A stretch of 64,000 bases of DNA from Beggiatoa leptomitoformis (GCF_001305575.3 NZ_CP012373.2:1364001-1428000); one strand, 5' to 3'; shown: positions 1 through 64,000, numbered from the stretch's first letter. Numbers and translations are program-made. Notes: generated by a model from the sequence alone, not told the origin.

Positions 1-153
1 TTTAAACAGTCTGATAGTTTGTTTAATCTGGGATTCGCACTCGCTAGTGTGCAATGTTTACCGCATGGCGTTTATGTCGCAATGAATGGACAGGTTTTTA
101 CATGGGATAATGTTGTAAAAAATAAGCTAAAAGGCGTATTTGAGCGGGGATAA
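1..153 (+). CDS. C-terminal end of an unidentified protein (5' end outside window)
   Basis: Frame 1 is open from the first base to a TAA at 151-153, giving 50 residues that end in KLKGVFERG. The stretch contains LGFALASVQCLPHGVYVAMNGQ and reads like real coding sequence, not chance. The start lies upstream of the window. I recognise no family. It points rightward, towards the convergent ATPase gene that ends at 362, so the 208 bases between them are a convergent intergenic region. Confidence 0.5.
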   Translation, partial: FKQSDSLFNLGFALASVQCLPHGVYVAMNGQVFTWDNVVKNKLKGVFERG

Positions 154-361
154 AATATTTTAGGTTTACAAATAGTTTTTGTAACTTTGCTAAATAATAC
201 TGACTTGGATTGTGCTGTTAGTATGTTGAGCATAAAGTAATCGCGTCTTTCAATTATCCAGTTGATATTAAATCAGAATCATAATTATCAGGGCTGGAAA
301 CCCAAAAAACTGGAGTGGTAATTTAAGATTATATTACAGTATGTTACCGAATTCAGGTGAC
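154..361. other. Convergent intergenic region, no gene seen
   Basis: This AT-rich stretch separates the partial gene from the leftward ATPase gene. It contains an AT-rich GAATCATAATTATC near 277-290 that loosely resembles half of a Fur site. No gene starts here, so I do not call it an operator. No clear hairpin with a T run was seen. Confidence 0.4.
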
Positions 362-2449
362 TTAGCGGAACTGTTTATACCGTGCGCCTGCCATTGCATT
401 TAAGAGTATTCCTATTGTTGTCCCATTATGTAGAAGGGCAGAGAGTATGGGCGAAACTACACCCGACACCGCACCGATGGTTAAACCCGTATTAATCGCA
501 GTGGATAAGTTAAAATGCCAATGAATCAGTTGCATCGTTGCTTTACTCAGGGCTTTAGCTTCCACTATTGTTGCAAGGTCATCATTGAGTAAAACCACGT
601 CAGCCGTTGCACGTGCTAAATCTGCGCCTTTGGGCATTGCAATACCCACCATTGCCGAAATCAGTGCAGGTGCATCATTTACCCCATCCCCCACAAAAGC
701 AACTTTATATCCTTGTGCTGTCAGTTGTTTGACAACCTTGGCTTTATCTTCGGGTTGACAATCTGCGTAAACATGGTCGATACCCAGTTCTGTTCCTAAC
801 GCCATCGCTTTGTCATGTTGGTCACCTGTTAGCATGACAATTTGTTGTATGCCCAGTTGGCGGAGGTGGTGGATAACCGTTTTTGCTTCAGGGCGGAGGT
901 GGTCACGTAGGGCAACCACACCTAGCGGATGGTTATCCATTGCGATGTACAGCAGCGTTTTACCTTGTTTGAGCAGGTTACTAATGGTGCGGTTAAAGCG
1001 TTTGAAAGATACTTTTTCGTGTTCTTCTAAAAAGTGACGGCTACCAATTGCTACCCGTTGTCCGTTGACATGGGTTGTGAGTCCGTGCGCAATTAAATAA
1101 TCAACTTCTTCGTGTTCTATATGTCCTATTTTTTCTTGGCGGGCAAATTGAACAATTGCATTTGCAATGGGATGGGTTGCATGTTCTTCAATGGAGGCAA
1201 CCAGTGCAAGTAAACGGTCAGGTTGCCAATCTTTTGGGAAAAAAGTCTTTATATCAGTAACTTCTAATAAACCACTGGTTAGTGTGCCTGTTTTGTCAAA
1301 AACAAAGGTGTCTGCTTCAGCTAGGTTTTCAATGGCTTGTCCACCACGAAATAGTAGGCCTTGTTTCGCGCCATGATACATAGCGGATTTAATGGCAACA
1401 GGTGTACCCAGTTTGAGAGCGCAGGCATAATCCACAAGGAAAACTGAGGCAAGACGGTCTATATCGCGGGTCAGCAGGTAAACTGCTGTTCCTAATCCTA
1501 ATGTGATGTAAACCCGTTTATTGGCAAGGTCTTCCGCTAAACATTGGGTTTTTGATTGTTGTTGGAGTGAATTTTCAATGAAATGGGCAATGCGGGCGGT
1601 CGTGGTTTCTGAGCCAACACGGGTGACGTGAATTCTAAGCCGTCCTTCTTCAATTACCGTTCCAGATAAGACTTTATCACCCATTTCCTTACGCACAGCA
1701 AGCGATTCGCCCGTGACAGAGGCTTGATTGACAGCGGCATTTCCACCAATGACTTTGCCGTCAATGGCTATCATATCGCCTGTGCCAACTTCTATGCAGT
1801 CACCTGCAATAAGTTCACTACAGTCGATTTGTAGTAGCGCGCCATCGCGTTCTACCCATGCTTGAGTTGGCAGGGGTTTGAGGAGATAGCGCAGTAGTGC
1901 ATCGCTGTGTCGTTCGGTTTTGTGTTCTAAATATTCACCTAGATTAAGTAAACCTTGCGTTGCAACGGCGGTGAAGTATTCTCCACGGCTAGCAGCCAGC
2001 CCGATAGCTAAACTGTCTAAAACTTCTACTTTAATGCCACGGGTGAATAATACAGTCGTGCCATGCCATATTGTTGGGGCAACAACGGCATAAGTCAGTA
2101 AACGACGGGCGGTGGGTTTGAGCAGGGGCAAACTAAGTAAACTAAGCCCTGCTACAAAAATACCCGCAGGACTAGGTGTAACCTCGTTATATTCACCATC
2201 AGGCAGGGTAATGGTAATTGCATCAGCAAAGCGTTCTTTAAACCAGCGGAAAATAGCCATGCGATGTGAGGCTTGTCCATCATAATTAACGACCACACTT
2301 CCCGCGATGGGATTTAGGCGTACGCTCCGCACACCACTTAAACTCGATAAACTGGCTTCTAAATGGAGATGGTCTAGCTTGCGGTTGGCGAGTCGTATGG
2401 ATTTAAAGCGTAAGCGTCGTGGTAGTTCGTGGACAAGTTCGATAGACAT
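362..2449 (-). CDS. P1B-type heavy-metal ATPase with degenerate CPC motif (ferrosome FezB-like candidate)
   Basis: This 695-residue P-type ATPase has a short N-terminal HMA-like domain (about 1-80) with the motif HELPRRLRFKS. Transmembrane helices follow, then the actuator TGES (about residue 250), the phosphorylation site DKTGTLT (about 383) and GDGVNDAP (about 590), and two C-terminal helices. The ion-path motif reads DYACALKLGTP near residue 341, so the usual first Cys and Pro of CPC are missing. Classical Cu and Zn exporters keep CPC or SPC, so the substrate is probably different. The gene is last in a leftward block of HMA-like and small membrane protein genes that diverges from feo. That context suggests iron, as in ferrosome P1B ATPases; this is inference. 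A 256-base gap with a hairpin precedes it, so it may have its own promoter or a processing site. Confidence 0.85.
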   Translation of the reverse strand: MSIELVHELPRRLRFKSIRLANRKLDHLHLEASLSSLSGVRSVRLNPIAGSVVVNYDGQASHRMAIFRWFKERFADAITITLPDGEYNEVTPSPAGIFVAGLSLLSLPLLKPTARRLLTYAVVAPTIWHGTTVLFTRGIKVEVLDSLAIGLAASRGEYFTAVATQGLLNLGEYLEHKTERHSDALLRYLLKPLPTQAWVERDGALLQIDCSELIAGDCIEVGTGDMIAIDGKVIGGNAAVNQASVTGESLAVRKEMGDKVLSGTVIEEGRLRIHVTRVGSETTTARIAHFIENSLQQQSKTQCLAEDLANKRVYITLGLGTAVYLLTRDIDRLASVFLVDYACALKLGTPVAIKSAMYHGAKQGLLFRGGQAIENLAEADTFVFDKTGTLTSGLLEVTDIKTFFPKDWQPDRLLALVASIEEHATHPIANAIVQFARQEKIGHIEHEEVDYLIAHGLTTHVNGQRVAIGSRHFLEEHEKVSFKRFNRTISNLLKQGKTLLYIAMDNHPLGVVALRDHLRPEAKTVIHHLRQLGIQQIVMLTGDQHDKAMALGTELGIDHVYADCQPEDKAKVVKQLTAQGYKVAFVGDGVNDAPALISAMVGIAMPKGADLARATADVVLLNDDLATIVEAKALSKATMQLIHWHFNLSTAINTGLTIGAVSGVVSPILSALLHNGTTIGILLNAMAGARYKQFR

Positions 2450-2705
2450 TTGAAATCTCTAAAATTAGCTGTATATTTTTTATTAAAACTCTACATTTAA
2501 GATATCGGATAAAACAATAAAATAGGGTCGTGCTAAATAAGTCAGTTAGAAAACTATATATGCTTATCTTTTTCTGTTCAGTTCCGCCCAATTTTTATTT
2601 CTCGTTATTTAAGTATCTAACTATAAGGATTCAAAGCGGATGTTATATATCTGGATACCACTGCTCTGTGCAGTAGTATCTGTATTTTTGCCGACAAAGA
2701 TGAGG
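2450..2705. other. Intergenic region with imperfect hairpin between ATPase and upstream gene
   Basis: No gene is seen. Positions 2654-2680 form an imperfect inverted repeat (GATACCACTGC, five-base loop, GCAGTAGTATC). It lies just after the stop of the leftward Pro/Gln-rich gene. It could be an attenuator or processing hairpin between that gene and the ATPase gene; there is no strong T run in the leftward direction. Confidence 0.35.
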
Positions 2706-3308
2706 CTATTTTTGTGATTCTGATTTAATTTCTGCCTCTGCATCTTGGAAGCGTTCTTTTACTTCTTCAATGCCACCTTGTAAGGTATTCCAAACTTTAA
2801 CTAATGATTTTATTGTATTTTTTTGTAGTGATTCGTTGGTGAGTAAGAAGGTTAGTGCCGCACCTGTAATTGCACCCTTTAAAAACCGTTCATCACGGAA
2901 ATTAAAAAAACTCGCAAAACTTTGGTCATGTGCGCCCGTTACAGGTGCAGGGGCTGGAAGTGGCGCATTATAAACGGGTGGATAGCCATAATAGTGTGCG
3001 GGTACTTGTCCTTGAGGCATCACGCCTTGTTGTGCATAGTAGGGTGGAGGAACGGGTGAATAGTAGGCTTGTGCATATTGAGCGTGTAGATGGGCGTGAT
3101 GAGGGTCGCATCCTTGATATGGATTGTATTGTTGAGGATAGCCAACGGGTGGTGCATAACCACCTTGTGGGGCGGTCTGTTGTTGTCCATAGTTTGGTGG
3201 GGGCGGATAAGCAGGGGGCATTTGTGCGGTTTGTTGTGCAACAGGTGGTACAGGCGCGCCTGCTTGAATATTGGTTTGAGGGTTTTGTGGTATTTGTTGA
3301 TTATCCAT
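2706..3308 (-). CDS. Pro/Gln/Tyr-rich protein with C-terminal membrane segment (YtxH-like), ferrosome-associated candidate
   Basis: The protein has 200 residues. About 1-125 are low complexity, dominated by Pro, Gln, Tyr, Ala and Gly (repeated PPP, YAQ, PQG patterns), so likely disordered. A single hydrophobic Gly/Ala segment follows (FLKGAITGAALTFLLTN, about 138-155). The C-terminus is a charged amphipathic helix (IEEVKERFQDAEAEIKSE). The hydrophobic-plus-coiled layout resembles YtxH-type proteins. The start almost touches the stop of the upstream gene (3311), so they are co-transcribed. Its role is unknown. A disordered, membrane-anchored protein beside a P1B ATPase and HMA proteins would fit a scaffold or coat for an iron compartment, but that is inference. 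Confidence 0.75.
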   Translation of the reverse strand: MDNQQIPQNPQTNIQAGAPVPPVAQQTAQMPPAYPPPPNYGQQQTAPQGGYAPPVGYPQQYNPYQGCDPHHAHLHAQYAQAYYSPVPPPYYAQQGVMPQGQVPAHYYGYPPVYNAPLPAPAPVTGAHDQSFASFFNFRDERFLKGAITGAALTFLLTNESLQKNTIKSLVKVWNTLQGGIEEVKERFQDAEAEIKSESQK

Positions 3309-3310
3309 AA

Positions 3311-3631
3311 TTAAGCACCTTTTTCTTGATTAAGCGTATAAATTAATGCAGTTCCTGCAACAAACATGGTTGCAACCGTTGCAAGATTGGAATGATGCGG
3401 GCTAATATTTTGTCCTATTGCGGTTACAACGGCGGTTGCAAGCCCAGTTGCTACCCCTGCTTTTAATACTTCGCCAACAGGATTTTTGCGGTCTTCTGGG
3501 GATTTGCGCAGTTGTGTTGCAGTCGCTACCGTACTGCCTATCATTGCGCCAAGAAACACATTGTGAAGTAATGAGGTTGTTTGTGGTGCAAGGGGGTAGA
3601 AGGTTGGATAGTAGTGTTCTGGATAACTCAT
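3311..3631 (-). CDS. Small glycine/alanine-rich membrane protein
   Basis: The protein has 106 residues and three hydrophobic segments: about 22-40 (VFLGAMIGSTVATA), 56-73 (LKAGVATGLATAVVTAIG) and 82-99 (LATVATMFVAGTALIYTL). The small-residue spacing (GxxxG and AxxxG) suits tight helix packing. The N-terminus is Tyr/Pro-rich, like its downstream neighbour. The stop of the upstream HMA-like gene (3631) overlaps its start by one base, so translation is coupled. I do not recognise a named family. Its place inside an ATPase-HMA block suggests a membrane component of the same compartment or transporter. Confidence 0.75.
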   Translation of the reverse strand: MSYPEHYYPTFYPLAPQTTSLLHNVFLGAMIGSTVATATQLRKSPEDRKNPVGEVLKAGVATGLATAVVTAIGQNISPHHSNLATVATMFVAGTALIYTLNQEKGA

Positions 3632-4008
3632 TATTTTTTATCCTTTAGAGGCATAAGTGGTAGTGCGTAAAGTAAGTCTATTTCTGTGAGTATGTGGGGA
3701 ATTTCTGAGGAAGAAGCCGATAACAAACGTTCCCACCATGTTGCTTGGATGCGTTGTGGGTCATAAACAATGAGCAGTGAAGCGGCGGGTTTATTGATAC
3801 GTAATTCGAGAATGCCTGGTAAAGTTGCGAGCTTGGTTTTTAGGAAGTTGTCGGATAAATTTGGCAAAATTGCCAATATGCCCGGTAGTAAGCGTAAGCG
3901 CAATCGTCCGTGAATATGATGAACTACCTGTAAATGGGGCAACACTTCTGGCAACCATTGCCAGTCTATGGGCTGTATTGGCGTGGACATATTTGTGTAA
4001 AAGGACAT
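3631..4008 (-). CDS. Small HMA-like (heavy-metal-associated type 2) protein
   Basis: The protein has 125 residues. The core reads VHHIHGRLRLRLLPGIL, then a helix, then ILELRINKPAASLLIVYDP. This is the beta-alpha-beta pattern of an HMA fold, but the metal-binding CxxC is absent and a HxxGRLR motif is present. The same motif recurs in the neighbouring protein (IHHIPGRLRVR) and in the ATPase N-terminus (HELPRRLRFK). The start could instead be the ATG at 3990; neither has a strong Shine-Dalgarno. It lies ten bases after the upstream gene, so it is in one leftward operon. Confidence 0.75.
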   Translation of the reverse strand: MSFYTNMSTPIQPIDWQWLPEVLPHLQVVHHIHGRLRLRLLPGILAILPNLSDNFLKTKLATLPGILELRINKPAASLLIVYDPQRIQATWWERLLSASSSEIPHILTEIDLLYALPLMPLKDKK

Positions 4009-4018
4009 CGTGCGTTAT

Positions 4019-4384
4019 TTATAAAAAGGCTTTTGCAAATGAAAGCATGGATGTTTCTAAACTCTTTTTAACAACAGCACCAAATAATGCATTGCCCAAT
4101 AATGCGCCCGTGTGGTTAGCAGCACTGCGTTGTGACAAGGCGGTCGTCAACCCGCTTTCTAAACAACCTACTTTGTGAAGTTGATATAGAATATCGTCCC
4201 CCGTCAAACAGCTAGGGTCATAATGGACTAATAAACTTCCTGTTTTTTGATTCATTTGACAACTTTCTATTCCGTTTAATTGCATTAGCAATACTTCTAA
4301 TTCGGCAAATTGACACGTTGCATACCGCAATTTGTCTGTCCGCACTCGCAACCGTCCGGGAATATGGTGAATATAGGCACTCAT
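4019..4384 (-). CDS. Small HMA-like protein, first gene of the leftward iron block
   Basis: The ATG at 4384 is preferred because GAGGAG lies a few bases upstream; a longer in-frame extension to 4429 has no such site. The 121-residue product starts MSAYIHHIPGRLRVRTDKL and continues with a beta-alpha-beta pattern (GIESCQMNQKTGSLLVHYDP), i.e. an HMA-like domain without CxxC. The C-terminal 40 residues are small and hydrophobic (NHTGALLGNALFGAVVKKSLE), perhaps a membrane-associated helix. It diverges from feoA, and a Fur-box-like site lies in the shared promoter region. Confidence 0.8.
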   Translation of the reverse strand: MSAYIHHIPGRLRVRTDKLRYATCQFAELEVLLMQLNGIESCQMNQKTGSLLVHYDPSCLTGDDILYQLHKVGCLESGLTTALSQRSAANHTGALLGNALFGAVVKKSLETSMLSFAKAFL

Positions 4385-4469
4385 AACTGTTCTCCTCTTA
4401 CAAAAAATAATCACGTAAAAACAATTCATCTGGCTTTAATATAGATTCTAAAGGGGATTATTTGCAAAC

Positions 4470-4488
4470 GCAAGTGAGAATCATTATT
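4470..4488. promoter_or_regulatory. Fur-box-like operator between divergent iron operons
   Basis: The 19 bases GCAAGTGAGAATCATTATT match 14 of 19 positions of the classical Fur consensus GATAATGATAATCATTATC, counted by eye. A second palindromic element, GATAATTATC, follows at 4496-4505. The site lies between the leftward HMA gene (start 4384) and feoA (start 4535), so one Fur dimer array could repress both operons when iron is plentiful. Confidence 0.6.
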
Positions 4489-4534
4489 ATTACAAGATAA
4501 TTATCTAACCATATAATCTATACAGGACATCGTC

Positions 4535-4804
4535 ATGCTGATGAACACACAAACATCGCTGCACAGTTACCCGCTCAACTTAGCACCAGAAGGGGAATGG
4601 CTGATTGTGAGTGCGATTAAAGCGGATAAACAAATTCATGCACGTTTAGCTGCGATGGGAATTGTTGAAGGCTGTGAGCTACAAGTGCTTAATCGACAAG
4701 CAACAAATGGTGGTTTTGTCGTGCGTTGTGGAGAAACGCGTTGGGCCATTGATAAAGGTATCGCCTATCGGATTTTTGTTACCACAGCCCCTGCTAAATC
4801 ATAG
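4535..4804 (+). CDS. feoA: FeoA-family ferrous iron transport accessory protein (first copy)
   Basis: The protein has 89 residues with the SH3-like FeoA core: HARLAAMGIVEGCELQVLNR, then GGFVVRCGETRWAIDKGIAYRIFV. FeoA is a small cytoplasmic partner needed for FeoB activity. AGGA lies about eight bases before the ATG. It is the first gene of feoA-feoA-feoB-feoC, directly downstream of the Fur-box-like site. Two tandem FeoA proteins before FeoB is a known arrangement. This copy has a 15-20 residue N-terminal extension compared with the second. Confidence 0.92.
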   Translation: MLMNTQTSLHSYPLNLAPEGEWLIVSAIKADKQIHARLAAMGIVEGCELQVLNRQATNGGFVVRCGETRWAIDKGIAYRIFVTTAPAKS

Positions 4805-4819
4805 GAGTTACCATTTAAT

Positions 4820-5053
4820 ATGATGCGTTTAAATGAGTTAAAGATTGGTGAAGATGGCGTGGTGAAAGGGTTTGATAAAAGTGTTCCGGGATATCGTCAA
4901 AAATTATTAGCCATGGGCTTAACACCCGGAACCGCTTTTACCATTACCCGTTATGCCCCTATCGGTGACCCAATAGAAATTCGAGTGCGCGATTTTGCAC
5001 TCAGCCTACGTAAAGATGAAGCAAACGCAATTTTAGTAGAAAAGAGGGCATAA
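4820..5053 (+). CDS. feoA: FeoA-family ferrous iron transport accessory protein (second copy)
   Basis: The 77-residue protein has the full FeoA pattern: MRLNELKIGEDGVVKGF, YRQKLLAMGLTPGTAFTITRYAPIGDPIEIRVRDFALSLRKDEA. Its stop overlaps the feoB start by one base (TAATG), indicating translational coupling. This is the copy closest to canonical FeoA in length and sequence. It starts 15 bases after the first feoA ends, with TAGGAG upstream. Confidence 0.95.
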   Translation: MMRLNELKIGEDGVVKGFDKSVPGYRQKLLAMGLTPGTAFTITRYAPIGDPIEIRVRDFALSLRKDEANAILVEKRA

Positions 5054-7368
5054 TGGCTAAATGGACTGTCGGGGTGATTGGTAACCCAAACTGTGGTAAG
5101 ACCACACTTTTTAATGCTTTAACAGGCTCTAAACAGCGGGTTGGTAACTGGCCTGGTGTTACCGTAGAACGCAAAACGGGTTACTACCGTTATGCAGATC
5201 AAAATATTGAATTAGTTGATTTACCTGGTATTTACTCTATAGATACCACGCCCGGACATACTTCATTAGATGAAGCTGTTGCTCAAGAATATACGCTTTC
5301 TGGCGAAGCGGATTTAATCATTAATATTATTGATGCCTCTAATTTAGAACGGAATTTATATCTCACAACGCAATTATTAGAAATGCACGTCCCCTTGTTG
5401 GTTGTGTTAAACATGATGGACATGCTGGCAGAACGTGGCACAACCATCGATATTGCCAAACTTTCAGAACAATTAGGCACACCTGTTATTCCTATCGTTG
5501 CCGCGAAAACAGAAGGTTTAGAATACCTTAAACAAAAAATTAATGAACATTGTGCGCGAAAAGAATTACCCCTTCATAAACCCAGCTATCCTGCTGTTTT
5601 AGAAGATGCATTACAAACATTAATTCCCCATGTTAAAACCATTCTCCCTGCGGAACATCAACCTTATCACCATTGGTTTAGTCTAAAACTCTTAGAAGAC
5701 ATCAATATCATTCAGCAACCCTTACCCTCTAGCTTGCATGAGCTGGTTAAACAACAGCAAATCATTGTCAAAGACAATTTAGATGAAGATATTGATATTA
5801 TCATCGCGGATGCACGTTATAGCTTTATCAACACAATTAACGACATCGCGGTTAAGAAAAACCGACAATTACACCGCTCGCTGTCTGACAAAATCGATAA
5901 CATCGTCCTCAATCGTCTTTTGGGAATACCGATTTTTTTAACTGTCATGTACTTAATGTTTTTATTTACGGTGAATATTGGCGGTGCGTTTATTGATTTC
6001 TTCGATATTCTCTTTGGCACGCTGTTTGTTGAAGGCTTTAGTCACTTACTCAGCTATTACGGTGTAAGTGATTGGATAGTCACTTTATTTGCCAATGGTA
6101 TAGGGGGAGGTGTGCAAGTGGTTGCGACTTTTATCCCTGTCATTGCATTTCTCTTCCTCTTTCTCTCCATGCTTGAAGACTCTGGCTATATGGCACGGGC
6201 AGCGTTTGTTATGGATAGATTTATGCGCTTTATCGGCTTACCAGGAAAATCCTTTGTACCCATGATTGTTGGCTTTGGCTGCAATGTCCCTGCCATCATG
6301 TCTGCACGCACACTAGAACACCGTCGTGACCGTTATTTAACTATCCTAATGAATCCCTTCATGTCATGCGGTGCGCGCTTGCCCGTTTATGCACTCTTTG
6401 CAGCAGCATTTTTTCCCGTTGGCGGACAAAATATTGTTTTCGGCTTATATCTAATCGGTATTCTCGTTGCGGTACTCACGGGTTTATTAATGAAACATAC
6501 CTTATTCAAAGGAGAAGCGGGCTACTTCGTCATGGAATTACCCGCTTATCATTTACCAACGGCAAAAAATATTCTCCTGCACACATGGGAACGACTAAAA
6601 GGCTTTGTCGTGCGGGCGGGTAAAGTGATTGTACCGATGGTTATTGTGATTAACTTTCTCAACTCATGGGGTATAGACGGCTCATTTGGTAAAGACAACA
6701 CAGACCAATCCGTTTTAAGCACAATCGGGCGTACTCTCACCCCTGCTTTTGAACCTATGGGCATTCGTGAAGATAACTGGCCAGCGGTTGTTGGCATTTT
6801 TACAGGTGTTTTGGCAAAAGAAGTTGTTGTTGGCACATTAGATGCGATTTATTCCCAAGAAGCCCAAGGCGAGACCATTAAAGAAGTGAAACCTTTTGAT
6901 TTATTGGCGGGTATTCAAAGCGCATTTGCTACCATTCCAGATAATTTAATATCTGTTTTCAGTAATTTACTTGACCCATTAGGTTTTCAAGCAGCAGAAT
7001 CTGATTCCCAAGAAACCAGTAGTGGAACATTTGCAGAAATGCGTCAACACTTTGATGGACAAATTGGTGCATTTGCTTTCTTACTATTTATTCTGATGTA
7101 TTTTCCTTGTACAGCGGCAACCGCAACCATTTATCGAGAAACCAGCGCGGGCTATGCGGTTTTTGTTGCTAGCTGGACAACAGGAGTGGCTTATTTCTCC
7201 GCAACTTTATTTTATCAAATAGCCAGTTATGCAGCACATCCTCTGCAAACACTATTTTGGGTTGGTTTATTGTTCAGCTTTCTTGCTTTTACCATTTTTA
7301 TCTTATACCTGCTAGGACAAAAACGGGGGCAACCGCTCGTACTTGCCAACTCGGAACAAACGGGCTAA
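5053..7368 (+). CDS. feoB: FeoB ferrous iron transporter (GTPase-permease)
   Basis: At 771 residues it is the usual length for gammaproteobacterial FeoB. The N-terminal G domain shows G1 GNPNCGKTT (10-18), the G3 motif DLPG (about 55), G4 NMMD (about 120) and a helical GDI domain to about 270. The membrane half has two Gate regions, including GFGCNVPAIMSARTLE and NPFMSCGARLPVY, and the C-terminal half contains FPCTAATATI. It imports Fe(II) across the inner membrane. It is translationally coupled to feoA. Confidence 0.98.
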   Translation: MAKWTVGVIGNPNCGKTTLFNALTGSKQRVGNWPGVTVERKTGYYRYADQNIELVDLPGIYSIDTTPGHTSLDEAVAQEYTLSGEADLIINIIDASNLERNLYLTTQLLEMHVPLLVVLNMMDMLAERGTTIDIAKLSEQLGTPVIPIVAAKTEGLEYLKQKINEHCARKELPLHKPSYPAVLEDALQTLIPHVKTILPAEHQPYHHWFSLKLLEDINIIQQPLPSSLHELVKQQQIIVKDNLDEDIDIIIADARYSFINTINDIAVKKNRQLHRSLSDKIDNIVLNRLLGIPIFLTVMYLMFLFTVNIGGAFIDFFDILFGTLFVEGFSHLLSYYGVSDWIVTLFANGIGGGVQVVATFIPVIAFLFLFLSMLEDSGYMARAAFVMDRFMRFIGLPGKSFVPMIVGFGCNVPAIMSARTLEHRRDRYLTILMNPFMSCGARLPVYALFAAAFFPVGGQNIVFGLYLIGILVAVLTGLLMKHTLFKGEAGYFVMELPAYHLPTAKNILLHTWERLKGFVVRAGKVIVPMVIVINFLNSWGIDGSFGKDNTDQSVLSTIGRTLTPAFEPMGIREDNWPAVVGIFTGVLAKEVVVGTLDAIYSQEAQGETIKEVKPFDLLAGIQSAFATIPDNLISVFSNLLDPLGFQAAESDSQETSSGTFAEMRQHFDGQIGAFAFLLFILMYFPCTAATATIYRETSAGYAVFVASWTTGVAYFSATLFYQIASYAAHPLQTLFWVGLLFSFLAFTIFILYLLGQKRGQPLVLANSEQTG

Positions 7369-7442
7369 AAACCATTTATGTCTGCACCCCTGATTTATCT
7401 TGTATCTGATACAGTGTGCGACATTGTTGTTTAGGAGAAACT

Positions 7443-7655
7443 ATGACACTAACAACACTAAAACTCTATTTAATTCAACGTAACCAAGTAACACTTACTG
7501 ATTTAGCCAATCATTTTAATCGTGACCCAGAAACGGTAAAAGCAGCATTAAGCCATTGGATACAAAAAGGCAAAGTCAAACACAATATTGCTGAAGCCTG
7601 CCAAAAAAGCTGTTGTAAAAATAATGGGATGGATATTTATGAATGGTTGGGATAA
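7443..7655 (+). CDS. feoC: FeoC-like winged-helix protein with Cys cluster
   Basis: The ATG at 7443 is chosen because AGGAG precedes it; the in-frame start at 7416 lacks a site. The 70-residue protein has a winged-helix N-terminal half (LIQRNQVTLTDLANHFNRDPETVKAALSHWIQKGKV) and a C-terminal ACQKSCCK with three Cys. This matches FeoC, which binds an iron-sulfur cluster and modulates FeoB. It is the last gene of the feo operon, 74 bases after feoB, and is followed by a perfect hairpin. Confidence 0.88.
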   Translation: MTLTTLKLYLIQRNQVTLTDLANHFNRDPETVKAALSHWIQKGKVKHNIAEACQKSCCKNNGMDIYEWLG

Positions 7656-7668
7656 TACGTAATTAAAG

Positions 7669-7697
7669 GGATAACATCGCCTTGAGCGATGTTATCC
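7669..7697 (+). terminator. Perfect 12-bp hairpin after feoC
   Basis: GGATAACATCGC, loop CTTGA, GCGATGTTATCC form a perfect 12-bp stem 13 bases after the feoC stop. No T run follows, so it may be an mRNA-end stabiliser or a weak terminator. Similar GGATAGC/GCTATCC-type hairpins occur after the genes ending at 33053 and 36177. Confidence 0.6.
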
Positions 7698-7768
7698 TAG
7701 CGGTGTTAGTCGCGCGATTTGAAAAAAACCATCTCTAACGCCTTGATGTTTACTTTATAATGAAAGCA

Positions 7769-8662
7769 TTATTTTGTAGCATACAGAAATATAATAAAAT
7801 CACCGTAATAATGACGAGTTGCAGATTGTGCAATAAAAATATCAACCCCGCTAAAACCAATCGCATAAAGTAAATCAACAAGGTCAGCTCCGAAATCATG
7901 GAAGCATAAAATTCCCTCATTACCAATAAAATTATGGTGATAAGCAGGTTCTAATAAATGCTTGACTTGACCCTCTGTATTATCAATATAAGCTCTTGTT
8001 ACTGTAGATTTTAATCTTGGATTAATCGGCGTTGATAAAAGGGTATGTCCGCCTTGTTTAAGCGTTCTATAAATCTCTGTAAGGGCAAGTTTATAGTCAT
8101 TTACGTGTTCAAGTACATCAAATGATAGAATTAACCCCAAACTATTGTCTGAAAAAGATAATTTGGTTATATCCTCATGAGATACTCTTTTTTCTTGGTA
8201 AGGATAAAGATGACCACCGATTTTATCTTCACCCAAATATTCACTGCCTATTAAGGCTGGAATCTTCTCTTTTAAAGCGAAATACAAGGGTGTAACCGCT
8301 TCTGTGGCATACGCCGATTTTATACCTGTTAAAATAAGCCTATCGACTAAGTCAACCGTTGCACGTGTTCTAGCATTGAAATGGCATTCTTGGCAAATAG
8401 CATCTTCTCGCCAGTTAATAAACATGCCATTTTTTATTGCATGATGAAGTGAATGGGAGAAAATCATTGCGGTCATCTTGTTACAAACACTACACCATCC
8501 ATTAACAGAAGATATATTATTAGCAACGATTTGTTGTTCTAAATCCATCGTCGACAGAAAATTAAACGCCTGAAATGTTTCTACCTTAAAAAAAGAATTT
8601 TCCTTTTTTGTGGAGATTGACTTTTTTAAGAATTTAAATAAGTTTTTCATATTATTTATCAT
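7769..8662 (-). CDS. SAM-dependent methyltransferase with N-terminal zinc-finger-like CxxC pairs
   Basis: The 297-residue protein has an N-terminal region with two CxxC pairs (CSVC and CQEC, about 58 and 90). A class I methyltransferase core follows, with LILSFDVLEHV and LKQGGHTLLSTP typical of the Methyltransf_11 group. The SAM-binding GxGxG loop is poorly conserved (ALIGSEYLGEDK). An ATG four codons further in is an alternative start. It is divergent from sdhE and convergent with feoC, so it is a single-gene unit. Such CxxC-plus-methyltransferase proteins often accompany glycosyltransferases, but none is adjacent here; the substrate is unknown. Confidence 0.75.
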   Translation of the reverse strand: MINNMKNLFKFLKKSISTKKENSFFKVETFQAFNFLSTMDLEQQIVANNISSVNGWCSVCNKMTAMIFSHSLHHAIKNGMFINWREDAICQECHFNARTRATVDLVDRLILTGIKSAYATEAVTPLYFALKEKIPALIGSEYLGEDKIGGHLYPYQEKRVSHEDITKLSFSDNSLGLILSFDVLEHVNDYKLALTEIYRTLKQGGHTLLSTPINPRLKSTVTRAYIDNTEGQVKHLLEPAYHHNFIGNEGILCFHDFGADLVDLLYAIGFSGVDIFIAQSATRHYYGDFIIFLYATK

Positions 8663-8786
8663 TGTATTAGTTTTTTAAAAGCTATCACTTTGCTATAAAA
8701 TTAGCAATATCCTGCTTCAGGATAAGAATAACGGGTTTATATTTGATTTTATTATTGATATTTGCAATTTACAAATAGGATTTTTT

Positions 8787-9026
8787 ATGAGCAATCTCTC
8801 AAAACTCAAATGGCATTGTCGACGTGGGATGAAGGAACTCGACATTGTTTTTACTCGGTATTTAGATAATGCCTATCCTTCAGCTTCTACTGAGGAAAAA
8901 GCCTTATTTGAGGCTATATTAGACTGGCAAGACATGGAAATTTATAATTATTTGTTGGAACGTGCTACACCGACTGACCATCAAGTTGTTAATTTTTTTA
9001 ATAAATTACGCCAATTCAGTATATAA
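8787..9026 (+). CDS. sdhE: SdhE, FAD assembly factor of succinate dehydrogenase
   Basis: The 79-residue protein carries the SdhE (YgfY/Sdh5) signature RGMKELD at 13-19, followed by an all-helical fold with DWQDMEIYNYLL. The RGxxE motif is required for flavinylation of SdhA. It starts with an ATG after AGGAT. The next gene, a MipA-like protein, begins 29 bases later, so they may share a transcript although their functions are unrelated. Confidence 0.93.
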   Translation: MSNLSKLKWHCRRGMKELDIVFTRYLDNAYPSASTEEKALFEAILDWQDMEIYNYLLERATPTDHQVVNFFNKLRQFSI

Positions 9027-9055
9027 CGCGCTGCGTTATTCATAAGGTAAAAAAT

Positions 9056-9823
9056 ATGATACGACACAAAATACTGGGTTTATGCGGATTTTTACTGCTG
9101 CTAAACCCCGTTTATGCTGCCTCACCAACAGGAACAGGCTGGAAAGGCAGTATTGGGCTTGGTGTGTTGTGGAAAGCAGAACCCTATAAAGAAACGGATG
9201 ATACTGTTTTACCTATTCCCTTGATAAATTTAAAGTACGAGCGTTTTTATATTCAGGGTTTAACAACGGGTTATAAGCTAATCGATGATTTACAGGGGAG
9301 TGTCGACTTGATTGCCAAACCACGGTTAGAAGGCTATGACGCAGGTGATAGTGATTATCTAGCGGGTATGGAAGACCGTGATAAGTCGTTAGATATGGGG
9401 TTAGCCGTCAATATGCAGTTTGGGCGGATTATTTTAAATACAACGGCTGTGTCTGACGTGTTAGGGAAGAGCAACGGGCAAGAGTTGAGCGCGAAAATTG
9501 GATATAACCTTGTATTTGGCGGTGTAGGACAGTCTGTTTTACGGCTCACGCCTACGGTTGGGGTCATGTGGTTAAGTGCAGATATGGTTGATTATTATTA
9601 TGGTGTTCGTGCAGAAGAAGCGCGTTTAGACCGTCCGTCCTATGTTGGAGAATCTAGCTTTAATTTAACGGCAGGATTAAGCGCGAATTATTTTTTTATG
9701 GCAAATTCGGGAATTACGGCGGGCATTAATTACGAGTTATTGGGCAGTGAGATTGCGGATAGTCCTTTGTTAGAAAAAGATTATACGGTCAGCATTTTTG
9801 CAGGATATGCTTGGCGGTTTTAG
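9056..9823 (+). CDS. MipA/OmpV-family outer membrane protein
   Basis: The 255-residue protein has a signal peptide (about 1-21, cleavage after VYA). The rest is made of alternating beta strands ending in an aromatic residue (YAWRF), as expected for an outer membrane beta barrel. The pattern GLGVLWKAEPYKETDDTVLPIPLINLKYERFYIQG matches MipA/OmpV proteins. Members act as murein-synthesis scaffolds or small porins; which applies here is unknown. Confidence 0.85.
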   Translation: MIRHKILGLCGFLLLLNPVYAASPTGTGWKGSIGLGVLWKAEPYKETDDTVLPIPLINLKYERFYIQGLTTGYKLIDDLQGSVDLIAKPRLEGYDAGDSDYLAGMEDRDKSLDMGLAVNMQFGRIILNTTAVSDVLGKSNGQELSAKIGYNLVFGGVGQSVLRLTPTVGVMWLSADMVDYYYGVRAEEARLDRPSYVGESSFNLTAGLSANYFFMANSGITAGINYELLGSEIADSPLLEKDYTVSIFAGYAWRF

Positions 9824-9856
9824 CCTAATCGCTTGATTATTTTATTAATATATTTT

Positions 9857-10783
9857 TTACCAAGGTTGGTGTGGTGGTGGCAATGAGGTTTTTTCCGCGT
9901 CTAACTGAAACTGTTGTTGTAACAATTTAGCAGGGTTGTCTGTTACGCGATTTAACAAAATATCTGCCAGCATTTCTGCTTCGTTGGCATGATTTGCGGG
10001 GGTTGCAAAAGAAGAGAGTGCTGCTTTTTGCGCGGGATTATTGGTCTCTTCGCCCTGCTCCGCTTGTTGGTTTTTACTGTCATCAATGGGGGGATTGTCT
10101 GGCGGTGTCACGGGTTGGGTTAGCGGTGTCTCTCCACCTTGACGTTGTTTATCACGGTTTACGTCGGGCGGTGTTGCGGATTTTTGTCCTTGTTGTTTGG
10201 CTTCTAGCTCGCCTTGTTGTCCGCCTTGCTTGTCGCCGATGTTATCGCTGCCCCCTTTTGCATTATCCTGTTTTTGTGTGTCTTGGCTTTTTTGTCCTTT
10301 ATCAAGTTCGCCGCCTTTTTTATCGCCTGTTTCTGGTTGCGGTTGTTGACTTTTATCGGCACCGCCATTGTTGGGCTGTTGCGGTTTTTCTAGGCGTTTT
10401 TGGGTGAGGGCGAGATTGTGTTGTGCATCCGTATGGGTTGGGTCTGCACTTAACACTTTTTGATAGGATAGTAGGGCTTTATCGTATTCACCCAGTTGAT
10501 AATAGGTATTGCCTAAATTGTATTCTGCATCGATTAAACGGGTCGGGGTTTCTACCGTTGCAAAGGCTTTAACGGCTTGTTCAAAATTCCCCGCCCGATA
10601 TAAGGCAATGCCTTGATTATAAGGGTCAGTAAACAGCGAAGCGGCAACCGCATAATGACCTTGCGCAAACGCATCCAAGGCTTGTTGGTCGGCATTGTGA
10701 AAATGCAGTTGCCAAGCCGAGGCGGTTTGTGCAAAACCCACGGCAGATATGACGCAAATAAGGCGTATTTGCTTTTTTAACAT
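9857..10783 (-). CDS. Periplasmic TPR protein with low-complexity linker (BatC-like)
   Basis: The 308-residue protein has a signal peptide (1-23, TASA). About three TPR units follow (30-140), with AEYNLGNTYYQLGEYDKALLSYQKVLSADPTHTDAQHNLAL. About 140-260 is a Gln/Lys/Gly/Asp-rich linker and the C-terminus is a short conserved region. BatC/BatE proteins have this plan, but no BatA or BatB gene is adjacent. It lies 20 bases downstream of the large kinase gene on the same strand, so the two are probably co-transcribed. Confidence 0.75.
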   Translation of the reverse strand: MLKKQIRLICVISAVGFAQTASAWQLHFHNADQQALDAFAQGHYAVAASLFTDPYNQGIALYRAGNFEQAVKAFATVETPTRLIDAEYNLGNTYYQLGEYDKALLSYQKVLSADPTHTDAQHNLALTQKRLEKPQQPNNGGADKSQQPQPETGDKKGGELDKGQKSQDTQKQDNAKGGSDNIGDKQGGQQGELEAKQQGQKSATPPDVNRDKQRQGGETPLTQPVTPPDNPPIDDSKNQQAEQGEETNNPAQKAALSSFATPANHANEAEMLADILLNRVTDNPAKLLQQQFQLDAEKTSLPPPHQPW

Positions 10784-10803
10784 TATGTTTTAGCCGATTA
10801 ATC

Positions 10804-13800
10804 TTAACGTTGTTTTAATACCAGCAGGGTGATGTCATCGGCAATATTTTGTTTGCCAATGTGTTGTCGTACATCAGCAATGACAGCTTGTTGTATCTCG
10901 GCAGCACTTTGATGCCAATAACGGCTGACAATTGTGCATAGGCGTTGAATGTCATAGTTGGTCTTTGTTACATTGCGGGCTTCGGTAATCCCATCCGTAT
11001 ATAATACGATGCCGTCCCCTGATTCTAGTTGAATTTCTCGTTGTGCAATCCAAGGGGAAATATCTGCCTCCATGCCCACCATAAATCCTAAGCCTAGCGT
11101 ATCAATGCGTTCAATATGCCCATTTTTCCGCACCAGTAGCACTTCTTCATGTTGTCCTGTCAGTTGCAATTTGCCGTCGTGGTAATCTAACAGTGACAAA
11201 GTAAGATTTTTGTCGGTTTGCATCCGTTGGGCATTTTGGTAAATCGTTTGATTGACAATATTTAGGAATTCTTTTGGATTATTGATACCCGCTAGCAATA
11301 ATGCCCGCACGGTGGTTTGTACCATGAGCATTAACACGCCGCTTTCTAGCCCGTGTCCTGTGACATCGCCAATCCCGATTTTTACTCGTCCGTCATGGTT
11401 GAGTATTTCGTAGTAATCACCACCAACTTCTACAGCAGGTTCCATAAAGCAGGCAATATCTAGTGCTTCAATCTGTCGTAGTTCTTCTTCGCGGGGTAAA
11501 ACCATTTGTTGTAGTTGGCGCGCAACGCTTAATTCAGCACCCATGCGTAAATTTTCAGCTTTTAGTTGTTCATTTAAGGCGGTGATTTGTTGGTTGGCCG
11601 CTGCTAGCTGTGCCGTCCGGATTTCAACTTTTTGTTCTAAAGTGCGGTATAGCAGTGCATTTTCTAGTGAAATAGCGGCTTGCGAAGAAAGCATTTCTAA
11701 GAGTTTTAAACGGGCTGGGGTAAACGCGCCTTCTGTTACATTGTTTTCTAAGTATAAAATCCCCATCATTTTTCCCTGATGAATAATGGGGTTACATAAA
11801 ACAGATTTGAGTTGTTGTTGTTGAACGTAGCTGTTTTGTACATACATGCCTTCTTGGCGTGCGTTGGCTAGAACAACGGCTTCGCGCGTCCGCATGACGT
11901 AGTTGATAATCGCGGTAGGTGTGCGTCCTTCTATGGGTAACGATTGTAAAACGGTTACTTCTTCACTTTTAAACGCGCCTTCTGCCTCAATTAACCATTG
12001 TCCATCTTGTTTTAAAATCAGCAGTCCGCGCTCTGCACCCGCATTTTCAATGACAATGTGCATCATTTTTTCTAGTAATTGGCTGAGTACCATTTCACCA
12101 GACAGGGCTTGCGTGGCTTTCATAACGCTTTCTAGGTCTAACCAATTTGATGTACGGATGCGTGTTCGCGTACTCATCATCACGGTAGCCGTGCTGGTTA
12201 AGCTGTCAATAGTTGGAATGACAGGTGCTGTTTTAGCAGTAAGCCATTGTGGATATTTGGCTTCTAGCTGGCTGACTTTGGCTAATGCACCCCATTGTTG
12301 ATAGTGGTATCGTGCTTCTTGTAAATAGGTTTGGGCGAATTTATCCATGCCTTGCATGAGGTAGAAACGTGCAGCAAGTTCGTAGGCAAGGGCTTGTTCT
12401 TGAATATAATCATTTTCTCGCGCGTTTTGAATCGCATTTTCATAATCTTGCATTGCTTTCCAACGGTTACCCAATACCCGTGCTAACTCAGCCTCTACTA
12501 ACAAAAATTTGTGTAGATGGTTCATGGGTGCGTGGTCTGCGAAATGTTTTAGTTGTTGTTGATTCGCTATTACTTTATTGAGAAGAACTGTTTGGTGTTT
12601 TGCATCACGGAGTGTGTACACTTGTAGGCAAGTGAGTGATTCATAGAAATTTGCTACGGGAACAGACACCATGGCGAACATGCCGCCTTTATGCTGTTCT
12701 GCAAGTGTTGCATTTTCTAGGGCTTTCTCGTAGTCATCAAATAGATAGCAGAGTATTAGTGTATTAACATAGAAAGCTGCTAATGCGGATTGATTATTTG
12801 TGTTTTGCAGGAGGGGCAACATCTGTGATTGATTGAATGCTTGTCCATCCAAGTATTGTGGCAAAGATTCTGCCTGCCCTAACAGGTTAAATACGGCTTG
12901 TCGAAACGAACTTTGCCAACGAATCCCTGTTTCTGCTCGTATGCGTTGCATACCATCATTGTAACAGGTCATTTGTCGCGCTAATTCTTGCAGTTCTGTG
13001 CCTGCAAAATAAGCGTTGCAGGAGTAGAAAAAGGCGTTATATCCTGCGTATTCTAAATCCCCTGTTTCTAAACCACTTTGATAGCCGATTTCTAGATTAG
13101 GCAGTGTGTCTTTTAGTGCTTGCTTAAAATGCCAAACATGACCATTAACCACTTCAAGGGTTTTGGATTTAAATTTGGTATCCCCTGATTTTTCTAGCAG
13201 TTTGGTCGCTAGTTGTCCAAAACGATAACCTGTGTCTAAATCGTTAGTAACCCCACAAAGTAACAGCGCGTAACACGCATACACATAGGCGGATTCGCTG
13301 GTGTTACCATGCGTAATGGATAAATCAACCTGACGCAAGATAAGCAATAAGAATAATTTGGGTCTGCCAATGTAGGCAGCCGCTGTAGATTTTGCGACAA
13401 CACGCATGATAGCTAATTTGGTTTTATCTAGCATTTCGGGCAAATTGACCAAGTCCTCAATCGTTGTTGTCGTATAACGAGCCTGCAATTCTCTTAATGC
13501 GGTTTGAAATGCCTCATCGTCTGGATAACTAGGAAGTGCCAAACCTAAACGGTTTAAAATTTCTAGTGCCGTATCTAGGGTTTCTTGTAGTTTCCCTTCG
13601 GACATATAGCCATGAATTTTGCTTTCATACGCACTTGCCATGTCCACAGGTGTTTTAGCATGTTTAGTGATAAGCGTAAATAATACATCTAGTTGTTTAA
13701 AATCGCCTATTAAACTGGCCATTTCTGCGGCTAATGAATGGAGTTCTAACGTGAAGTTATAGTGCGTCTTCCATGTGTCTTGCTCTAATAATTGCAATCC

Positions 13801-16068
13801 AAAGACACAATATTTTAATGCGGCATCAAACGCGGCAGACATCTTTGCCCGTTTACCTGCTAACAAATTTAATTGCGCTATTTTAGATTTATCTTTCTCT
13901 GTAAGCAGATGTAACCCGATATTAAGATGGTCAACTACTTCAAATAGACGATTTTCTGTTGCGGTTGAATCTTGCAATAACAATTGCCCAATAGTCCAAT
14001 GTAAGGCAGGTTTTTCTGCCTCTGGAATCAGTGCGTAAATAGATTGTTGTACACGGTCATGAATAAATTTATAGGTATTGCCAACGGTTATAATCATACC
14101 TTCTGTTAAGGCTTGCCACAGTTGGATTTGTACTTCTGAAATAGACTTTTTAGCAATTTTAGCCAATGTCACCAGCTCAAAGGTATTACCTAAACAGGCG
14201 GCTAGTTTCAAAATATGTTGGGTTGTTGGCTGTAATTGCTTAACTTTATTCCCCATTAATTCTACTACGTTATCGGTGATATTCCGTGCTTGAATTTGCG
14301 TTAAATCCCATACCCAAGCCCGTTTTTGACAATCAAATTGTAATAGACTTTCTGTATATAACGTTTTGATAAACTCGCCTAAAAAGAAAGGGTTTCCGCC
14401 CGTTTTTTCCAACAGTAATTCAGCCAATCCCTGCAATTTAGCCAATGTGGACAACTCTTTTTTCAGATTTAGCGTATCTGCAAGAAACTGTACGATATGT
14501 GGTAAACCCAATGGGGTAAGCGTTACCGTTTGTATGGTCACTGACGTTTTTTGTAATTCGTTTAAAGTGGTCAGCAAGGGATGTGTTGCATTAACTTCAT
14601 TATCTCGATAAGCCCCGATTAAAAATAAATAGGGAATATCGCTCATCATCAAGCTCATTAACTTAAGGCTTGCAGAATCAGCCCACTGTAAATCATCTAG
14701 GAATATAACGAGGGGATGCTCTACTTGACAGCAAGCACGAATAAAATTTTGAAAAACAAAATTAAATCTATTCTGTGCCTCTGTAGGTGGCAACGGCGAC
14801 ACAGGGGGGAGTTTTCCTAACAATAGTTCTATTTCAGGAATCACATCACTGATAACTTGTCCATTACAACCAACAGCGGCTAATAAGCGTTGTTGCCAAC
14901 ATTCTAGTGGCACGCTAGACTCAGTTAGTAGTTGTTGAATAAGTTGTCTAAAAGACTGAATTAACGCGGAATAAGGAATATTACGTTGTAGCTGGTCAAA
15001 TTTACCTGCACAAAAATAACCCCGTTTTGCCGTGATGGGTTTATAGATTTCCTGTACTAGCGCGGTTTTACCAATCCCTGAATAACCCGCAATCAGCAAC
15101 AACTCGGCCGTTCCCTGACTTACGCGCTCAAAAGCCTGCCACAGCGTATGAATTTCTGCTTCACGTCCATAGAGTTTTTGCGGTAAATGAAAACTGCCTG
15201 AAATATCTTGTTGCGCTAATCCAAAAGAAAAATGGGTTAAATGCTCAATGTGGGCTAAACAAACTTGTAAATCATGCTTCACACCAAAAGCAGATTGATA
15301 GCGGTCTTCTGCATTTTTTGCCATTAACTTTATGATAATATCAGATAAAATGGGTGGAACATCTGCATTTATCTGACAAACAGGTTCAGGACGTTTAGCA
15401 ATATGTCCATGAATCACTTCTAATAAATCCGTTGAAGTAAAAGGCAATTGTCCTGTTAATAATTCATAAAAGGTAATCCCTAGAGAATACAAATCTGTCC
15501 GATAATCTAGTACACGATTCATTCGCCCTGTCTGTTCAGGAGACAAATAAGCCAATGTCCCTTCTAGCTGCTCGGGGCTTTTAAGGGTTGGGTTTTCGCG
15601 TGGCAGACGGCTGGCAATTCCAAAATCTATAATTTTTAACTGATTAGTTTCTGGATTCCAAACGATATTCGCAGGATTAATATCTTTATGAATAATGTGG
15701 TCGGCATACAAATGGTCTAGGCTATCTGCAATTTGAATTGCCAGCGGTAAGAATTCTTGCACGGTTAAACGGCGTTTTACAATGAGGTGTTTTAACGACT
15801 CTCCACCAAAATCTTCTAACACAATCACCAATGTATTCTGGAGTTTTTCCAAGCTATAGGCTTTAACCACACCATCAACTTGATCAAGACAGCGTGTTAT
15901 TTCATATTCTTGCCGATAGCGCATCAATTCTTCAGGTGAAGGGTAATCTTCTTTTAACACCTTGAGGATAACCTTCAAATTATCCTTGTTTCTTGCACCA
16001 CGATAAATAACAGAGTTAGCACTTTCATAGATTTGTGTTTGTACTTGATAATTCGGTAAATTCAACAT
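10804..16068 (-). CDS. Giant sensor: Ser/Thr kinase, AAA ATPase, helical repeats, GAF, coiled coil, PP2C-type phosphatase
   Basis: The 1754-residue protein starts with a Ser/Thr kinase (about 1-270): Lys36, the catalytic loop HKDINPAN (127-134, HKD in place of HRD) and DFG at 148-150. An AAA ATPase follows with P-loop GYSGIGKT (328-335) and a DDLQWAD Walker B. A long TPR-like helical middle runs to about 1290. A GAF domain (about 1310-1465), a coiled coil (about 1470-1505) and a SpoIIE/PP2C phosphatase (about 1530-1754, GDYYEIL, GDVTGHGLESG, DGITEA) complete it. It therefore joins a kinase and a phosphatase in one chain and probably responds to a GAF-bound signal. Such giants are common in Thiotrichales and cyanobacteria. 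Partners are unknown; the downstream TPR protein is a candidate. Confidence 0.93.
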   Translation of the reverse strand: MLNLPNYQVQTQIYESANSVIYRGARNKDNLKVILKVLKEDYPSPEELMRYRQEYEITRCLDQVDGVVKAYSLEKLQNTLVIVLEDFGGESLKHLIVKRRLTVQEFLPLAIQIADSLDHLYADHIIHKDINPANIVWNPETNQLKIIDFGIASRLPRENPTLKSPEQLEGTLAYLSPEQTGRMNRVLDYRTDLYSLGITFYELLTGQLPFTSTDLLEVIHGHIAKRPEPVCQINADVPPILSDIIIKLMAKNAEDRYQSAFGVKHDLQVCLAHIEHLTHFSFGLAQQDISGSFHLPQKLYGREAEIHTLWQAFERVSQGTAELLLIAGYSGIGKTALVQEIYKPITAKRGYFCAGKFDQLQRNIPYSALIQSFRQLIQQLLTESSVPLECWQQRLLAAVGCNGQVISDVIPEIELLLGKLPPVSPLPPTEAQNRFNFVFQNFIRACCQVEHPLVIFLDDLQWADSASLKLMSLMMSDIPYLFLIGAYRDNEVNATHPLLTTLNELQKTSVTIQTVTLTPLGLPHIVQFLADTLNLKKELSTLAKLQGLAELLLEKTGGNPFFLGEFIKTLYTESLLQFDCQKRAWVWDLTQIQARNITDNVVELMGNKVKQLQPTTQHILKLAACLGNTFELVTLAKIAKKSISEVQIQLWQALTEGMIITVGNTYKFIHDRVQQSIYALIPEAEKPALHWTIGQLLLQDSTATENRLFEVVDHLNIGLHLLTEKDKSKIAQLNLLAGKRAKMSAAFDAALKYCVFGLQLLEQDTWKTHYNFTLELHSLAAEMASLIGDFKQLDVLFTLITKHAKTPVDMASAYESKIHGYMSEGKLQETLDTALEILNRLGLALPSYPDDEAFQTALRELQARYTTTTIEDLVNLPEMLDKTKLAIMRVVAKSTAAAYIGRPKLFLLLILRQVDLSITHGNTSESAYVYACYALLLCGVTNDLDTGYRFGQLATKLLEKSGDTKFKSKTLEVVNGHVWHFKQALKDTLPNLEIGYQSGLETGDLEYAGYNAFFYSCNAYFAGTELQELARQMTCYNDGMQRIRAETGIRWQSSFRQAVFNLLGQAESLPQYLDGQAFNQSQMLPLLQNTNNQSALAAFYVNTLILCYLFDDYEKALENATLAEQHKGGMFAMVSVPVANFYESLTCLQVYTLRDAKHQTVLLNKVIANQQQLKHFADHAPMNHLHKFLLVEAELARVLGNRWKAMQDYENAIQNARENDYIQEQALAYELAARFYLMQGMDKFAQTYLQEARYHYQQWGALAKVSQLEAKYPQWLTAKTAPVIPTIDSLTSTATVMMSTRTRIRTSNWLDLESVMKATQALSGEMVLSQLLEKMMHIVIENAGAERGLLILKQDGQWLIEAEGAFKSEEVTVLQSLPIEGRTPTAIINYVMRTREAVVLANARQEGMYVQNSYVQQQQLKSVLCNPIIHQGKMMGILYLENNVTEGAFTPARLKLLEMLSSQAAISLENALLYRTLEQKVEIRTAQLAAANQQITALNEQLKAENLRMGAELSVARQLQQMVLPREEELRQIEALDIACFMEPAVEVGGDYYEILNHDGRVKIGIGDVTGHGLESGVLMLMVQTTVRALLLAGINNPKEFLNIVNQTIYQNAQRMQTDKNLTLSLLDYHDGKLQLTGQHEEVLLVRKNGHIERIDTLGLGFMVGMEADISPWIAQREIQLESGDGIVLYTDGITEARNVTKTNYDIQRLCTIVSRYWHQSAAEIQQAVIADVRQHIGKQNIADDITLLVLKQR

Positions 16069-16648
16069 GGGGTCAAACTCCTTTGATGTTGTTATTAGTA
16101 TTCGAGATTCAGGAGAAATATCTTTACTAAATAAGATAATGAAAAGCCAAAATTATTTTTCCCACATTATTTTAGTGTTAATTGTTTTTTATAGGGAATA
16201 TACGTGTTTTATGCAAACGATAAGCCATTATTATTAGTCGTGCAAAGCATTATCAATATCGAATCAACAGTTATAAGTATAACCTTACAATAGCTTTAAA
16301 TGTGTTAGAGCGGGCAATTTATACGTTTAATACTGATTAGACAGCTTTAGATTATTTGCACTTAATTTTAGCTGGTTATAATTTTGGACATATTGATTCA
16401 ATTTGTGTTTTAGCACAAAAATTCAATAGTTATTTATAATTAAAGCATCGTACTAAATAAATCGAGATTAATAAAACATCTTGTGTGAACGGCTACACAA
16501 AATCATCACATAGATAACTTTGATTTAAAAAGATTTAATTAAAAAACAATTTATCCTGACTTATTTTGATACATTCTAAAACAGAACTTTATATGATAAA
16601 TCTCATATCAAAACTTAAAATATAATTTATTCTCTTATTTCTTAAAAA
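16069..16648. other. Long AT-rich divergent promoter region
   Basis: The 580 bases between the leftward giant kinase gene and rightward nagZ show no convincing ORF on either strand, no tRNA-like pattern and no strong hairpin. The sequence is strongly AT-rich. It presumably holds both promoters and could hide a small RNA, but nothing visible supports one. Confidence 0.4.
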
Positions 16649-16660
16649 TTGGAATCTACT

Positions 16661-17722
16661 ATGGCACTTGGGCATTTAATGATAGACCTAGAAGGTCTGT
16701 ATTTAACGATAGAAGAACGTGAGTTATTAAAACATCCTCTCGTTGGTGGCGTTATTTTATTCAGCCGTAATTATGAATCTCCTGAACAAGTTGCTGCATT
16801 AACAGCCGACATTCATGCACTGCGAACGCCGCCTTTATTAATTGCGGTTGATCATGAAGGTGGACGGGTGCAACGTTTTCGCCAAGGTTTTACCCGTTTA
16901 CCTGCCAGTGCGCGACTGGGTCAGCTTTACGACCAACAACCCCGTTTAGCGATACATTATGCTGAACAAGTGGGTTGGTTAATGGCGATAGAATTACGAG
17001 CTGTTGGTGTCGATTTTAGTTTTGCACCCGTCATCGATTTAGGGAAAGGAATTAGCAGTGTTATTGGGGATAGGGCATTACACCAAAACCCTGATGTTAT
17101 AACACATTTAGCGCAAGCATTATTATTAGGAATGCGCCAAGCTGGCATGGCAGCCGTAGGCAAACATTTTCCCGGTCATGGTTCTGTCGTTGCAGATTCG
17201 CATCATGCGGTTCCTGTTGATGAGCGCGATTTTACCGATATTCAATTTACCGACCTTGTACCTTTTGCCCGTCTGATTAAAAATGACCTCGCTGCTATCA
17301 TGCCTGCACATGTGATTTACCCTAAAGTGGATAGTATTCCTGCGGGATTTTCTGCACGTTGGTTACAAAATATTTTACGCACGCAACTAGGATTTCAAGG
17401 CGTTATTTTTAGTGATGATATCAGTATGGCAGGGGCTGCGGTGATGGGGGATGTGACGGCGCGCGCACAGCAAGCCTTACACGCGGGTTGCGATATGGTA
17501 TTAATTTGTCAAGACAGAGAGGCAGCTATACAGGTGATTGATCATTTAGGCACATATCATTCACCTGTTTCACAAGCCCGTTTGATTCGAATGCACGGAC
17601 AAAAAGCCTTGCAATGGCAACAATTAGCTCAGCAACCCCAGTGGATAAAGGCTCAAGAAATTTGTATCGCACTAGAAAAACAACCTGAAATCGATTTAGA
17701 CAATGGGGAACAATTGGCATAA
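16661..17722 (+). CDS. nagZ: NagZ, beta-N-acetylhexosaminidase (peptidoglycan recycling)
   Basis: The 353-residue GH3 enzyme begins MALGHLMIDLEG, the usual NagZ N-terminus, so ATG 16661 is preferred over an in-frame TTG at 16649. It shows DHEGGRVQRF (about 64), KHFPGHG (about 167) with the catalytic His region that follows (DSHHAVP), and FSDDISMAGA carrying the nucleophilic Asp. It removes GlcNAc from anhydro-muropeptides in the cytoplasm. It is a monocistronic unit convergent with the repeat-protein gene. Confidence 0.96.
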   Translation: MALGHLMIDLEGLYLTIEERELLKHPLVGGVILFSRNYESPEQVAALTADIHALRTPPLLIAVDHEGGRVQRFRQGFTRLPASARLGQLYDQQPRLAIHYAEQVGWLMAIELRAVGVDFSFAPVIDLGKGISSVIGDRALHQNPDVITHLAQALLLGMRQAGMAAVGKHFPGHGSVVADSHHAVPVDERDFTDIQFTDLVPFARLIKNDLAAIMPAHVIYPKVDSIPAGFSARWLQNILRTQLGFQGVIFSDDISMAGAAVMGDVTARAQQALHAGCDMVLICQDREAAIQVIDHLGTYHSPVSQARLIRMHGQKALQWQQLAQQPQWIKAQEICIALEKQPEIDLDNGEQLA

Positions 17723-17730
17723 TAAAAAAA

Positions 17731-17748
17731 GGGCGATAATAATCGCCC
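17731..17748 (-). terminator. Rho-independent terminator for the leftward repeat-protein gene
   Basis: GGGCGAT, loop AATA, ATCGCCC forms a perfect 7-bp stem. Read leftward it is followed by seven T residues (17724-17730), so it terminates transcription of the gene ending at 17796. It may also serve nagZ. Confidence 0.8.
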
Positions 17749-17795
17749 CTCTCAAACATTATAAAAACGCAGTGATGTTTGCGTCTTTACAACTA

Positions 17796-20700
17796 TTATT
17801 GAATAGTCACATTGATACTATCAGCCGTATAAATAATTTGCCCATCGCTTAAACGATAACCAAAGAATATAAAGAGCTGTCCGGGTGCTAAAAACTCACC
17901 CTGATATAACACAACAGATTGTGTTGCTTGCAAGGTAAGCCCTGTTTGTCGTGCTGTAAGCGTTGCAAAATCAGCATCCCACAACACAGGGTTGCTAGCA
18001 TCCATCATATACCACGCATCGGCCAAATTGGGTAAGGGACGATAGATTCCCACTGTGATAATATCCGCTTGTTGCCCAATATGACTGGGATTTACTTGCA
18101 CACTGCCTGCGACAACAACAGGATTACCCACAAAGCCATTCATTGTGGTTGTTTGCGTAAATGCGCCACTATTAACAGAAATCCCCCCTGCAAACTTAAC
18201 CGAATCCACCGTGTTACTCGCTGTTTTTTCAACTATCCCAATGGATTGGATAACGGGCAAAGTAAAGCAAGTACTATTGAGGAGGATAGTCGCAAATGCC
18301 CGACAAAACTCAGCCGTACCTGTTATAGGAAAATTAAAGGTTGTTTTGCTTGTATCGTTGGTGCTAAACGAAAGCGTTCCTTGATAAGTTCCTGTTGTTA
18401 AAGCATCCAGTTGAACAGTGAAACTACTAGAAAGTCCTGCATAAACAACAGCGGGGAAATTACCTATCAGACTAAAACCCGTTGGTAAACTCAATGTGCC
18501 TAGATTAAGTTGTGCATTACCCGCACTAACAATGGTAAATGTTTTACGCACAGGTGTTCCAACACTGGCAATGCCAAAATCCGTCGCATTACTGCTACCA
18601 TCTGTAATTTCTACAGAACCATCAAATAGTTGTATTTTAGCAGGCGAGGTGGAAGGTGTTTCACCACCCGTATTCGTAACCGCAATGGGAAAGCTAAAGG
18701 TTTTGTTAATCCCCCCACTACGATTGAATTTAAAGCGCATAACACCGCTAGCAGTTTCACTATCCTTTTGAATAATAAAAATATCTGCACTACCTGCGGC
18801 TAAGCTGGTGGTGGTTGCTAAAAAACGACCACTGAGACTAAAACCCGTTGGTAATACTAAATCGCTGACGCTGACAGGTGCATCCGTTATATTACGAACA
18901 ACAAAAGTTTTTTTAGTATTTGTACCAAACAGTAGTGCTGTTGTCGCGCCATTTTGTATCGTTACGTCACCACTGGTTACGCTAATAAAAGGCGCATCAA
19001 CTTGAGCTGTCAATGTAATCCGATAGGTAGAATTATTAGGATCATTGGTTGTAAAGCTAAATGAACCTGTAAATCCACCAGCGGTTGTCGAGTTAAGTTG
19101 AATATTAATCGTGCTTGAAAAACCCGCCAAAATTTGGTTAGGGAATGTACCTACCAGACTGAAAGCATTTGGTAATATCAAATTACCCAAATTGACAGGT
19201 ATGCTACCTGTATTTTTCAATGTAAAGGTTTTTGTAACCGTTGTTCCTATCTCGATAGCACCAAAATCAACGATGGTTGTTTGTGCAGAGGGTAAGGCGG
19301 TTTCCCCTTCAAACAAGGCTATTGTAGGATAAACCACAGGTATAGAGGGTGTACCCGTACCGCCTCCCCCTGTTGTCGGAACAGCCGTTACAGTAGCAGT
19401 AATGGGGAAGTTGAACGGATTTTCATCTGCATCATCGTTATTAAAGCTGAGTGTTCCTATGAGAGTGGCAACACTTGTTGTATCCACTTTAATACTAAAT
19501 GTTGCAGAAAGCCCCGCACCAACCACACTAGGAAAACTGCCTTCAAGTGTAAAGCCCGTTGGTAAACTGAGATTACTCAGGTTAATAGCAAGCGTACCTG
19601 TATTTTGAATGGTAAAACTTTTGATTAACGATGTACCTACCGTTGCAGAACCTAAGTTAGTAGCGGTCATTGTTCCATTCACAATGTCGTTGTTGTTATA
19701 TGACACAGCTATTTCGGGAACATCAACAGGTACAGGAACAGCACTAACCGTTGCAGTAACAGGAAAGCTAAAGGGATTTTCATCCGTATCATTGTTTTCA
19801 AAACTGATAGTACCCGTTAATGTACCAACTGCAGCAGTATCCACATTGATACTAAACGTATTAGATAGACCTGCGTAAATGGTTGTAGGGAAAGTTCCTT
19901 GTAAACTAAAGCCCGCAGGTAGCGTCAAATTACTTAAGTGCATTTCAACACTACCAAGGTTTTGAACAATAAAACTCTTTGTAAAGCTATCGCCAACCAT
20001 TGCTGTGCCTAAGTCCACAGGGCTTGTCATACCACTCACAAGACTTGTTGCACCCAACAATACATTTATTTCAGGACTAACACCCGTTGGTGGTGGTATG
20101 ACTGGATCAGTAGGCAGTGATGGGTCAACTGTGCCTGCAATCGTGAAACTAAACGGGTTTTCGTCAGGGTCATTGTTCACAAAACTGACCGCACCACCAA
20201 AACTCCCGCCCGTTGTCGTATCCATTTGGATAGTAAAGTAGCTATCTGTTCCTGCATAAACGGTGGTGGGTAATGGTGTACTGGCAGTAAATCCCGATGG
20301 TAAGGTTAGATTGCTCAGCGTCATGTGTACTGAACCCGCATTCCTAATCACAATATTTTTCTGAACAACTTTATTCAGTGCAACGGTTCCGAAATTGATA
20401 GCCGTTGGACTGTTATTAGCAGTATCAACCCCATCAATTAAAACCACAATTTCAGGATAAATATTAGCCGTTGCACGAATCGCAAAGTTAAAAGGATCTC
20501 GTACAGGGTCATCATTGCTTAAAAACAACTGGGTTGTGACCGTACCTGCGTTTAGTGCATCAAAACGAACCGTGAAGTTTTCAGAAAGTCCGGGGAGAAT
20601 AGTGAGTGGATTCGTACTGCTAGGTGATGTGCCTACTTGACTAAACCCTTGTGGCAAGTTGAGTGCCCCAACATGTAAAATACCAGGACCTGTGTTGGTA

Positions 20701-21329
20701 ATTTTAAATACTTTTTGAATCGGAGTCCCGACAACAGTTGTGCCAAAATCAAAGGGTGTTGTTTGACCATCCGTAAATTGGGTCGTGCCATTAAACACAT
20801 TCATTATAGGCGTAGCGGGTGTTGAATCAGGTACTTCGACAACCCCTTCAACAGGGATAACAAAGCGTCCACCAAAAAGCGGGTCATCTACACAAAACTC
20901 TACATTTCCCGTTATTCCGCCAACCACCAATGGTAGCCATGTAATTATCAATTCACCCTGCTTTGTAAATTGAACAGTTAGCGGATTAGGAGAGGCTGAA
21001 AAATAAGTTGGTGTTGTAAAATTGCTCAGCGATACTGATAGCGGATTAACACTCGCATCATAAACCCCAATATTACTGACTGTAAATTTACGAGAAATAG
21101 CAATATGTGTATTTGGTGCGTAAAATACATAGGGTGTAGTAACCTTATTTGTCCCTAAATTTATATACTTACCCAAATCATCTTGAATTGTGAAGTTACC
21201 TGAAATGGCTAAATCACCACTCGAAATCTTTGAACCTGTCGTACAAGTTGGAGAAGCAGCATAAACTTGCCCACTCCAAAACCAAACAATAAACAACCAA
21301 TAAAATAGTAATCGATATTGCTTACGCAT
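17796..21329 (-). CDS. Large secreted protein of ASH/choice-of-anchor-D repeats
   Basis: The 1177-residue protein has a signal peptide (about 1-25, QVYA). Roughly eight repeats of about 115 residues follow, each an Ig-like beta domain of the ASPM-SPD2-Hydin type. The unit reads F.I.NTG...L.LSNLTLP.GF...G.FP....AG....F.I..D....G...G..SF.NND..ENPF.F. The last 130 residues form a different C-terminal domain (ADAWYMMDASNPVLWDAD ... FFGYRLSDGQIIYT). It is likely exported and perhaps surface-bound; no LPXTG, PEP-CTERM or autotransporter signal was seen. The repeats are similar enough at DNA level to allow recombination. Confidence 0.85.
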   Translation of the reverse strand: MRKQYRLLFYWLFIVWFWSGQVYAASPTCTTGSKISSGDLAISGNFTIQDDLGKYINLGTNKVTTPYVFYAPNTHIAISRKFTVSNIGVYDASVNPLSVSLSNFTTPTYFSASPNPLTVQFTKQGELIITWLPLVVGGITGNVEFCVDDPLFGGRFVIPVEGVVEVPDSTPATPIMNVFNGTTQFTDGQTTPFDFGTTVVGTPIQKVFKITNTGPGILHVGALNLPQGFSQVGTSPSSTNPLTILPGLSENFTVRFDALNAGTVTTQLFLSNDDPVRDPFNFAIRATANIYPEIVVLIDGVDTANNSPTAINFGTVALNKVVQKNIVIRNAGSVHMTLSNLTLPSGFTASTPLPTTVYAGTDSYFTIQMDTTTGGSFGGAVSFVNNDPDENPFSFTIAGTVDPSLPTDPVIPPPTGVSPEINVLLGATSLVSGMTSPVDLGTAMVGDSFTKSFIVQNLGSVEMHLSNLTLPAGFSLQGTFPTTIYAGLSNTFSINVDTAAVGTLTGTISFENNDTDENPFSFPVTATVSAVPVPVDVPEIAVSYNNNDIVNGTMTATNLGSATVGTSLIKSFTIQNTGTLAINLSNLSLPTGFTLEGSFPSVVGAGLSATFSIKVDTTSVATLIGTLSFNNDDADENPFNFPITATVTAVPTTGGGGTGTPSIPVVYPTIALFEGETALPSAQTTIVDFGAIEIGTTVTKTFTLKNTGSIPVNLGNLILPNAFSLVGTFPNQILAGFSSTINIQLNSTTAGGFTGSFSFTTNDPNNSTYRITLTAQVDAPFISVTSGDVTIQNGATTALLFGTNTKKTFVVRNITDAPVSVSDLVLPTGFSLSGRFLATTTSLAAGSADIFIIQKDSETASGVMRFKFNRSGGINKTFSFPIAVTNTGGETPSTSPAKIQLFDGSVEITDGSSNATDFGIASVGTPVRKTFTIVSAGNAQLNLGTLSLPTGFSLIGNFPAVVYAGLSSSFTVQLDALTTGTYQGTLSFSTNDTSKTTFNFPITGTAEFCRAFATILLNSTCFTLPVIQSIGIVEKTASNTVDSVKFAGGISVNSGAFTQTTTMNGFVGNPVVVAGSVQVNPSHIGQQADIITVGIYRPLPNLADAWYMMDASNPVLWDADFATLTARQTGLTLQATQSVVLYQGEFLAPGQLFIFFGYRLSDGQIIYTADSINVTIQ

Positions 21330-21406
21330 AATAATTCTCTCTGCAAATAAAACAGCTAATTATGTTGATTAATCCGTAGTATAGATACTAAAAAGGGTAA
21401 ATGCCA

Positions 21407-22615
21407 TTAAACAAGCGAATACCGTCTTGATAGAACTATTGGGGCAGATAGTTGAGATGTGACTTTCAACGTTTTGTCTAACTTACTCACATAAGCGGCT
21501 AATGCAATCACAAACATGGTTATGTATGAATAAATCGTAGAATTGGTTAAGCTAGCTAAAATAATTATTAAAAATAAGGTTTTATTATTAATTTCTTTAT
21601 AGAGTAAGGCAAATAAAATTAGGGGCGCAAAAATACCAAAGTTATAGAATAATCGAATATATTCATTATGAAAAACAAATGAGTATAAAACCTCGCCATC
21701 CCCTGTAAAATCTTTAATAATCCAGTGATACACCACAGGATAATCTGTGGAAGTAATTAAATCTAAATTTTCTAACAAACGACCTATACCAAATCCAAAT
21801 AAATAGTCTATTGTCGTGAAATAAGCGGCTGCATAATCTAATGAGGCTTGCACAACCTGCACACGGTCAAGACTCCAAAAATCTTCGCCAAAAACAGCTC
21901 TTCCACGAAAAACAGTGATATACCAAAGTGCAATCAACACAACAGGAATCGCAAAAACCACTTTAGAAAAAATAGATAATCTAACCTTGACTAACAATAA
22001 ACGGCGAACCTTAATCAACCAACTGAGTGCTAATAACGCGAATCCCATCGTACTACCTAACATAAAAATATTGGTCGTTAGTAGGAGTTTCCATTTAAGC
22101 GACAGTTCATGAAATAAAATAATAAATATAAATACCATCGCATACGATAAAGAAATACTGTATTCAAAAGGACCTGTACCTCGAAACGCACCAAGAATCG
22201 GACCATATACGATATTAATTAATAAAACTAATATAATAAATCCCTTACACGCATCGGTAATAATTTTTTTACGTTGCCAAACAGTCAGTGTTGAACGATC
22301 TAAAAAGGACTCAAAAAACTTAGGGAGTAGGAATAATGGTAAAAACTTCAATTCTTGCAAAACAAAATAATAATTTCGTTCAAATGCAGAGAATATTTCT
22401 GTTATAAAAAAAGTAAAACTGACAAACAGACAGGCATAAATAAAATGGCTGGAAATAACCAATCCTTTTTTTGCCCAGAGCAATAACATCCCATACATCA
22501 CAAACAATAAAACAAATACACCCTGCAATAATGGGCTGCGATAAGCCATTAAAACAAAACAAAAAAACAATAAAAAAGTATAGTGATTCTGACGAAAAGA
22601 AGTGGTATTGAACAT
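21407..22615 (-). CDS. Multi-span membrane protein, O-antigen ligase/polymerase-like
   Basis: The 402-residue protein has about ten hydrophobic segments and a large loop before the last helices (roughly residues 215-320) with RAVFGEDFWSLDRVQV and GIGRLLENLD. This layout matches the WaaL/Wzy-like O-antigen ligase-polymerase group. TTGGA lies upstream of the ATG. It is followed by the secreted repeat protein and preceded by a FecR-domain gene. It probably polymerises or transfers a polysaccharide, but its weak sequence family makes this a fold-level call. Confidence 0.7.
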   Translation of the reverse strand: MFNTTSFRQNHYTFLLFFCFVLMAYRSPLLQGVFVLLFVMYGMLLLWAKKGLVISSHFIYACLFVSFTFFITEIFSAFERNYYFVLQELKFLPLFLLPKFFESFLDRSTLTVWQRKKIITDACKGFIILVLLINIVYGPILGAFRGTGPFEYSISLSYAMVFIFIILFHELSLKWKLLLTTNIFMLGSTMGFALLALSWLIKVRRLLLVKVRLSIFSKVVFAIPVVLIALWYITVFRGRAVFGEDFWSLDRVQVVQASLDYAAAYFTTIDYLFGFGIGRLLENLDLITSTDYPVVYHWIIKDFTGDGEVLYSFVFHNEYIRLFYNFGIFAPLILFALLYKEINNKTLFLIIILASLTNSTIYSYITMFVIALAAYVSKLDKTLKVTSQLSAPIVLSRRYSLV

Positions 22616-22637
22616 TATTCCAAGTTTGCATAATTAG

Positions 22638-22664
22638 CCCATCGTTAGTAAATAACTAACGATG
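22638..22664 (-). terminator. Hairpin between the FecR-domain gene and the O-antigen-ligase-like gene
   Basis: CATCGTTAGT, loop AAATA, ACTAACGATG forms a perfect 10-bp stem just after the leftward FecR-type gene ends at 22682. No long T run follows, so it may terminate weakly or stabilise the 3' end. Confidence 0.5.
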
Positions 22665-22681
22665 AGCATTGATGATTAGAA

Positions 22682-23869
22682 CTATTGATTAGGACTAACA
22701 GCCTCTTCTACTCTATCCGTTGTTATTGGTGTCAATAGGGGAAGAACAGCCGCTTTAATTGATGCAATCAGACTAAAACCATCATCCAAACTTAACCCAT
22801 TTTCTAACGCTAAAATGACAGATAATGCAATTGAAAAAGCGATTTGAGGAAATACAAGTGTGACTTCTCGTACAATTTGTACTGCAAACTGCGGGGAAAT
22901 AATCGCCATGGCTAACGCTAATTCATACGCCATAAAAGAAGGCACTATTCGCGCGACAGCCGCTGCAACTTCAGGTGTTGATTGAGGGTCGTTGATAATA
23001 ATAGCAATGACTGCATTAATCACATCACGTTTAATTGTTTCGCGGTCGCTGTCTGAACCCCGTTGAATTAACATGCTCACCAGCACTTCTGCGGCGGTTA
23101 CCGCATCAACGCCAGAATCAATCAATTGTTGCGCAATAAAAGCAGGCGATTCGTTCCTATCTAAGGCGTTTTCTATTGCTTGTGCAACAGATAAACCATT
23201 TGCAATATCCTTAGGCACACTGCCATAAGAATACCAACCCCTATCAATTGCTGGCTCTGCATAAACTTCGTAGCCTGCCTCAAAAACGCCATTTTTTTCG
23301 GTAATAACAGTGTGTGTTTTCTCGTTTAATACTAAATTAGGTTTGTTTTTATCTTTAGGGTAACCCTTATACCAGACAATGACAGTCCCCTTGATAACAA
23401 TAATGTCTAAACGGTGTGTTGCAGAATGATAACGCACTAAACATTCTGTCCCCCGTATTCCCAAGGTTGCTATTTCTGTTTCATACGCAATATTCTCAGG
23501 AGAGCGTTTTCCCATTAAACCCGTTAAAAAACGGAAACTACCTTCCGTTAAATGCACAGCACTTTTATCAGATTTAACTTGCGTTTGTTGATAATCATAC
23601 TCTCGAATCTGCAATTCACTTTCCTCATAAATAGCAAATTTTCCTTTATCAATCATCATTAAACGCGCGACACCATCTTTACCAGTACGGATAGTATCGC
23701 CTACATCAAATGCAGTACCAATCTTCAAGGGTTGTTGTTTATCAATAGGTACAACGATAGAGGCTTGCCCGCGCAATGCTTCCACTTTACCAACAACACT
23801 AGCCATAGCACTGGTGTGCAACCAGCATAAACTCAATAAAACAAACAGGGTATTTCTTATAGTAAACAT
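22682..23869 (-). CDS. Secreted FecR-domain protein with C-terminal helical region
   Basis: ATG 23869 is preferred because it starts a signal peptide (MFTIRNTLFVLLSLCWLHTSAMA) with AGAGGC upstream; an upstream in-frame TTG at 23902 is less likely. The 395-residue protein has a FecR-like domain (about 25-190: GDTIRTGKDGVARLMMIDKG, LTEGSFRFLTG, ATLGIRGTECLVRY). Unlike sigma-regulatory FecR it has an N-terminal signal peptide and is periplasmic or surface exposed. The C-terminal half is helical. It lies next to polysaccharide genes and diverges from the VanZ-like gene, suggesting a cell-surface role. Confidence 0.85.
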   Translation of the reverse strand: MFTIRNTLFVLLSLCWLHTSAMASVVGKVEALRGQASIVVPIDKQQPLKIGTAFDVGDTIRTGKDGVARLMMIDKGKFAIYEESELQIREYDYQQTQVKSDKSAVHLTEGSFRFLTGLMGKRSPENIAYETEIATLGIRGTECLVRYHSATHRLDIIVIKGTVIVWYKGYPKDKNKPNLVLNEKTHTVITEKNGVFEAGYEVYAEPAIDRGWYSYGSVPKDIANGLSVAQAIENALDRNESPAFIAQQLIDSGVDAVTAAEVLVSMLIQRGSDSDRETIKRDVINAVIAIIINDPQSTPEVAAAVARIVPSFMAYELALAMAIISPQFAVQIVREVTLVFPQIAFSIALSVILALENGLSLDDGFSLIASIKAAVLPLLTPITTDRVEEAVSPNQ

Positions 23870-24044
23870 ACACGAAGCCTCTATGAAAACCGTTTTTCCC
23901 AATACCTGTCATCAACAATCTACACAACGAAAGTAATATATGATAAACAAGTTATATGAGTTACTTATTTGTCTATTTTAATATAAATACAGCATAATAG
24001 TAGCGGTCTTTTCACCCATTGCTTTGTTTTTTGTGAGCGACTAT

Positions 24045-24452
24045 ATGTACAACTACCGTTTCTTATACCTAACATTTATTATATTTTACGTACTGTTATT
24101 AATTTTCCTGAGTTTAAATCCATGGATAAGACCCGCGGCTACTGAAGCAGTTATCGGTTTATCGTGGGACAAACTGGAGCACTCGATGGCTTATGTAATA
24201 CTATCACTGCTATTTTTCCTAACCTTACTATCATATAACATTCGTTTTTCCATCACCGTCTTATTTACCGTTTTGTTTGCAACGATTAGTATTGGCGGCT
24301 TATTAGAAATTGCGCAAAGTACCTTAACAACTAATCGCAGTGGTTCTTGGGATGATGCAATAGCAAATGCATTTGGTGCATCATTAGGCTGTGTTAGTTA
24401 TGGACTGATTTGGCTACTCTATCAGCGACAACACGAATCATCGATTTTATAG
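24045..24452 (+). CDS. VanZ-like membrane protein
   Basis: The 135-residue protein has four transmembrane helices with WDKLEHSMAYVILSLLFF between the first and second and GGLLEIAQS ... RSGSWDDAIANAFGASLG near the end. These are hallmarks of the VanZ-like family. ATG 24045 is preferred over an in-frame TTG at 24024. It begins the rightward polysaccharide operon, where VanZ-like proteins are frequent companions of glycosyltransferases; the biochemical role is unknown. Confidence 0.85.
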   Translation: MYNYRFLYLTFIIFYVLLLIFLSLNPWIRPAATEAVIGLSWDKLEHSMAYVILSLLFFLTLLSYNIRFSITVLFTVLFATISIGGLLEIAQSTLTTNRSGSWDDAIANAFGASLGCVSYGLIWLLYQRQHESSIL

Positions 24453-24461
24453 GATTCCCTA

Positions 24462-25370
24462 ATGGCTGAGTCAAATCTCATACCGCTTTCTGTTTTAATT
24501 CCCACCAAAAATGAAGAACGTAATATAGTTGCTTGCATCAACAGCGTTGCATGGGCTGACGAAATCGTTGTATTCGACTCTTACAGTGACGACCAAACTA
24601 TTCCACTTGCTGAATCACTAGATGCAAAAATCGTTCAACGTCGTTTCGACAATTTTTCCACGCATAAAAACTGGGCAATGGAAAATATTAATTTCAAACA
24701 CAAATGGCTGTTAATCGTTGATGCTGATGAACGTATTACCGAAGAACTACGCATTGAAATTCAAACACTATTTGAGCAACAACCTGAATGTGATGGCTAT
24801 TATATTGCACGGAAAAATTATTTTTGGAATACATGGGTTAAACGTGGCGGACGTTTCCCTGATTGGCAATTACGTTTGCTCAAAGTAGGCTATGGACACT
24901 ATGAACAACGGATAGTCCATGAACACATGCTATTACAAGGTAAAGCAGGCTTTTTAAAACACGCTTTAATTAACTATGATTACAAAGGGATAGACCGTTA
25001 TTTTGACCGTCAAAATACTTATTCCAGTATGGAAGCCGTCGAAGTTTTTAACATGCTTTACGGCACAGTAAATGCCCAACAAATTAAACCCTCCCTGTTT
25101 GCAAAAGGGCCTGAACGAAACCGTTTTTTAAAAAATATCGCCTATCGTTATCTCCCCTTTAGACCACTGATTAAATTTATTTGGATGTACTTTATAAAGC
25201 TAGGTTTTTTAGATGGGAAAATTGGATTCCGCTACAGTGTGTTACAAATGTTTTATGAATATCAAGTGAGTTTAAAACTAGAAGAACTACAAGACCCAGA
25301 CTCACCGATTGCCAAAAAATATCAAGCCTATTTACAGCCGACCACCCAACAACCCACAAAAAAAGGTTAA
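24462..25370 (+). CDS. Family 2 glycosyltransferase (WaaE/KdtX-like)
   Basis: The 302-residue protein has a GT-A fold: SVLIPTKNEERNIVACINSV at the start, WADEIVVFDSYSDDQT, the metal-binding LLIVDADERIT (about 85), and FPDWQLRLLKVGYGHYE. The acceptor end matches the WaaE/KdtX-type group that adds sugars to LPS or capsule. AGGAT precedes the ATG. It lies between the VanZ-like and carbamoyltransferase genes with very short gaps, so the three are one operon. Confidence 0.9.
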   Translation: MAESNLIPLSVLIPTKNEERNIVACINSVAWADEIVVFDSYSDDQTIPLAESLDAKIVQRRFDNFSTHKNWAMENINFKHKWLLIVDADERITEELRIEIQTLFEQQPECDGYYIARKNYFWNTWVKRGGRFPDWQLRLLKVGYGHYEQRIVHEHMLLQGKAGFLKHALINYDYKGIDRYFDRQNTYSSMEAVEVFNMLYGTVNAQQIKPSLFAKGPERNRFLKNIAYRYLPFRPLIKFIWMYFIKLGFLDGKIGFRYSVLQMFYEYQVSLKLEELQDPDSPIAKKYQAYLQPTTQQPTKKG

Positions 25371-25374
25371 TACC

Positions 25375-26415
25375 ATGTATGTATTAGGGATTAATGCCTA
25401 TCACGGAGATGCCTCAGCGTGCCTACTTCATGATGGACAACTCCTCGCTGCTGCTGAAGAAGAACGTTTTTTACGCATCAAACACTGGGCAGGTTTTCCA
25501 AATGAATCCATACGCTACTGCCTACAAGTCGCGGGTATCACCCTAGAACAAGTAGAACACATCGCCATTAACCGCGACCCCAAAGCCAACTTCTGGCGTA
25601 AAGTACTATACACCCTGAAAAAACGCCCAGAGCTACGCCTTGTGGTTGACCGTTTAAAAAACGCCAAACAATGGCAAGGGATTGAAACTGCACTACAACA
25701 AACCTTTCCTGAACAAAATATTCACGCAAAAATTCACTACATCGAACATCATCTTTCGCACCTCGCCTCCGCCTTTTTTGTATCAGGCTACAACGATGCG
25801 GTTTTAGTGTCTGTTGACGGCTTTGGCGATTTCGCCAGTGCTGCATGGGGGTTGGGTGAAGGCACAAACATCGCCATTGATGGAAAAGTTTATTTTCCCC
25901 ACTCATTGGGCATGTTTTACCAAGCCATGACCCAATATTTAGGCTTCCCTAACTATGGTGATGAATACAAAGTAATGGGGCTTGCCCCCTATGGTGAGCC
26001 ACGCTATCTAAAAGAACTGCGCCAACTGGTTCAATGCCAAGCAGATGGGCGTTTTAAATTAGATCTGACATATTTTCGACATGCGACAGAAAAAGTTGAA
26101 TATGAATGGCTTAACTGCTCACCCAAAGTTGGCACACTTTACACACCAGCACTAGAAGAATTACTTGGTAAAGCTCGCCAATCCTCAGAACCTTTAAGTC
26201 AGCAACACAAAGACCTTGCCCGCTCAACGCAAGCCATTTACGAAGAAGTATTATTTCACCTCCTCAACAACCTACATACTCGTTATCAACGCGACAAACT
26301 GTGTTTAGCGGGTGGATGTGCAATGAACTCCGTCGCTAATGGCAAAATTTACCAACAAACCCCGTTTAAAAAAATGGGTAGTGCTAAAGAAGCAGTGATT
26401 TGTTATAATCATTAA
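25375..26415 (+). pseudogene. Carbamoyltransferase, 5' part, interrupted by IS1-family element
   Basis: True start ATG 25375 (MYVLGINAYHGDASACLLH), not the longer frame from 25309, which overlaps the GT2 gene. It shows the NodU/CmcH carbamoyltransferase N-terminal half: HxDAS, EEERF, and EHHLSHLASAF (HHxxH), then LAGGCAMNSVANGK. The native coding sequence reaches QQTPFKKM and is cut at 26376. The insertion adds a short tail ending ICYNH. The remainder of the protein is encoded from 27159. Removing the element and one 8-bp duplication gives KKMYAQAAPGDAGGA in one frame. The protein would transfer a carbamoyl group from carbamoyl phosphate to a sugar hydroxyl. Confidence 0.9.
26369..26376. repeat. 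Left target-site duplication of the IS1-family element
   Basis: AAAAAATG immediately precedes the left end of the element (26377). An identical AAAAAATG follows its right end at 27151-27158. An 8-bp duplication fits the IS1 family. Confidence 0.9.
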
Positions 26416-26797
26416 TGAAAAAAATAGTAGCCCCGATGTGATTTTCTATCTTCTTGGAGAAAGATAAGGTTTTCCTCACTAAACGACTGACACGCTGTCT
26501 TAACGTATTATTAAATCGCTCTATATGATTGGTCAGCCCCGTCTCCTTCCCTACCGCTTTATGCCGTTTACTCGGTAGAACTTTCTGGTACGCTTCCCAG
26601 AAGTCGGTGTAACAGACTGCACATTGCCGATATACCGCTGGGAGTGAGTCCCAGAGTGCTTGCGCTCCCTCCGCATCTCGCTTTCCAAAGGCAATCCCGA
26701 CAACCTCTCGTGAGTCTCTATCTAACGCTAACCATACCCACACTTTCTGGCGACGCTGCCCAACAAATGACCACATCTCATCGCATTCTAAGCGCAA
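26384..26797 (-). CDS. IS1-family transposase, second frame (InsB-like catalytic domain)
   Basis: The frame encodes the IS1 DDE domain: LECDEMWSFVGQ, CYTDFWEAYQKV, and HIERFNNTLRQR followed by RKTLSFSK. The annotated start at 26797 is a TTG; it is more likely expressed by fusion with the upstream frame. The upstream frame runs through T8 at 26804-26811 (A8 on the coding strand), a classical slippery site for a -1 frameshift. The fused product would read VKKKGQLRLECDE. No internal stop was seen. Confidence 0.88.
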   Translation of the reverse strand: MRLECDEMWSFVGQRRQKVWVWLALDRDSREVVGIAFGKRDAEGAQALWDSLPAVYRQCAVCYTDFWEAYQKVLPSKRHKAVGKETGLTNHIERFNNTLRQRVSRLVRKTLSFSKKIENHIGATIFFINDYNKSLLL

Positions 26798-27087
26798 CTG
26801 TCCTTTTTTTTAACCGCTTGTTCTAGTCTTTGTTGCGCATACAAACCATTGACATAATGTTGTAGCCATGTGCCTGAGATTCCCGTAACACGGGCTATTC
26901 CTCTTAACGAGAGTTTTTCTTTTAATAGCTTGTCCACCTGTGCCCACGTCTCTTGGCTTATGTATTTCTTGGTGGGTTGTTCTACAAATCTCCGTCCGCA
27001 TTCGCGACATTTGTAGTTTTGTGTCCCTGTGCGGGTTTTTCCGTATTTCACGATGTGTGTCGCTTTACAGCTTGGGCAGGTTAGCAT
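26788..27087 (-). CDS. IS1-family transposase, first frame (InsA-like)
   Basis: The 99-residue frame begins MLTCPSCKATHIVKYGKT and has a zinc-finger-like set CxxC ... CxxC, then a helix-turn-helix (LRGIARVTGISGTWLQHYV). It binds the inverted repeats. It ends shortly after the A8 slip site (VKKKDSCA), so InsA alone acts as a repressor in classical IS1, whereas a -1 slip would make the transposase. Confidence 0.88.
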   Translation of the reverse strand: MLTCPSCKATHIVKYGKTRTGTQNYKCRECGRRFVEQPTKKYISQETWAQVDKLLKEKLSLRGIARVTGISGTWLQHYVNGLYAQQRLEQAVKKKDSCA

Positions 27088-27150
27088 TTTAGGGACTCTT
27101 CTCTTTCTTCTGTTTTCTTATTTTAATATCACTTTCTCTTTAGCACTACC

Positions 27151-27158
27151 AAAAAATG
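27151..27158. repeat. Right target-site duplication of the IS1-family element
   Basis: AAAAAATG repeats the eight bases at 26369-26376. The ATG inside it is in frame with the 3' carbamoyltransferase fragment and could act as a start. Confidence 0.9.
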
Positions 27159-27908
27159 TATGCCCAAGCAGCACCGGGAGACGCAGGTGGTGCAATTGGT
27201 GCGGCTTACGTCGCATGGTTTCAACAAAACAGTACGCTGCCCCCTCAATTTGTGATGAATCATGCCTACTGGGGGCCTGAATTTACCGATACTGACTTTA
27301 AAACCCTTTTGGATACCAAACAGACGGAATTACAAACGGCTGACTGCACCATTCAACACCTCACAGACCATACAATATTATGCGAAAAAACCGCACAAGC
27401 CATTGCAGAAGGTAAAGTAATAGGCTGGTTTCAAGGACGGATGGAATGGGGTCCACGCGCGTTAGGCAACCGCTCCATTCTCGGAGACCCTCGCCGTCCT
27501 GACATGAAAGATATTTTAAATCATAAGATTAAACGCCGTGAGTCTTTCCGCCCTTTCGCACCTGCTATTTTGCGCGAGTCAGTACTCGACTGGTTTGAAA
27601 CAGATGATGATGTACCGTTTATGATGAAAGTTTTTACCATTCATCCTCAAAAACGTGCAGAAATACCCGCAGTCACCCATGTTGACGGTTCAGGACGGCT
27701 ACAAACCGTAGAACAACAAACCAACCCACTTTACTACCAACTTATTCAACAGTTCCAACAACAAACTGGCGTTCCCATCGTTTTAAACACCTCGTTTAAT
27801 GAAAATGAACCCGTTGTTTGTCGTCCAGAAGAAGCCCTTGATTGCTTCTTAAGGACAAAAATGGACGTATTAGTGTTAGGTGATTATTTGATTACCCGAC
27901 AAGAATAA
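27156..27908 (+). pseudogene. Carbamoyltransferase, 3' part (C-terminal domain fragment)
   Basis: 250 codons from the ATG in the duplicated target site to TAA 27908. It encodes the C-terminal half of the carbamoyltransferase: QAAPGDAGGAIGAAY, GWFQGRMEWGPRALGNRSILGDPR, KIKRRESFRPFAPAIL and LNTSFNENEPVVCRPEEAL. The fragment has no internal stops. No Shine-Dalgarno precedes the ATG, so translation is uncertain. It would lack the N-terminal carbamoyl-phosphate-handling part, so the gene is counted as broken. Downstream genes are in the same operon and may suffer polar effects. Confidence 0.88.
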
Positions 27909-27996
27909 GATTTTCCACCTAAATCTATCTCTATATCCTATTGATAGATTTAGATAATAATATTGATACTCAATAAACCACATCCAATAAAAAACA

Positions 27997-28668
27997 ATGA
28001 TTTCTCGCACACTACGCCAACTTTATTACACACTAGCCCGCTATCCCATGAAGATAAATGGGCTAATTTACAAACATTTCCGCTGTCCTACACAAGGCTT
28101 AAAAGTCCAACTAGGGCCGGGACGTGGCAAATATTTAGATGGTTGGCTGAATTTAGACGCAAATCTAATCAGTGCCAAATTAGACGTATGGGCAGATTTG
28201 CGCGACCCTTTACCATTCAAAGATAAGTCTGTTGATGTTTTGTTTTCTAACCATGTAATAGAACATCTACCTGACCCACATATTCCCACGCATTTTGCGG
28301 ATTTATTTCGCGTTGTGCGGGCAGGCGGCGGTATTCGCATCGGCGTTCCTCATTTAGGCAATGCCTGCCGCAAATATGTAGAAGGCGATAGTGCGTGGTT
28401 TATTGACTACCCTGATAAACGCGACAGTTTAGGCGGGCGTTTTATCAACTTTATTTTCTGTCGCAGTGAACATTTAACCGCTTTTGATGAAACGTATTTA
28501 TGTGAACTGATGAGACAGGCAGGATTTATTGATATTCAAATTTGTATGCCTACCCGCACTACAAGCTTGCAAGACTTAGGTGTGGGCGAAAATGTCTTTG
28601 CGAAAGAATTCGAATCGGATTTCGTGACACCGCATACATTGACGATGGAAGCGCGGAAGCCGTTGTAA
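27997..28668 (+). CDS. SAM-dependent methyltransferase of a polysaccharide locus
   Basis: The 223-residue protein has a class I methyltransferase core: VQLGPGRGKYLDGWLNLD, DLRDPLPFKDKSVDVLFSNHVIEHLP and VVRAGGGIRIGVPHLG. This type is widespread in surface-polysaccharide clusters and is thought to methylate sugars. It follows the carbamoyltransferase fragment by 88 bases on the same strand, so its expression may depend on the interrupted operon. Confidence 0.82.
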   Translation: MISRTLRQLYYTLARYPMKINGLIYKHFRCPTQGLKVQLGPGRGKYLDGWLNLDANLISAKLDVWADLRDPLPFKDKSVDVLFSNHVIEHLPDPHIPTHFADLFRVVRAGGGIRIGVPHLGNACRKYVEGDSAWFIDYPDKRDSLGGRFINFIFCRSEHLTAFDETYLCELMRQAGFIDIQICMPTRTTSLQDLGVGENVFAKEFESDFVTPHTLTMEARKPL

Positions 28669-28691
28669 TTTTTTATTAAACTGAGAAAAAT

Positions 28692-28853
28692 ATGCCAAGA
28701 AATCAAAAGGAAAATGAACCATATAGGGATATTGAACCGTGGATTTCATCAAAGAAATTAAAGCTTTTAAACACCCCGCTTGGTGAGAATGAATTTTGGT
28801 CTGTTGTAGAACAAAACGACAGCAATAATGCTTCTAACAAAAAAAGCTATTAA
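28692..28853 (+). CDS. Small ORF of unknown function in the polysaccharide operon
   Basis: The ATG at 28692 opens 53 codons to TAA 28853 (MPRNQKENEPYRDIEPW ... NNASNKKSY). Its hydrophilic composition, sense-strand position and lack of rare codons are compatible with coding. No family is recognised and the Shine-Dalgarno is weak. It may be a gene remnant, as the following stretch appears to be. Confidence 0.35.
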   Translation: MPRNQKENEPYRDIEPWISSKKLKLLNTPLGENEFWSVVEQNDSNNASNKKSY

Positions 28854-28887
28854 TTTTATAGGTATATTTCATGATTGCTCTTATTAA

Positions 28888-29079
28888 ATGTTAAGATTAA
28901 ATCACTATGTACACTACATTAACAAATCCAATACCAGATATTTGGAAGATTTATCAAGTTTCTGCGAAAGCTATAGAAATTAGGTTGCACATCAGAATAA
29001 AGGTACGCAACCAAATATCGTTATCTCAACAACCAAAGATGGTTTAAATAGAATTATTAAGGCTATTCGCGCTAAATGA
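28888..29079 (+). pseudogene. Probable gene remnant with an in-frame TAG
   Basis: Frame from ATG 28888 runs 31 codons (MLRLNHYVHYINKSNTRYLE ...), meets TAG at 28981-28983, then continues 31 codons (VAHQNKGTQPNIVISTTKDGLNRIIKAIRAK) to TGA 29079. The final TGA overlaps the start of the next gene as ATGA, typical of real operon junctions. Both halves read as plausible protein in one frame, so this looks like a gene inactivated by a single nonsense change. Its family is unknown. Confidence 0.35.
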
Positions 29080-30257
29080 AAATCCTCATCCACGACTACG
29101 CAGGACATCCTTTTCAAGTACAACTCAGCCGCGCTTTAGCACAACGTGGCTATACCGTTATCCACGCTTATTGTGCAACCGTTGAAGGTGCAAAAGGCAA
29201 TTTACAACAACAAACGGATGACCCCGCAACTCTGCGCATTATTCCCCTGCGAACCTCACAAGAAATTCAAAAATATAATTTTGTGAAACGTTGGCAACAA
29301 GAACGGGAATATGGGCGCGTCCTTGCGCAATTAATTCGTGATGAACGACCCACTATCGTTTTATCCGCAAATACGCCCCTAGAAGCCCAAGCCATCGCCC
29401 AACGCTGCGCAAAACAAATTAACAGCCGTTTTATGTTTTGGGTACAAGATTTAAATGGTTTTGCCACGTATAAGATTTTAAAGCAGAAACTACCGATTGT
29501 TGGTGGTCTTATTGGCAAATATTACATGTGGTTGGAAAAACGCTTGTTACAACGCAGTGATGCAGTTGTAGTTATCAGCGAAGATTTTCTGCCCGCCCTT
29601 GCTGACTACGCAGGACAACACCCGAATGCTCATGTCATTCCTAACTGGGCACCACTCAATGAATTAACTCCCACCACAAAACGCAATACATGGTCAATCG
29701 CCCAAGGATTAGCCGATAAAACCGTGTTTTTATATGCGGGTATGTTGGGTTTTAAACACAATCCACAATTATTGCTTGCTTTAGCACGACATTTTCAATC
29801 TCATCCCGACGTTGTCATTGTCGTCATTTCGCAAGGCATCGGTGCGGACTGGCTAAAAACACAAGGGGCAGACCTACAAAATTTAAAAATCTTACCATTT
29901 CAACCTTTTGAACAAATGTCAGCCGTTTTATCCAGTGCGGATGTATTAATGGCGATTTTAGAGCCTGATGCTGCCATTTATTCCGTACCGTCAAAAATAC
30001 TGAGTTATGTTTGTATCGGTAAACCGCTGTTAGTTGCTGTACCTGATAATAATTTAGGGGCAAAAATTGTTAATCAATCACATTGTGGCAAAACTGTGCA
30101 TCCATCTGATGAACAAGGATTTATTCGCCATGCACAAGCCCTATTAGAAAATCCAACTGAACGGCAAAGTATGGGCGACAATGCACGTTACTATGCACAA
30201 CAACATTTTGCGATTGATACAATCAGCGAACAATTTTTAAAAATTTTCAATTCTTAG
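29076..30257 (+). CDS. Family 4 glycosyltransferase (WcaI-like)
   Basis: The 393-residue protein begins MKILIHDYAGHPFQVQLSRAL. It shows a GT-B fold with VVVISEDFLPAL, VIPNWAPLNEL, FLYAGMLGFKHNPQLLLAL and AKIVNQSHCGKTV. The pattern matches WcaI-type GT4 enzymes in exopolysaccharide synthesis. Its start overlaps the end of the upstream remnant. The donor sugar may be a GDP-sugar made by the following epimerase-like protein; that is inference. Confidence 0.88.
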   Translation: MKILIHDYAGHPFQVQLSRALAQRGYTVIHAYCATVEGAKGNLQQQTDDPATLRIIPLRTSQEIQKYNFVKRWQQEREYGRVLAQLIRDERPTIVLSANTPLEAQAIAQRCAKQINSRFMFWVQDLNGFATYKILKQKLPIVGGLIGKYYMWLEKRLLQRSDAVVVISEDFLPALADYAGQHPNAHVIPNWAPLNELTPTTKRNTWSIAQGLADKTVFLYAGMLGFKHNPQLLLALARHFQSHPDVVIVVISQGIGADWLKTQGADLQNLKILPFQPFEQMSAVLSSADVLMAILEPDAAIYSVPSKILSYVCIGKPLLVAVPDNNLGAKIVNQSHCGKTVHPSDEQGFIRHAQALLENPTERQSMGDNARYYAQQHFAIDTISEQFLKIFNS

Positions 30258-30266
30258 GAGATAGTT

Positions 30267-31241
30267 ATGCAAAAAACAGCTTTAGTTTGTGGGGCAGGAG
30301 GATTTATTGGCAGTCATTTAGTTAATCGCTTAAAACGTGAGGGTTTTTGGGTACGTGGTGTCGATTTAAAATTTCCACAATTCGCGCCCACTCAAGCGGA
30401 TGATTTTCTAGTTGCTGATTTACGTGACCCCGCTAATTGTCGCGCGGTTGTTGACCGTTGTTTTGATGAAGTTTATCAATTGGCAGCGGATATGGGCGGG
30501 GCGGGCTTTGTTTTTACGGGTGAAAACGATGCCGATATTATGCACAACTCCGCCTTAATTAATTTAAACATGTTGGATGTGTGCTATAAACGCAATATAA
30601 AACGGATTTTTTATTCATCTTCAGCATGTATTTATCCTGAATATAATCAGTTAAATCCTGATGACCCAAAAACGTCAGAAGAATCAGCCTATCCTGCCGC
30701 ACCTGATAGTGAATATGGTTGGGAAAAGTTATTCAGTGAACGCCTATATTTAACTTATCAACGTAATCATGGCCTAACTGTGCGGGTTGCCCGCTACCAT
30801 AATATTTTTGGCCCTGAAGGTTCATGGCGTGATGGACGCGAAAAAGCACCCGCTGCCTTGTGCCGTAAAATCGCAGAAGTCGCTGATGGTGGTACAATTG
30901 ACGTTTGGGGCGATGGAAAACAAACCCGTTCGTTTTTATACGTTGACGAGTGTTTAGAAGGTACTTTACGTTTAATGCGCTCTGATTGGACAGGCCCTGT
31001 CAATATTGGTTCTGAGGAAATGGTTTCCATTAATCAACTCGCACAGATTATTATGGAAATTGCAGGAAAACAGGTAAACTTAAACCATATTCCCGGTCCA
31101 TTAGGTGTGCGTGGGCGCAACTCTGATAATCACTTGATTATGCAGAAACTAGGCTGGAAACCGACTGAACCCCTAAAAGATGGATTAGCAAAAACCTATC
31201 CGTGGATTAAAGCGCAAGTCGAAGCCTTTAAGAAAAAATAA
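30267..31241 (+). CDS. GDP-mannose 3',5'-epimerase-like SDR
   Basis: The 324-residue extended SDR has GGAGGFIGSHL-type Rossmann motif (GAGGFIGS, about 10-17), FDEVYQLAADMGGAGFV, FYSSSACIYPEY, the catalytic YGWEK (about 152) and a YHNIFGPEGSW segment. The LAADMGG and SSACIYPE motifs are characteristic of GDP-mannose 3,5-epimerases, which form GDP-L-galactose and GDP-L-gulose. A generic GDP/UDP-sugar epimerase cannot be excluded. AGGAG precedes the ATG. Confidence 0.85.
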   Translation: MQKTALVCGAGGFIGSHLVNRLKREGFWVRGVDLKFPQFAPTQADDFLVADLRDPANCRAVVDRCFDEVYQLAADMGGAGFVFTGENDADIMHNSALINLNMLDVCYKRNIKRIFYSSSACIYPEYNQLNPDDPKTSEESAYPAAPDSEYGWEKLFSERLYLTYQRNHGLTVRVARYHNIFGPEGSWRDGREKAPAALCRKIAEVADGGTIDVWGDGKQTRSFLYVDECLEGTLRLMRSDWTGPVNIGSEEMVSINQLAQIIMEIAGKQVNLNHIPGPLGVRGRNSDNHLIMQKLGWKPTEPLKDGLAKTYPWIKAQVEAFKKK

Positions 31242-31279
31242 TTTTTTATCACTAAGATATAAGACAAACGAGGGATTGC

Positions 31280-31714
31280 ATGGCGTTTATTACTATTGCC
31301 GAAGCAAGTGATTTATCGGCTATTCAACAACTGCTGACTGATTGCCACCTTCCCTTTGAAGACTTAACGCCTACACATTTACCCCGCTTTTGGCTTGTAA
31401 AACAACGCTTAACCTGTATTGCTTCCATTGGTATGGAAGAATGGGGCAATATAGGGCTATTGCGTTCATTAGCCGTATTATCCCCTTATAGAGATAGCAA
31501 TTTAGCCAGTGAACTAGTTGATATGGCTGAGTTATATGCTAAAGAGCAAAAATTAACCGCACTCTATTTGCTCACCACAACTGCCGTTGCTTTTTTTACT
31601 AAACGCGGTTATCAATTATTAAAGCGTGAAGAATTTCCTGCTATCTTACGACAAACACCTGAATTTCATAGTTTATGTCCTGCGACCGCCATTTGCATGT
31701 GGAAAACGCTATAA
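31280..31714 (+). CDS. GNAT acetyltransferase, ArsN2-like
   Basis: The 144-residue GNAT protein has IGLLRSLAVLSPYRDSNLASELVDMAELYAKEQ, LYLLTTTAVAFFTKRGYQ and FHSLCPATAICMWKTL. The last two blocks match ArsN2-type arsenic-associated acetyltransferases. The acetyl-CoA loop normally RGxGxG/A reads YRDSNLAS here, so cofactor binding may be altered. No arsenic gene is near; the family call does not prove that function. GAGG precedes the ATG. The stop is nine bases before the next gene. Confidence 0.78.
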   Translation: MAFITIAEASDLSAIQQLLTDCHLPFEDLTPTHLPRFWLVKQRLTCIASIGMEEWGNIGLLRSLAVLSPYRDSNLASELVDMAELYAKEQKLTALYLLTTTAVAFFTKRGYQLLKREEFPAILRQTPEFHSLCPATAICMWKTL

Positions 31715-31723
31715 TCCACTTTT

Positions 31724-32827
31724 ATGTCCAATGTTTTTCCCACTTATCAATTTTTTGACCAGATTATTCAACTACAAACGACGCATCAGCCCAGTTTGCA
31801 ATTGTTTGATGCGATGTATCAACATTTTCAAGTGGCAATACCCATTGATAAGCCACTACATATTTATCAAATTCAATCTTATCCTGAACCCTGCTTAATT
31901 ACGCCTACACACCGATATGTGGTTAAACATACTGATTTATTGCCTGCAATCGCTCATGGGGTGATTTTGCGCCAGACGCTTGCACAAATTCGTAGCCATT
32001 TACTGTGTCATGCTGCGGCTTTATCTTTTAATAATCAAGGGTATATTATAGTTGCGGATTCTGGCTGTGGTAAAACGACACTAAGCCTTGCACTGGTAAA
32101 ACAAGGATTTAAACTATTATCAGACGAAATGGCCGCATTATCTTTACACACAGGCGAATTAAGTCCTTATCCACGTTGTTTATGGGTGCGTACAGGAACA
32201 AAAGCGATTTTTCAACAATATCAATGGGAATATCCACCCCATCGAATTGTGAGCGACAGCCGAAAACGTCAGGCATTGCAATTATCTGCTGAACTCTTGG
32301 GACATGCTTGTTTTCCTAGCTATTTAATTGTTTTACAAGCAGACATAGCGGATAAACCCCGTTGTTGTTATGTCACATTGCTAGACCTACCTCCCTTATT
32401 ATTTAAGGCATTACAGTGTGTGACAGGTTTTATAGCCGTTACTTATAAAGACACCACACAATTACCTGTTTTACAAGTTGAAGAGTCTTGTTTACAAACG
32501 ATTTATGACTATTGTGACCATTATAATGTGTTAATATTAAATGTAGAACAAGAAGGCGTTGCGCCAACCTGTTACCAACAATCACCTGTATTGCAAAAAC
32601 TGTCTAAACTCACGGGTGCAATGGCATTACTCCGTGCCTTTCTGGGTGGACAGCATTCCGTATTAGTACAAAACCATCCCATTCAACTACTCATGCCATT
32701 AAGTCAATTTTTAACTGATACACATTGTTATCAATTACAAGTCGGGCAACTCGATAATATGGTGGAAATAATTCATGATTTACCCAACTTATCCGCAACA
32801 ACTCGCCGTCCTCTCCCAACAAATTGA
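31724..32827 (+). CDS. HPr-kinase-like P-loop protein (paired with PqqD-like)
   Basis: The 367-residue protein contains LLCHAAALSFNNQGYIIVADSGCGKTTLSLALVKQGF, a P-loop at about 111-119, and LLSDEMAAL, the features of the HPrK-like kinases found in peptide and polysaccharide loci. It has no CBS domain or canonical HPrK signature, so it is probably not a true HPr kinase. The last 53 bases overlap the start of the PqqD-like gene, so the two are coupled. Confidence 0.8.
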   Translation: MSNVFPTYQFFDQIIQLQTTHQPSLQLFDAMYQHFQVAIPIDKPLHIYQIQSYPEPCLITPTHRYVVKHTDLLPAIAHGVILRQTLAQIRSHLLCHAAALSFNNQGYIIVADSGCGKTTLSLALVKQGFKLLSDEMAALSLHTGELSPYPRCLWVRTGTKAIFQQYQWEYPPHRIVSDSRKRQALQLSAELLGHACFPSYLIVLQADIADKPRCCYVTLLDLPPLLFKALQCVTGFIAVTYKDTTQLPVLQVEESCLQTIYDYCDHYNVLILNVEQEGVAPTCYQQSPVLQKLSKLTGAMALLRAFLGGQHSVLVQNHPIQLLMPLSQFLTDTHCYQLQVGQLDNMVEIIHDLPNLSATTRRPLPTN

Positions 32828-33053
32828 CCAAGAAATTGTGCTGCATGACCCACGCACGGGCAAGGTTTACATGCTTAATCCGACCGCCTCGTTGATTTGG
32901 TCACTATGTGATGGAATGCACAGCACGGCAGAGATTGCCAAAGAAATTCAAAACCGTTTTCGTTTAACGCCTGAAACAATTTTAACAACTGTGGAAAAAA
33001 CAGTGGCAGAATTGAAAGAATATGGGCTTATTAAACTGCTTGCGAAAGAATAA
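32775..33053 (+). CDS. PqqD-family (RRE-like) protein
   Basis: The 92-residue protein has IVLHDPRTGKVYMLNPTASLIWSLCDGMHSTAEIAKEI, the PqqD fold: a winged helix-turn-helix used as a peptide-recognition element in RiPP pathways. GGTGGA precedes the ATG within the upstream gene, supporting this overlapping start. No radical SAM, leader protease or small precursor is nearby, so it may work with the HPrK-like kinase alone. Confidence 0.88.
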   Translation: MIYPTYPQQLAVLSQQIDQEIVLHDPRTGKVYMLNPTASLIWSLCDGMHSTAEIAKEIQNRFRLTPETILTTVEKTVAELKEYGLIKLLAKE

Positions 33054-33062
33054 AGAAAACCA

Positions 33063-33104
33063 ATAGCATTGTTGCAAGCAACAAGCGATGCTATCCGTCT
33101 TTTT
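33063..33104 (+). terminator. Rho-independent terminator after the PqqD-like gene
   Basis: ATAGCAT pairs with ATGCTAT around an inner TGTTG/CAACA stem, followed by CCGTCTTTTT. It begins ten bases after the stop and probably ends the polysaccharide operon. Confidence 0.75.
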
Positions 33105-33120
33105 ACGCGCTGAATACAGA

Positions 33121-34122
33121 TTATTCGATGACTGACAAATCGTAATCTGGCATATAATCTATCCACACAGATATAAATTTAAACGCTTGTTCTAATGTGG
33201 GATTATGACCATTTATCATCAATTGACTTAGTTTATTAATGGTCGCAAATGTAGGCTTGTCACCCGTGTTATAACCCAAATAAACCTCAACCCCTGTGGT
33301 TTGTGAAGGAATAATATGCACAACCGAAAATTCTTTATCCCTATCTGTAAGTTGAATGGCTGTAAAGCGTGGAACGTCATGATTATCTATGCAAGAAGAC
33401 CAAACAGTGCGTTTTGAAAGGTGGTTGTCTGCTACAGATAATTGTTTTAAAGAATTTTGTTCTTCTGATGCGGCTATTGCTGCTGCTTCAAGCCGTTCAG
33501 ATGCAGTGCGAAGCTGTTCCTTCATAAGAATAATGGCAAGATTGCGTATCGCCATAAAAATTGACACACTAAGACTCTCAAGAATACTTAGTTCAAGCAG
33601 ATTGCTGATAGAAGGCTTTGCAGAATCTTGCAGTATTGCCGTTATTGCCTGTGCAACCTGCGCATTTGTTGCCTTAATCTGTTCATTCGCAAATATCATA
33701 TAGTAGTCATAAAAAAGCAGATAAACTAATTCACGGGTACTTTGTAAAATATAAAGATATTCAGTCTCACTGCGTGATAAATCATATTTTGCTAAGACAC
33801 GATGTTTAATACCCTCTTCAGACTGACTGACCGTAAAAAGGGCAGGTTCACCGAGTAAATCCTTCATATTTTGTGGAAGTCCCGCTGTATCAATAAGGCT
33901 TTCACACTGATTAACCAATTCAAAAAGACTTGGATTCACCAAATTAGGACTGCGAAAATCTACGACTGAAGGATAATTTTCATCTTGCCAACTATCGACT
34001 AATTGCCCCTCAACAGCGGTTATTGCCTCCTCAATTTGACTGTTCTCTGCATGTGTCACAGTCGTGATACCGCTAACAATGATGACGACTGCAAAAGCCA
34101 ATAGACTTTTTACAACACGCAT
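33121..34122 (-). CDS. Secreted protein of unknown function
   Basis: The 333-residue protein has a signal peptide (about 1-25, THAEN). The middle contains a helical region with two hydrophobic stretches (YILQSTRELVYLLFYDYYMIF and VSIFMAIRNLAIILM). No enzymatic motif or named family is visible. It is a single-gene leftward unit, convergent with the PqqD operon and divergent from uup. Confidence 0.7.
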   Translation of the reverse strand: MRVVKSLLAFAVVIIVSGITTVTHAENSQIEEAITAVEGQLVDSWQDENYPSVVDFRSPNLVNPSLFELVNQCESLIDTAGLPQNMKDLLGEPALFTVSQSEEGIKHRVLAKYDLSRSETEYLYILQSTRELVYLLFYDYYMIFANEQIKATNAQVAQAITAILQDSAKPSISNLLELSILESLSVSIFMAIRNLAIILMKEQLRTASERLEAAAIAASEEQNSLKQLSVADNHLSKRTVWSSCIDNHDVPRFTAIQLTDRDKEFSVVHIIPSQTTGVEVYLGYNTGDKPTFATINKLSQLMINGHNPTLEQAFKFISVWIDYMPDYDLSVIE

Positions 34123-34287
34123 AATAAAAATCCTTATAAAAGTGAACAGTTAATCTTAAAAAACCTATAAATTCAATTTAATATAAAATTCTAAGTGATA
34201 GAATAGCACGAAGTCAATTAAAAACTCTCCATTAGTACAAGACTAAAAAACTCAGTATTCATATAACTCTTTACAGGCAAATTATTT

Positions 34288-36177
34288 ATGTTATTAATCA
34301 GTTTGGATAAAGTTGGTATTGCTTATGGGCATGTTGCCTTGTTAGATAATGTTGAATTACGGGTAGAAAGTGGGGAAAGAATTTGTTTGATTGGGCGCAA
34401 TGGTGAAGGAAAATCCACACTATTAAAAATCATCAGCAGTGAGATTAAGCCCGACCATGGGCGAGTTGAACGTCAAGCCAGTACCCGCATCGCCTATCTT
34501 GCGCAAGAACCTGAATTTGAAGCGACTGATACCATCTTTCATGCGGTTGCCAAAGGCTTAGGGACGGTTGGCACACTGATGGAATCTTATCATGCACTGA
34601 CACAAGAATTAACCCACACGGTTACCGATGAATTGCTTGCACAATTAGAAAAAATTCAACACCAATTAGAAGCGCAAGATGGCTGGATGTTAGAGCAAAA
34701 AGTAGAAACAGTTTTATCACGTCTTGAACTGCCTGCTGATAAAAAAATAAGTGAGTTATCAGGTGGTTGGAAGCGTCGCGTCGCATTGGCACAAATCCTT
34801 ATTCAAGAACCCGATTTATTGCTGTTAGACGAACCGACTAACCATTTGGACATTGAAGCGATAGACTGGCTTGAAGAAATACTGATTAACTTCAAAGGTG
34901 GTTTACTATTTGTTAGCCATGACCGCCGTTTTATGCAACGCGTAGCAAATCGGATTATCGAATTAGACCGTGGCAAATTAGTCAGCTATCCCTCCGATTA
35001 CGAAACTTACTTACAGCTAAAAGAAGCGAATTTAGCCGCAGAAGCCACACATAACGCCAAGTTTGACAAAGTATTAGCGCAAGAAGAAGTGTGGATTCGT
35101 CAGGGAATTAAAGCCCGTCGTACCCGTAATGAAGGACGAGTGCGTGCGTTAAAAAAATTACGCGAAGAACGCAAACAACGGCGGGAAAAAATGGGGACGA
35201 TACGCCTTACAGTGGAACAAGGCGATACATCAGGACGGATTGTTATTGAAGCAGAAAAAATTAATAAGTTTTACAGTGATAAAGCCGTTATTCGTGATTT
35301 TTCTACCGTTATTTTTCGAGGCGACCGCATCGGACTAATCGGCACAAATGGGGCGGGTAAAACCACCTTATTAAAAATTTTACTGGGTGAATTAGCCCCA
35401 GACAGTGGCTCAATCAAACACGGGACAAAATTGAACGTGGTCTATTTTGACCAATTACGGGCGCAACTTGACCCAGAACAAAGTGTGTTCGATGTGATTA
35501 GTGAAGGGCAAGATTTTATTGAATTAAATGGACAACGAAAACACGTTATGTCTTATCTTGCTGATTTTCTCTTTCCGCCTGCGCGGGCGCGTTCACCCGT
35601 CAAATCATTATCAGGGGGAGAACGGAATCGCTTATTATTGGCACGTTTATTCACAAAGCCCGCTAATGTATTAGTGTTAGACGAACCTACCAATGATTTA
35701 GATGTAGAATCGTTGGAATTATTAGAAGAATTGCTTTCAGAATACACAGGTACATTATTGTTAGTCAGTCATGACCGCCGTTTTTTAGATAATGTTGTTA
35801 CTTCTACCATTGTTTTTGAAGGGGAAGGAAACATTGCTGAATACGTTGGTGGTTATGAAGATTGGCTTTATCAACGCCCTGCAACCATAGATAGCGGAAA
35901 ACCCACAACGGTTGTTAAAAAAGCAGAAAAAACCACACCGCCCCCTGTCGCAAACAAAGGACGCAAACTCAGCTACAAAGAGCAAAAAGAACTCACAGAA
36001 TTACCTCTTAAAATTGAACAGTTAGAAAAACAATTGCATGATTTACAATTATTAATGAGTGCCCCTGAGTTCTATCGTAAACCTGCCGCTGAAACAAGTG
36101 CGACTACTGCAAAATTGCAAAAAGTGGAAGCTGAGTTAAAAACAGTTTATGCCCGTTGGGAAGCATTAGAACAATAG
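34288..36177 (+). CDS. uup: ABC-F ATPase Uup
   Basis: The 629-residue protein has two ABC domains: Walker A GRNGEGKST (about 37-45) with signature LSGGWKRR, then GTNGAGKTT (about 351-359) with LSGGERNR. The Walker B/EQ2 sequence LLLDEPTNHLD and LVLDEPTNDLD is present. The C-terminal 85 residues form a charged coiled coil (KLSYKEQKELTELPLKIEQLEKQL), the Uup hallmark. ABC-F proteins act on ribosomes or DNA and are not transporters. It is preceded by a 165-base divergent promoter region and followed by a hairpin. Confidence 0.95.
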   Translation: MLLISLDKVGIAYGHVALLDNVELRVESGERICLIGRNGEGKSTLLKIISSEIKPDHGRVERQASTRIAYLAQEPEFEATDTIFHAVAKGLGTVGTLMESYHALTQELTHTVTDELLAQLEKIQHQLEAQDGWMLEQKVETVLSRLELPADKKISELSGGWKRRVALAQILIQEPDLLLLDEPTNHLDIEAIDWLEEILINFKGGLLFVSHDRRFMQRVANRIIELDRGKLVSYPSDYETYLQLKEANLAAEATHNAKFDKVLAQEEVWIRQGIKARRTRNEGRVRALKKLREERKQRREKMGTIRLTVEQGDTSGRIVIEAEKINKFYSDKAVIRDFSTVIFRGDRIGLIGTNGAGKTTLLKILLGELAPDSGSIKHGTKLNVVYFDQLRAQLDPEQSVFDVISEGQDFIELNGQRKHVMSYLADFLFPPARARSPVKSLSGGERNRLLLARLFTKPANVLVLDEPTNDLDVESLELLEELLSEYTGTLLLVSHDRRFLDNVVTSTIVFEGEGNIAEYVGGYEDWLYQRPATIDSGKPTTVVKKAEKTTPPPVANKGRKLSYKEQKELTELPLKIEQLEKQLHDLQLLMSAPEFYRKPAAETSATTAKLQKVEAELKTVYARWEALEQ

Positions 36178-36202
36178 CTAACCCCCATAGACTTTGGATA
36201 AA

Positions 36203-36228
36203 CGGATAGCATGGTGCGGTGCTATCCG
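36203..36228. terminator. Hairpin between uup and the 5-oxoprolinase gene
   Basis: CGGATAGC and GCTATCCG pair across a ten-base loop. It lies 25 bases after the uup stop and 25 bases before the 3' end of the leftward 5-oxoprolinase gene. There is no T run on either side, so it may be a bidirectional stem rather than a strong terminator. Confidence 0.5.
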
Positions 36229-36253
36229 CGTTACCTTGAGAGATTTCGCAATA

Positions 36254-39200
36254 TTAATCTGCTGTTACTTTCCCATATCCGCCACCGCTGGGGGTTTCAA
36301 TCACAAAAACATCGCCTATCTGCATGTCGGCCGTTGCAATACCTGCTAACACTTCTTGTTCCCCTGTTGCACGCACGATGTAATTTTTCCCTACTTGTCC
36401 CGCCTCACCCCCGTGCATCCCATAGGGTGGAACTTGTCGATGTCCTGATAAAATCCCCGCTGTCATGGGTTCAAGAAAACGCAAACGGCGTGTTACACCC
36501 TCACCACCGCGCCAACGTCCCGCCCCACCACTGCCTTGACGAATCGTAAAAGCCTCTAATAATACAGGAAAACGCCACTCTAAGACTTCAGGGTCAGTTA
36601 AACGTGAATTAGTCATGTGTGTCTGCACAGCACTTGCCCCCGCAAAACCATCACCTGCTCCCGCACCACCACAAATCGTTTCATAATATTGATAACGTGC
36701 ATTACCAAAGGTGAAATTATTCATTGTTCCTTGCGCCGCACCCATCACGCCTAACGCACCATAAAGTGCATCCGTGACAACTTGCGAGGTTTCCACGTTG
36801 CCCGCTACAACGGCTGCGGGTGGATGCGGATTGAGTAAACAACCTTCTGGAATATGAATAGTCAGCGGTTTTAAACAACCTTCATTCAAGGGAATTGCTT
36901 GGTCAACCAGCGTGCGAAAGACATACAAAACAGCAGCGATACAAACGGCTTTAGGCGCGTTCCAATTATTCGCTTGTTGTGCCGATGTGCCTGTAAAATC
37001 AATCGTTGCTTGACGATTTACACGGTCTAAATGCAGGCTAACTTGAATAACTGCCCCGCTATCCATTGGATAGGTAAATCTTGCTGTATCACCATCTGCT
37101 AAGACTAAACGGTCTATGACGCGTCGCACACATTCTTCAGCGTTATCTTGTACATGTTGCATATAGGCTAAAACAATATCTAAACCAAATTGGGCAACTT
37201 TAGCCCGTAAGGCTTGCACACCCTGTGCATTTGCCGCAATTTGAGCGCGCAAGTCGGCAATATTATGAGCGGGATTGCGGGCAGGATAAGGGCTATCAGC
37301 TAATAATGCCCGAAGCGCGGACTCTTGAAAAATCCCTTGAGCAACCAATTTAAAACAGGCAATTAAAACACCTTCTTCGGTTATTGTGCGACTGTGTGGC
37401 GGTACAGAACCGGGAGTAATACCGCCAATATCGGCATGATGTCCGCGTGAGGCAACATAAAAATGTGGTTTTTCCGCAGATTCCGTCAGAAAAACGGGGG
37501 TAATCACCGTTAAATCGGGTAAATGCGTTCCACCGTGATAAGGCGAGTTGATGAGAAAAACATCACCATATTGAATAGATTGATTGCGAATTACTGTGCG
37601 CACACTTTCGCCCATTGAACCCAAATGTACGGGAATATGTGGCGCGTTTGCAATCAAATTGCCTTCCGCAGTGAATAATGCGCAGGAAAAATCCAAGCGT
37701 TCTTTAATATTTACCGAATACGCCGTATTTGCCAGCGTAAGCCCCATTTGTTCAGCAATAGACATAAATAGATTATTAAAAATTTCCAGCATCACAGGGT
37801 CAACATGTGTGCCTATCGCTTTGTTACGCGCTAAGGGTTGCACCCGTTTAACGATTAAATGTCCTTGCGCATGGATTTCTGCTTGCCATCCTTCTTCAAT
37901 AATATTTGTACCTATACTTTCAACAATAATCGCCGTTCCTTGAATCACCGTACCAACCGCTAATTGTTCGCGGTAATAAATAGGCGCGGGATAATATCGC
38001 CCATTACTGTAAAACTGGCTCATGACAGGTGTACTGGGGGTTTTATCCGTTGTTGTTACTAACGCAACGCTTGGAAATGCAGTATGTCCTATCGCTTCTA
38101 CCGCCACTGCTTCCACCAATAATGCACAATCGGGCATGATAAAACCATAACGTTGTTGATGCGCTTGTTGAAAAGCTAAGCACATATTTTCTATGCTGTT
38201 ATAAGGCACAATTAAAGCGGTATCTGTCCCTTGATAGCGTAAATAGACTTGTTGTAAAACGCTAATTGCACCTTGTGCCGTTTGTTGGCTTTGCACTTGT
38301 GCGCGAGCGGTATCGCTTAATTGTTGTAAAATAACGGCTATTATTGGCAATATCGCTGCATTTAAACTTTGTTCGACGCTTTGTTCGCGTAACACACGAA
38401 TATCCGCCAAGCCCATGCCATACGCGGATAACACGCCTGCATAGGGATGAATTACAATCGTTTGCATTCCCAACGCATCCGCAACTGCGCAAGCATGTTG
38501 CCCACCCGCCCCCCCAAAACAGCACAAAGCATATTCCGTGACGTTATAACCGCGTTGCGTGGAGATATATTTGATAGCATTCGCCATATTATCCACCGCA
38601 ATCTGTAAAAAACCCTCTGCTATCGCTTCAGGGCTGGTATGTTGACCCATTGTCTGCGTGACTTCATCAGCAAGCTGTTGAAATTTTTGTCTAACCGCAT
38701 CAACATCTAACGGTTGGTTATGATGCTCGCCAAACACCGCAGGAAACAATGTGGGTTGAATTTTACCCAATAACACGTTGCAATCCGTTACCGTCAACGC
38801 TCCCCCTCGCCGATAACACGCAGGACCGGGATTTGCCCCCGCTGATTCAGGGCCTACGCGAAAACGCATTCCGTCAAACGTGCATAAAGACCCGCCCCCC
38901 GCTGCAACGGTATGAATGGATAACATCGGTACCCGCAAACGTACCCCCGCAACATGGGTATCAAATGCCCGTTCATATACGCCGTCAAAGTGAGAAACAT
39001 CAGTGGAAGTGCCACCCATATCAAAGCCGATAATTTTCGCAAACCCAGCCTGTTGACTGGTTTCTACGGCACCAACAACGCCCCCCGCAGGCCCTGACAG
39101 AATACTATCTTTACCCTGAAAAACCTGTGCTGTTGCCAATCCACCATTAGATTGCATTAAAAAAACCCGTGTTTCGCCTAATTCTTGTGCAACAGTATCC

Positions 39201-39871
39201 ACATAACGGCGCAAAACAGGCGATAAATAAGCATCAACAACCGTTGTATCCCCGCGTGCGACAAATTTAATCAGTGGGCTAGTTGCGTGTGAGCTAGATA
39301 TTTGGCTAAAACCGACTGCCCGCGCTAATTCTATAATCCGTTGTTCATGCTGAGGAAAACGATAAGCGTGCATTAAAACGATAGCAATTGCTCGATAACC
39401 TTGAGCATACAATTGTTGTAACGTTTGCTGGGTTTTTGCCTCGTTTAAAGGGGTTAAAACTGTTCCCTTCGCGTCTAAACGCTCTTCTATTTCTACAACT
39501 GTTTTATAGAGTTGCGTTGGTAAAATGATTTCTCGCGCAAAAATATGCGGACGATTTTGGTAGCCAATGCGGAGCGCGTCGGCAAACCCTTGCGTTGTCA
39601 ACAATGCAATGGCATCCCCTTTGCGTTCCAGCAGGGCATTCGTGCCTATAGTCGTTCCCATACGCACTTCAGCAATCACGGGCGGAATAGCTTCATCAGC
39701 TTGTAGTTTTAATAAATGACGAATGCCATAAATGGCAGAATTTTGATATTGCTCAGGATTTTCTGAAAGCAATTTATGTGTATGTAAACGGCCATCGGGG
39801 GAGCGGGCGACAATATCCGTAAATGTGCCACCCCGGTCTATCCAAAAATGCCAAGCGGGCGTTGTATTCAT
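36254..39871 (-). CDS. Fused 5-oxoprolinase/hydantoinase (HyuA-HyuB)
   Basis: ATG 39871 is preferred over an in-frame GTG at 39883. The 1205-residue protein fuses HyuA ([39 protein letters not shown]) with HyuB (about 690-1205: [41 protein letters not shown]). The order and length match eukaryotic-like OPLAH and bacterial 5-oxoprolinases, which hydrolyse 5-oxoproline to glutamate with ATP. A hydantoinase role cannot be excluded. It is alone on its strand. Confidence 0.9.
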
Positions 39872-39883
39872 CACTATCTGCAC

Positions 39884-40338
39884 TGTTGTAGGGAGATTAT
39901 TAGCATTTTCGCATAGATAGGACAGAGAGGGTAGATTGCTTACTAGGAAACTTCAACTAGACATATTATATATATAAAACAAGCAGTAGAATTAAAAATA
40001 GCTGAGAAAATGTAGAGAAAGAAAAGAAACTCATAAAAAAGTTGTACCTCGAGGAAAATAGGGAATAATGGTGATGGTGCATCATATCCACTCCCAAAGG
40101 TACAGCAATGTATAATATAATAAAAATAACCTATTTACTCTGTTCGGTTGATGACTTTTGGCTTAGTGAGTATTACAAGCGTTATTTAAAGGAGAATCCT
40201 AATATATGCCATGAAATTTGAAACATGAATGGAGAATGGGACAATTCAAATTCTAAAAAGCTTTTGCTAAAGGAAGGGACATAAAAAAACAACGGAGAAA
40301 ACCGAATCGCTTTTTTTATGAGGGATACTGCACAGATT
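39884..40338. other. Intergenic region with possible transposase debris
   Basis: The 455 bases hold no intact gene. A 37-codon frame at 40108-40221 has a transposase-like N-terminus and other fragments continue in a shifted frame to about 40330. Its base composition differs little from the surrounding gene-poor region. Confidence 0.35.
40108..40221 (+). pseudogene. Short IS982-like N-terminal fragment
   Basis: ATG 40108 opens 37 codons (MYNIIKITYLLCSVDDFWLSEYYKRY ...) to TGA 40221. The pattern of hydrophobic start and VDDFW resembles IS982-family transposase N-termini. The downstream sequence contains KKQRRKPNRFFYEG in a different frame, so the gene looks decayed. A chance ORF cannot be ruled out. 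Confidence 0.3.
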
Positions 40339-40869
40339 TTATTGTTTTAGCTGAAATGAATGTGCTGCATATTTACTTAACAAGTCATAAATTAAAACAC
40401 ACTCAACCCGAAATTCTTTTGCTGCATCTGGAATAAGCACGCGGCGTTTTGCGTTTGGATCACTTCTTTCATGGGTCACGATGGTGTAATTGTGAGTCAT
40501 GGCAACGGCAATGAGAGAAGCATCTGCAATATCAGCACGAAGAAATTCTGCTTTAGCGAGTTCAGTATAGTGCGTATCACGACTAATCCAGTTTACGATT
40601 TCGCGATAAACGTTTACAACTTGGGTATCGTTCAGGTCAGCTAAGAAAAATTTGCTCAAGCGTTCATCATCTATCCACTGGCGCACAGGATCATCTTCTT
40701 TGCCGTTTTCGAGTTCCTGTTTTACTTTGTCAATACTGAACACAATGCCTGCTTGATGGGCTTGAATAATCCAATCCCAAAAGACTTGGCAAAAATCAAA
40801 ACAATAGTGTAAGTTTTTAGCTTGAATAAAGACGTTAGCATCCAGTAAAAATTTAGACGTTGAACCCAT
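40339..40869 (-). CDS. PIN-domain protein of the DUF4411 type (toxin-like)
   Basis: The 176-residue protein opens FLLDANVFIQAKN with the first PIN acid at Asp10 and shows KVKQELENG, ADIADASLIAVAMTH and IVTHERSDPNAKRR. This matches DUF4411 PIN-like proteins, putative RNases of toxin-antitoxin loci. Its start overlaps the stop of the ImmA/IrrE-like gene (TAATG), so they are coupled. The likely role is toxin with its upstream partner. Confidence 0.85.
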   Translation of the reverse strand: MGSTSKFLLDANVFIQAKNLHYCFDFCQVFWDWIIQAHQAGIVFSIDKVKQELENGKEDDPVRQWIDDERLSKFFLADLNDTQVVNVYREIVNWISRDTHYTELAKAEFLRADIADASLIAVAMTHNYTIVTHERSDPNAKRRVLIPDAAKEFRVECVLIYDLLSKYAAHSFQLKQ

Positions 40870-42002
40870 TAACTTAAGTGCCTTTTGCTCAGTTCCATAA
40901 TGGTATGGGGTTGTACATTTAATAGGCTTGCTGCCTCACGCAGCATCATGTTGCCACTCAATGCAGAACTCACAATAGCTTGTGTAATACGTTTACTATT
41001 TCTAGTCGGCAGTATTTTGTAAAAATCTCCGCCTCCCGATTTAGCCGTTTTCTTGGAAGTATTCAAAACAGCCTTATACTGTTCCCGCGTTATCTTATTG
41101 AAGTCATAAGCACGTCTTGCAATAACCCACACGCTAACGTTGAATACTTTGCTGAGTGCGACGATGTCAGGTTGTTGTTCCCACGCATTCAAAAACAGGG
41201 TCTCAGGCACTAATAATTCGGCAGCTATTTGATTGCAGTCTTTTTCAAGTTGCTGGGCATGGTAAGGCTGTTCGTAGGGAAGATTGAATATACCACTTTC
41301 ACCCAGCCAAATATGCGCCAATTCATGAGCTAAGGTAAACACCCATGCGGCTTCGCTGTCCTTGCCGTTGATGAAAATCACAGGGGCGAGCTTATCGACA
41401 ATGGCAAAGCCTCGGAATTCCGCCACCGATAAACTTCGATGTGTGTTATTTTTCACAATGCCATTTTTAAAGACTAAAACACCCGCTGCTTCTGCTTTGG
41501 TACTCAATAAGTTGAAAAAAGCCTGTGCATTGGCACATTCTGCTTGTTCTTGGTGGGTAAAATTTAAGGTGTTTCGAATGTCTTCTGCAATTTTCTGAGC
41601 AGAAACAGAAGTGTTTTTGAAGCGAGCGACAAAATCCAGATTGTTATAAGTCTGTGCTTTTAGATACGCTATAAACCATTGTTGCTTGCGTAGGACATCG
41701 TCTAGGGTGTCGAAAAAATCGGCACTCAATGGGACAAACTCAGGCAATTGCCGCAGGTCAGGCAGGCTATTATTGCGAACTATTTTGGGTGGCGTATCAA
41801 GAAAAAAGTAGCCAAAGGGAATATGGGTTTTTTGAGCAAGTGTTTCTATTTGCTTAAGAGTGAGTTTTCCAGCTAGATAGTCTTGACGTTTAGATTCAGC
41901 ACGCCCCAACAAATCGATAAGTGCGTCCATACTGAGTGCGTTTTGTTCGGCAGCCCATTGGAGTATATCTGGAGAAATTTGTAGGGTATTCACTGGGTTC
42001 AC
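40869..42002 (-). CDS. XRE/ImmA-IrrE family metallopeptidase-like protein (antitoxin-like)
   Basis: The 377-residue protein has a degenerate XRE-like helical N-terminus (about 10-65), then a peptidase domain with HELAHIWLG (HExxH zinc site, about 222). COG2856 proteins of this plan often precede a DUF4411 gene. The partner is translationally coupled downstream. In such pairs it may act as an antitoxin or regulator; no C-terminal regulatory domain beyond about 330 is recognised. Confidence 0.85.
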   Translation of the reverse strand: MNPVNTLQISPDILQWAAEQNALSMDALIDLLGRAESKRQDYLAGKLTLKQIETLAQKTHIPFGYFFLDTPPKIVRNNSLPDLRQLPEFVPLSADFFDTLDDVLRKQQWFIAYLKAQTYNNLDFVARFKNTSVSAQKIAEDIRNTLNFTHQEQAECANAQAFFNLLSTKAEAAGVLVFKNGIVKNNTHRSLSVAEFRGFAIVDKLAPVIFINGKDSEAAWVFTLAHELAHIWLGESGIFNLPYEQPYHAQQLEKDCNQIAAELLVPETLFLNAWEQQPDIVALSKVFNVSVWVIARRAYDFNKITREQYKAVLNTSKKTAKSGGGDFYKILPTRNSKRITQAIVSSALSGNMMLREAASLLNVQPHTIMELSKRHLS

Positions 42003-42266
42003 ACCATTTTAAATGCTATAAACGTTTACTCTATTAAGTGTAAGTCTAGTACTGGATGATTTTTTAGTTTTGTTCGAACTGCGTATCCAAATCCCCTTGA
42101 AAAGACTTAAAACCGCTTTACCTCATCGAACTGGGGTTAAACAAGCAACACCCCGAAAATGATTAAAGACAAAGGCAGGATTTAACCTCTCCCCCTCAAT
42201 GGAGAGATAAAATCCCTCCCGATTGAGAAGAAAACGCTTTTGATAACACGCCTTAAGCCTATTTCT

Positions 42267-42842
42267 TCAATCCACTTTCACCAAATGTTGCAACTTTATA
42301 TACATTAAAGCCGTTGTGATAACATGTGTTAAGGCATTGTTAGCATTACCTAATATGGGTAAGTCTAATTTGCGAACAATTGTATCAAACCGTAAATCGA
42401 CATTGATGGGTTGCGATTTACTTTGACGTTTATTGTAATAAATGCCAGAGACTTCAATCTGTTCATTAGGCAATGCAAAACCTAATAACTGCTCAATCTG
42501 TTGATTTAATAAATTTAAATCAAAATCCAAATAGTAACCCAGCACGGGGCGAGAACCAATGTAATAAAGCAATTGGCGCACTGCATCCAATGGTTCAAGA
42601 TAATCAGGGTTGTCTTCCATTGGATGAGCGGAAGATTTGACGAATAACGATAATTTCTGACTGCTTAAAATACGATTATCTCGAATCAAAACCAGATGAA
42701 TTGCCTGCACTTCGGCCGTTTCTAAAGCTAAGGTAGAGGTTTCACACTCAATACAAACATATTCATTCGCAGGTGCAGGGTCAAATAAAAAGGCAAATTG
42801 CGCGTCTAATAGGCTTTCGCGGCTGGGTTTCTTGTTAAACAT
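42267..42842 (-). CDS. DnaQ-like exonuclease-fold protein, probably catalytically altered
   Basis: The 191-residue protein has an exonuclease fold: VCIECETSTLALETAEV corresponds to the DxE motif I and GYYLDFDLNLLN to motif II. The first Asp is replaced (IECET) and the last motif reads NNALTHVITTALMY instead of HxALxDA, so key metal ligands seem missing. It overlaps the DUF294 gene upstream by one base. The pair is a recurring DUF294-exonuclease arrangement whose role is unknown. Confidence 0.75.
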   Translation of the reverse strand: MFNKKPSRESLLDAQFAFLFDPAPANEYVCIECETSTLALETAEVQAIHLVLIRDNRILSSQKLSLFVKSSAHPMEDNPDYLEPLDAVRQLLYYIGSRPVLGYYLDFDLNLLNQQIEQLLGFALPNEQIEVSGIYYNKRQSKSQPINVDLRFDTIVRKLDLPILGNANNALTHVITTALMYIKLQHLVKVD

Positions 42843-44671
42843 TAGCTTACCAAATTTAATTTAAAGTGATGTGTAATTAACTTCTTAAACTCATTAACAA
42901 TTTTAAATGAGTCTTTCAACAAATCTCGTTCCAATTTGTTCAATGTATCAGGGTCAACGTAATTGTTATAATCCTCACCATTGTTGATTTCTAACAACTC
43001 CGCATGAAGCCGTACCCAACTCATAAAAGAAAAAGCTTCAATCAGCTCAATGGCAAATTTAGGTTGTAATACGCCGTTTTTCTGCAACAGTCTAATCCGC
43101 TCAATCGTATTCGTCGTCGTCAACCGATTTTCTATGGCTAAACTCCGTACACCATGCACAATTGGAAAAATCCCGCCTTTTTTGATATTCAACTGCTTGC
43201 GATTGTGATTTTTTTCGACAATAAAGTTTTCAAACCAATTTAACGGTGTTTCAAAAGCCAAGGTTGGACGGGCAAAATGCGCATAAAATATCTTGTTGTC
43301 TATTAATAATTTAAACAGATAGTTTTTTGCTGTTTTGAGCAGTTCTGCATCGCCTGCGACACAATGCGCATCGTAAAAAATCGCCAAATTCATCAACGCT
43401 TCTTCATTCGGATGGTCTATCCACCCATAAATTTGGTCTTGAAACCCTTTTAACGGTCTGCACCAATACGGATTATTCACCATAATTTTACCATTGCAGG
43501 GTGGATAACCAAATTGTACAAGTGTTTCCGTAAATTCTTGAGTGATTGCGTCCAAATTCTCGCAAGTATAGCCATCACGTAAAATAATCGCGTTATCTTG
43601 GTCGGTGCGTAAAATTTGTTCTTCGCGTCCTTCGCTTCCCATTACCAACAAGCAAGAATTCAACAATAAATCGGGTGGTGCAATGAATTCATAGAGTTTG
43701 TGGAAAATACGCCGATTTAATTCCGTCACTAATTGGGAAACATAACGAATCTTCACCCCTTTATCGTACAAAGATTGAATCATCGTTAAAACCGTATCGC
43801 AGGCTTTTTTCAACTGCTCCTTAGTCGTTGCCCGCTCAATTTGCACAGCAATCAAGCGTGAATCATTAGAGAAATAACTAAATAAATCCAATTGGTCAAG
43901 CAAACCAATAATGTTGTCATTCTCATAAACCAACAACCGTTTAACTGAATGTTTCGTCATGGTTAAACGTGCGTTAAATAAAAAGTCATCTACCTGTAAA
44001 CTAATAAGATTATAAGTTGAAAATTGCCCTAACTCAGCATCTACAGAAACACGACCTAATACAACATGTTTACGAATATCTGTATCCGTAAAAATGCCAA
44101 CTTCATCACCGCGTTGCACTAATACCGCACTGACTTTATGCGCTTGCATTTTCTGTACAGCTTCATAAATTGACGCATCCGCATTTACAAATACAGGGGG
44201 TTGCATATAAATATCACTGATTTTCGCCAACATAAAAGAGGCCATTTCTTTATTTTGGCGTTGTTCTAACAAATTATTTAAGCGCGTGGTTAAATTTTGA
44301 TGAAACGTATTTTTAAAAGCACTATTACTGCCTATTGTGGTTAAAAAGGTCGATTTTGGCAGTAAATAACAAACAACTTCCTGATTAGCCAGAAAACTAT
44401 TTTTACTCTCGCCTTCAAGTAATCCAACCGCATCGATACAATCTTGAGCAGTATAAAAAGAAATTAGTTCCTCATTCTCATTAATTTCATGCACTAACCC
44501 CTTTAGCAAAATATAAAGATATTCAGGAGATTCTCCCTGTTTAATCAAAAAGTCATCTTTTTTAAAATAGGCAATATCAACCGCTTGCATAACTACATCC
44601 AACTCTTCGGCAGAGAGTTGATTAAACGGCGGAATATGAATCAACGGCGTTTGTTCTTGATAATTTGTCAT
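42842..44671 (-). CDS. cNMP-binding/CBS/DUF294 nucleotidyltransferase protein
   Basis: The 609-residue protein has a cyclic-nucleotide-binding domain (about 10-135), two CBS domains (about 150-285), a DUF294 nucleotidyltransferase domain (about 300-450, LLVMGSEGREEQILRTDQDNAIIL) and a DUF294 C-terminal domain (about 460-600). The GSxGRxExxxxTDQD motif resembles GlnD-type enzymes. It is likely a regulatory uridylyl- or adenylyl-transferase responding to a nucleotide. It is translated with the downstream DnaQ-like protein. Confidence 0.9.
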   Translation of the reverse strand: MTNYQEQTPLIHIPPFNQLSAEELDVVMQAVDIAYFKKDDFLIKQGESPEYLYILLKGLVHEINENEELISFYTAQDCIDAVGLLEGESKNSFLANQEVVCYLLPKSTFLTTIGSNSAFKNTFHQNLTTRLNNLLEQRQNKEMASFMLAKISDIYMQPPVFVNADASIYEAVQKMQAHKVSAVLVQRGDEVGIFTDTDIRKHVVLGRVSVDAELGQFSTYNLISLQVDDFLFNARLTMTKHSVKRLLVYENDNIIGLLDQLDLFSYFSNDSRLIAVQIERATTKEQLKKACDTVLTMIQSLYDKGVKIRYVSQLVTELNRRIFHKLYEFIAPPDLLLNSCLLVMGSEGREEQILRTDQDNAIILRDGYTCENLDAITQEFTETLVQFGYPPCNGKIMVNNPYWCRPLKGFQDQIYGWIDHPNEEALMNLAIFYDAHCVAGDAELLKTAKNYLFKLLIDNKIFYAHFARPTLAFETPLNWFENFIVEKNHNRKQLNIKKGGIFPIVHGVRSLAIENRLTTTNTIERIRLLQKNGVLQPKFAIELIEAFSFMSWVRLHAELLEINNGEDYNNYVDPDTLNKLERDLLKDSFKIVNEFKKLITHHFKLNLVS

Positions 44672-44885
44672 CTTATTATCTGTCTTTGGTGGGATTATTA
44701 TTAAAGGTTTATTATAGGGTTAATCTGTATTTTAGGTAAATTTAGAAATTATCTACATCAAAATTTGCAGAATTCTCCTTTTAACTCCCCCTAAATGGGA
44801 AAGTTTTTTTGACGCTACGCCCTCTCCACAAACAGAGAGGGTTAGAGAGAAACTCAGCAGCTTTACCATCAGAAAAATAATGCGC
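44672..44885. other. Intergenic region with one hairpin
   Basis: No gene is seen. The 7-bp inverted repeat CCCTCTC/GAGAGGG (44820-44841, eight-base loop) lies 45 bases after the leftward lgt stop and could end its transcript. The following bases have no long T run. Confidence 0.4.
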
Positions 44886-45725
44886 TCATACTTGCTGAAC
44901 AGAATGGCGACGATAAGCAAACAACATTAAGCCTATCCCAATAATTATCATAGGAAAAGATAATAACTGTCCCATCGTGAGCCAATCAAACGCAAGATAA
45001 CCAATATGTGCATCAGGCATACGAACAAACTCAACAATAAAACGGAATACGCCATAACCAATTAAAAACAAGCCAGAAACTGCCATCGTTGGACGGGGTT
45101 TTTTAGAGAAAATCCACAGAATAACAAAAAGCGCGACCCCTTCTAAAGCGGCTTGAAACAACTGCGTAGGATAAAGCCCCATTCCATTTAAAACAGCTTC
45201 TTGCAAATTTTGGGGTAAGCGTGTAATCACTGATTCTTGCGTGATTTGCATTCCCCAAATAGATTGGGTTGGATGCCCCCAAAGTTCGCCATTAATAAAA
45301 TTTCCCAAACGTCCTGCAGCCAGTCCCGGCGGAACCAGTGGCGCGATAAAATCTGTCATCTGAAAAAAAGTGCGATTATTTTTATGGGCAAAAATAGCCA
45401 TTGCAATCAACACGCCAATCAAACCACCATGAAAAGACATTCCACCTCGCCAAACCTCAAACATTGCTAATGGATGTTGTAAATAGGTCGGAAAACCATA
45501 AAAAAGGATGTAGCCCAAGCGTCCACCAAGTACAACGCCTAATGCAGAATAAAAAACTAAATCACTAAGTTGTTCTGGCGTAACGGGGGAATCGGGGCGT
45601 TTTGCGCGACTATGTCCTAATCCCCACGCAATGAGTAAACCGATGAGGTACATTAACCCGTACCAATGAATGGGAAAAGGACCAATTTGAACTAAAACAG
45701 GGTCAATCGTTGGATAAGTCAACAT
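44886..45725 (-). CDS. lgt: Lgt, prolipoprotein diacylglyceryl transferase
   Basis: The 279-residue membrane enzyme has seven helices and the family motifs [12 protein letters not shown] (about 75-86), [11 protein letters not shown] (about 95) and [15 protein letters not shown] (about 135-149). It transfers diacylglycerol from phosphatidylglycerol to the lipobox Cys of lipoproteins. The usual thyA neighbour is not in this window. Length agrees with the family. Confidence 0.97.
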
Positions 45726-46054
45726 AACAGTGCGTGTTTTTAACGGTAGTGAAAATAGGGGGTATTTTATCCTATCTGCTGTTTAAGTTCGTCACTGTTG
45801 TTTATTTTAGAAATCGATATAAATTTAGATAAAGGCTATTTTAATAGAAATACTTTTGTCCTTCATTGCTTACTTACAAACATTCTGGGCGCAATCTTTA
45901 GACCTAGTACGTTTTCTTGATATCAAAGAAACTGAAAATGCAGAACAGCTAAAAAAAGCATTTGGTTCATGGCGAGGACTTTGCTGATGCACTAATGGCT
46001 GGGAACAAATAGTAAAGAGGGGCGTGATGGAAAGATGGCGTAAAAAATCATAAC
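45726..46054. other. Intergenic region with gene debris
   Basis: No intact gene. The plus strand from about 45850 to 46015 holds two short coding-like stretches in different frames (SFIAYLQTFWAQSLDLVRFL and HLVHGEDFADALMAGNK). This suggests a decayed gene. A leftward frame at 45870-46127 is not credible. Confidence 0.3.
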
Positions 46055-46543
46055 TTATTTGTATAAGTAATTTTGCATTGTTTCTGGAAAATAGTGTTGT
46101 AATAGAAGATATTTTAATTCTTGGCAAGCAAATGTTTGTAATAAAAGATTGAACAGATTTTCTTTTAACTTTGCATAAGCAACTAAAGTTGTTAGTTTCT
46201 TAAAACTAGAAATTGTTTTTAAAGTGTTTAAGGTAGCTTGGTGGTCTTCTTGTGCAACTAAGTACCAAAAACCTTCATTTTTTAAATGAAAAAATGGATT
46301 AATCAGTTGACATATATTTTCTGTAGTAACTAATAATCGCCAATTCTCTTCAAACAATTGTTGTAAATCTGGTGTCAAATAAATTCGATTGTCTTTGATA
46401 ACTCTTTTTTCTATTAATTCAATAACTGAAATTAGTAAAACAGGCTTATGTGGCGCATTGCCGCTCATTGTTCCTTGTTTAGTTTTATCAACTCTAAGTT
46501 TTGTAAATTTATTTAAATAAAACGCTAAATCTGGATTAGACAT
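46055..46543 (-). CDS. HNH-endonuclease-family N-terminal domain, likely truncated
   Basis: The 162-residue protein opens with an N-terminal region typical of putative HNH restriction-type endonucleases: GNAPHKPVLLISVIELIEKR, then NRIYLTPDLQQLF and NPFFHLKNEGFWYL. Full members run about 280-320 residues with a C-terminal HNH motif; here the frame stops after ETMQNYLYK and no HNH motif follows in any frame. It is probably a broken gene. It diverges from the next small gene 30 bases away. Confidence 0.65.
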   Translation of the reverse strand: MSNPDLAFYLNKFTKLRVDKTKQGTMSGNAPHKPVLLISVIELIEKRVIKDNRIYLTPDLQQLFEENWRLLVTTENICQLINPFFHLKNEGFWYLVAQEDHQATLNTLKTISSFKKLTTLVAYAKLKENLFNLLLQTFACQELKYLLLQHYFPETMQNYLYK

Positions 46544-46573
46544 GATTTTTAAAAGCGGGCTTTTCTAATAAAT

Positions 46574-46900
46574 ATGAGCAGACATAATCAGTTAGTAGAG
46601 TTTCAATGGGAGTTGCTACCTAGATTTTTTGTTAATCCTTTTCCAACTCTAACAAGTAGTTATAAAATTGATTTGAATACAGGGAAAGGTCAATCAAGGC
46701 ATTATAACGTAGAGAACCCTCCCATTCTACACCGTAAGGAGTTATTGCTTCCGCTTCATTACCCACAAATTACTGAATGGCAAATGGTTACTTGTATGCT
46801 GGAGCAAGCAGGTTTATTTGAGCAACCACGTAAAATTGGGTTTAAGCGTTATTGGGATGCGTTGTTATTGAGTAAAAATATTGATTTAGATTATTCATAG
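46574..46900 (+). CDS. Fragment resembling C-terminus of a DNA-phosphorothioation-associated methyltransferase
   Basis: The 108-residue protein contains IDLNTGKGQSRHYNVENPPILHRKELLLP, then EQAGLFEQPRKIGFKRYWDALL. The NPPILHRKE stretch resembles the C-terminal part of the putative methyltransferases linked to DNA phosphorothioation (Dnd) systems. The upstream SAM-binding part is missing. No Dnd gene is near. It could be a fragment or a stand-alone small protein; I recall the family from memory only. Confidence 0.45.
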   Translation: MSRHNQLVEFQWELLPRFFVNPFPTLTSSYKIDLNTGKGQSRHYNVENPPILHRKELLLPLHYPQITEWQMVTCMLEQAGLFEQPRKIGFKRYWDALLLSKNIDLDYS

Positions 46901-46921
46901 CCATCTCAGTTTCAGATAATA

Positions 46922-46955
46922 AAAAACGCCCTTCATTTTCATGGAGGGCGTTTTT
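46922..46955. terminator. Strong bidirectional Rho-independent terminator
   Basis: AAAAACGCCCT and AGGGCGTTTTT form an 11-bp stem with a 12-base loop and T-rich flanks. It separates the rightward gene ending at 46900 from the leftward Ctp gene ending at 46975. Confidence 0.9.
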
Positions 46956-46974
46956 ATTTTGTGCTTTGTTGATG

Positions 46975-48351
46975 TTAAGAGGCAGATTTACGGGCTTCTA
47001 AAATTATCAGTCCTTTGAGCAGGTTTAAGGCTTCATGAACAGCGTAATCACGTTGTGCTAAAGGTTTTTCTTCTTCCTTTGACTTTTCTGTGGTTTTGGC
47101 AGGTTGTTTGCCGTTTTTGAGGTCTTCCGCTTCTAAGGCTTTGGTAACTTCTTCTGCTTTATTCGTTTTGTTTAGGTGACGGGCTAAATCGGCTTCTCGT
47201 AAACTTAAGTCGTCGGTTTTTGTTTCAGCAAGTTCTAGGCGTTTTAGTGGGATGTCAGGAATAATGCCTTCTGCTTGAATCGAGCGACCTGATGGGGTGT
47301 AGTAACGGGCGGTCGTGAGTTTTAAGGCGGCGTTGTTGCCCATTGGTAGGATGGTTTGGACTGAGCCTTTTCCAAAGGTTTTTTCACCCATGATGATGGC
47401 GCGTTTGTGGTCTTGTAATGCGCCTGCGACAATTTCGGAGGCTGAGGCTGAGCCACCATTGACGAGTACAACAATGGGTGCGCCGTTTAATAGGTCGTCA
47501 GGACGGGCTTTGAATTGTAGGTGTGCGTCGTTTGTCCGTCCTTCGGTGTAAACGATGAGTCCGTCAGTAATGAATGCGTCGGAAATGGCAACCGCTGCAT
47601 TGAGTACGCCACCAGGGTTGTTGCGTAGGTCTAGGATGAGTCCTTTGATGCCGTCTTTATTTTCTTGTTTCAGTGTGTCTATGGCTTTTTCTAGGTCATC
47701 TCCCGTATGGGCTTGGAATTGGCTGATTCTTAGGTAAACATAGCCGGGTTCTAGGGTGTTGCTACGGATGCTTTTAACTTGAATGATGTCGCGAACTATG
47801 TTGATAGTTATGGGTTTGTCTTCGTTTTCTCGGGCAACGGTTAGTTTGATGTTGCTACCGGGTTTGCCGCGCATGAGTTTGACAGCTTCGGTTAGGCTTA
47901 GGCCTTTAACGGGGGTTTCATCTAGGCGAATAATCATGTCTCCCGCTTGAACACCTGCTTTTTGTGCGGGGGTGTCGTCTATGGGGGAGATGACTTTGAC
48001 AAAGCCGTCTTCCATACCGACTTCTATGCCTAATCCGCCAAATTCGCCTGTTGTACCCACTTGTAGTTCTTGGTAGGCATCTTCTGTGAGGTAGCTTGAG
48101 TGGGGGTCTAGTCCTGATAACATGCCTTGTATGGCATTTTGTAGTAGGGTTTTGTCATCCACGGATTCTACATAGCTGCTTTTAATGCGGTGAAAAACTT
48201 CGGTAAATGCGCGTAGGTCTTCAAACGGGATGCTTTTGGTGCTTGCGTCGCGTTCGGCAAATACGTTTGTTCCTAGAAAGGTGAAGGCAACGAAAGAGCC
48301 TAGCACTGTGCCAGCAACAAGTGTAGGTAGTTGACGGGAAAAGATGTTCAT
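46975..48351 (-). CDS. C-terminal processing peptidase (S41, Ctp)
   Basis: The 458-residue protein has an N-terminal signal/anchor (about 1-32), a PDZ domain (about 90-170, GGLGIEVGMEDGFVKVISPIDDTPAQKAGVQAGD) and the S41 protease domain. The catalytic Ser lies in NGGSASASEIVAG (about 300) and Lys in EKTFGKGSVQT (about 325). The C-terminus is charged. It is next to envC on the same strand, as is frequent in Gammaproteobacteria, and probably acts in the periplasm on envelope proteins. Confidence 0.94.
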   Translation of the reverse strand: MNIFSRQLPTLVAGTVLGSFVAFTFLGTNVFAERDASTKSIPFEDLRAFTEVFHRIKSSYVESVDDKTLLQNAIQGMLSGLDPHSSYLTEDAYQELQVGTTGEFGGLGIEVGMEDGFVKVISPIDDTPAQKAGVQAGDMIIRLDETPVKGLSLTEAVKLMRGKPGSNIKLTVARENEDKPITINIVRDIIQVKSIRSNTLEPGYVYLRISQFQAHTGDDLEKAIDTLKQENKDGIKGLILDLRNNPGGVLNAAVAISDAFITDGLIVYTEGRTNDAHLQFKARPDDLLNGAPIVVLVNGGSASASEIVAGALQDHKRAIIMGEKTFGKGSVQTILPMGNNAALKLTTARYYTPSGRSIQAEGIIPDIPLKRLELAETKTDDLSLREADLARHLNKTNKAEEVTKALEAEDLKNGKQPAKTTEKSKEEEKPLAQRDYAVHEALNLLKGLIILEARKSAS

Positions 48352-48436
48352 TAAATTCTCCGACCATATTTTTATGGTACTTAGCTGAAACTATAAGGCT
48401 GTATTTGGGTACGTTACCCATTTGTTACAAGTATAT

Positions 48437-49564
48437 TTAATTATGTAACCACGTTAAAGGGTCTATGGGTGCACCTTGGTAGCGGATTTCGAAGTAGAGT
48501 CCTGTTATGTTGCGTCCGCCACTGTTGCCAACACTGGCAATGGGGTTGCCTGTTTCTACCCAGTCGCCTGTTTTTACGTAGAGGCTTTGGTTGTGTCCGT
48601 ATAGGCTCATGTAGCCTTTGCCGTGGTCTATGATGATGAGTTGTCCCATGTTGCGAAACCAGTCAGCAAAGGCGATGCGTCCTGCGGCAACACTTTTTAC
48701 TTTTTCACCTTGTGGTGCATTGATGAGTAGTCCTTGGTATTTTAATGAGCCTATGAGTTCATCGCCAAATTTTTTTGTGATGTTGCCTGTTACGGGTAGG
48801 GGAAGGTTGCCTTTGAGTGCAGTAAAGGCGGTGTTGGGTTCTACAGGGGGGGGGAGGGTTTCAAAGGTTTTGTCGACGATGCCTAGTAGTTGTTCCAGTT
48901 GTTTTTTGTCGTCTTGTAGGCGTTTTATTTCTTTGTCTGTGCTTTCTATGGTGCGTGCGAGTTCTTCAAGGATTCCTTGGCGGTCTTGGTAGCCTGTTTC
49001 TAGGTGTGCTTTTTTGTTGTGGTGTTCGTCTATGAGGGTGTTAATGGTGTTTGTTTCGTCTTTTATTTGTTGGCTTAGGGTTTGGATGTGTTGTAGGGTT
49101 GCGTTGATGGTTTCAATTTTTTGAATCCGTGCGCGGTTAATGTAGTCGTAGTAGGTTAGAACTCGTCCGACGGTGAAGGGGTCTTGTTGGTTGAGCCAGA
49201 GTTTGAGGTAGTCTTGTTGTCCTGTCAGGTAGGCGGCTCGAACTTGTTTGGCAAGGGCTAGTCGTTGTTCTTCTAGTTTTTGGGTTTGTTGTTGTTGTTG
49301 TTGTTCTAGGTTGGCAAGGCTGTTGCGTTTGTCGGTGAGTTCTTCGTTAAGTCCGTCTAGGCGTTCTGCGGTTTCGCCGATGTCTTCTTCACTTCGTTGG
49401 AGTTGTCTTTGTAAGCGTCCGTATTCGGTACGGGTGTCTTGCATTTTGTCTTGCAGGGTTTGAATGCGGGTGGTGAGTTGGTGAAGTTGGTCAGCCGTGG
49501 ATTCTGCGAGACTTGTTGCAGGAAGAAGAATGAGTAAGTAGGTAAATAAGCGGTAGCGTAGCAT
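48437..49564 (-). CDS. envC: EnvC, murein hydrolase activator (degenerate M23 peptidase)
   Basis: ATG 49564 starts a signal peptide (MLRYRLFTYLLILLPATSLAES); a longer in-frame start at 49687 is unlikely. Long coiled coil (about 25-240) rich in Gln/Glu/Lys, then a LytM/M23 domain ending DPLTWLHN. The expected His pair is replaced (LYFEIR), as in EnvC, which activates amidases AmiA/AmiB at the division site and is not itself active. It lies 85 bases upstream of ctp. Confidence 0.93.
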   Translation of the reverse strand: MLRYRLFTYLLILLPATSLAESTADQLHQLTTRIQTLQDKMQDTRTEYGRLQRQLQRSEEDIGETAERLDGLNEELTDKRNSLANLEQQQQQQTQKLEEQRLALAKQVRAAYLTGQQDYLKLWLNQQDPFTVGRVLTYYDYINRARIQKIETINATLQHIQTLSQQIKDETNTINTLIDEHHNKKAHLETGYQDRQGILEELARTIESTDKEIKRLQDDKKQLEQLLGIVDKTFETLPPPVEPNTAFTALKGNLPLPVTGNITKKFGDELIGSLKYQGLLINAPQGEKVKSVAAGRIAFADWFRNMGQLIIIDHGKGYMSLYGHNQSLYVKTGDWVETGNPIASVGNSGGRNITGLYFEIRYQGAPIDPLTWLHN

Positions 49565-49649
49565 GAAGAAAGGGTTAGGTAAGACCGCTAGTGAGGTGGA
49601 TGCGCATCCACCTTGTGCGGTTTTGACATGAATATGTTGTTTAATGCAA

Positions 49650-50042
49650 TTATGCCCCTGTAACCATTTTGGCAAGTTCTTCTGCACAGCGTCGGGAATG
49701 GCTCAGTAGCATTCCAAGCGCGTTTTTATGGGTTGTGAGGGATACTAAGACGAGGTCTTGGTTGACGTGCATAAAGGCAATAATGCCGCCTTTGTTTTCA
49801 GAGATGACATTTTCACATCCGCCCATGCGTAGTTCGGCTGTAATGGTGTCGCCTAGGGACATGAGGGTACTACCCATGGTTGCAAGTCGGTCTAGGGAGT
49901 ATTGATTGGCTTTTTGTCGCATGGCTATCAAGTGTCCGTCTAGGGTTGCAACTACACATGCATCCATTGCGTTACAATCTTCTAGTAGTTTACCAAGTCT
50001 TTGTTCAATTTGTTTCAGTTGTATTGTTGAGAACATTGCCAT
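49650..50042 (-). CDS. Roadblock/LC7-domain protein (MglB/CvnB-like)
   Basis: The 130-residue protein has the roadblock fold: VVATLDGHLIAMRQ, RLATMGSTLMSLGDTI, GGIIAFMHVNQDLVLVSLT. Roadblock proteins act as GTPase-activating or scaffolding partners of small Ras-like GTPases. It lies 52 bases after one such GTPase on the same strand, and two paralogous GTPases occur here, so it is probably their partner. Confidence 0.85.
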   Translation of the reverse strand: MAMFSTIQLKQIEQRLGKLLEDCNAMDACVVATLDGHLIAMRQKANQYSLDRLATMGSTLMSLGDTITAELRMGGCENVISENKGGIIAFMHVNQDLVLVSLTTHKNALGMLLSHSRRCAEELAKMVTGA

Positions 50043-50094
50043 AATTGAAATCCATATCCTATGTTAGTTGTCATGTTGGGCATGTACTAACACG

Positions 50095-50625
50095 TTAACC
50101 AAACTCTAACATTGCCACTAATGCTTGTATGAGCATTACGACACTTTCTTTTGAACGTGCATCAACAGGGAAGAGGGGGAGTTGAATGCTGCGATTTTGT
50201 AAAAACGCATAGTATGCCTCAATACTGGGTTCATTGCTGATGTCTGTGCGCGTAATGCCGATAACGGCGGTTGTTTCGGTGATAAATTCGTGAAAATTAT
50301 CTAGGTAACGGGCTAAATCGCCAATTGGGTCTGAGCCTGCATTGTCTATGAGGATAATGAGACCTAGTGCGCCTTTTGTAAGGATTTTCCACATGTAATC
50401 AAACCGTTGTTGTCCCGGTGTACCATACAGTCGGAGTTTTTGTCCATCGTCTAAGGTAAGTTCACCATAATCCATGGCGATAGTTGTTGTTTCTTTCCGT
50501 TGTGCGGTTTCAATATCAGTTGCTCGCACGTCTGTATTAATCACTGGAATTTCACTAATGGTGGCGATTGCAGTGCTTTTTCCTGCTCCCATACTGCCAG
50601 TAAATACAATTTTGATTTCACTCAT
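50095..50625 (-). CDS. Small Ras-like GTPase (COG2229/CvnD-like), first copy
   Basis: The 176-residue protein has P-loop GSMGAGKS (10-17), a switch I region with RKETTTIAMDYGE, the G3 region LYGTPGQQRFDYMW and G4 TRTD. DxxGQ is replaced by YGTPGQ, typical of this bacterial group. Its start overlaps the upstream gene by four bases (ATGA), so they are coupled. It is probably regulated by the roadblock protein encoded next. Confidence 0.9.
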   Translation of the reverse strand: MSEIKIVFTGSMGAGKSTAIATISEIPVINTDVRATDIETAQRKETTTIAMDYGELTLDDGQKLRLYGTPGQQRFDYMWKILTKGALGLIILIDNAGSDPIGDLARYLDNFHEFITETTAVIGITRTDISNEPSIEAYYAFLQNRSIQLPLFPVDARSKESVVMLIQALVAMLEFG

Positions 50626-51677
50626 GACATTAAGCGTTTCAGGATACCTCTGAACAAGTGCCGTTTTGCGCCTGACACAGATTTTTCCTGTTGTGGATTA
50701 TGTTTTTCTTCTGTCTGTGTCAAGCCTAATACTTGACAGGCATTGAAGAAATCGATGACAACATTCAGTTCTACTTGCGTTTTTGCAGCAACGGTGGGTA
50801 GGTCAACCCCATTTTTGAGCATAAACGCAGCAAGGTTCATATGACTAGGTTGGTGTGGCAGAACCGCAAAATTAGGCCATTGTTTCAAACGGACAGAACA
50901 TCGAGAGGGGTAGGAGACGATGAGTCGCCCATGTGAGGCTGATAGTGTTGTTATCCAAAGTAGGGTTTCTATTGGATAGAGAACTAGATTATTTTTATCC
51001 ACTTCGGTTAGTAGCATATCTATGGATAGTTCTGTACTGTCAATATGTTCAGCATAAGCCCCATACATCATTTTTTGGGCAGAACTCAGTTGGCTTAAAC
51101 TCATACCTAATTTGTTGGTAAAGCAACGTCGGTCTGTGGGGGATATATAAACAGGGGGTAATCCTGCACAGCTAAATCTTTGGATTTTTTTAGTTTGTAT
51201 TGCTTTTTGTAATAGCCCTAGTAAGTATTGTGTTGGGTCAAAGTTGTTATTTGCATTATTAAGAGATGTTTCAGGTATTTGTGGAACAAGTGGTGGCAAA
51301 CTTTCAATAATAGTTTTAACAATAAGGGGTTGTTGAGAAGCTGTGGTGTTATTTAAGGGGATTTGACTTGCGTGATTTTGACATTCAAGCAAGGTGTTTA
51401 ACAATGTAATGAGCGGTTGGACGCGAATGGGTTTGGGTAAAAACCATTGAGCGTCATAGATATTATGTCTCGCGTAGGCGATAACGCATTTTTTGTCGTT
51501 GATTGCTTGTTCCCAAAAGCGTTTGCCATCGGTTTGTTCAACATCAACCACAGTAATATCAGCAACTTCTGCAAACTCCCATTCTGCACTGAGCTGTCTT
51601 TGCACCAGATGCAACATGGATTTGAAGAAGACGCTGTCGTTTTTCTCCAACGCTTTGATGGAAATTTTATAGGGCAT
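50622..51677 (-). CDS. Protein with pseudo-receiver-like N-terminus, partner of the GTPase module
   Basis: ATG 51677 is chosen (MPYKISIKALEKNDS); an in-frame start nine codons earlier is possible. The 351-residue protein has an N-terminal alpha/beta domain (about 1-105) with WFLPKPIRVQPLITLLNTL, reminiscent of a receiver domain with a KP end but without obvious Asp. The C-terminal half (about 170-330) is helical and contains YLLGLLQKAIQTKKIQRF, RLIVSYPSRC and VVIDFFNACQVLGLT. No family name is recognised. It is translationally coupled to the GTPase gene, so it probably feeds a signal to it. Confidence 0.7.
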   Translation of the reverse strand: MPYKISIKALEKNDSVFFKSMLHLVQRQLSAEWEFAEVADITVVDVEQTDGKRFWEQAINDKKCVIAYARHNIYDAQWFLPKPIRVQPLITLLNTLLECQNHASQIPLNNTTASQQPLIVKTIIESLPPLVPQIPETSLNNANNNFDPTQYLLGLLQKAIQTKKIQRFSCAGLPPVYISPTDRRCFTNKLGMSLSQLSSAQKMMYGAYAEHIDSTELSIDMLLTEVDKNNLVLYPIETLLWITTLSASHGRLIVSYPSRCSVRLKQWPNFAVLPHQPSHMNLAAFMLKNGVDLPTVAAKTQVELNVVIDFFNACQVLGLTQTEEKHNPQQEKSVSGAKRHLFRGILKRLMS

Positions 51678-51832
51678 ATAACAGTAAACGACTAATCGCA
51701 CCAATGACGAACCACGTAAAAACTACGTGCGTTAAAATGCTTTTTTGCCAATCTAGCATAATTTATGCCATTGAATCCACACTTATATTTTTTATCCCTG
51801 TGTAGTCAAGTGCATTTATCATACTGCTTTTA

Positions 51833-52360
51833 TCACATTTGTGCTTGTAATATAGCCAATAAAGCATGAACTAGAATTTTTACGTCATTCGCTTGACGAG
51901 CATCAATTTCAAAGAGGGGGAAAATTTGATTGCGACTCATAAGTTTGTTTCTGTAATCGTCTAAGCTGACACGATTAGAAACATCCATACGGGTAATCCC
52001 AACGACCGCACCGGTTTGTTCAATGAAATCTTTGAATGAATCTAGGTAAAAATCCATGTCAGCCAGTGGGTCTGGACGGGCATTATCTAAGAGCAGTACC
52101 AGACCAATTCCTCCCTTAGCTAAGATTGTCCACATGTAATCAAAGCGTTGCTGTCCCGGTGTACCGTACAAATGCACGCGCTGACCGTCGTCAAGTGTAA
52201 AGTAGCCATAATCCATCGCAACGGTTGTTGTTTCTTTACGAGCTTGTCCTTCGTCATCAGAACAGCGCACATCGGTCGAAATGGGGGGGACTTCACTAAT
52301 CGAACTGATGGCAGTTGTTTTGCCTGCGCCCATAGGTCCAGTAAAAATAATTTTTTCCAT
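51833..52360 (-). CDS. Small Ras-like GTPase (COG2229/CvnD-like), second copy
   Basis: The 175-residue paralogue of the downstream GTPase has P-loop GPMGAGKT (8-15), RKETTTVAMDYGYFTLDDGQ, LYGTPGQQRFDYMW and GITRMD. Identity to the other copy is high by eye, so a duplication is likely. It is separated by 155 bases from the pseudo-receiver gene and probably forms part of the same module. Confidence 0.9.
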   Translation of the reverse strand: MEKIIFTGPMGAGKTTAISSISEVPPISTDVRCSDDEGQARKETTTVAMDYGYFTLDDGQRVHLYGTPGQQRFDYMWTILAKGGIGLVLLLDNARPDPLADMDFYLDSFKDFIEQTGAVVGITRMDVSNRVSLDDYRNKLMSRNQIFPLFEIDARQANDVKILVHALLAILQAQM

Positions 52361-52579
52361 ATAACGTTATAGTCACTATGTCGTTAAGAGAAGAGTCAGA
52401 AATAAATATTATTGTATTGTTAATAATGAGTGGCTAGTGATGTTAAATTAAGTGAAAAACTGGGGGTTGGAATGGTATTGTTGGGTAATATTACCGCCCA
52501 ACCCGCAGTAATGTTGATGCAGTGACGCTTAGGGGATTGCATGACGAGTCATTAAAATGACTTACAATCTATTTTACTT

Positions 52580-53338
52580 TTAGCGCAATCCTGCCATCAA
52601 CATATTTGCCTGTAGAATACATCCTTTACCAACCATCCACACCACTTTATGTGAGACAGTGGGTAAATTTTCAGGAAGTTGATACAATACCAACATCTTA
52701 AATGTCGAACTGCCATGTCGACTATTTAACTCCACCGTGTAAGTATCGCCATACACAACAGGCAAATTGTGTGGCCACTGGATGGTTGAACGGTTTGCAG
52801 GCCAAACAACTTCCGATTGTTGTCCTGTAGATTTATGTTTTATCAATAAATCACCTGCAAGTCGGCTGTCATTTTCTGGTCGCCATAATGTCAATTGTTC
52901 GGGGTCAGCAACACAATAATGACGTTTTTTCGTGCTAATATCGACTAACCATAAGTCTGTTGGTGATTCTTGCGGACTGCGTGTTAATGGCGTGGATAAC
53001 ACGTTACTTTGCAAAATTCCCGCCAATGCAACGGCTACACTATCCGATTTTGCATTTTCTACGGCAACAGGTTGAAATGAACTTGTCGTTTCAACAGCTA
53101 AAGGGTGTGGTTTTTGCACTTGTCCTTGATATTCGCCATGCAATGTTAGTGCTTGACCGTCAGCAAAAACTAATGTTATTTCGGTATCTTGAGGTAGTGT
53201 TAGTGGTGTCGCAACGGACAATAATTGTCCTACACTGAAAAGGGCGGTATTTGAACGTATGACGACCATCTCTTCATTAGCAAAAGCATTGTGAAACCAA
53301 ATACTAAGCCCAAAAAATAACCAGATAAATTTTTTCAT
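52580..53338 (-). CDS. Secreted protein of unknown function
   Basis: The 252-residue protein has a signal peptide (about 1-20, NAFANEE). The first half contains MVVIRSNTALFSVGQLL, LTLPQDTEITLVFADGQALTLHG, a pattern reminiscent of FecR-like beta segments. The middle is Ser/Thr/Pro-rich and a beta-rich second half follows (VDISTKKRHYCV ... YTVELNSRHGSSTFKMLVLY). No named family is recognised. It is a single leftward gene divergent from the AAA ATPase genes. Confidence 0.7.
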   Translation of the reverse strand: MKKFIWLFFGLSIWFHNAFANEEMVVIRSNTALFSVGQLLSVATPLTLPQDTEITLVFADGQALTLHGEYQGQVQKPHPLAVETTSSFQPVAVENAKSDSVAVALAGILQSNVLSTPLTRSPQESPTDLWLVDISTKKRHYCVADPEQLTLWRPENDSRLAGDLLIKHKSTGQQSEVVWPANRSTIQWPHNLPVVYGDTYTVELNSRHGSSTFKMLVLYQLPENLPTVSHKVVWMVGKGCILQANMLMAGLR

Positions 53339-53506
53339 AACATCTCAACTCCTTAATAAAGTACTTGAAGGATTCAATTAACTCTCATTTAATGTCAGGT
53401 GTTTAAACAAGAGTGAAACGCCTTGTTTTACCCTCAAGTTTAGCAAAATATCTACCTGAAAGAGGTGTTTTTTACGCATTCACTGTACGGCTAGCCGTCG
53501 CAAGGA

Positions 53507-54691
53507 ATGAAAATCTATATGACAAATTTACTTTCAGCGGTCAAAAAAACCAAGATAAAAACCATGCACTCGCAAGCCTTTTCTGTCTTATTAAGGACTT
53601 ATTTGGAACGGCATGGCACGAGTGAAATAGCGTTCGCGGAGACGCTTAATATTCGGCGAGAAACCCTTGCACGTTGGTTGAGCGGTGAGGTGAGTCGTCC
53701 GCGTCAACGTGAAGATGTTATGCGTTGTGCTACTTATTTGAATTTAAACGCTGAAGAACGCAATACCCTCTTAACCGCGGCTGGTTTTCCGCTTGAGCAT
53801 GGGACAAGCTATCGCATGGCAACACCATCACTTTCTTTAAACTTGGGGGCAATTCAACGAAGTCCCTTTATTATTGGTCCACCGATTACTGAACCACGCC
53901 AGTTTTTTGGGCGGGATTATGTGCTAAAACGTATCTTTGATGTTTGGAAATGCACCCCTTTGCAGCATATTGCTATTGTTGGATTAAAAAGGAGCGGTAA
54001 AACGTCGCTTCTGCACTATTTACGACAAATTATTGATACACCCAGTGAGGAGTTGCGAGCAGGGCAGCGCAATGATTGGTTAGTCCCCGGTTATCAATGG
54101 ATATTTGTAGATTTTCAAGACCCTCGCATGTGCTATCAAGAGAGTTTATTACGGCATTTGTTGGTCGAAATGAATATGCCTGTGCCAGAACCTTGTGATT
54201 TGGTCAGCTTTATGGAGATTATTGACCAATACTTAACCACGCCAACTTTGATTTTATTAGATGAAATCAGTGCAGGATTGGCTGCGACAGATTTAGATGA
54301 GCAATTTTGGTGGGGATTACGTTCTTTAGGCAGTAATCATACCAATGGCAAATTGGGGTTTTTACTAACAGCACATCAAGCCCCTGAGGAAATGGCGATG
54401 GATAATAATAAACCATCACCTTTTTTTAATATTTTTGGGCATGTCCTCAGTTTAGGTGCGTTGACAGAAACGGAAGCACTGGCATTGATTCACAGTTCTC
54501 CACTGCCATTTCCTGAGGATGATGTTGCATGGATTATGGCACAAAGTGGATTATGGCCTGCGTTGCTACAAATCCTCTGTCATGCCCGTCTAACCGCTTT
54601 GCAAGAAAATCAAACCAATTCTGCATGGCAAACCGAAGGGTTAAAACGGATGACACCCTACCGCTACTTATTAACCCAAGACATCAGTTAA
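53507..54691 (+). CDS. HTH-AAA/STAND-like ATPase
   Basis: The 394-residue protein has an N-terminal helical HTH-like region (about 20-90: LLRTYLERHGTSEIAFAETLNIRRETLARWLSGEVSRPRQREDVMRCATYL). An AAA ATPase follows, with IVGLKRSGKTSLLHYL (about 155-170), FVDFQD, TLILLDEISAGL and LGFLLTAHQAP. It shares the motif ITEPRQFFGRDYVLKRI with the next gene (LTEHQEIFVGRSDV), so the two belong to one ATPase group. ATG 53519 or 53564 are alternative starts. It might be a regulator or a defence-type STAND protein; no effector domain is clear. Confidence 0.78.
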   Translation: MKIYMTNLLSAVKKTKIKTMHSQAFSVLLRTYLERHGTSEIAFAETLNIRRETLARWLSGEVSRPRQREDVMRCATYLNLNAEERNTLLTAAGFPLEHGTSYRMATPSLSLNLGAIQRSPFIIGPPITEPRQFFGRDYVLKRIFDVWKCTPLQHIAIVGLKRSGKTSLLHYLRQIIDTPSEELRAGQRNDWLVPGYQWIFVDFQDPRMCYQESLLRHLLVEMNMPVPEPCDLVSFMEIIDQYLTTPTLILLDEISAGLAATDLDEQFWWGLRSLGSNHTNGKLGFLLTAHQAPEEMAMDNNKPSPFFNIFGHVLSLGALTETEALALIHSSPLPFPEDDVAWIMAQSGLWPALLQILCHARLTALQENQTNSAWQTEGLKRMTPYRYLLTQDIS

Positions 54692-54700
54692 TGTTGTGAG

Positions 54701-54745
54701 ACCCGTAGCATGTAACAGGCTGAAAATATAATACATACTACGGGT
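54701..54745 (+). repeat. Inverted repeat after the HTH-ATPase gene
   Basis: ACCCGTAG (54701-54708) and CTACGGGT (54738-54745) pair over a 29-base loop. It begins ten bases after the gene. It may be a weak terminator; the T run is absent. Confidence 0.35.
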
Positions 54746-54809
54746 TAAAAAGCTGCATGTCGTGGGTTGAAACTTCTCAATTATATGAAGCAACAGCCCT
54801 TTAACTTTC

Positions 54810-57650
54810 ATGAATGATTCTGTTCCTATCCCTACACGCCATAAAACATTTCTACAACTATGCCTTTTGAGTTTTAAGCTATTGGGCTGGTTACTCTTTA
54901 AACCATCAGGATGGCAACGGTATATCACAGAAATTGCGCCTACCCTTCCCCCCGATTTTGCCTTAACTGATGTTCAACCCGCCCAATGGCGTTCCCCCAT
55001 TCTTTGGCAACTCTTACTTGCAGGACATGGTTTATGGGCAATCTGGGTGAGCTTAATCACCATTTGCACCATTATCTTTTTAGATGCACCTACTGATGCT
55101 CTGTTGCTCAGTGGTATCTATGCACTCATGCTGAGTTTAATGGGGGGTATCGTCGGCAGTTTAAGTGTTTCCGTCGCGTTTGGGATAACAATTAGCATTG
55201 TTGGTGGCATTGCTCTGAGCATTACCGTTGGTTTATACAATGAAGTTGTCTTCAGCATGGCAGAAAATATTGCCATTGTTGTCATGCTCAATGTGACAGA
55301 AGAAAGCATCAGCATCCCCAGTGGAACAGACCAAGCATGGGTAACTATTCTTATTGCGGTTTTTACAGCAAGCCTTGCAAGCAATGTTATGCAAAGCGTA
55401 ACAATTACGCCCTATCGTCACTCCCAACATCGTCAACTTGGTAGTATCGTTATTGGTATTGCAACCAGCAGCCTAGCAATTTACTTTATTATTCAATTTA
55501 TCAGCACCTTAGCGCAAGGTGCGGCAGCTCTATTAGAAAATGGCGTTGTCTTTAGTTTTATTTACGACAGCTTAATTAGCCTAATGTTTGGGCTTGCGAT
55601 TATGCTTATTTGGGTCTTACAAACCCTGCGTATTTGGCAAGGTTTGTTCTTGGGGTTGATTATCAGCATATTGCTGATTTTCAGCACCCTCCCCCTCAAT
55701 CAATTTCAAGATCAAAACAACCTTACCATTTTGATTAAAGGCATTCACGATGGTATAGAAAACGGCTTGCTTTATACCCTCTTGTTTGCTTTCCCCTATT
55801 CACTGGCAAAACGTATCGCTAACCCATGGGCTGGGCTGGTCGCGGGCATATTTGGTAGTACAGGCATGTATATTGCCTTCGTCATAATACTCGCTACCCA
55901 ATCCTTAGAATTAACCCTACGTTTCATCCTGATAGCATTTCTCATGGGGATTAGTTTTTCATGGTGGGTTTCATTAATAACTTATCCATTTGTATCTGCA
56001 TGGAATTTAATTTTGTACCGCCTAGACGAATTGCGCCCACAGTCACCCAGCCTTCTGTCATTACACTCAGCATTTTGGGATGAACATCAACGCTTTCCGC
56101 TTTATGGCTTAGAAAGCTATCTCGTTATGCTCGCTGAACGAAGCCCAGCAGAAGCAGAGCAAGCCATTCATGCACTAAGCCGTACCCGACAAAAATGGGC
56201 AGCACAAGAAGCACAAATAGAACTTGATGCCCGTCGATTAGAAAATTGCCAAACGGTTGCCACCATTAGTAAAGCACACCGCCACTTGGCTGCTGGCGAA
56301 TTATCCAGCCCAATTAGTGCGTTACTCCGTAGTTTAAGCCGTATTAGCCGCGATGTAGAAGCCGCACTTTCACAAGAAAGTAATTATAACCAACGGCTTG
56401 CATTAGATGCGGTAGAAGAACGACTAGATGGTTTACTCCGTGAACTGACGCGCTCAACAGAACCCTATGCCCTGCGTTTCCGTCCAATTGCCGAACAATG
56501 GCGACAACAACTGGCTGATTATGGTAAGGCATTGAGTGAAGCGGTTGAAAGTCGTCAAGAAATTAACAATCCATATATCATTGGTATTCCCCTAACAGAA
56601 CACCAAGAAATATTTGTTGGACGCAGTGATGTCAGTGAACAAATTGAACGTTTACTCCTAGACAATCGTTGTCCCCCACTCCTGCTCTATGGACAACGGC
56701 GCACAGGCAAAACATCCCTATTAAACAATTTAGGACGATTGCTACCCAGCACAATTATTCCTCTCTTCGTGGACTTACAAGGACCTGCCTCGCTTGCGAA
56801 AAACTACGAAGGTTTTTTATACAATATCAGCCGTGCCATGCTAAGTTCCGCAAAACGACATCGTGAGATACAACTACCTATATTAAATCGTGAAATTCTA
56901 CGCGACGACCCTTTTACTGCCTTTGATGAATGGTTAGATGCAATAGAACAACACCTAGAACCACAACAAACTATACTGCTAACCCTAGATGAATTCAGTG
57001 CATTAGAACACGTTTTTGCAAAAGGACTGTTAGATGAAGCCTCCGTACTTGGCATGTTTCGCCATATCATCCAACACCGCCCACGATTTAAATTACTACT
57101 CTCAGGCTCGCATACCATTGACGAATTTGAACGCTGGGCGAGCTATTTGATTAATGTTCGCATTGTACACCTGAGTTATTTACAAGCAGGCGAAGCCCTA
57201 AAACTAATAGAACAACCCGTTAAAGCCTTTGCATTACGCTACGAATATGCAGCCAGTCAGCGCGTGATGGAAGTGACTCGTTGTCATCCTGCCCTGATTC
57301 AACTCTTATGTGCGGAAATCGTCACATTAAAGAATCGGCAACATGTCCATGAACGGCGGCTTGCAACAATAAGCGATGTAGATGCCGCCATTCCCGCTGC
57401 CTTACAACACGGACGATTCTTTTTTGCGGATATAGAAAATAATCAAGTAACACCAGAAGGTGCACATTTATTGCACAGCCTTGCTAATCATGGAGAAGGC
57501 GCGATAGTTAGTCATGAAGAACTGATACAACAATATTCACAACAAATTGAGTCCATAGTACAAAATTTATTACAGCGTGAATTAGTTGAACCTTTGGGTA
57601 AAGGCTATCGTTTCCAAGTAGAAATGGTCAGACGGTGGTTTTGTGGATAG
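54810..57650 (+). CDS. Membrane-domain AAA/STAND-like ATPase
   Basis: The 946-residue protein has a membrane half (about 60-400) with many hydrophobic segments (LLLAGHGLWAIWVSLITICTIIF, GGIVGSLSVSVAFGITISIVGG). A coiled region follows (about 430-590), then an ATPase domain with PLLLYGQRRTGKTSLLNNL (P-loop about 627-635), LLTLDEFSALEHV and LLLSGSHTIDEFERW. It shares the ITE/LTE-F-GR motif with the preceding HTH-ATPase. The C-terminus carries a winged-helix-like end (LLQRELVEPLGKGYRFQVEMVRRWF). It could be a membrane-gated signal transducer or a defence effector; the substrate is unknown. Confidence 0.82.
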   Translation: MNDSVPIPTRHKTFLQLCLLSFKLLGWLLFKPSGWQRYITEIAPTLPPDFALTDVQPAQWRSPILWQLLLAGHGLWAIWVSLITICTIIFLDAPTDALLLSGIYALMLSLMGGIVGSLSVSVAFGITISIVGGIALSITVGLYNEVVFSMAENIAIVVMLNVTEESISIPSGTDQAWVTILIAVFTASLASNVMQSVTITPYRHSQHRQLGSIVIGIATSSLAIYFIIQFISTLAQGAAALLENGVVFSFIYDSLISLMFGLAIMLIWVLQTLRIWQGLFLGLIISILLIFSTLPLNQFQDQNNLTILIKGIHDGIENGLLYTLLFAFPYSLAKRIANPWAGLVAGIFGSTGMYIAFVIILATQSLELTLRFILIAFLMGISFSWWVSLITYPFVSAWNLILYRLDELRPQSPSLLSLHSAFWDEHQRFPLYGLESYLVMLAERSPAEAEQAIHALSRTRQKWAAQEAQIELDARRLENCQTVATISKAHRHLAAGELSSPISALLRSLSRISRDVEAALSQESNYNQRLALDAVEERLDGLLRELTRSTEPYALRFRPIAEQWRQQLADYGKALSEAVESRQEINNPYIIGIPLTEHQEIFVGRSDVSEQIERLLLDNRCPPLLLYGQRRTGKTSLLNNLGRLLPSTIIPLFVDLQGPASLAKNYEGFLYNISRAMLSSAKRHREIQLPILNREILRDDPFTAFDEWLDAIEQHLEPQQTILLTLDEFSALEHVFAKGLLDEASVLGMFRHIIQHRPRFKLLLSGSHTIDEFERWASYLINVRIVHLSYLQAGEALKLIEQPVKAFALRYEYAASQRVMEVTRCHPALIQLLCAEIVTLKNRQHVHERRLATISDVDAAIPAALQHGRFFFADIENNQVTPEGAHLLHSLANHGEGAIVSHEELIQQYSQQIESIVQNLLQRELVEPLGKGYRFQVEMVRRWFCG

Positions 57651-57691
57651 CCAGAACCTATCTATGCTATGATGCATTATCTATCTATAAT

Positions 57692-57750
57692 ACAAAGAAT
57701 TATCAATTAATATAAAGAGATAGCATGAGTAAATAAATATAATTCTTTGT
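57692..57750. repeat. 12-bp inverted repeat in the intergenic region
   Basis: ACAAAGAATTAT (57692-57703) and ATAATTCTTTGT (57739-57750) are perfect inverted repeats with a 35-base spacer. They may be a terminator for the membrane ATPase gene or a small element end. No target duplication was seen. Confidence 0.35.
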
Positions 57751-57916
57751 TAAAAAAGGATTTTTTCTCAAAATAATTTATTTGTTTGTGTGCATGGGTT
57801 AGATTCAAGTGTTTGATACTAAAAATTTTAGCTGCATAAAGGGATTATTTGCTAATTTTAAAAAATAATCTACCCTGTCTAAAACAGAGACAACTTATAA
57901 CATAAGGTTTCATAAC

Positions 57917-59374
57917 ATGAAAAAACTAACACTTTCTCTTGCTGTTGCAACACTTTTAAAATTAACCCCAACCGTCGCAACAGCCGAGACATTCATTTAC
58001 GGCACACCGGATAGTCCAAAATCCACAGGCTTTCCAATCTATGCGATTGAACAACCTGTAGAAGCAGCAAATAATTATTGGAATGTCACAGGCAACACGT
58101 TGGTTGTCCGATTTTTAACCATACCCGGCTATACGGCTACTGCTAGCACACCACTCTTCATCAAAGTTGCTCTGCGCAATGGCGTACGCTTCACCAAAGC
58201 ACCAACGCTGTTATGTAACACCACAGCAGGTATAACTGCCGCGACTAAAGTTTCTTTAGGAACACCAAACACCGCAAGAGCCACTTTTTCTATGAAAACA
58301 GGCTATAGAATGCACCCAACCAGCGGATATTGTCGTCTAGTGGTGCTAAGTGGTACGGTTGCCTCTCAAACGGCTTATTACAATATCGGCTCTGTTAAAG
58401 AAGATAAAATTTTTTCTGCGTCCATCGAATTCAAAAATGCCTTTAATGTGCAAAAAACCAGCTATGCAGGTACTTATCTGACTTTCCAACAAGCTGCTGC
58501 CATTGCGGCCTCTCGTCTGGACACCGCAAATGTTGCAGCTAATGCAATCATTGATGTTAAAGAAAGTTCCAAAAAATTCACTACTAATACACTGGTTAGC
58601 CAACAAAATGCTTTCGTTGGTCAGGTTTCTTTTAACAATAAAAATGAAGGTGCAACAGCCGCTGCGCTGCGCAGAAATACCGCAAGCCCCTTGGTTGTTA
58701 GCGATATGTTACAAACCGCTCTAATAACAATACAAGGTAACCCCCTTAATAATGCAGAAAAAGTCCGTCTAGTCACAGCAGGTAGTGTTAATAAGTGTTC
58801 CGTTGGTACAACCGTTGCCGAAGCGGTTCCTACGGGAGGGAGTGTTACTTTTAAAATAACCCCAGCAGCGGTCTCAGCAGGTGTAGGGATTTGCCTACAA
58901 GTGAATGGAACAACCGCCATTGAACCGGGGCAACTCACGGTTACAATGAGTGGTGTCGCAGCGAATGATTGGACACCCGTTTTTGGTGACACCGCGCTTA
59001 ATATTCACGAGGTTAAGAAAAATGGCATTAGTTTTAGGGTTTTAAATATTCCTGCCATTTTATTTACAGATGACAATGTGCCACAAGACAAAGCCTATGT
59101 CCGCTTGTACAACACCAATACTTTTGTCACCGTTGTTCGGGGTGTTATGTACGCCTCAACAGGCACGCAAGTTGGAGAAACACAAATTCTTGGCACACTA
59201 AACCCCAAAGAAGTTGTTGTACTTGACGGCAACACACTTCGTAATTTATTCGGTTTATGGGAAGGTCGCGCCCGTTTAGTAATAGACGTTGAAGCAGAAG
59301 ACTTTTCCGTACAAGCAACTATTCGCAGCCGTAGCGGGGTTTTAACAAATCTCAGTTCAGAAGCCAGCGATTAA
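57917..59374 (+). CDS. Secreted, beta-rich surface-type protein
   Basis: The 485-residue protein has a signal peptide (about 1-23, ATAETF). The rest is Thr/Val/Ala-rich beta sequence, with four Cys in two pairs (LLCNTTAG/GYCRLVV and NKCSVG/GICLQV). The C-terminal domain reads VPQDKAYVRLYNTNTFVTVVRGVMY. No anchor motif is visible. It is a single gene with a strong terminator, compatible with an abundant surface or S-layer-like protein; this is inference. Confidence 0.72.
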   Translation: MKKLTLSLAVATLLKLTPTVATAETFIYGTPDSPKSTGFPIYAIEQPVEAANNYWNVTGNTLVVRFLTIPGYTATASTPLFIKVALRNGVRFTKAPTLLCNTTAGITAATKVSLGTPNTARATFSMKTGYRMHPTSGYCRLVVLSGTVASQTAYYNIGSVKEDKIFSASIEFKNAFNVQKTSYAGTYLTFQQAAAIAASRLDTANVAANAIIDVKESSKKFTTNTLVSQQNAFVGQVSFNNKNEGATAAALRRNTASPLVVSDMLQTALITIQGNPLNNAEKVRLVTAGSVNKCSVGTTVAEAVPTGGSVTFKITPAAVSAGVGICLQVNGTTAIEPGQLTVTMSGVAANDWTPVFGDTALNIHEVKKNGISFRVLNIPAILFTDDNVPQDKAYVRLYNTNTFVTVVRGVMYASTGTQVGETQILGTLNPKEVVVLDGNTLRNLFGLWEGRARLVIDVEAEDFSVQATIRSRSGVLTNLSSEASD

Positions 59375-59392
59375 GAAATAAATATCATTCTA

Positions 59393-59431
59393 AAAACCTA
59401 GTCCATTGTACAAATGGATTAGGTTTTTTTG
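59393..59431 (+). terminator. Rho-independent terminator after the secreted-protein gene
   Basis: AAAAACCTAGTCCATT and AATGGATTAGGTTTTT form a 16-bp stem with one G-T wobble and a five-base loop, followed by T's. It lies 19 bases after the stop codon. Confidence 0.9.
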
Positions 59432-59594
59432 GCGGTGCATAGTTGTTTTTTGTCTGCATCAAAATTTATAAAACGCCCAGACACCAACGAAATAAAAAGA
59501 CAAAACACTTTCCCTGACAGAAAATTAAGTGCAGAGATAACAGACTTTCAGTCATAATTAACGACAATCTTGATTTACTTGGCTGTCATTTCTT

Positions 59595-61343
59595 ATGCAC
59601 TACTGTTTCACCTTTGTTTGTCAACAAGGCGAGTTAGAAATCAAAGCATTATTCCTTGCCGCTTCACTTAAAAAATTTCTCCACTGTGACTACGAACTTG
59701 TCGCAGCCATTCCTAGCCCTGCAACAGATTGGGGCAATCCCCGTGAAATAACCCTCACACTGCTTGCTGAATTAGGAGTGCGCATTGTACCCATTACCAA
59801 CTGGGTTGATAAACAATACCCCATCGGCAATAAAGTAGCTTGTTTAGGCATAGAAACCCTTGCAGAGAAAATTTTTTTCTTAGACAGTGATATGCTTTGT
59901 TTACAACCCTTTATCCCACCAAACGACTGGTTGCAACCTATTTTTCATGCTAAACCTGTGGACTTAGGTGCATTCACTGCCGACCCCCATTTTTGGCAAT
60001 CCGTTTACACCCTATTTGACCTCCCCTTACCCACACGCCGCGTATTTAGCAGCGTTAGCCACGAGCTACTACTACCCTATTTCAATGCAGGCATGCTCGG
60101 CATTCCCAGCAACACCCCTTTTGCCCAAATTTGGGCGGACAGTTGCCAACGAATTTTACACAGCGGCATCATTGCACAACGCCCCCGCTGGTTAGACCAA
60201 CTCGCACTGCCCATCACGCTGGCTAAAATAGGCATGGATTTTAACTGTCTAAATGAATACGTTAACTACCCCGCCCACTTAAAGCCTTTAAATCCACAAA
60301 CGATACTCTGTCATTACCATAAACCCAGTGTTATTCGTCGCGAACCCGCATTAAATCAACTTATTCTTGACCTAATAACACAATATCCTAAATTACAACA
60401 GGTAATAGCGACCTATGCCGACTGGCAAGAATTGACACAACCTTATAAAATAACTAAGAAAAAAGGATTATTTCAGGCAAAACCGACTATAAAACCCACT
60501 GCGCAACAAGCACGTCCAGAAGCCTTTATTACAGGTATTCCCCGCAGTGGCACAAGCTATCTATGCCGATTACTGCATAAAATTGACGATTGCGTCGTCA
60601 TTAACGAACCCACACAAATCTTTCCCCCCCTACAACAAACCTTTCCCCCTTATCAACTCGCTATCTATTATCAAGAAATCCGCCGAGATGTTCTCAATGG
60701 ACAAGCCATAGAAAATAAAATTAAAGATGGGGAAATAATTGAAGATACAGCGATTCTTGACAAGCGCGAATCCTATTTGCCTACAGTTTACCGCCCTGAT
60801 TTTGTCCTCTTCACCAAAAACACACTGGCCTATTTGGCTCGAATCCAGCAACTACGTTACGTTATGCCCCATGCCCCACTGATTACATGCGTGCGCCATC
60901 CCGCTGATACCATTGCTTCATGGAAAAGTACGTTTGACCATTTAAAAAATGCCCGTGTTGAAACCTTTCCTGTAGGACAACTACACGATACCGCTTTAAC
61001 AGGTTGGCAACAGCAACGTTTACAACGGATTGCCGAAGCTGATGAAGTAGCACTCAAACGAGTTTTACTATGGTGTTATCTTGCTGAATGTGTTCTAACG
61101 GCACAAACTGTGTTGCACATTGTCCATTATGAAAACCTCGTTACCAATCCAATTCATTGTTTAAAAAATATTTTTCAACAAATTCCTCACGCCCCCCCTT
61201 TACGATTAAACCCTGCGATTCAACCCTCCCAAATACGTCAAAAACGCGACATACTCGATATACGTGATAGACAGCTAATCAATGATTTATGCGGAGAATA
61301 CGCTGTACAACTGGGCTATGACGAATGGAAAATATCATGCTAA
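59595..61343 (+). CDS. Glycosyltransferase-sulfotransferase fusion
   Basis: The 582-residue protein has an N-terminal GT-A-like domain (about 1-290) with KIFFLDSDMLCLQPF, a DxD metal site, and a C-terminal PAPS sulfotransferase domain (about 310-582) with ITGIPRSGTSYLCRLL (5'-PSB loop) and PLITCVRHPADTIASWKSTF (3'-PB motif). The fusion suggests that one protein adds a sugar and sulfates it. It overlaps the next gene by a few bases. It opens the second polysaccharide segment. Confidence 0.85.
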   Translation: MHYCFTFVCQQGELEIKALFLAASLKKFLHCDYELVAAIPSPATDWGNPREITLTLLAELGVRIVPITNWVDKQYPIGNKVACLGIETLAEKIFFLDSDMLCLQPFIPPNDWLQPIFHAKPVDLGAFTADPHFWQSVYTLFDLPLPTRRVFSSVSHELLLPYFNAGMLGIPSNTPFAQIWADSCQRILHSGIIAQRPRWLDQLALPITLAKIGMDFNCLNEYVNYPAHLKPLNPQTILCHYHKPSVIRREPALNQLILDLITQYPKLQQVIATYADWQELTQPYKITKKKGLFQAKPTIKPTAQQARPEAFITGIPRSGTSYLCRLLHKIDDCVVINEPTQIFPPLQQTFPPYQLAIYYQEIRRDVLNGQAIENKIKDGEIIEDTAILDKRESYLPTVYRPDFVLFTKNTLAYLARIQQLRYVMPHAPLITCVRHPADTIASWKSTFDHLKNARVETFPVGQLHDTALTGWQQQRLQRIAEADEVALKRVLLWCYLAECVLTAQTVLHIVHYENLVTNPIHCLKNIFQQIPHAPPLRLNPAIQPSQIRQKRDILDIRDRQLINDLCGEYAVQLGYDEWKISC

Positions 61344-62029
61344 TTTCCGTTCACATTCCCAAAACCGCAGGAACCAGTTTAGGCACTGCATTAACGCAAG
61401 TTTTTGGTGATAAATTACTGCTAGATTATGCAGATAAACCCCTATCCGATACCTTGATACATCGCTACACCCGATTACAACACCGTCTGCAACTGAAGTA
61501 TAAACCGCAAGTAATAACAAACAATTATCACGCTGTACACGGACATTTTATTGCGGATAAATACGCCGTGTTGGGCGAAAAAGCCCAATTTTGCACATTT
61601 TTCCGCGAACCATTAGCCCGTTTGGTTTCCCATTATCAACACTGGCAACGCAACCCCGACTTAAAAAATAGCATGTGTCGTCAACTTATTACGCAACAAC
61701 TATCCATAACAGCATTTGCCAAACTCACCAAACAACGTCATTTCTATCGGTTATTCTGTGGCACAATACCTGTAGAACATTTTCATTTTGTTGGTTTGAC
61801 AGAGGCCTATACAGACAGTATTGCATTATTTAATAAGCTATTTAATCTGCAATTGCCCGTGTTAGTAGAAAATGAAGGGGAAGGGCAAGATTATCAACAA
61901 TGGCTCAAAGACAGAGGGGCTTATATTGACATTCAGACAATTCAACAAGAAAATCAACGTTATTATTCCGATGCGTGCCGCCATTTTGAACACTTATGCA
62001 CCACCCACTTTAACCGTCAAGAATACTAA
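61337..62029 (+). CDS. Sulfotransferase-family protein
   Basis: ATG 61337 is preferred (MLISVHIPKTAGTSLGTAL), with GGA about nine bases upstream; a start at 61325 is in frame. The 230-residue protein has the HIPKTAGTS 5'-phosphosulfate loop and CTFFREPLARLVSHYQHW as 3'-phosphate binding region. It resembles type 2 carbohydrate sulfotransferases. Its start lies inside the end of the fusion gene, so it is coupled with it. Both act on the same polysaccharide, by inference. Confidence 0.88.
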   Translation: MLISVHIPKTAGTSLGTALTQVFGDKLLLDYADKPLSDTLIHRYTRLQHRLQLKYKPQVITNNYHAVHGHFIADKYAVLGEKAQFCTFFREPLARLVSHYQHWQRNPDLKNSMCRQLITQQLSITAFAKLTKQRHFYRLFCGTIPVEHFHFVGLTEAYTDSIALFNKLFNLQLPVLVENEGEGQDYQQWLKDRGAYIDIQTIQQENQRYYSDACRHFEHLCTTHFNRQEY

Positions 62030-62059
62030 CGACGGTATTTCTCCCCCACACTAACAATA

Positions 62060-63490
62060 ATGACCGTGAATACTTTACTCCCGCTTTGCGTCGACCTCGA
62101 CGACACATTAATCAAAACCGACATGCTATATGAAGGCTTTGTTAAATTACTGAAAAAAAAGCCTTTATTGCTATTACTTCTCCCTTTTTGGCTATTAAAA
62201 GGGAAAGCCTATTTAAAGACCAAGCTCAACCAACATGTTGATTTTGATGTTACCTGCTTGCCTTATAACCAAGTATTTTTAACCTTCTTACAAGCGCAAC
62301 AACAAGCAGGCAGACAACTACTTCTCGTTACCGCCTCGCATGAATCCATCGCCCAAAAAATCGCTGACCACTTAGGCATTTTCAACACGGTTTTAGCCAG
62401 CAATACCGAGCGCAATTTAAAAGGTGCGACAAAAGCCCAATTTTTACGCGACTATTTTGGCGAAAAACCCTTTGCTTATGCGGGTGATAGTCGTGCTGAT
62501 TTAAATGTTTGGCAATACGCACAAGAAGGCATACTCGTTAATGCATCGGCAAGCGTTACCCAACAAGCAAAAACCCTAACCATCATTACAGAAGAATTCC
62601 CCAATAAAACCAACTGGTTTAAATCATTACCTGCTGCCTTACGAGTGCATCAATGGGTAAAAAATACCCTTATTTTCATCCCATTACTGGCATCCCAGCA
62701 AATCATGAATATGGAATTGCTCAGTGATGCTGTTCTGGCATTTTTCGCGTTTAGTTTTGCCGCATCTAGTGCTTATATTCTTAACGATTTACTGGATTTA
62801 GAAGCTGACCGCCATCATCACCGCAAGCGTAAACGTCCTTTCGCCTCAGGTGCAATTCCCATTCAAATTGGCTTACTACTTTTTCCCATTTGCCTATTGA
62901 TTAGCCTGCTATTCACCATTGTATTACCCCTAAACTTCTGGCTAGTATTAAGTATTTACTACACATTAACCCTAGCCTACTCTTTCGCCCTAAAAAGCGT
63001 AGTCCTCATTGACGTATTTTGTTTAGCAACGCTCTACACCCTACGGGTTATCGCAGGCTCTGCCGCCATGATAGATGCAACCGTTTCCCACTGGTTGCTC
63101 GCATTTTCCCTATTTATTTTCCTATGCTTAGCCGTTGTTAAACGCCATTCCGAAATGCTCGCCTTACGGCGCAATAACCAATCCAGTGCGAAAGGACGGG
63201 GCTACGTAGCTGATGACCTAGAAATCTTAGCGTCTATCGGCGTATCTAGCGGATTTATCTCAGTATTAGTCCTCGCTTTATACATACACAACATTCGCGA
63301 CATGTACAGCTCACCCGACATTTTATGGCTAGTATGCCTCATCATGCTCTATTGGATTAGTCGCGTCTGGCTGATTTCCCATCGTGGCACGATGCACGAC
63401 GACCCGATAGTGTTCGCACTCCGTGACCGCGTGAGCCACATTGTCGCGTTAATGATTCTTATCATTGTTCTACTAGCAAAATTTCTCTAA
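62060..63490 (+). CDS. HAD phosphatase-UbiA prenyltransferase fusion (DPPR-synthase-like)
   Basis: The 476-residue protein has a HAD domain (about 1-190) with the nucleophile motif DLDDT (12-16) and GDSRADLNVW. A UbiA domain follows (about 200-476) with RVHQWVKNTLIFIP, NDLLDLEADRHHHRKRKRPFASG and several helices. This fusion is known from decaprenylphosphoryl-phosphoribose synthesis and its phosphatase. Together with the following DprE1-like gene it should make a polyprenyl-phosphate pentose donor. Confidence 0.9.
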   Translation: MTVNTLLPLCVDLDDTLIKTDMLYEGFVKLLKKKPLLLLLLPFWLLKGKAYLKTKLNQHVDFDVTCLPYNQVFLTFLQAQQQAGRQLLLVTASHESIAQKIADHLGIFNTVLASNTERNLKGATKAQFLRDYFGEKPFAYAGDSRADLNVWQYAQEGILVNASASVTQQAKTLTIITEEFPNKTNWFKSLPAALRVHQWVKNTLIFIPLLASQQIMNMELLSDAVLAFFAFSFAASSAYILNDLLDLEADRHHHRKRKRPFASGAIPIQIGLLLFPICLLISLLFTIVLPLNFWLVLSIYYTLTLAYSFALKSVVLIDVFCLATLYTLRVIAGSAAMIDATVSHWLLAFSLFIFLCLAVVKRHSEMLALRRNNQSSAKGRGYVADDLEILASIGVSSGFISVLVLALYIHNIRDMYSSPDILWLVCLIMLYWISRVWLISHRGTMHDDPIVFALRDRVSHIVALMILIIVLLAKFL

Positions 63491-63494
63491 AACT

Positions 63495-64000
63495 ATGGCA
63501 ACCACTTATCAATCATGGGGACGCTATCCCCTTGTAGAACAAACTGTTTACCCTGTGCAATGGGCAAACGACGCAATTCCCATTTCAGCCCGTAAACCCG
63601 TATTAGCTTACGGCAAAGGGCGAAGTTATGGCGATGTCTGCTTGAATGATAAAGGTATTTTACTCGATACACGCTATCTCAATCACTTTATTCAATTTGA
63701 CCGCACGACAGGTATATTACTTTGTGAATCAGGGGTTTCCTTACAAGAAATCTTACAGCTCATTGTGCCAATGGGTTGGTTTTTACCCGTCACACCCGGC
63801 ACACAATTTGTCACCCTTGGCGGGGCAATTGCTAACGACGTACACGGCAAAAACCACCATGTTGCAGGCACTTTTGGCTGTCATGTACGACAATTTGAAC
63901 TGCTACGCTCTGACGGACAACGCTTATTATGTTCGGCAAATAACAACGCTGACTGGTTCGGCGCGACAATTGGCGGATTAGGACTAACGGGTTTAATCAC
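63495..64000 (+). CDS. DprE1-like FAD-dependent oxidase (5' part, continues outside)
   Basis: ATG 63495 opens a frame to the window end (168 codons). It reads YQSWGRYPLVEQTVYPVQW, YGKGRSYGDVCLN (FAD-binding), GWFLPVTPGTQFVTLGGAIANDVHGKNHH. These match DprE1-type oxidoreductases that oxidise decaprenylphosphoryl-ribose. A rightward frame at 63646 is a shadow. The gene starts four bases after the UbiA fusion, so they are one operon. Confidence 0.9.
   Translation, partial: MATTYQSWGRYPLVEQTVYPVQWANDAIPISARKPVLAYGKGRSYGDVCLNDKGILLDTRYLNHFIQFDRTTGILLCESGVSLQEILQLIVPMGWFLPVTPGTQFVTLGGAIANDVHGKNHHVAGTFGCHVRQFELLRSDGQRLLCSANNNADWFGATIGGLGLTGLI

Follow-up and report, generated by a model that had tools for sequence, protein, structure and literature searches.

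Ferrosomes, small iron stores that bacteria enclose in a membrane and that appear as electron-dense Fe/P granules, have so far been shown in few species; experimentally tested FezB proteins come from D. magneticus, S. putrefaciens, C. difficile, and R. palustris CGA009. R. palustris CGA009 makes them from six fez genes, RPA2333-2338 (PMC12016538), which are co-regulated with iron genes (PMC6879726). The fezAB genes of C. difficile (CD630_05910-05920), encoding an ATPase and a small protein, are repressed by Fur and serve in iron storage (PMC12574912; PMC6311696), and a FezC-type, DUF4405-like cytochrome has been reported for D. magneticus (PMC11334425). The proteins named as required in C. difficile are FezA and FezB alone (PMC12574912). 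For this reason, FezC is not counted as essential here. The features by which we define a ferrosome locus were taken, alongside secondary papers, from what Grant et al. 2022 and Pi et al. 2023 reportedly describe.

The window analyzed here, a 64-kb stretch of the Beggiatoa leptomitoformis genome (NZ_CP012373.2, 1364001 to 1428000), carries on its minus strand, at positions 362 to 4384, five conserved genes that diverge from a feoA-feoA-feoB-feoC operon. A preliminary description had proposed a ferrosome-type locus coupled to feo, and the clade of the ATPase, the homologies of the small proteins, and the recurrence of the feo linkage all support this proposal. Judged from its sequence, the locus is probably (with a probability of roughly 0.78) a fez gene cluster that forms one divergent unit together with feo. 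The coordinates of the five genes and of the four feo genes were borne out, and the features are as follows.

362..2449, minus strand, FezB-like P1B(-6) ATPase, 695 aa, with an N-terminal HMA-like domain, the arginine motif HELPRRLRFK, and DYACALKLGTP, not CPC, in M4
2706..3308, minus strand, YtxH-like fez protein, 200 aa, with a disordered Pro/Gln/Tyr-rich N-terminus (about 1-128) and a highly conserved C-terminal domain, RDERFLKGAITGAALTFLLTNESLQK...EEVKERFQDAEAEIK
3311..3631, minus strand, Gly/Ala-rich three-helix protein, 106 aa, with profile homology to the equivalent gene of an alphaproteobacterial six-gene cluster
3631..4008, minus strand, HMA2, HMA-like domain without CxxC, motif HHIHGRLRLR
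4019..4384, minus strand, HMA1, HMA-fold domain without CxxC, motif HHIPGRLRVR, with a C-terminal tail (low-confidence helix)
4472..4492, no strand assigned, Fur-box-like site in the fez/feo intergenic region, AAGTGAGAATCATTATTATTA, 16/20, with equivalent sites in relatives
4535..4804, plus strand, feoA (first copy), FeoA, 61 bits
4820..5053, plus strand, feoA (second copy), FeoA, 82 bits
5053..7368, plus strand, feoB, ferrous iron transporter, TIGR00437, 642 bits
7440..7655, plus strand, feoC-like regulator, FeoC, 65 bits

Gene order and sequence of the five-gene block are kept in related genomes. Measured against the nearest relative, dN/dS was 0.055 for the ATPase, 0.065 for the Gly-rich protein, and 0.12 for HMA2, while for HMA1 dN was 0.09 and dS was saturated. 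The conserved order and sequence, together with the purifying selection implied by the low dN/dS values, indicate that the five ORFs are real genes and not chance ORFs. A scan of positions 1-12000 of the window for RNA families returned none.

Comparison with known fez clusters

The locus resembles the six-gene cluster of Rhodopseudomonas in the clade of its ATPase and in the order HMA, HMA, Gly-rich, YtxH-like, ATPase; five of the six genes have homologues in the window, in the same order. The Rhodopseudomonas block consists of exactly six genes and is kept in four genomes of the genus. Its genus, gene number, and content lead us to infer that it corresponds to the CGA009 fez genes, and the link from the window to tested ferrosome makers rests on sequence likeness to these same-genus clusters. 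Four differences stand beside the likeness. A gene of about 107 aa between HMA2 and the Gly-rich gene of Rhodopseudomonas has no counterpart in the window; the arm of the YtxH-like protein is long and Pro/Gln/Tyr-rich in the window but short and Lys-rich in Rhodopseudomonas; the C-terminal His hairpin of the Rhodopseudomonas HMA1 is missing from the window protein; and, unlike the Rhodopseudomonas cluster, the window block diverges from feo. Such differences (one of six genes and the hairpin missing, a separate sub-branch for the ATPase) could mean that specificity has shifted, and that in this lineage a fez-derived cluster stores a metal other than iron (Mn, Co) or a mixed metal-phosphate. 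This is very unlikely, however, given that the divergent partner is the Fe2+ transporter gene feoB, with a Fur-type site between.

The C. difficile fezAB system, compared by description only, has two reported genes versus five in the window. The block holds no gene for a cytochrome of the FezC (DUF4405-like) type, and the DUF4405 matches obtained genome-wide all fell below the cut-off. Another close system is a disordered-arm type of fez cluster, represented by L173 of the genus Rhodopseudomonas and by L056 and L057 of the Pseudomonadota, in which HMA1 has a similar tail and the YtxH-like protein a Pro-rich arm. The C-terminal domain of the L173 protein is near-identical to that of the window (LLTNDSVQKN...EEMKERFRDAEAEI), but in these three loci the arm differs in length and is rich in Gly/Trp or in His, and no feo genes adjoin them within the stretch examined.

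In the Rhodopseudomonas set, the two smallest genomes (G682 and G684; 4.1 Mb; the genus of L103) lacked the ATPase, in agreement with the report of a reduced-genome strain without a complete fez set (PMC12016538).

The ATPase

The preliminary description had recognized a P1B ATPase with a lost CPC motif, and DYACALK indeed occupies the CPC position of the protein encoded at 362-2449. Its DKTGT, TGE, and GDGxNDAP motifs are all present, and it contains no CxxC. The pattern D[YFH][SA]C..K..TP replaces CPC in every cluster ATPase checked; across the whole clade CPC is absent, and CxxC is missing from nearly all members. In addition to a quick tree, a careful one was built from 31 sequences over 573 columns; in it the window ATPase and all cluster ATPases, including those of the six-gene clusters of Rhodopseudomonas, Magnetospirillum, and Azospirillum and those of Aeromonas, Vibrio, and Arcobacter, formed one clade with 100/99 support. 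Outside this clade fell the CopA and ZntA proteins of E. coli and an S. meliloti ATPase with a TPCP motif, which is encoded on pSymA and is presumably Nia by motif only. The phylogeny that had been named as a check on the proposal did not group the ATPase with Cu, Zn, or Ni exporters. The window family makes up a distinct sub-branch of the clade, apart from the Rhodopseudomonas six-gene branch and closer to certain Pseudomonadota, Vibrio, and Cereibacter. Following the literature, we take this ATPase type to be P1B-6 and equate it with FezB. Fe(II) is given as the substrate of P1B-6 ATPases (PMC7558416).

NCBIfam assigns the window ATPase to a general subfamily only, and relatives are automatically named “heavy metal translocating P-type ATPase,” labels that would suit a Cu/Zn/Cd/Ni resistance pump with degenerate metal domains lying beside feo by chance. 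Such a pump is extremely improbable in view of the clade-wide absence of CPC and near absence of CxxC, the position of the clade apart from CopA, ZntA, and the TPCP-type ATPase, and the recurrence of both the feo linkage and the Fur-box-like sites. Classification as a Cu- or Zn-exporting P1B-1 or P1B-2 ATPase was rejected, as these need CPC in M4 and usually an N-terminal CxxC, and the window ATPase has neither. A search for a solved P1B-6 structure returned only Cu/Zn/K-type and remoter P-type relatives, and scanning viral contigs with the ATPase gave no match.

Other P-type ATPases with a non-CPC M4 (e.g., SCNFSEIIRISSP and INADFGTGIRVAAP) group on a supported branch of their own close to the fez clade; its members are L006, at about 642 kb in the same genome as the window, and L027, L028, L030, L034, and L035. 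Relatives in the window family can have ten or more P1B-like ATPase matches per genome. A Deinococcus plasmid ATPase (L149, 1809-3842), which has VDISC in M4 and adjoins a DUF6110 gene, branches just outside the fez clade and may be of the C. difficile fezAB type.

The small partner proteins

The locus singles out three kinds of small partner protein: a CxxC-less HMA fold, a disordered arm, and a three-helix protein. Consistent with the initial reading of two HMA-like proteins without CxxC, the motif is missing from both, and both matched Pfam HMA_2 (HMA1, 42.0 bits; HMA2, 29.2 bits; cut-off 30). In the structure model of HMA1, residues 1-75 adopt an HMA-like fold at high pLDDT, and Foldseek matched the model best to metallochaperone/HMA domains in the PDB (E 0.003-0.06, probability about 1). 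An arginine motif is common to the ATPase N-terminus (HELPRRLRFK), HMA2 (HHIHGRLRLR), and HMA1 (HHIPGRLRVR); according to Grant et al. 2022, the motif PGRxRxR is said to mark fez proteins, both the FezB N-terminus and its partners. Because they lack CxxC and share the H..PGRLRxR motif, HMA1 and HMA2 are probably docking partners of FezB and not classical metallochaperones. In alphaproteobacterial HMA1 proteins (L103, L074, L072, L075), the C-terminal hairpin carries two His, like the DUF4405/FezC cytochrome type, and a weak Pfam match was obtained in L055.

The glycine-rich protein was predicted by AlphaFold to consist of three helices (17-42, 51-76, and 83-105), as had been proposed, with moderate confidence (pLDDT 69, pTM 0.43). 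A structure search with this model gave no significant match, and profile-profile alignment (hhalign) with the alphaproteobacterial counterpart gave 98.7% at E 4e-16. The protein also matches the magnetosome family MamC of NCBIfam weakly (19.3 bits, E 0.001, against a cut-off of 100); with no other magnetosome genes seen nearby, a magnetosome locus was rejected.

Residues 1-128 of the protein encoded at 2706-3308 contain 29 Pro, 21 Gln, and 15 Tyr and merely 3 charged residues. This composition agrees with the “Pro/Gln/Tyr-rich membrane-anchored protein” of the preliminary description, but the anchor is weak, the hydrophobic stretch at about 142-158 lying below the usual transmembrane threshold. 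The dN/dS ratio is 0.013 in the C-terminal 72 residues and 0.34 in the disordered part, and relaxed constraint is confined to the latter. The protein resembles YtxH/DUF5132 with a match below the cut-off; DUF5132 was rejected as a name on that ground and because the family occurs in 1 of 299 genomes of the phylum. Profiles built from the proteins of the window family placed a YtxH-like protein directly upstream of the ATPase in nearly all loci. The suggestion that the disordered protein was not described for known fez clusters could not be upheld, as its C-terminal domain is the YtxH-like component of nearly all clusters examined. The arm measures about 128-185 aa in the window family, and several other clusters have disordered Pro/Gly/Tyr/His/Trp-rich N-termini that are shorter or of other composition. 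Since other lineages, among them one Rhodopseudomonas-genus genome whose cluster is of this subtype, have similar arms, the arm is a feature of a subtype and not a new component. A second YtxH-type protein, Pro/Met/His-rich, is encoded in the clusters of a Vibrio (L054, 5337-6062) and a gammaproteobacterium (L059, 9861-10580).

Linkage to feo and the Fur-box-like site

The block was described as diverging from feo with a Fur-box-like site between, and this arrangement was confirmed: the site at 4472-4492 agrees at 16 of 20 positions with the consensus AAATGATAATNATTATCATTT and is the only site scoring 16/20 or better in the 64 kb. The consensus was written after a first look at the sites in relatives of the window, for which it is descriptive; the four betaproteobacterial loci with an HMA1-type gene near feoA were scored later with the consensus unchanged, and in all of them the best site of the locus sits between these two genes. 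The fez clusters of Vibrio, Cereibacter, and Azospirillum gave no good site with this consensus.

Of 80 named fez loci, together 1.3 Mb long, 10 encode a full-length FeoB; by our estimate this is far above expectation, given that a genome of several Mb has one or two feoB. An HMA1-type gene lies less than 400 bp from feoA in the window, in three relatives (L037, L039, L042), and in four other lineages: Gallionellaceae, Hydrogenophilus, Thiobacillus, and one further betaproteobacterial locus. In most of these cases the gap between the two genes also holds the best Fur-box-like site of the locus. As the linkage recurs outside the window family and the best Fur-box-like site lies between the two operons, the coupling of fez and feo is not a matter of local chance. 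The divergence, together with the HMA1-feoA adjacency in the four lineages, gives a testable hint at the routing of Fe2+ from import to organelle. Since fez and feo share one putative iron-sensing site, import and storage are probably switched on together.

The same arrangement bears on whether the ATPase serves a compartment at all. P1B ATPases are mostly exporters, the P1B-5 ATPase Nia has a reported role in Fe/Ni detoxification (PMC4932525), and a vesicle membrane is indistinguishable from the plasma membrane from sequence alone; the block could in that case encode a plasma-membrane Fe2+ exporter that relieves the overload brought in by feo, with no internal compartment. We consider this unlikely, because the shared Fur-type site before feo implies that the genes are expressed when iron is short, a condition under which export would do harm, and because the small partners are homologous to proteins of the Rhodopseudomonas six-gene cluster.

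Proposed mechanism

Read as a fez cluster, the locus suggests a sequence of events in which Fe2+ as the substrate, the formation of vesicles, the roles of the small proteins (including that of a coat), and the binding of Fur are what we infer. Under iron shortage, Fur would leave the shared intergenic region and both feo and fez would be expressed. FeoB would bring in Fe2+ while the fez operon builds the compartment, and FezB, a P1B ATPase that carries DYAC in M4, would move Fe2+ into a membrane vesicle. This vesicle may be shaped or coated by the Gly-rich protein of three helices together with the YtxH-like protein and its disordered arm, and HMA1 and HMA2 probably dock FezB or bridge FeoA/FeoB and FezB. 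As a counterpoint to a storage role, two ferritin-family proteins are encoded in the same genome, which is thus not short of iron storage. It is tempting, but speculative, to go further and assume a distinct fez subtype organized as a single Fur-controlled divergent unit of import and storage, in which HMA1, whose gene adjoins feoA in several beta- and gammaproteobacterial lineages, would take Fe2+ from the Feo complex and physically pass it to FezB, while the YtxH-like arm would condense into a coat from which the ferrosome buds or on which it nucleates; we regard the chance of this as small.

Distribution

Within the window's own family, 8 of 37 genomes, its own included, carry the ATPase at 56% identity or more, and the small genes remain with it; in one of the family loci (L043), the ATPase frame is interrupted. 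This ATPase type is rare: under strict E-value limits, 7 of 299 genomes sampled from the phylum had it and 2 of 369 from the class, both counts including the window's own genome. Relatives from Alpha-, Beta-, and Gammaproteobacteria and from Campylobacterota share the order of HMA-type gene(s), Gly-rich, YtxH-like, and ATPase genes. Searching the window's own genome (4,265,317 bases) revealed no DUF2202/rubrerythrin-like gene. Ferritin-like genes of this kind lie in or beside the fez genes of three relatives (L038, 145-660; L039, 7484-7957; L040, 9985-10416), of an Arcobacter (L053, 5069-5752), and of 14 further named loci.
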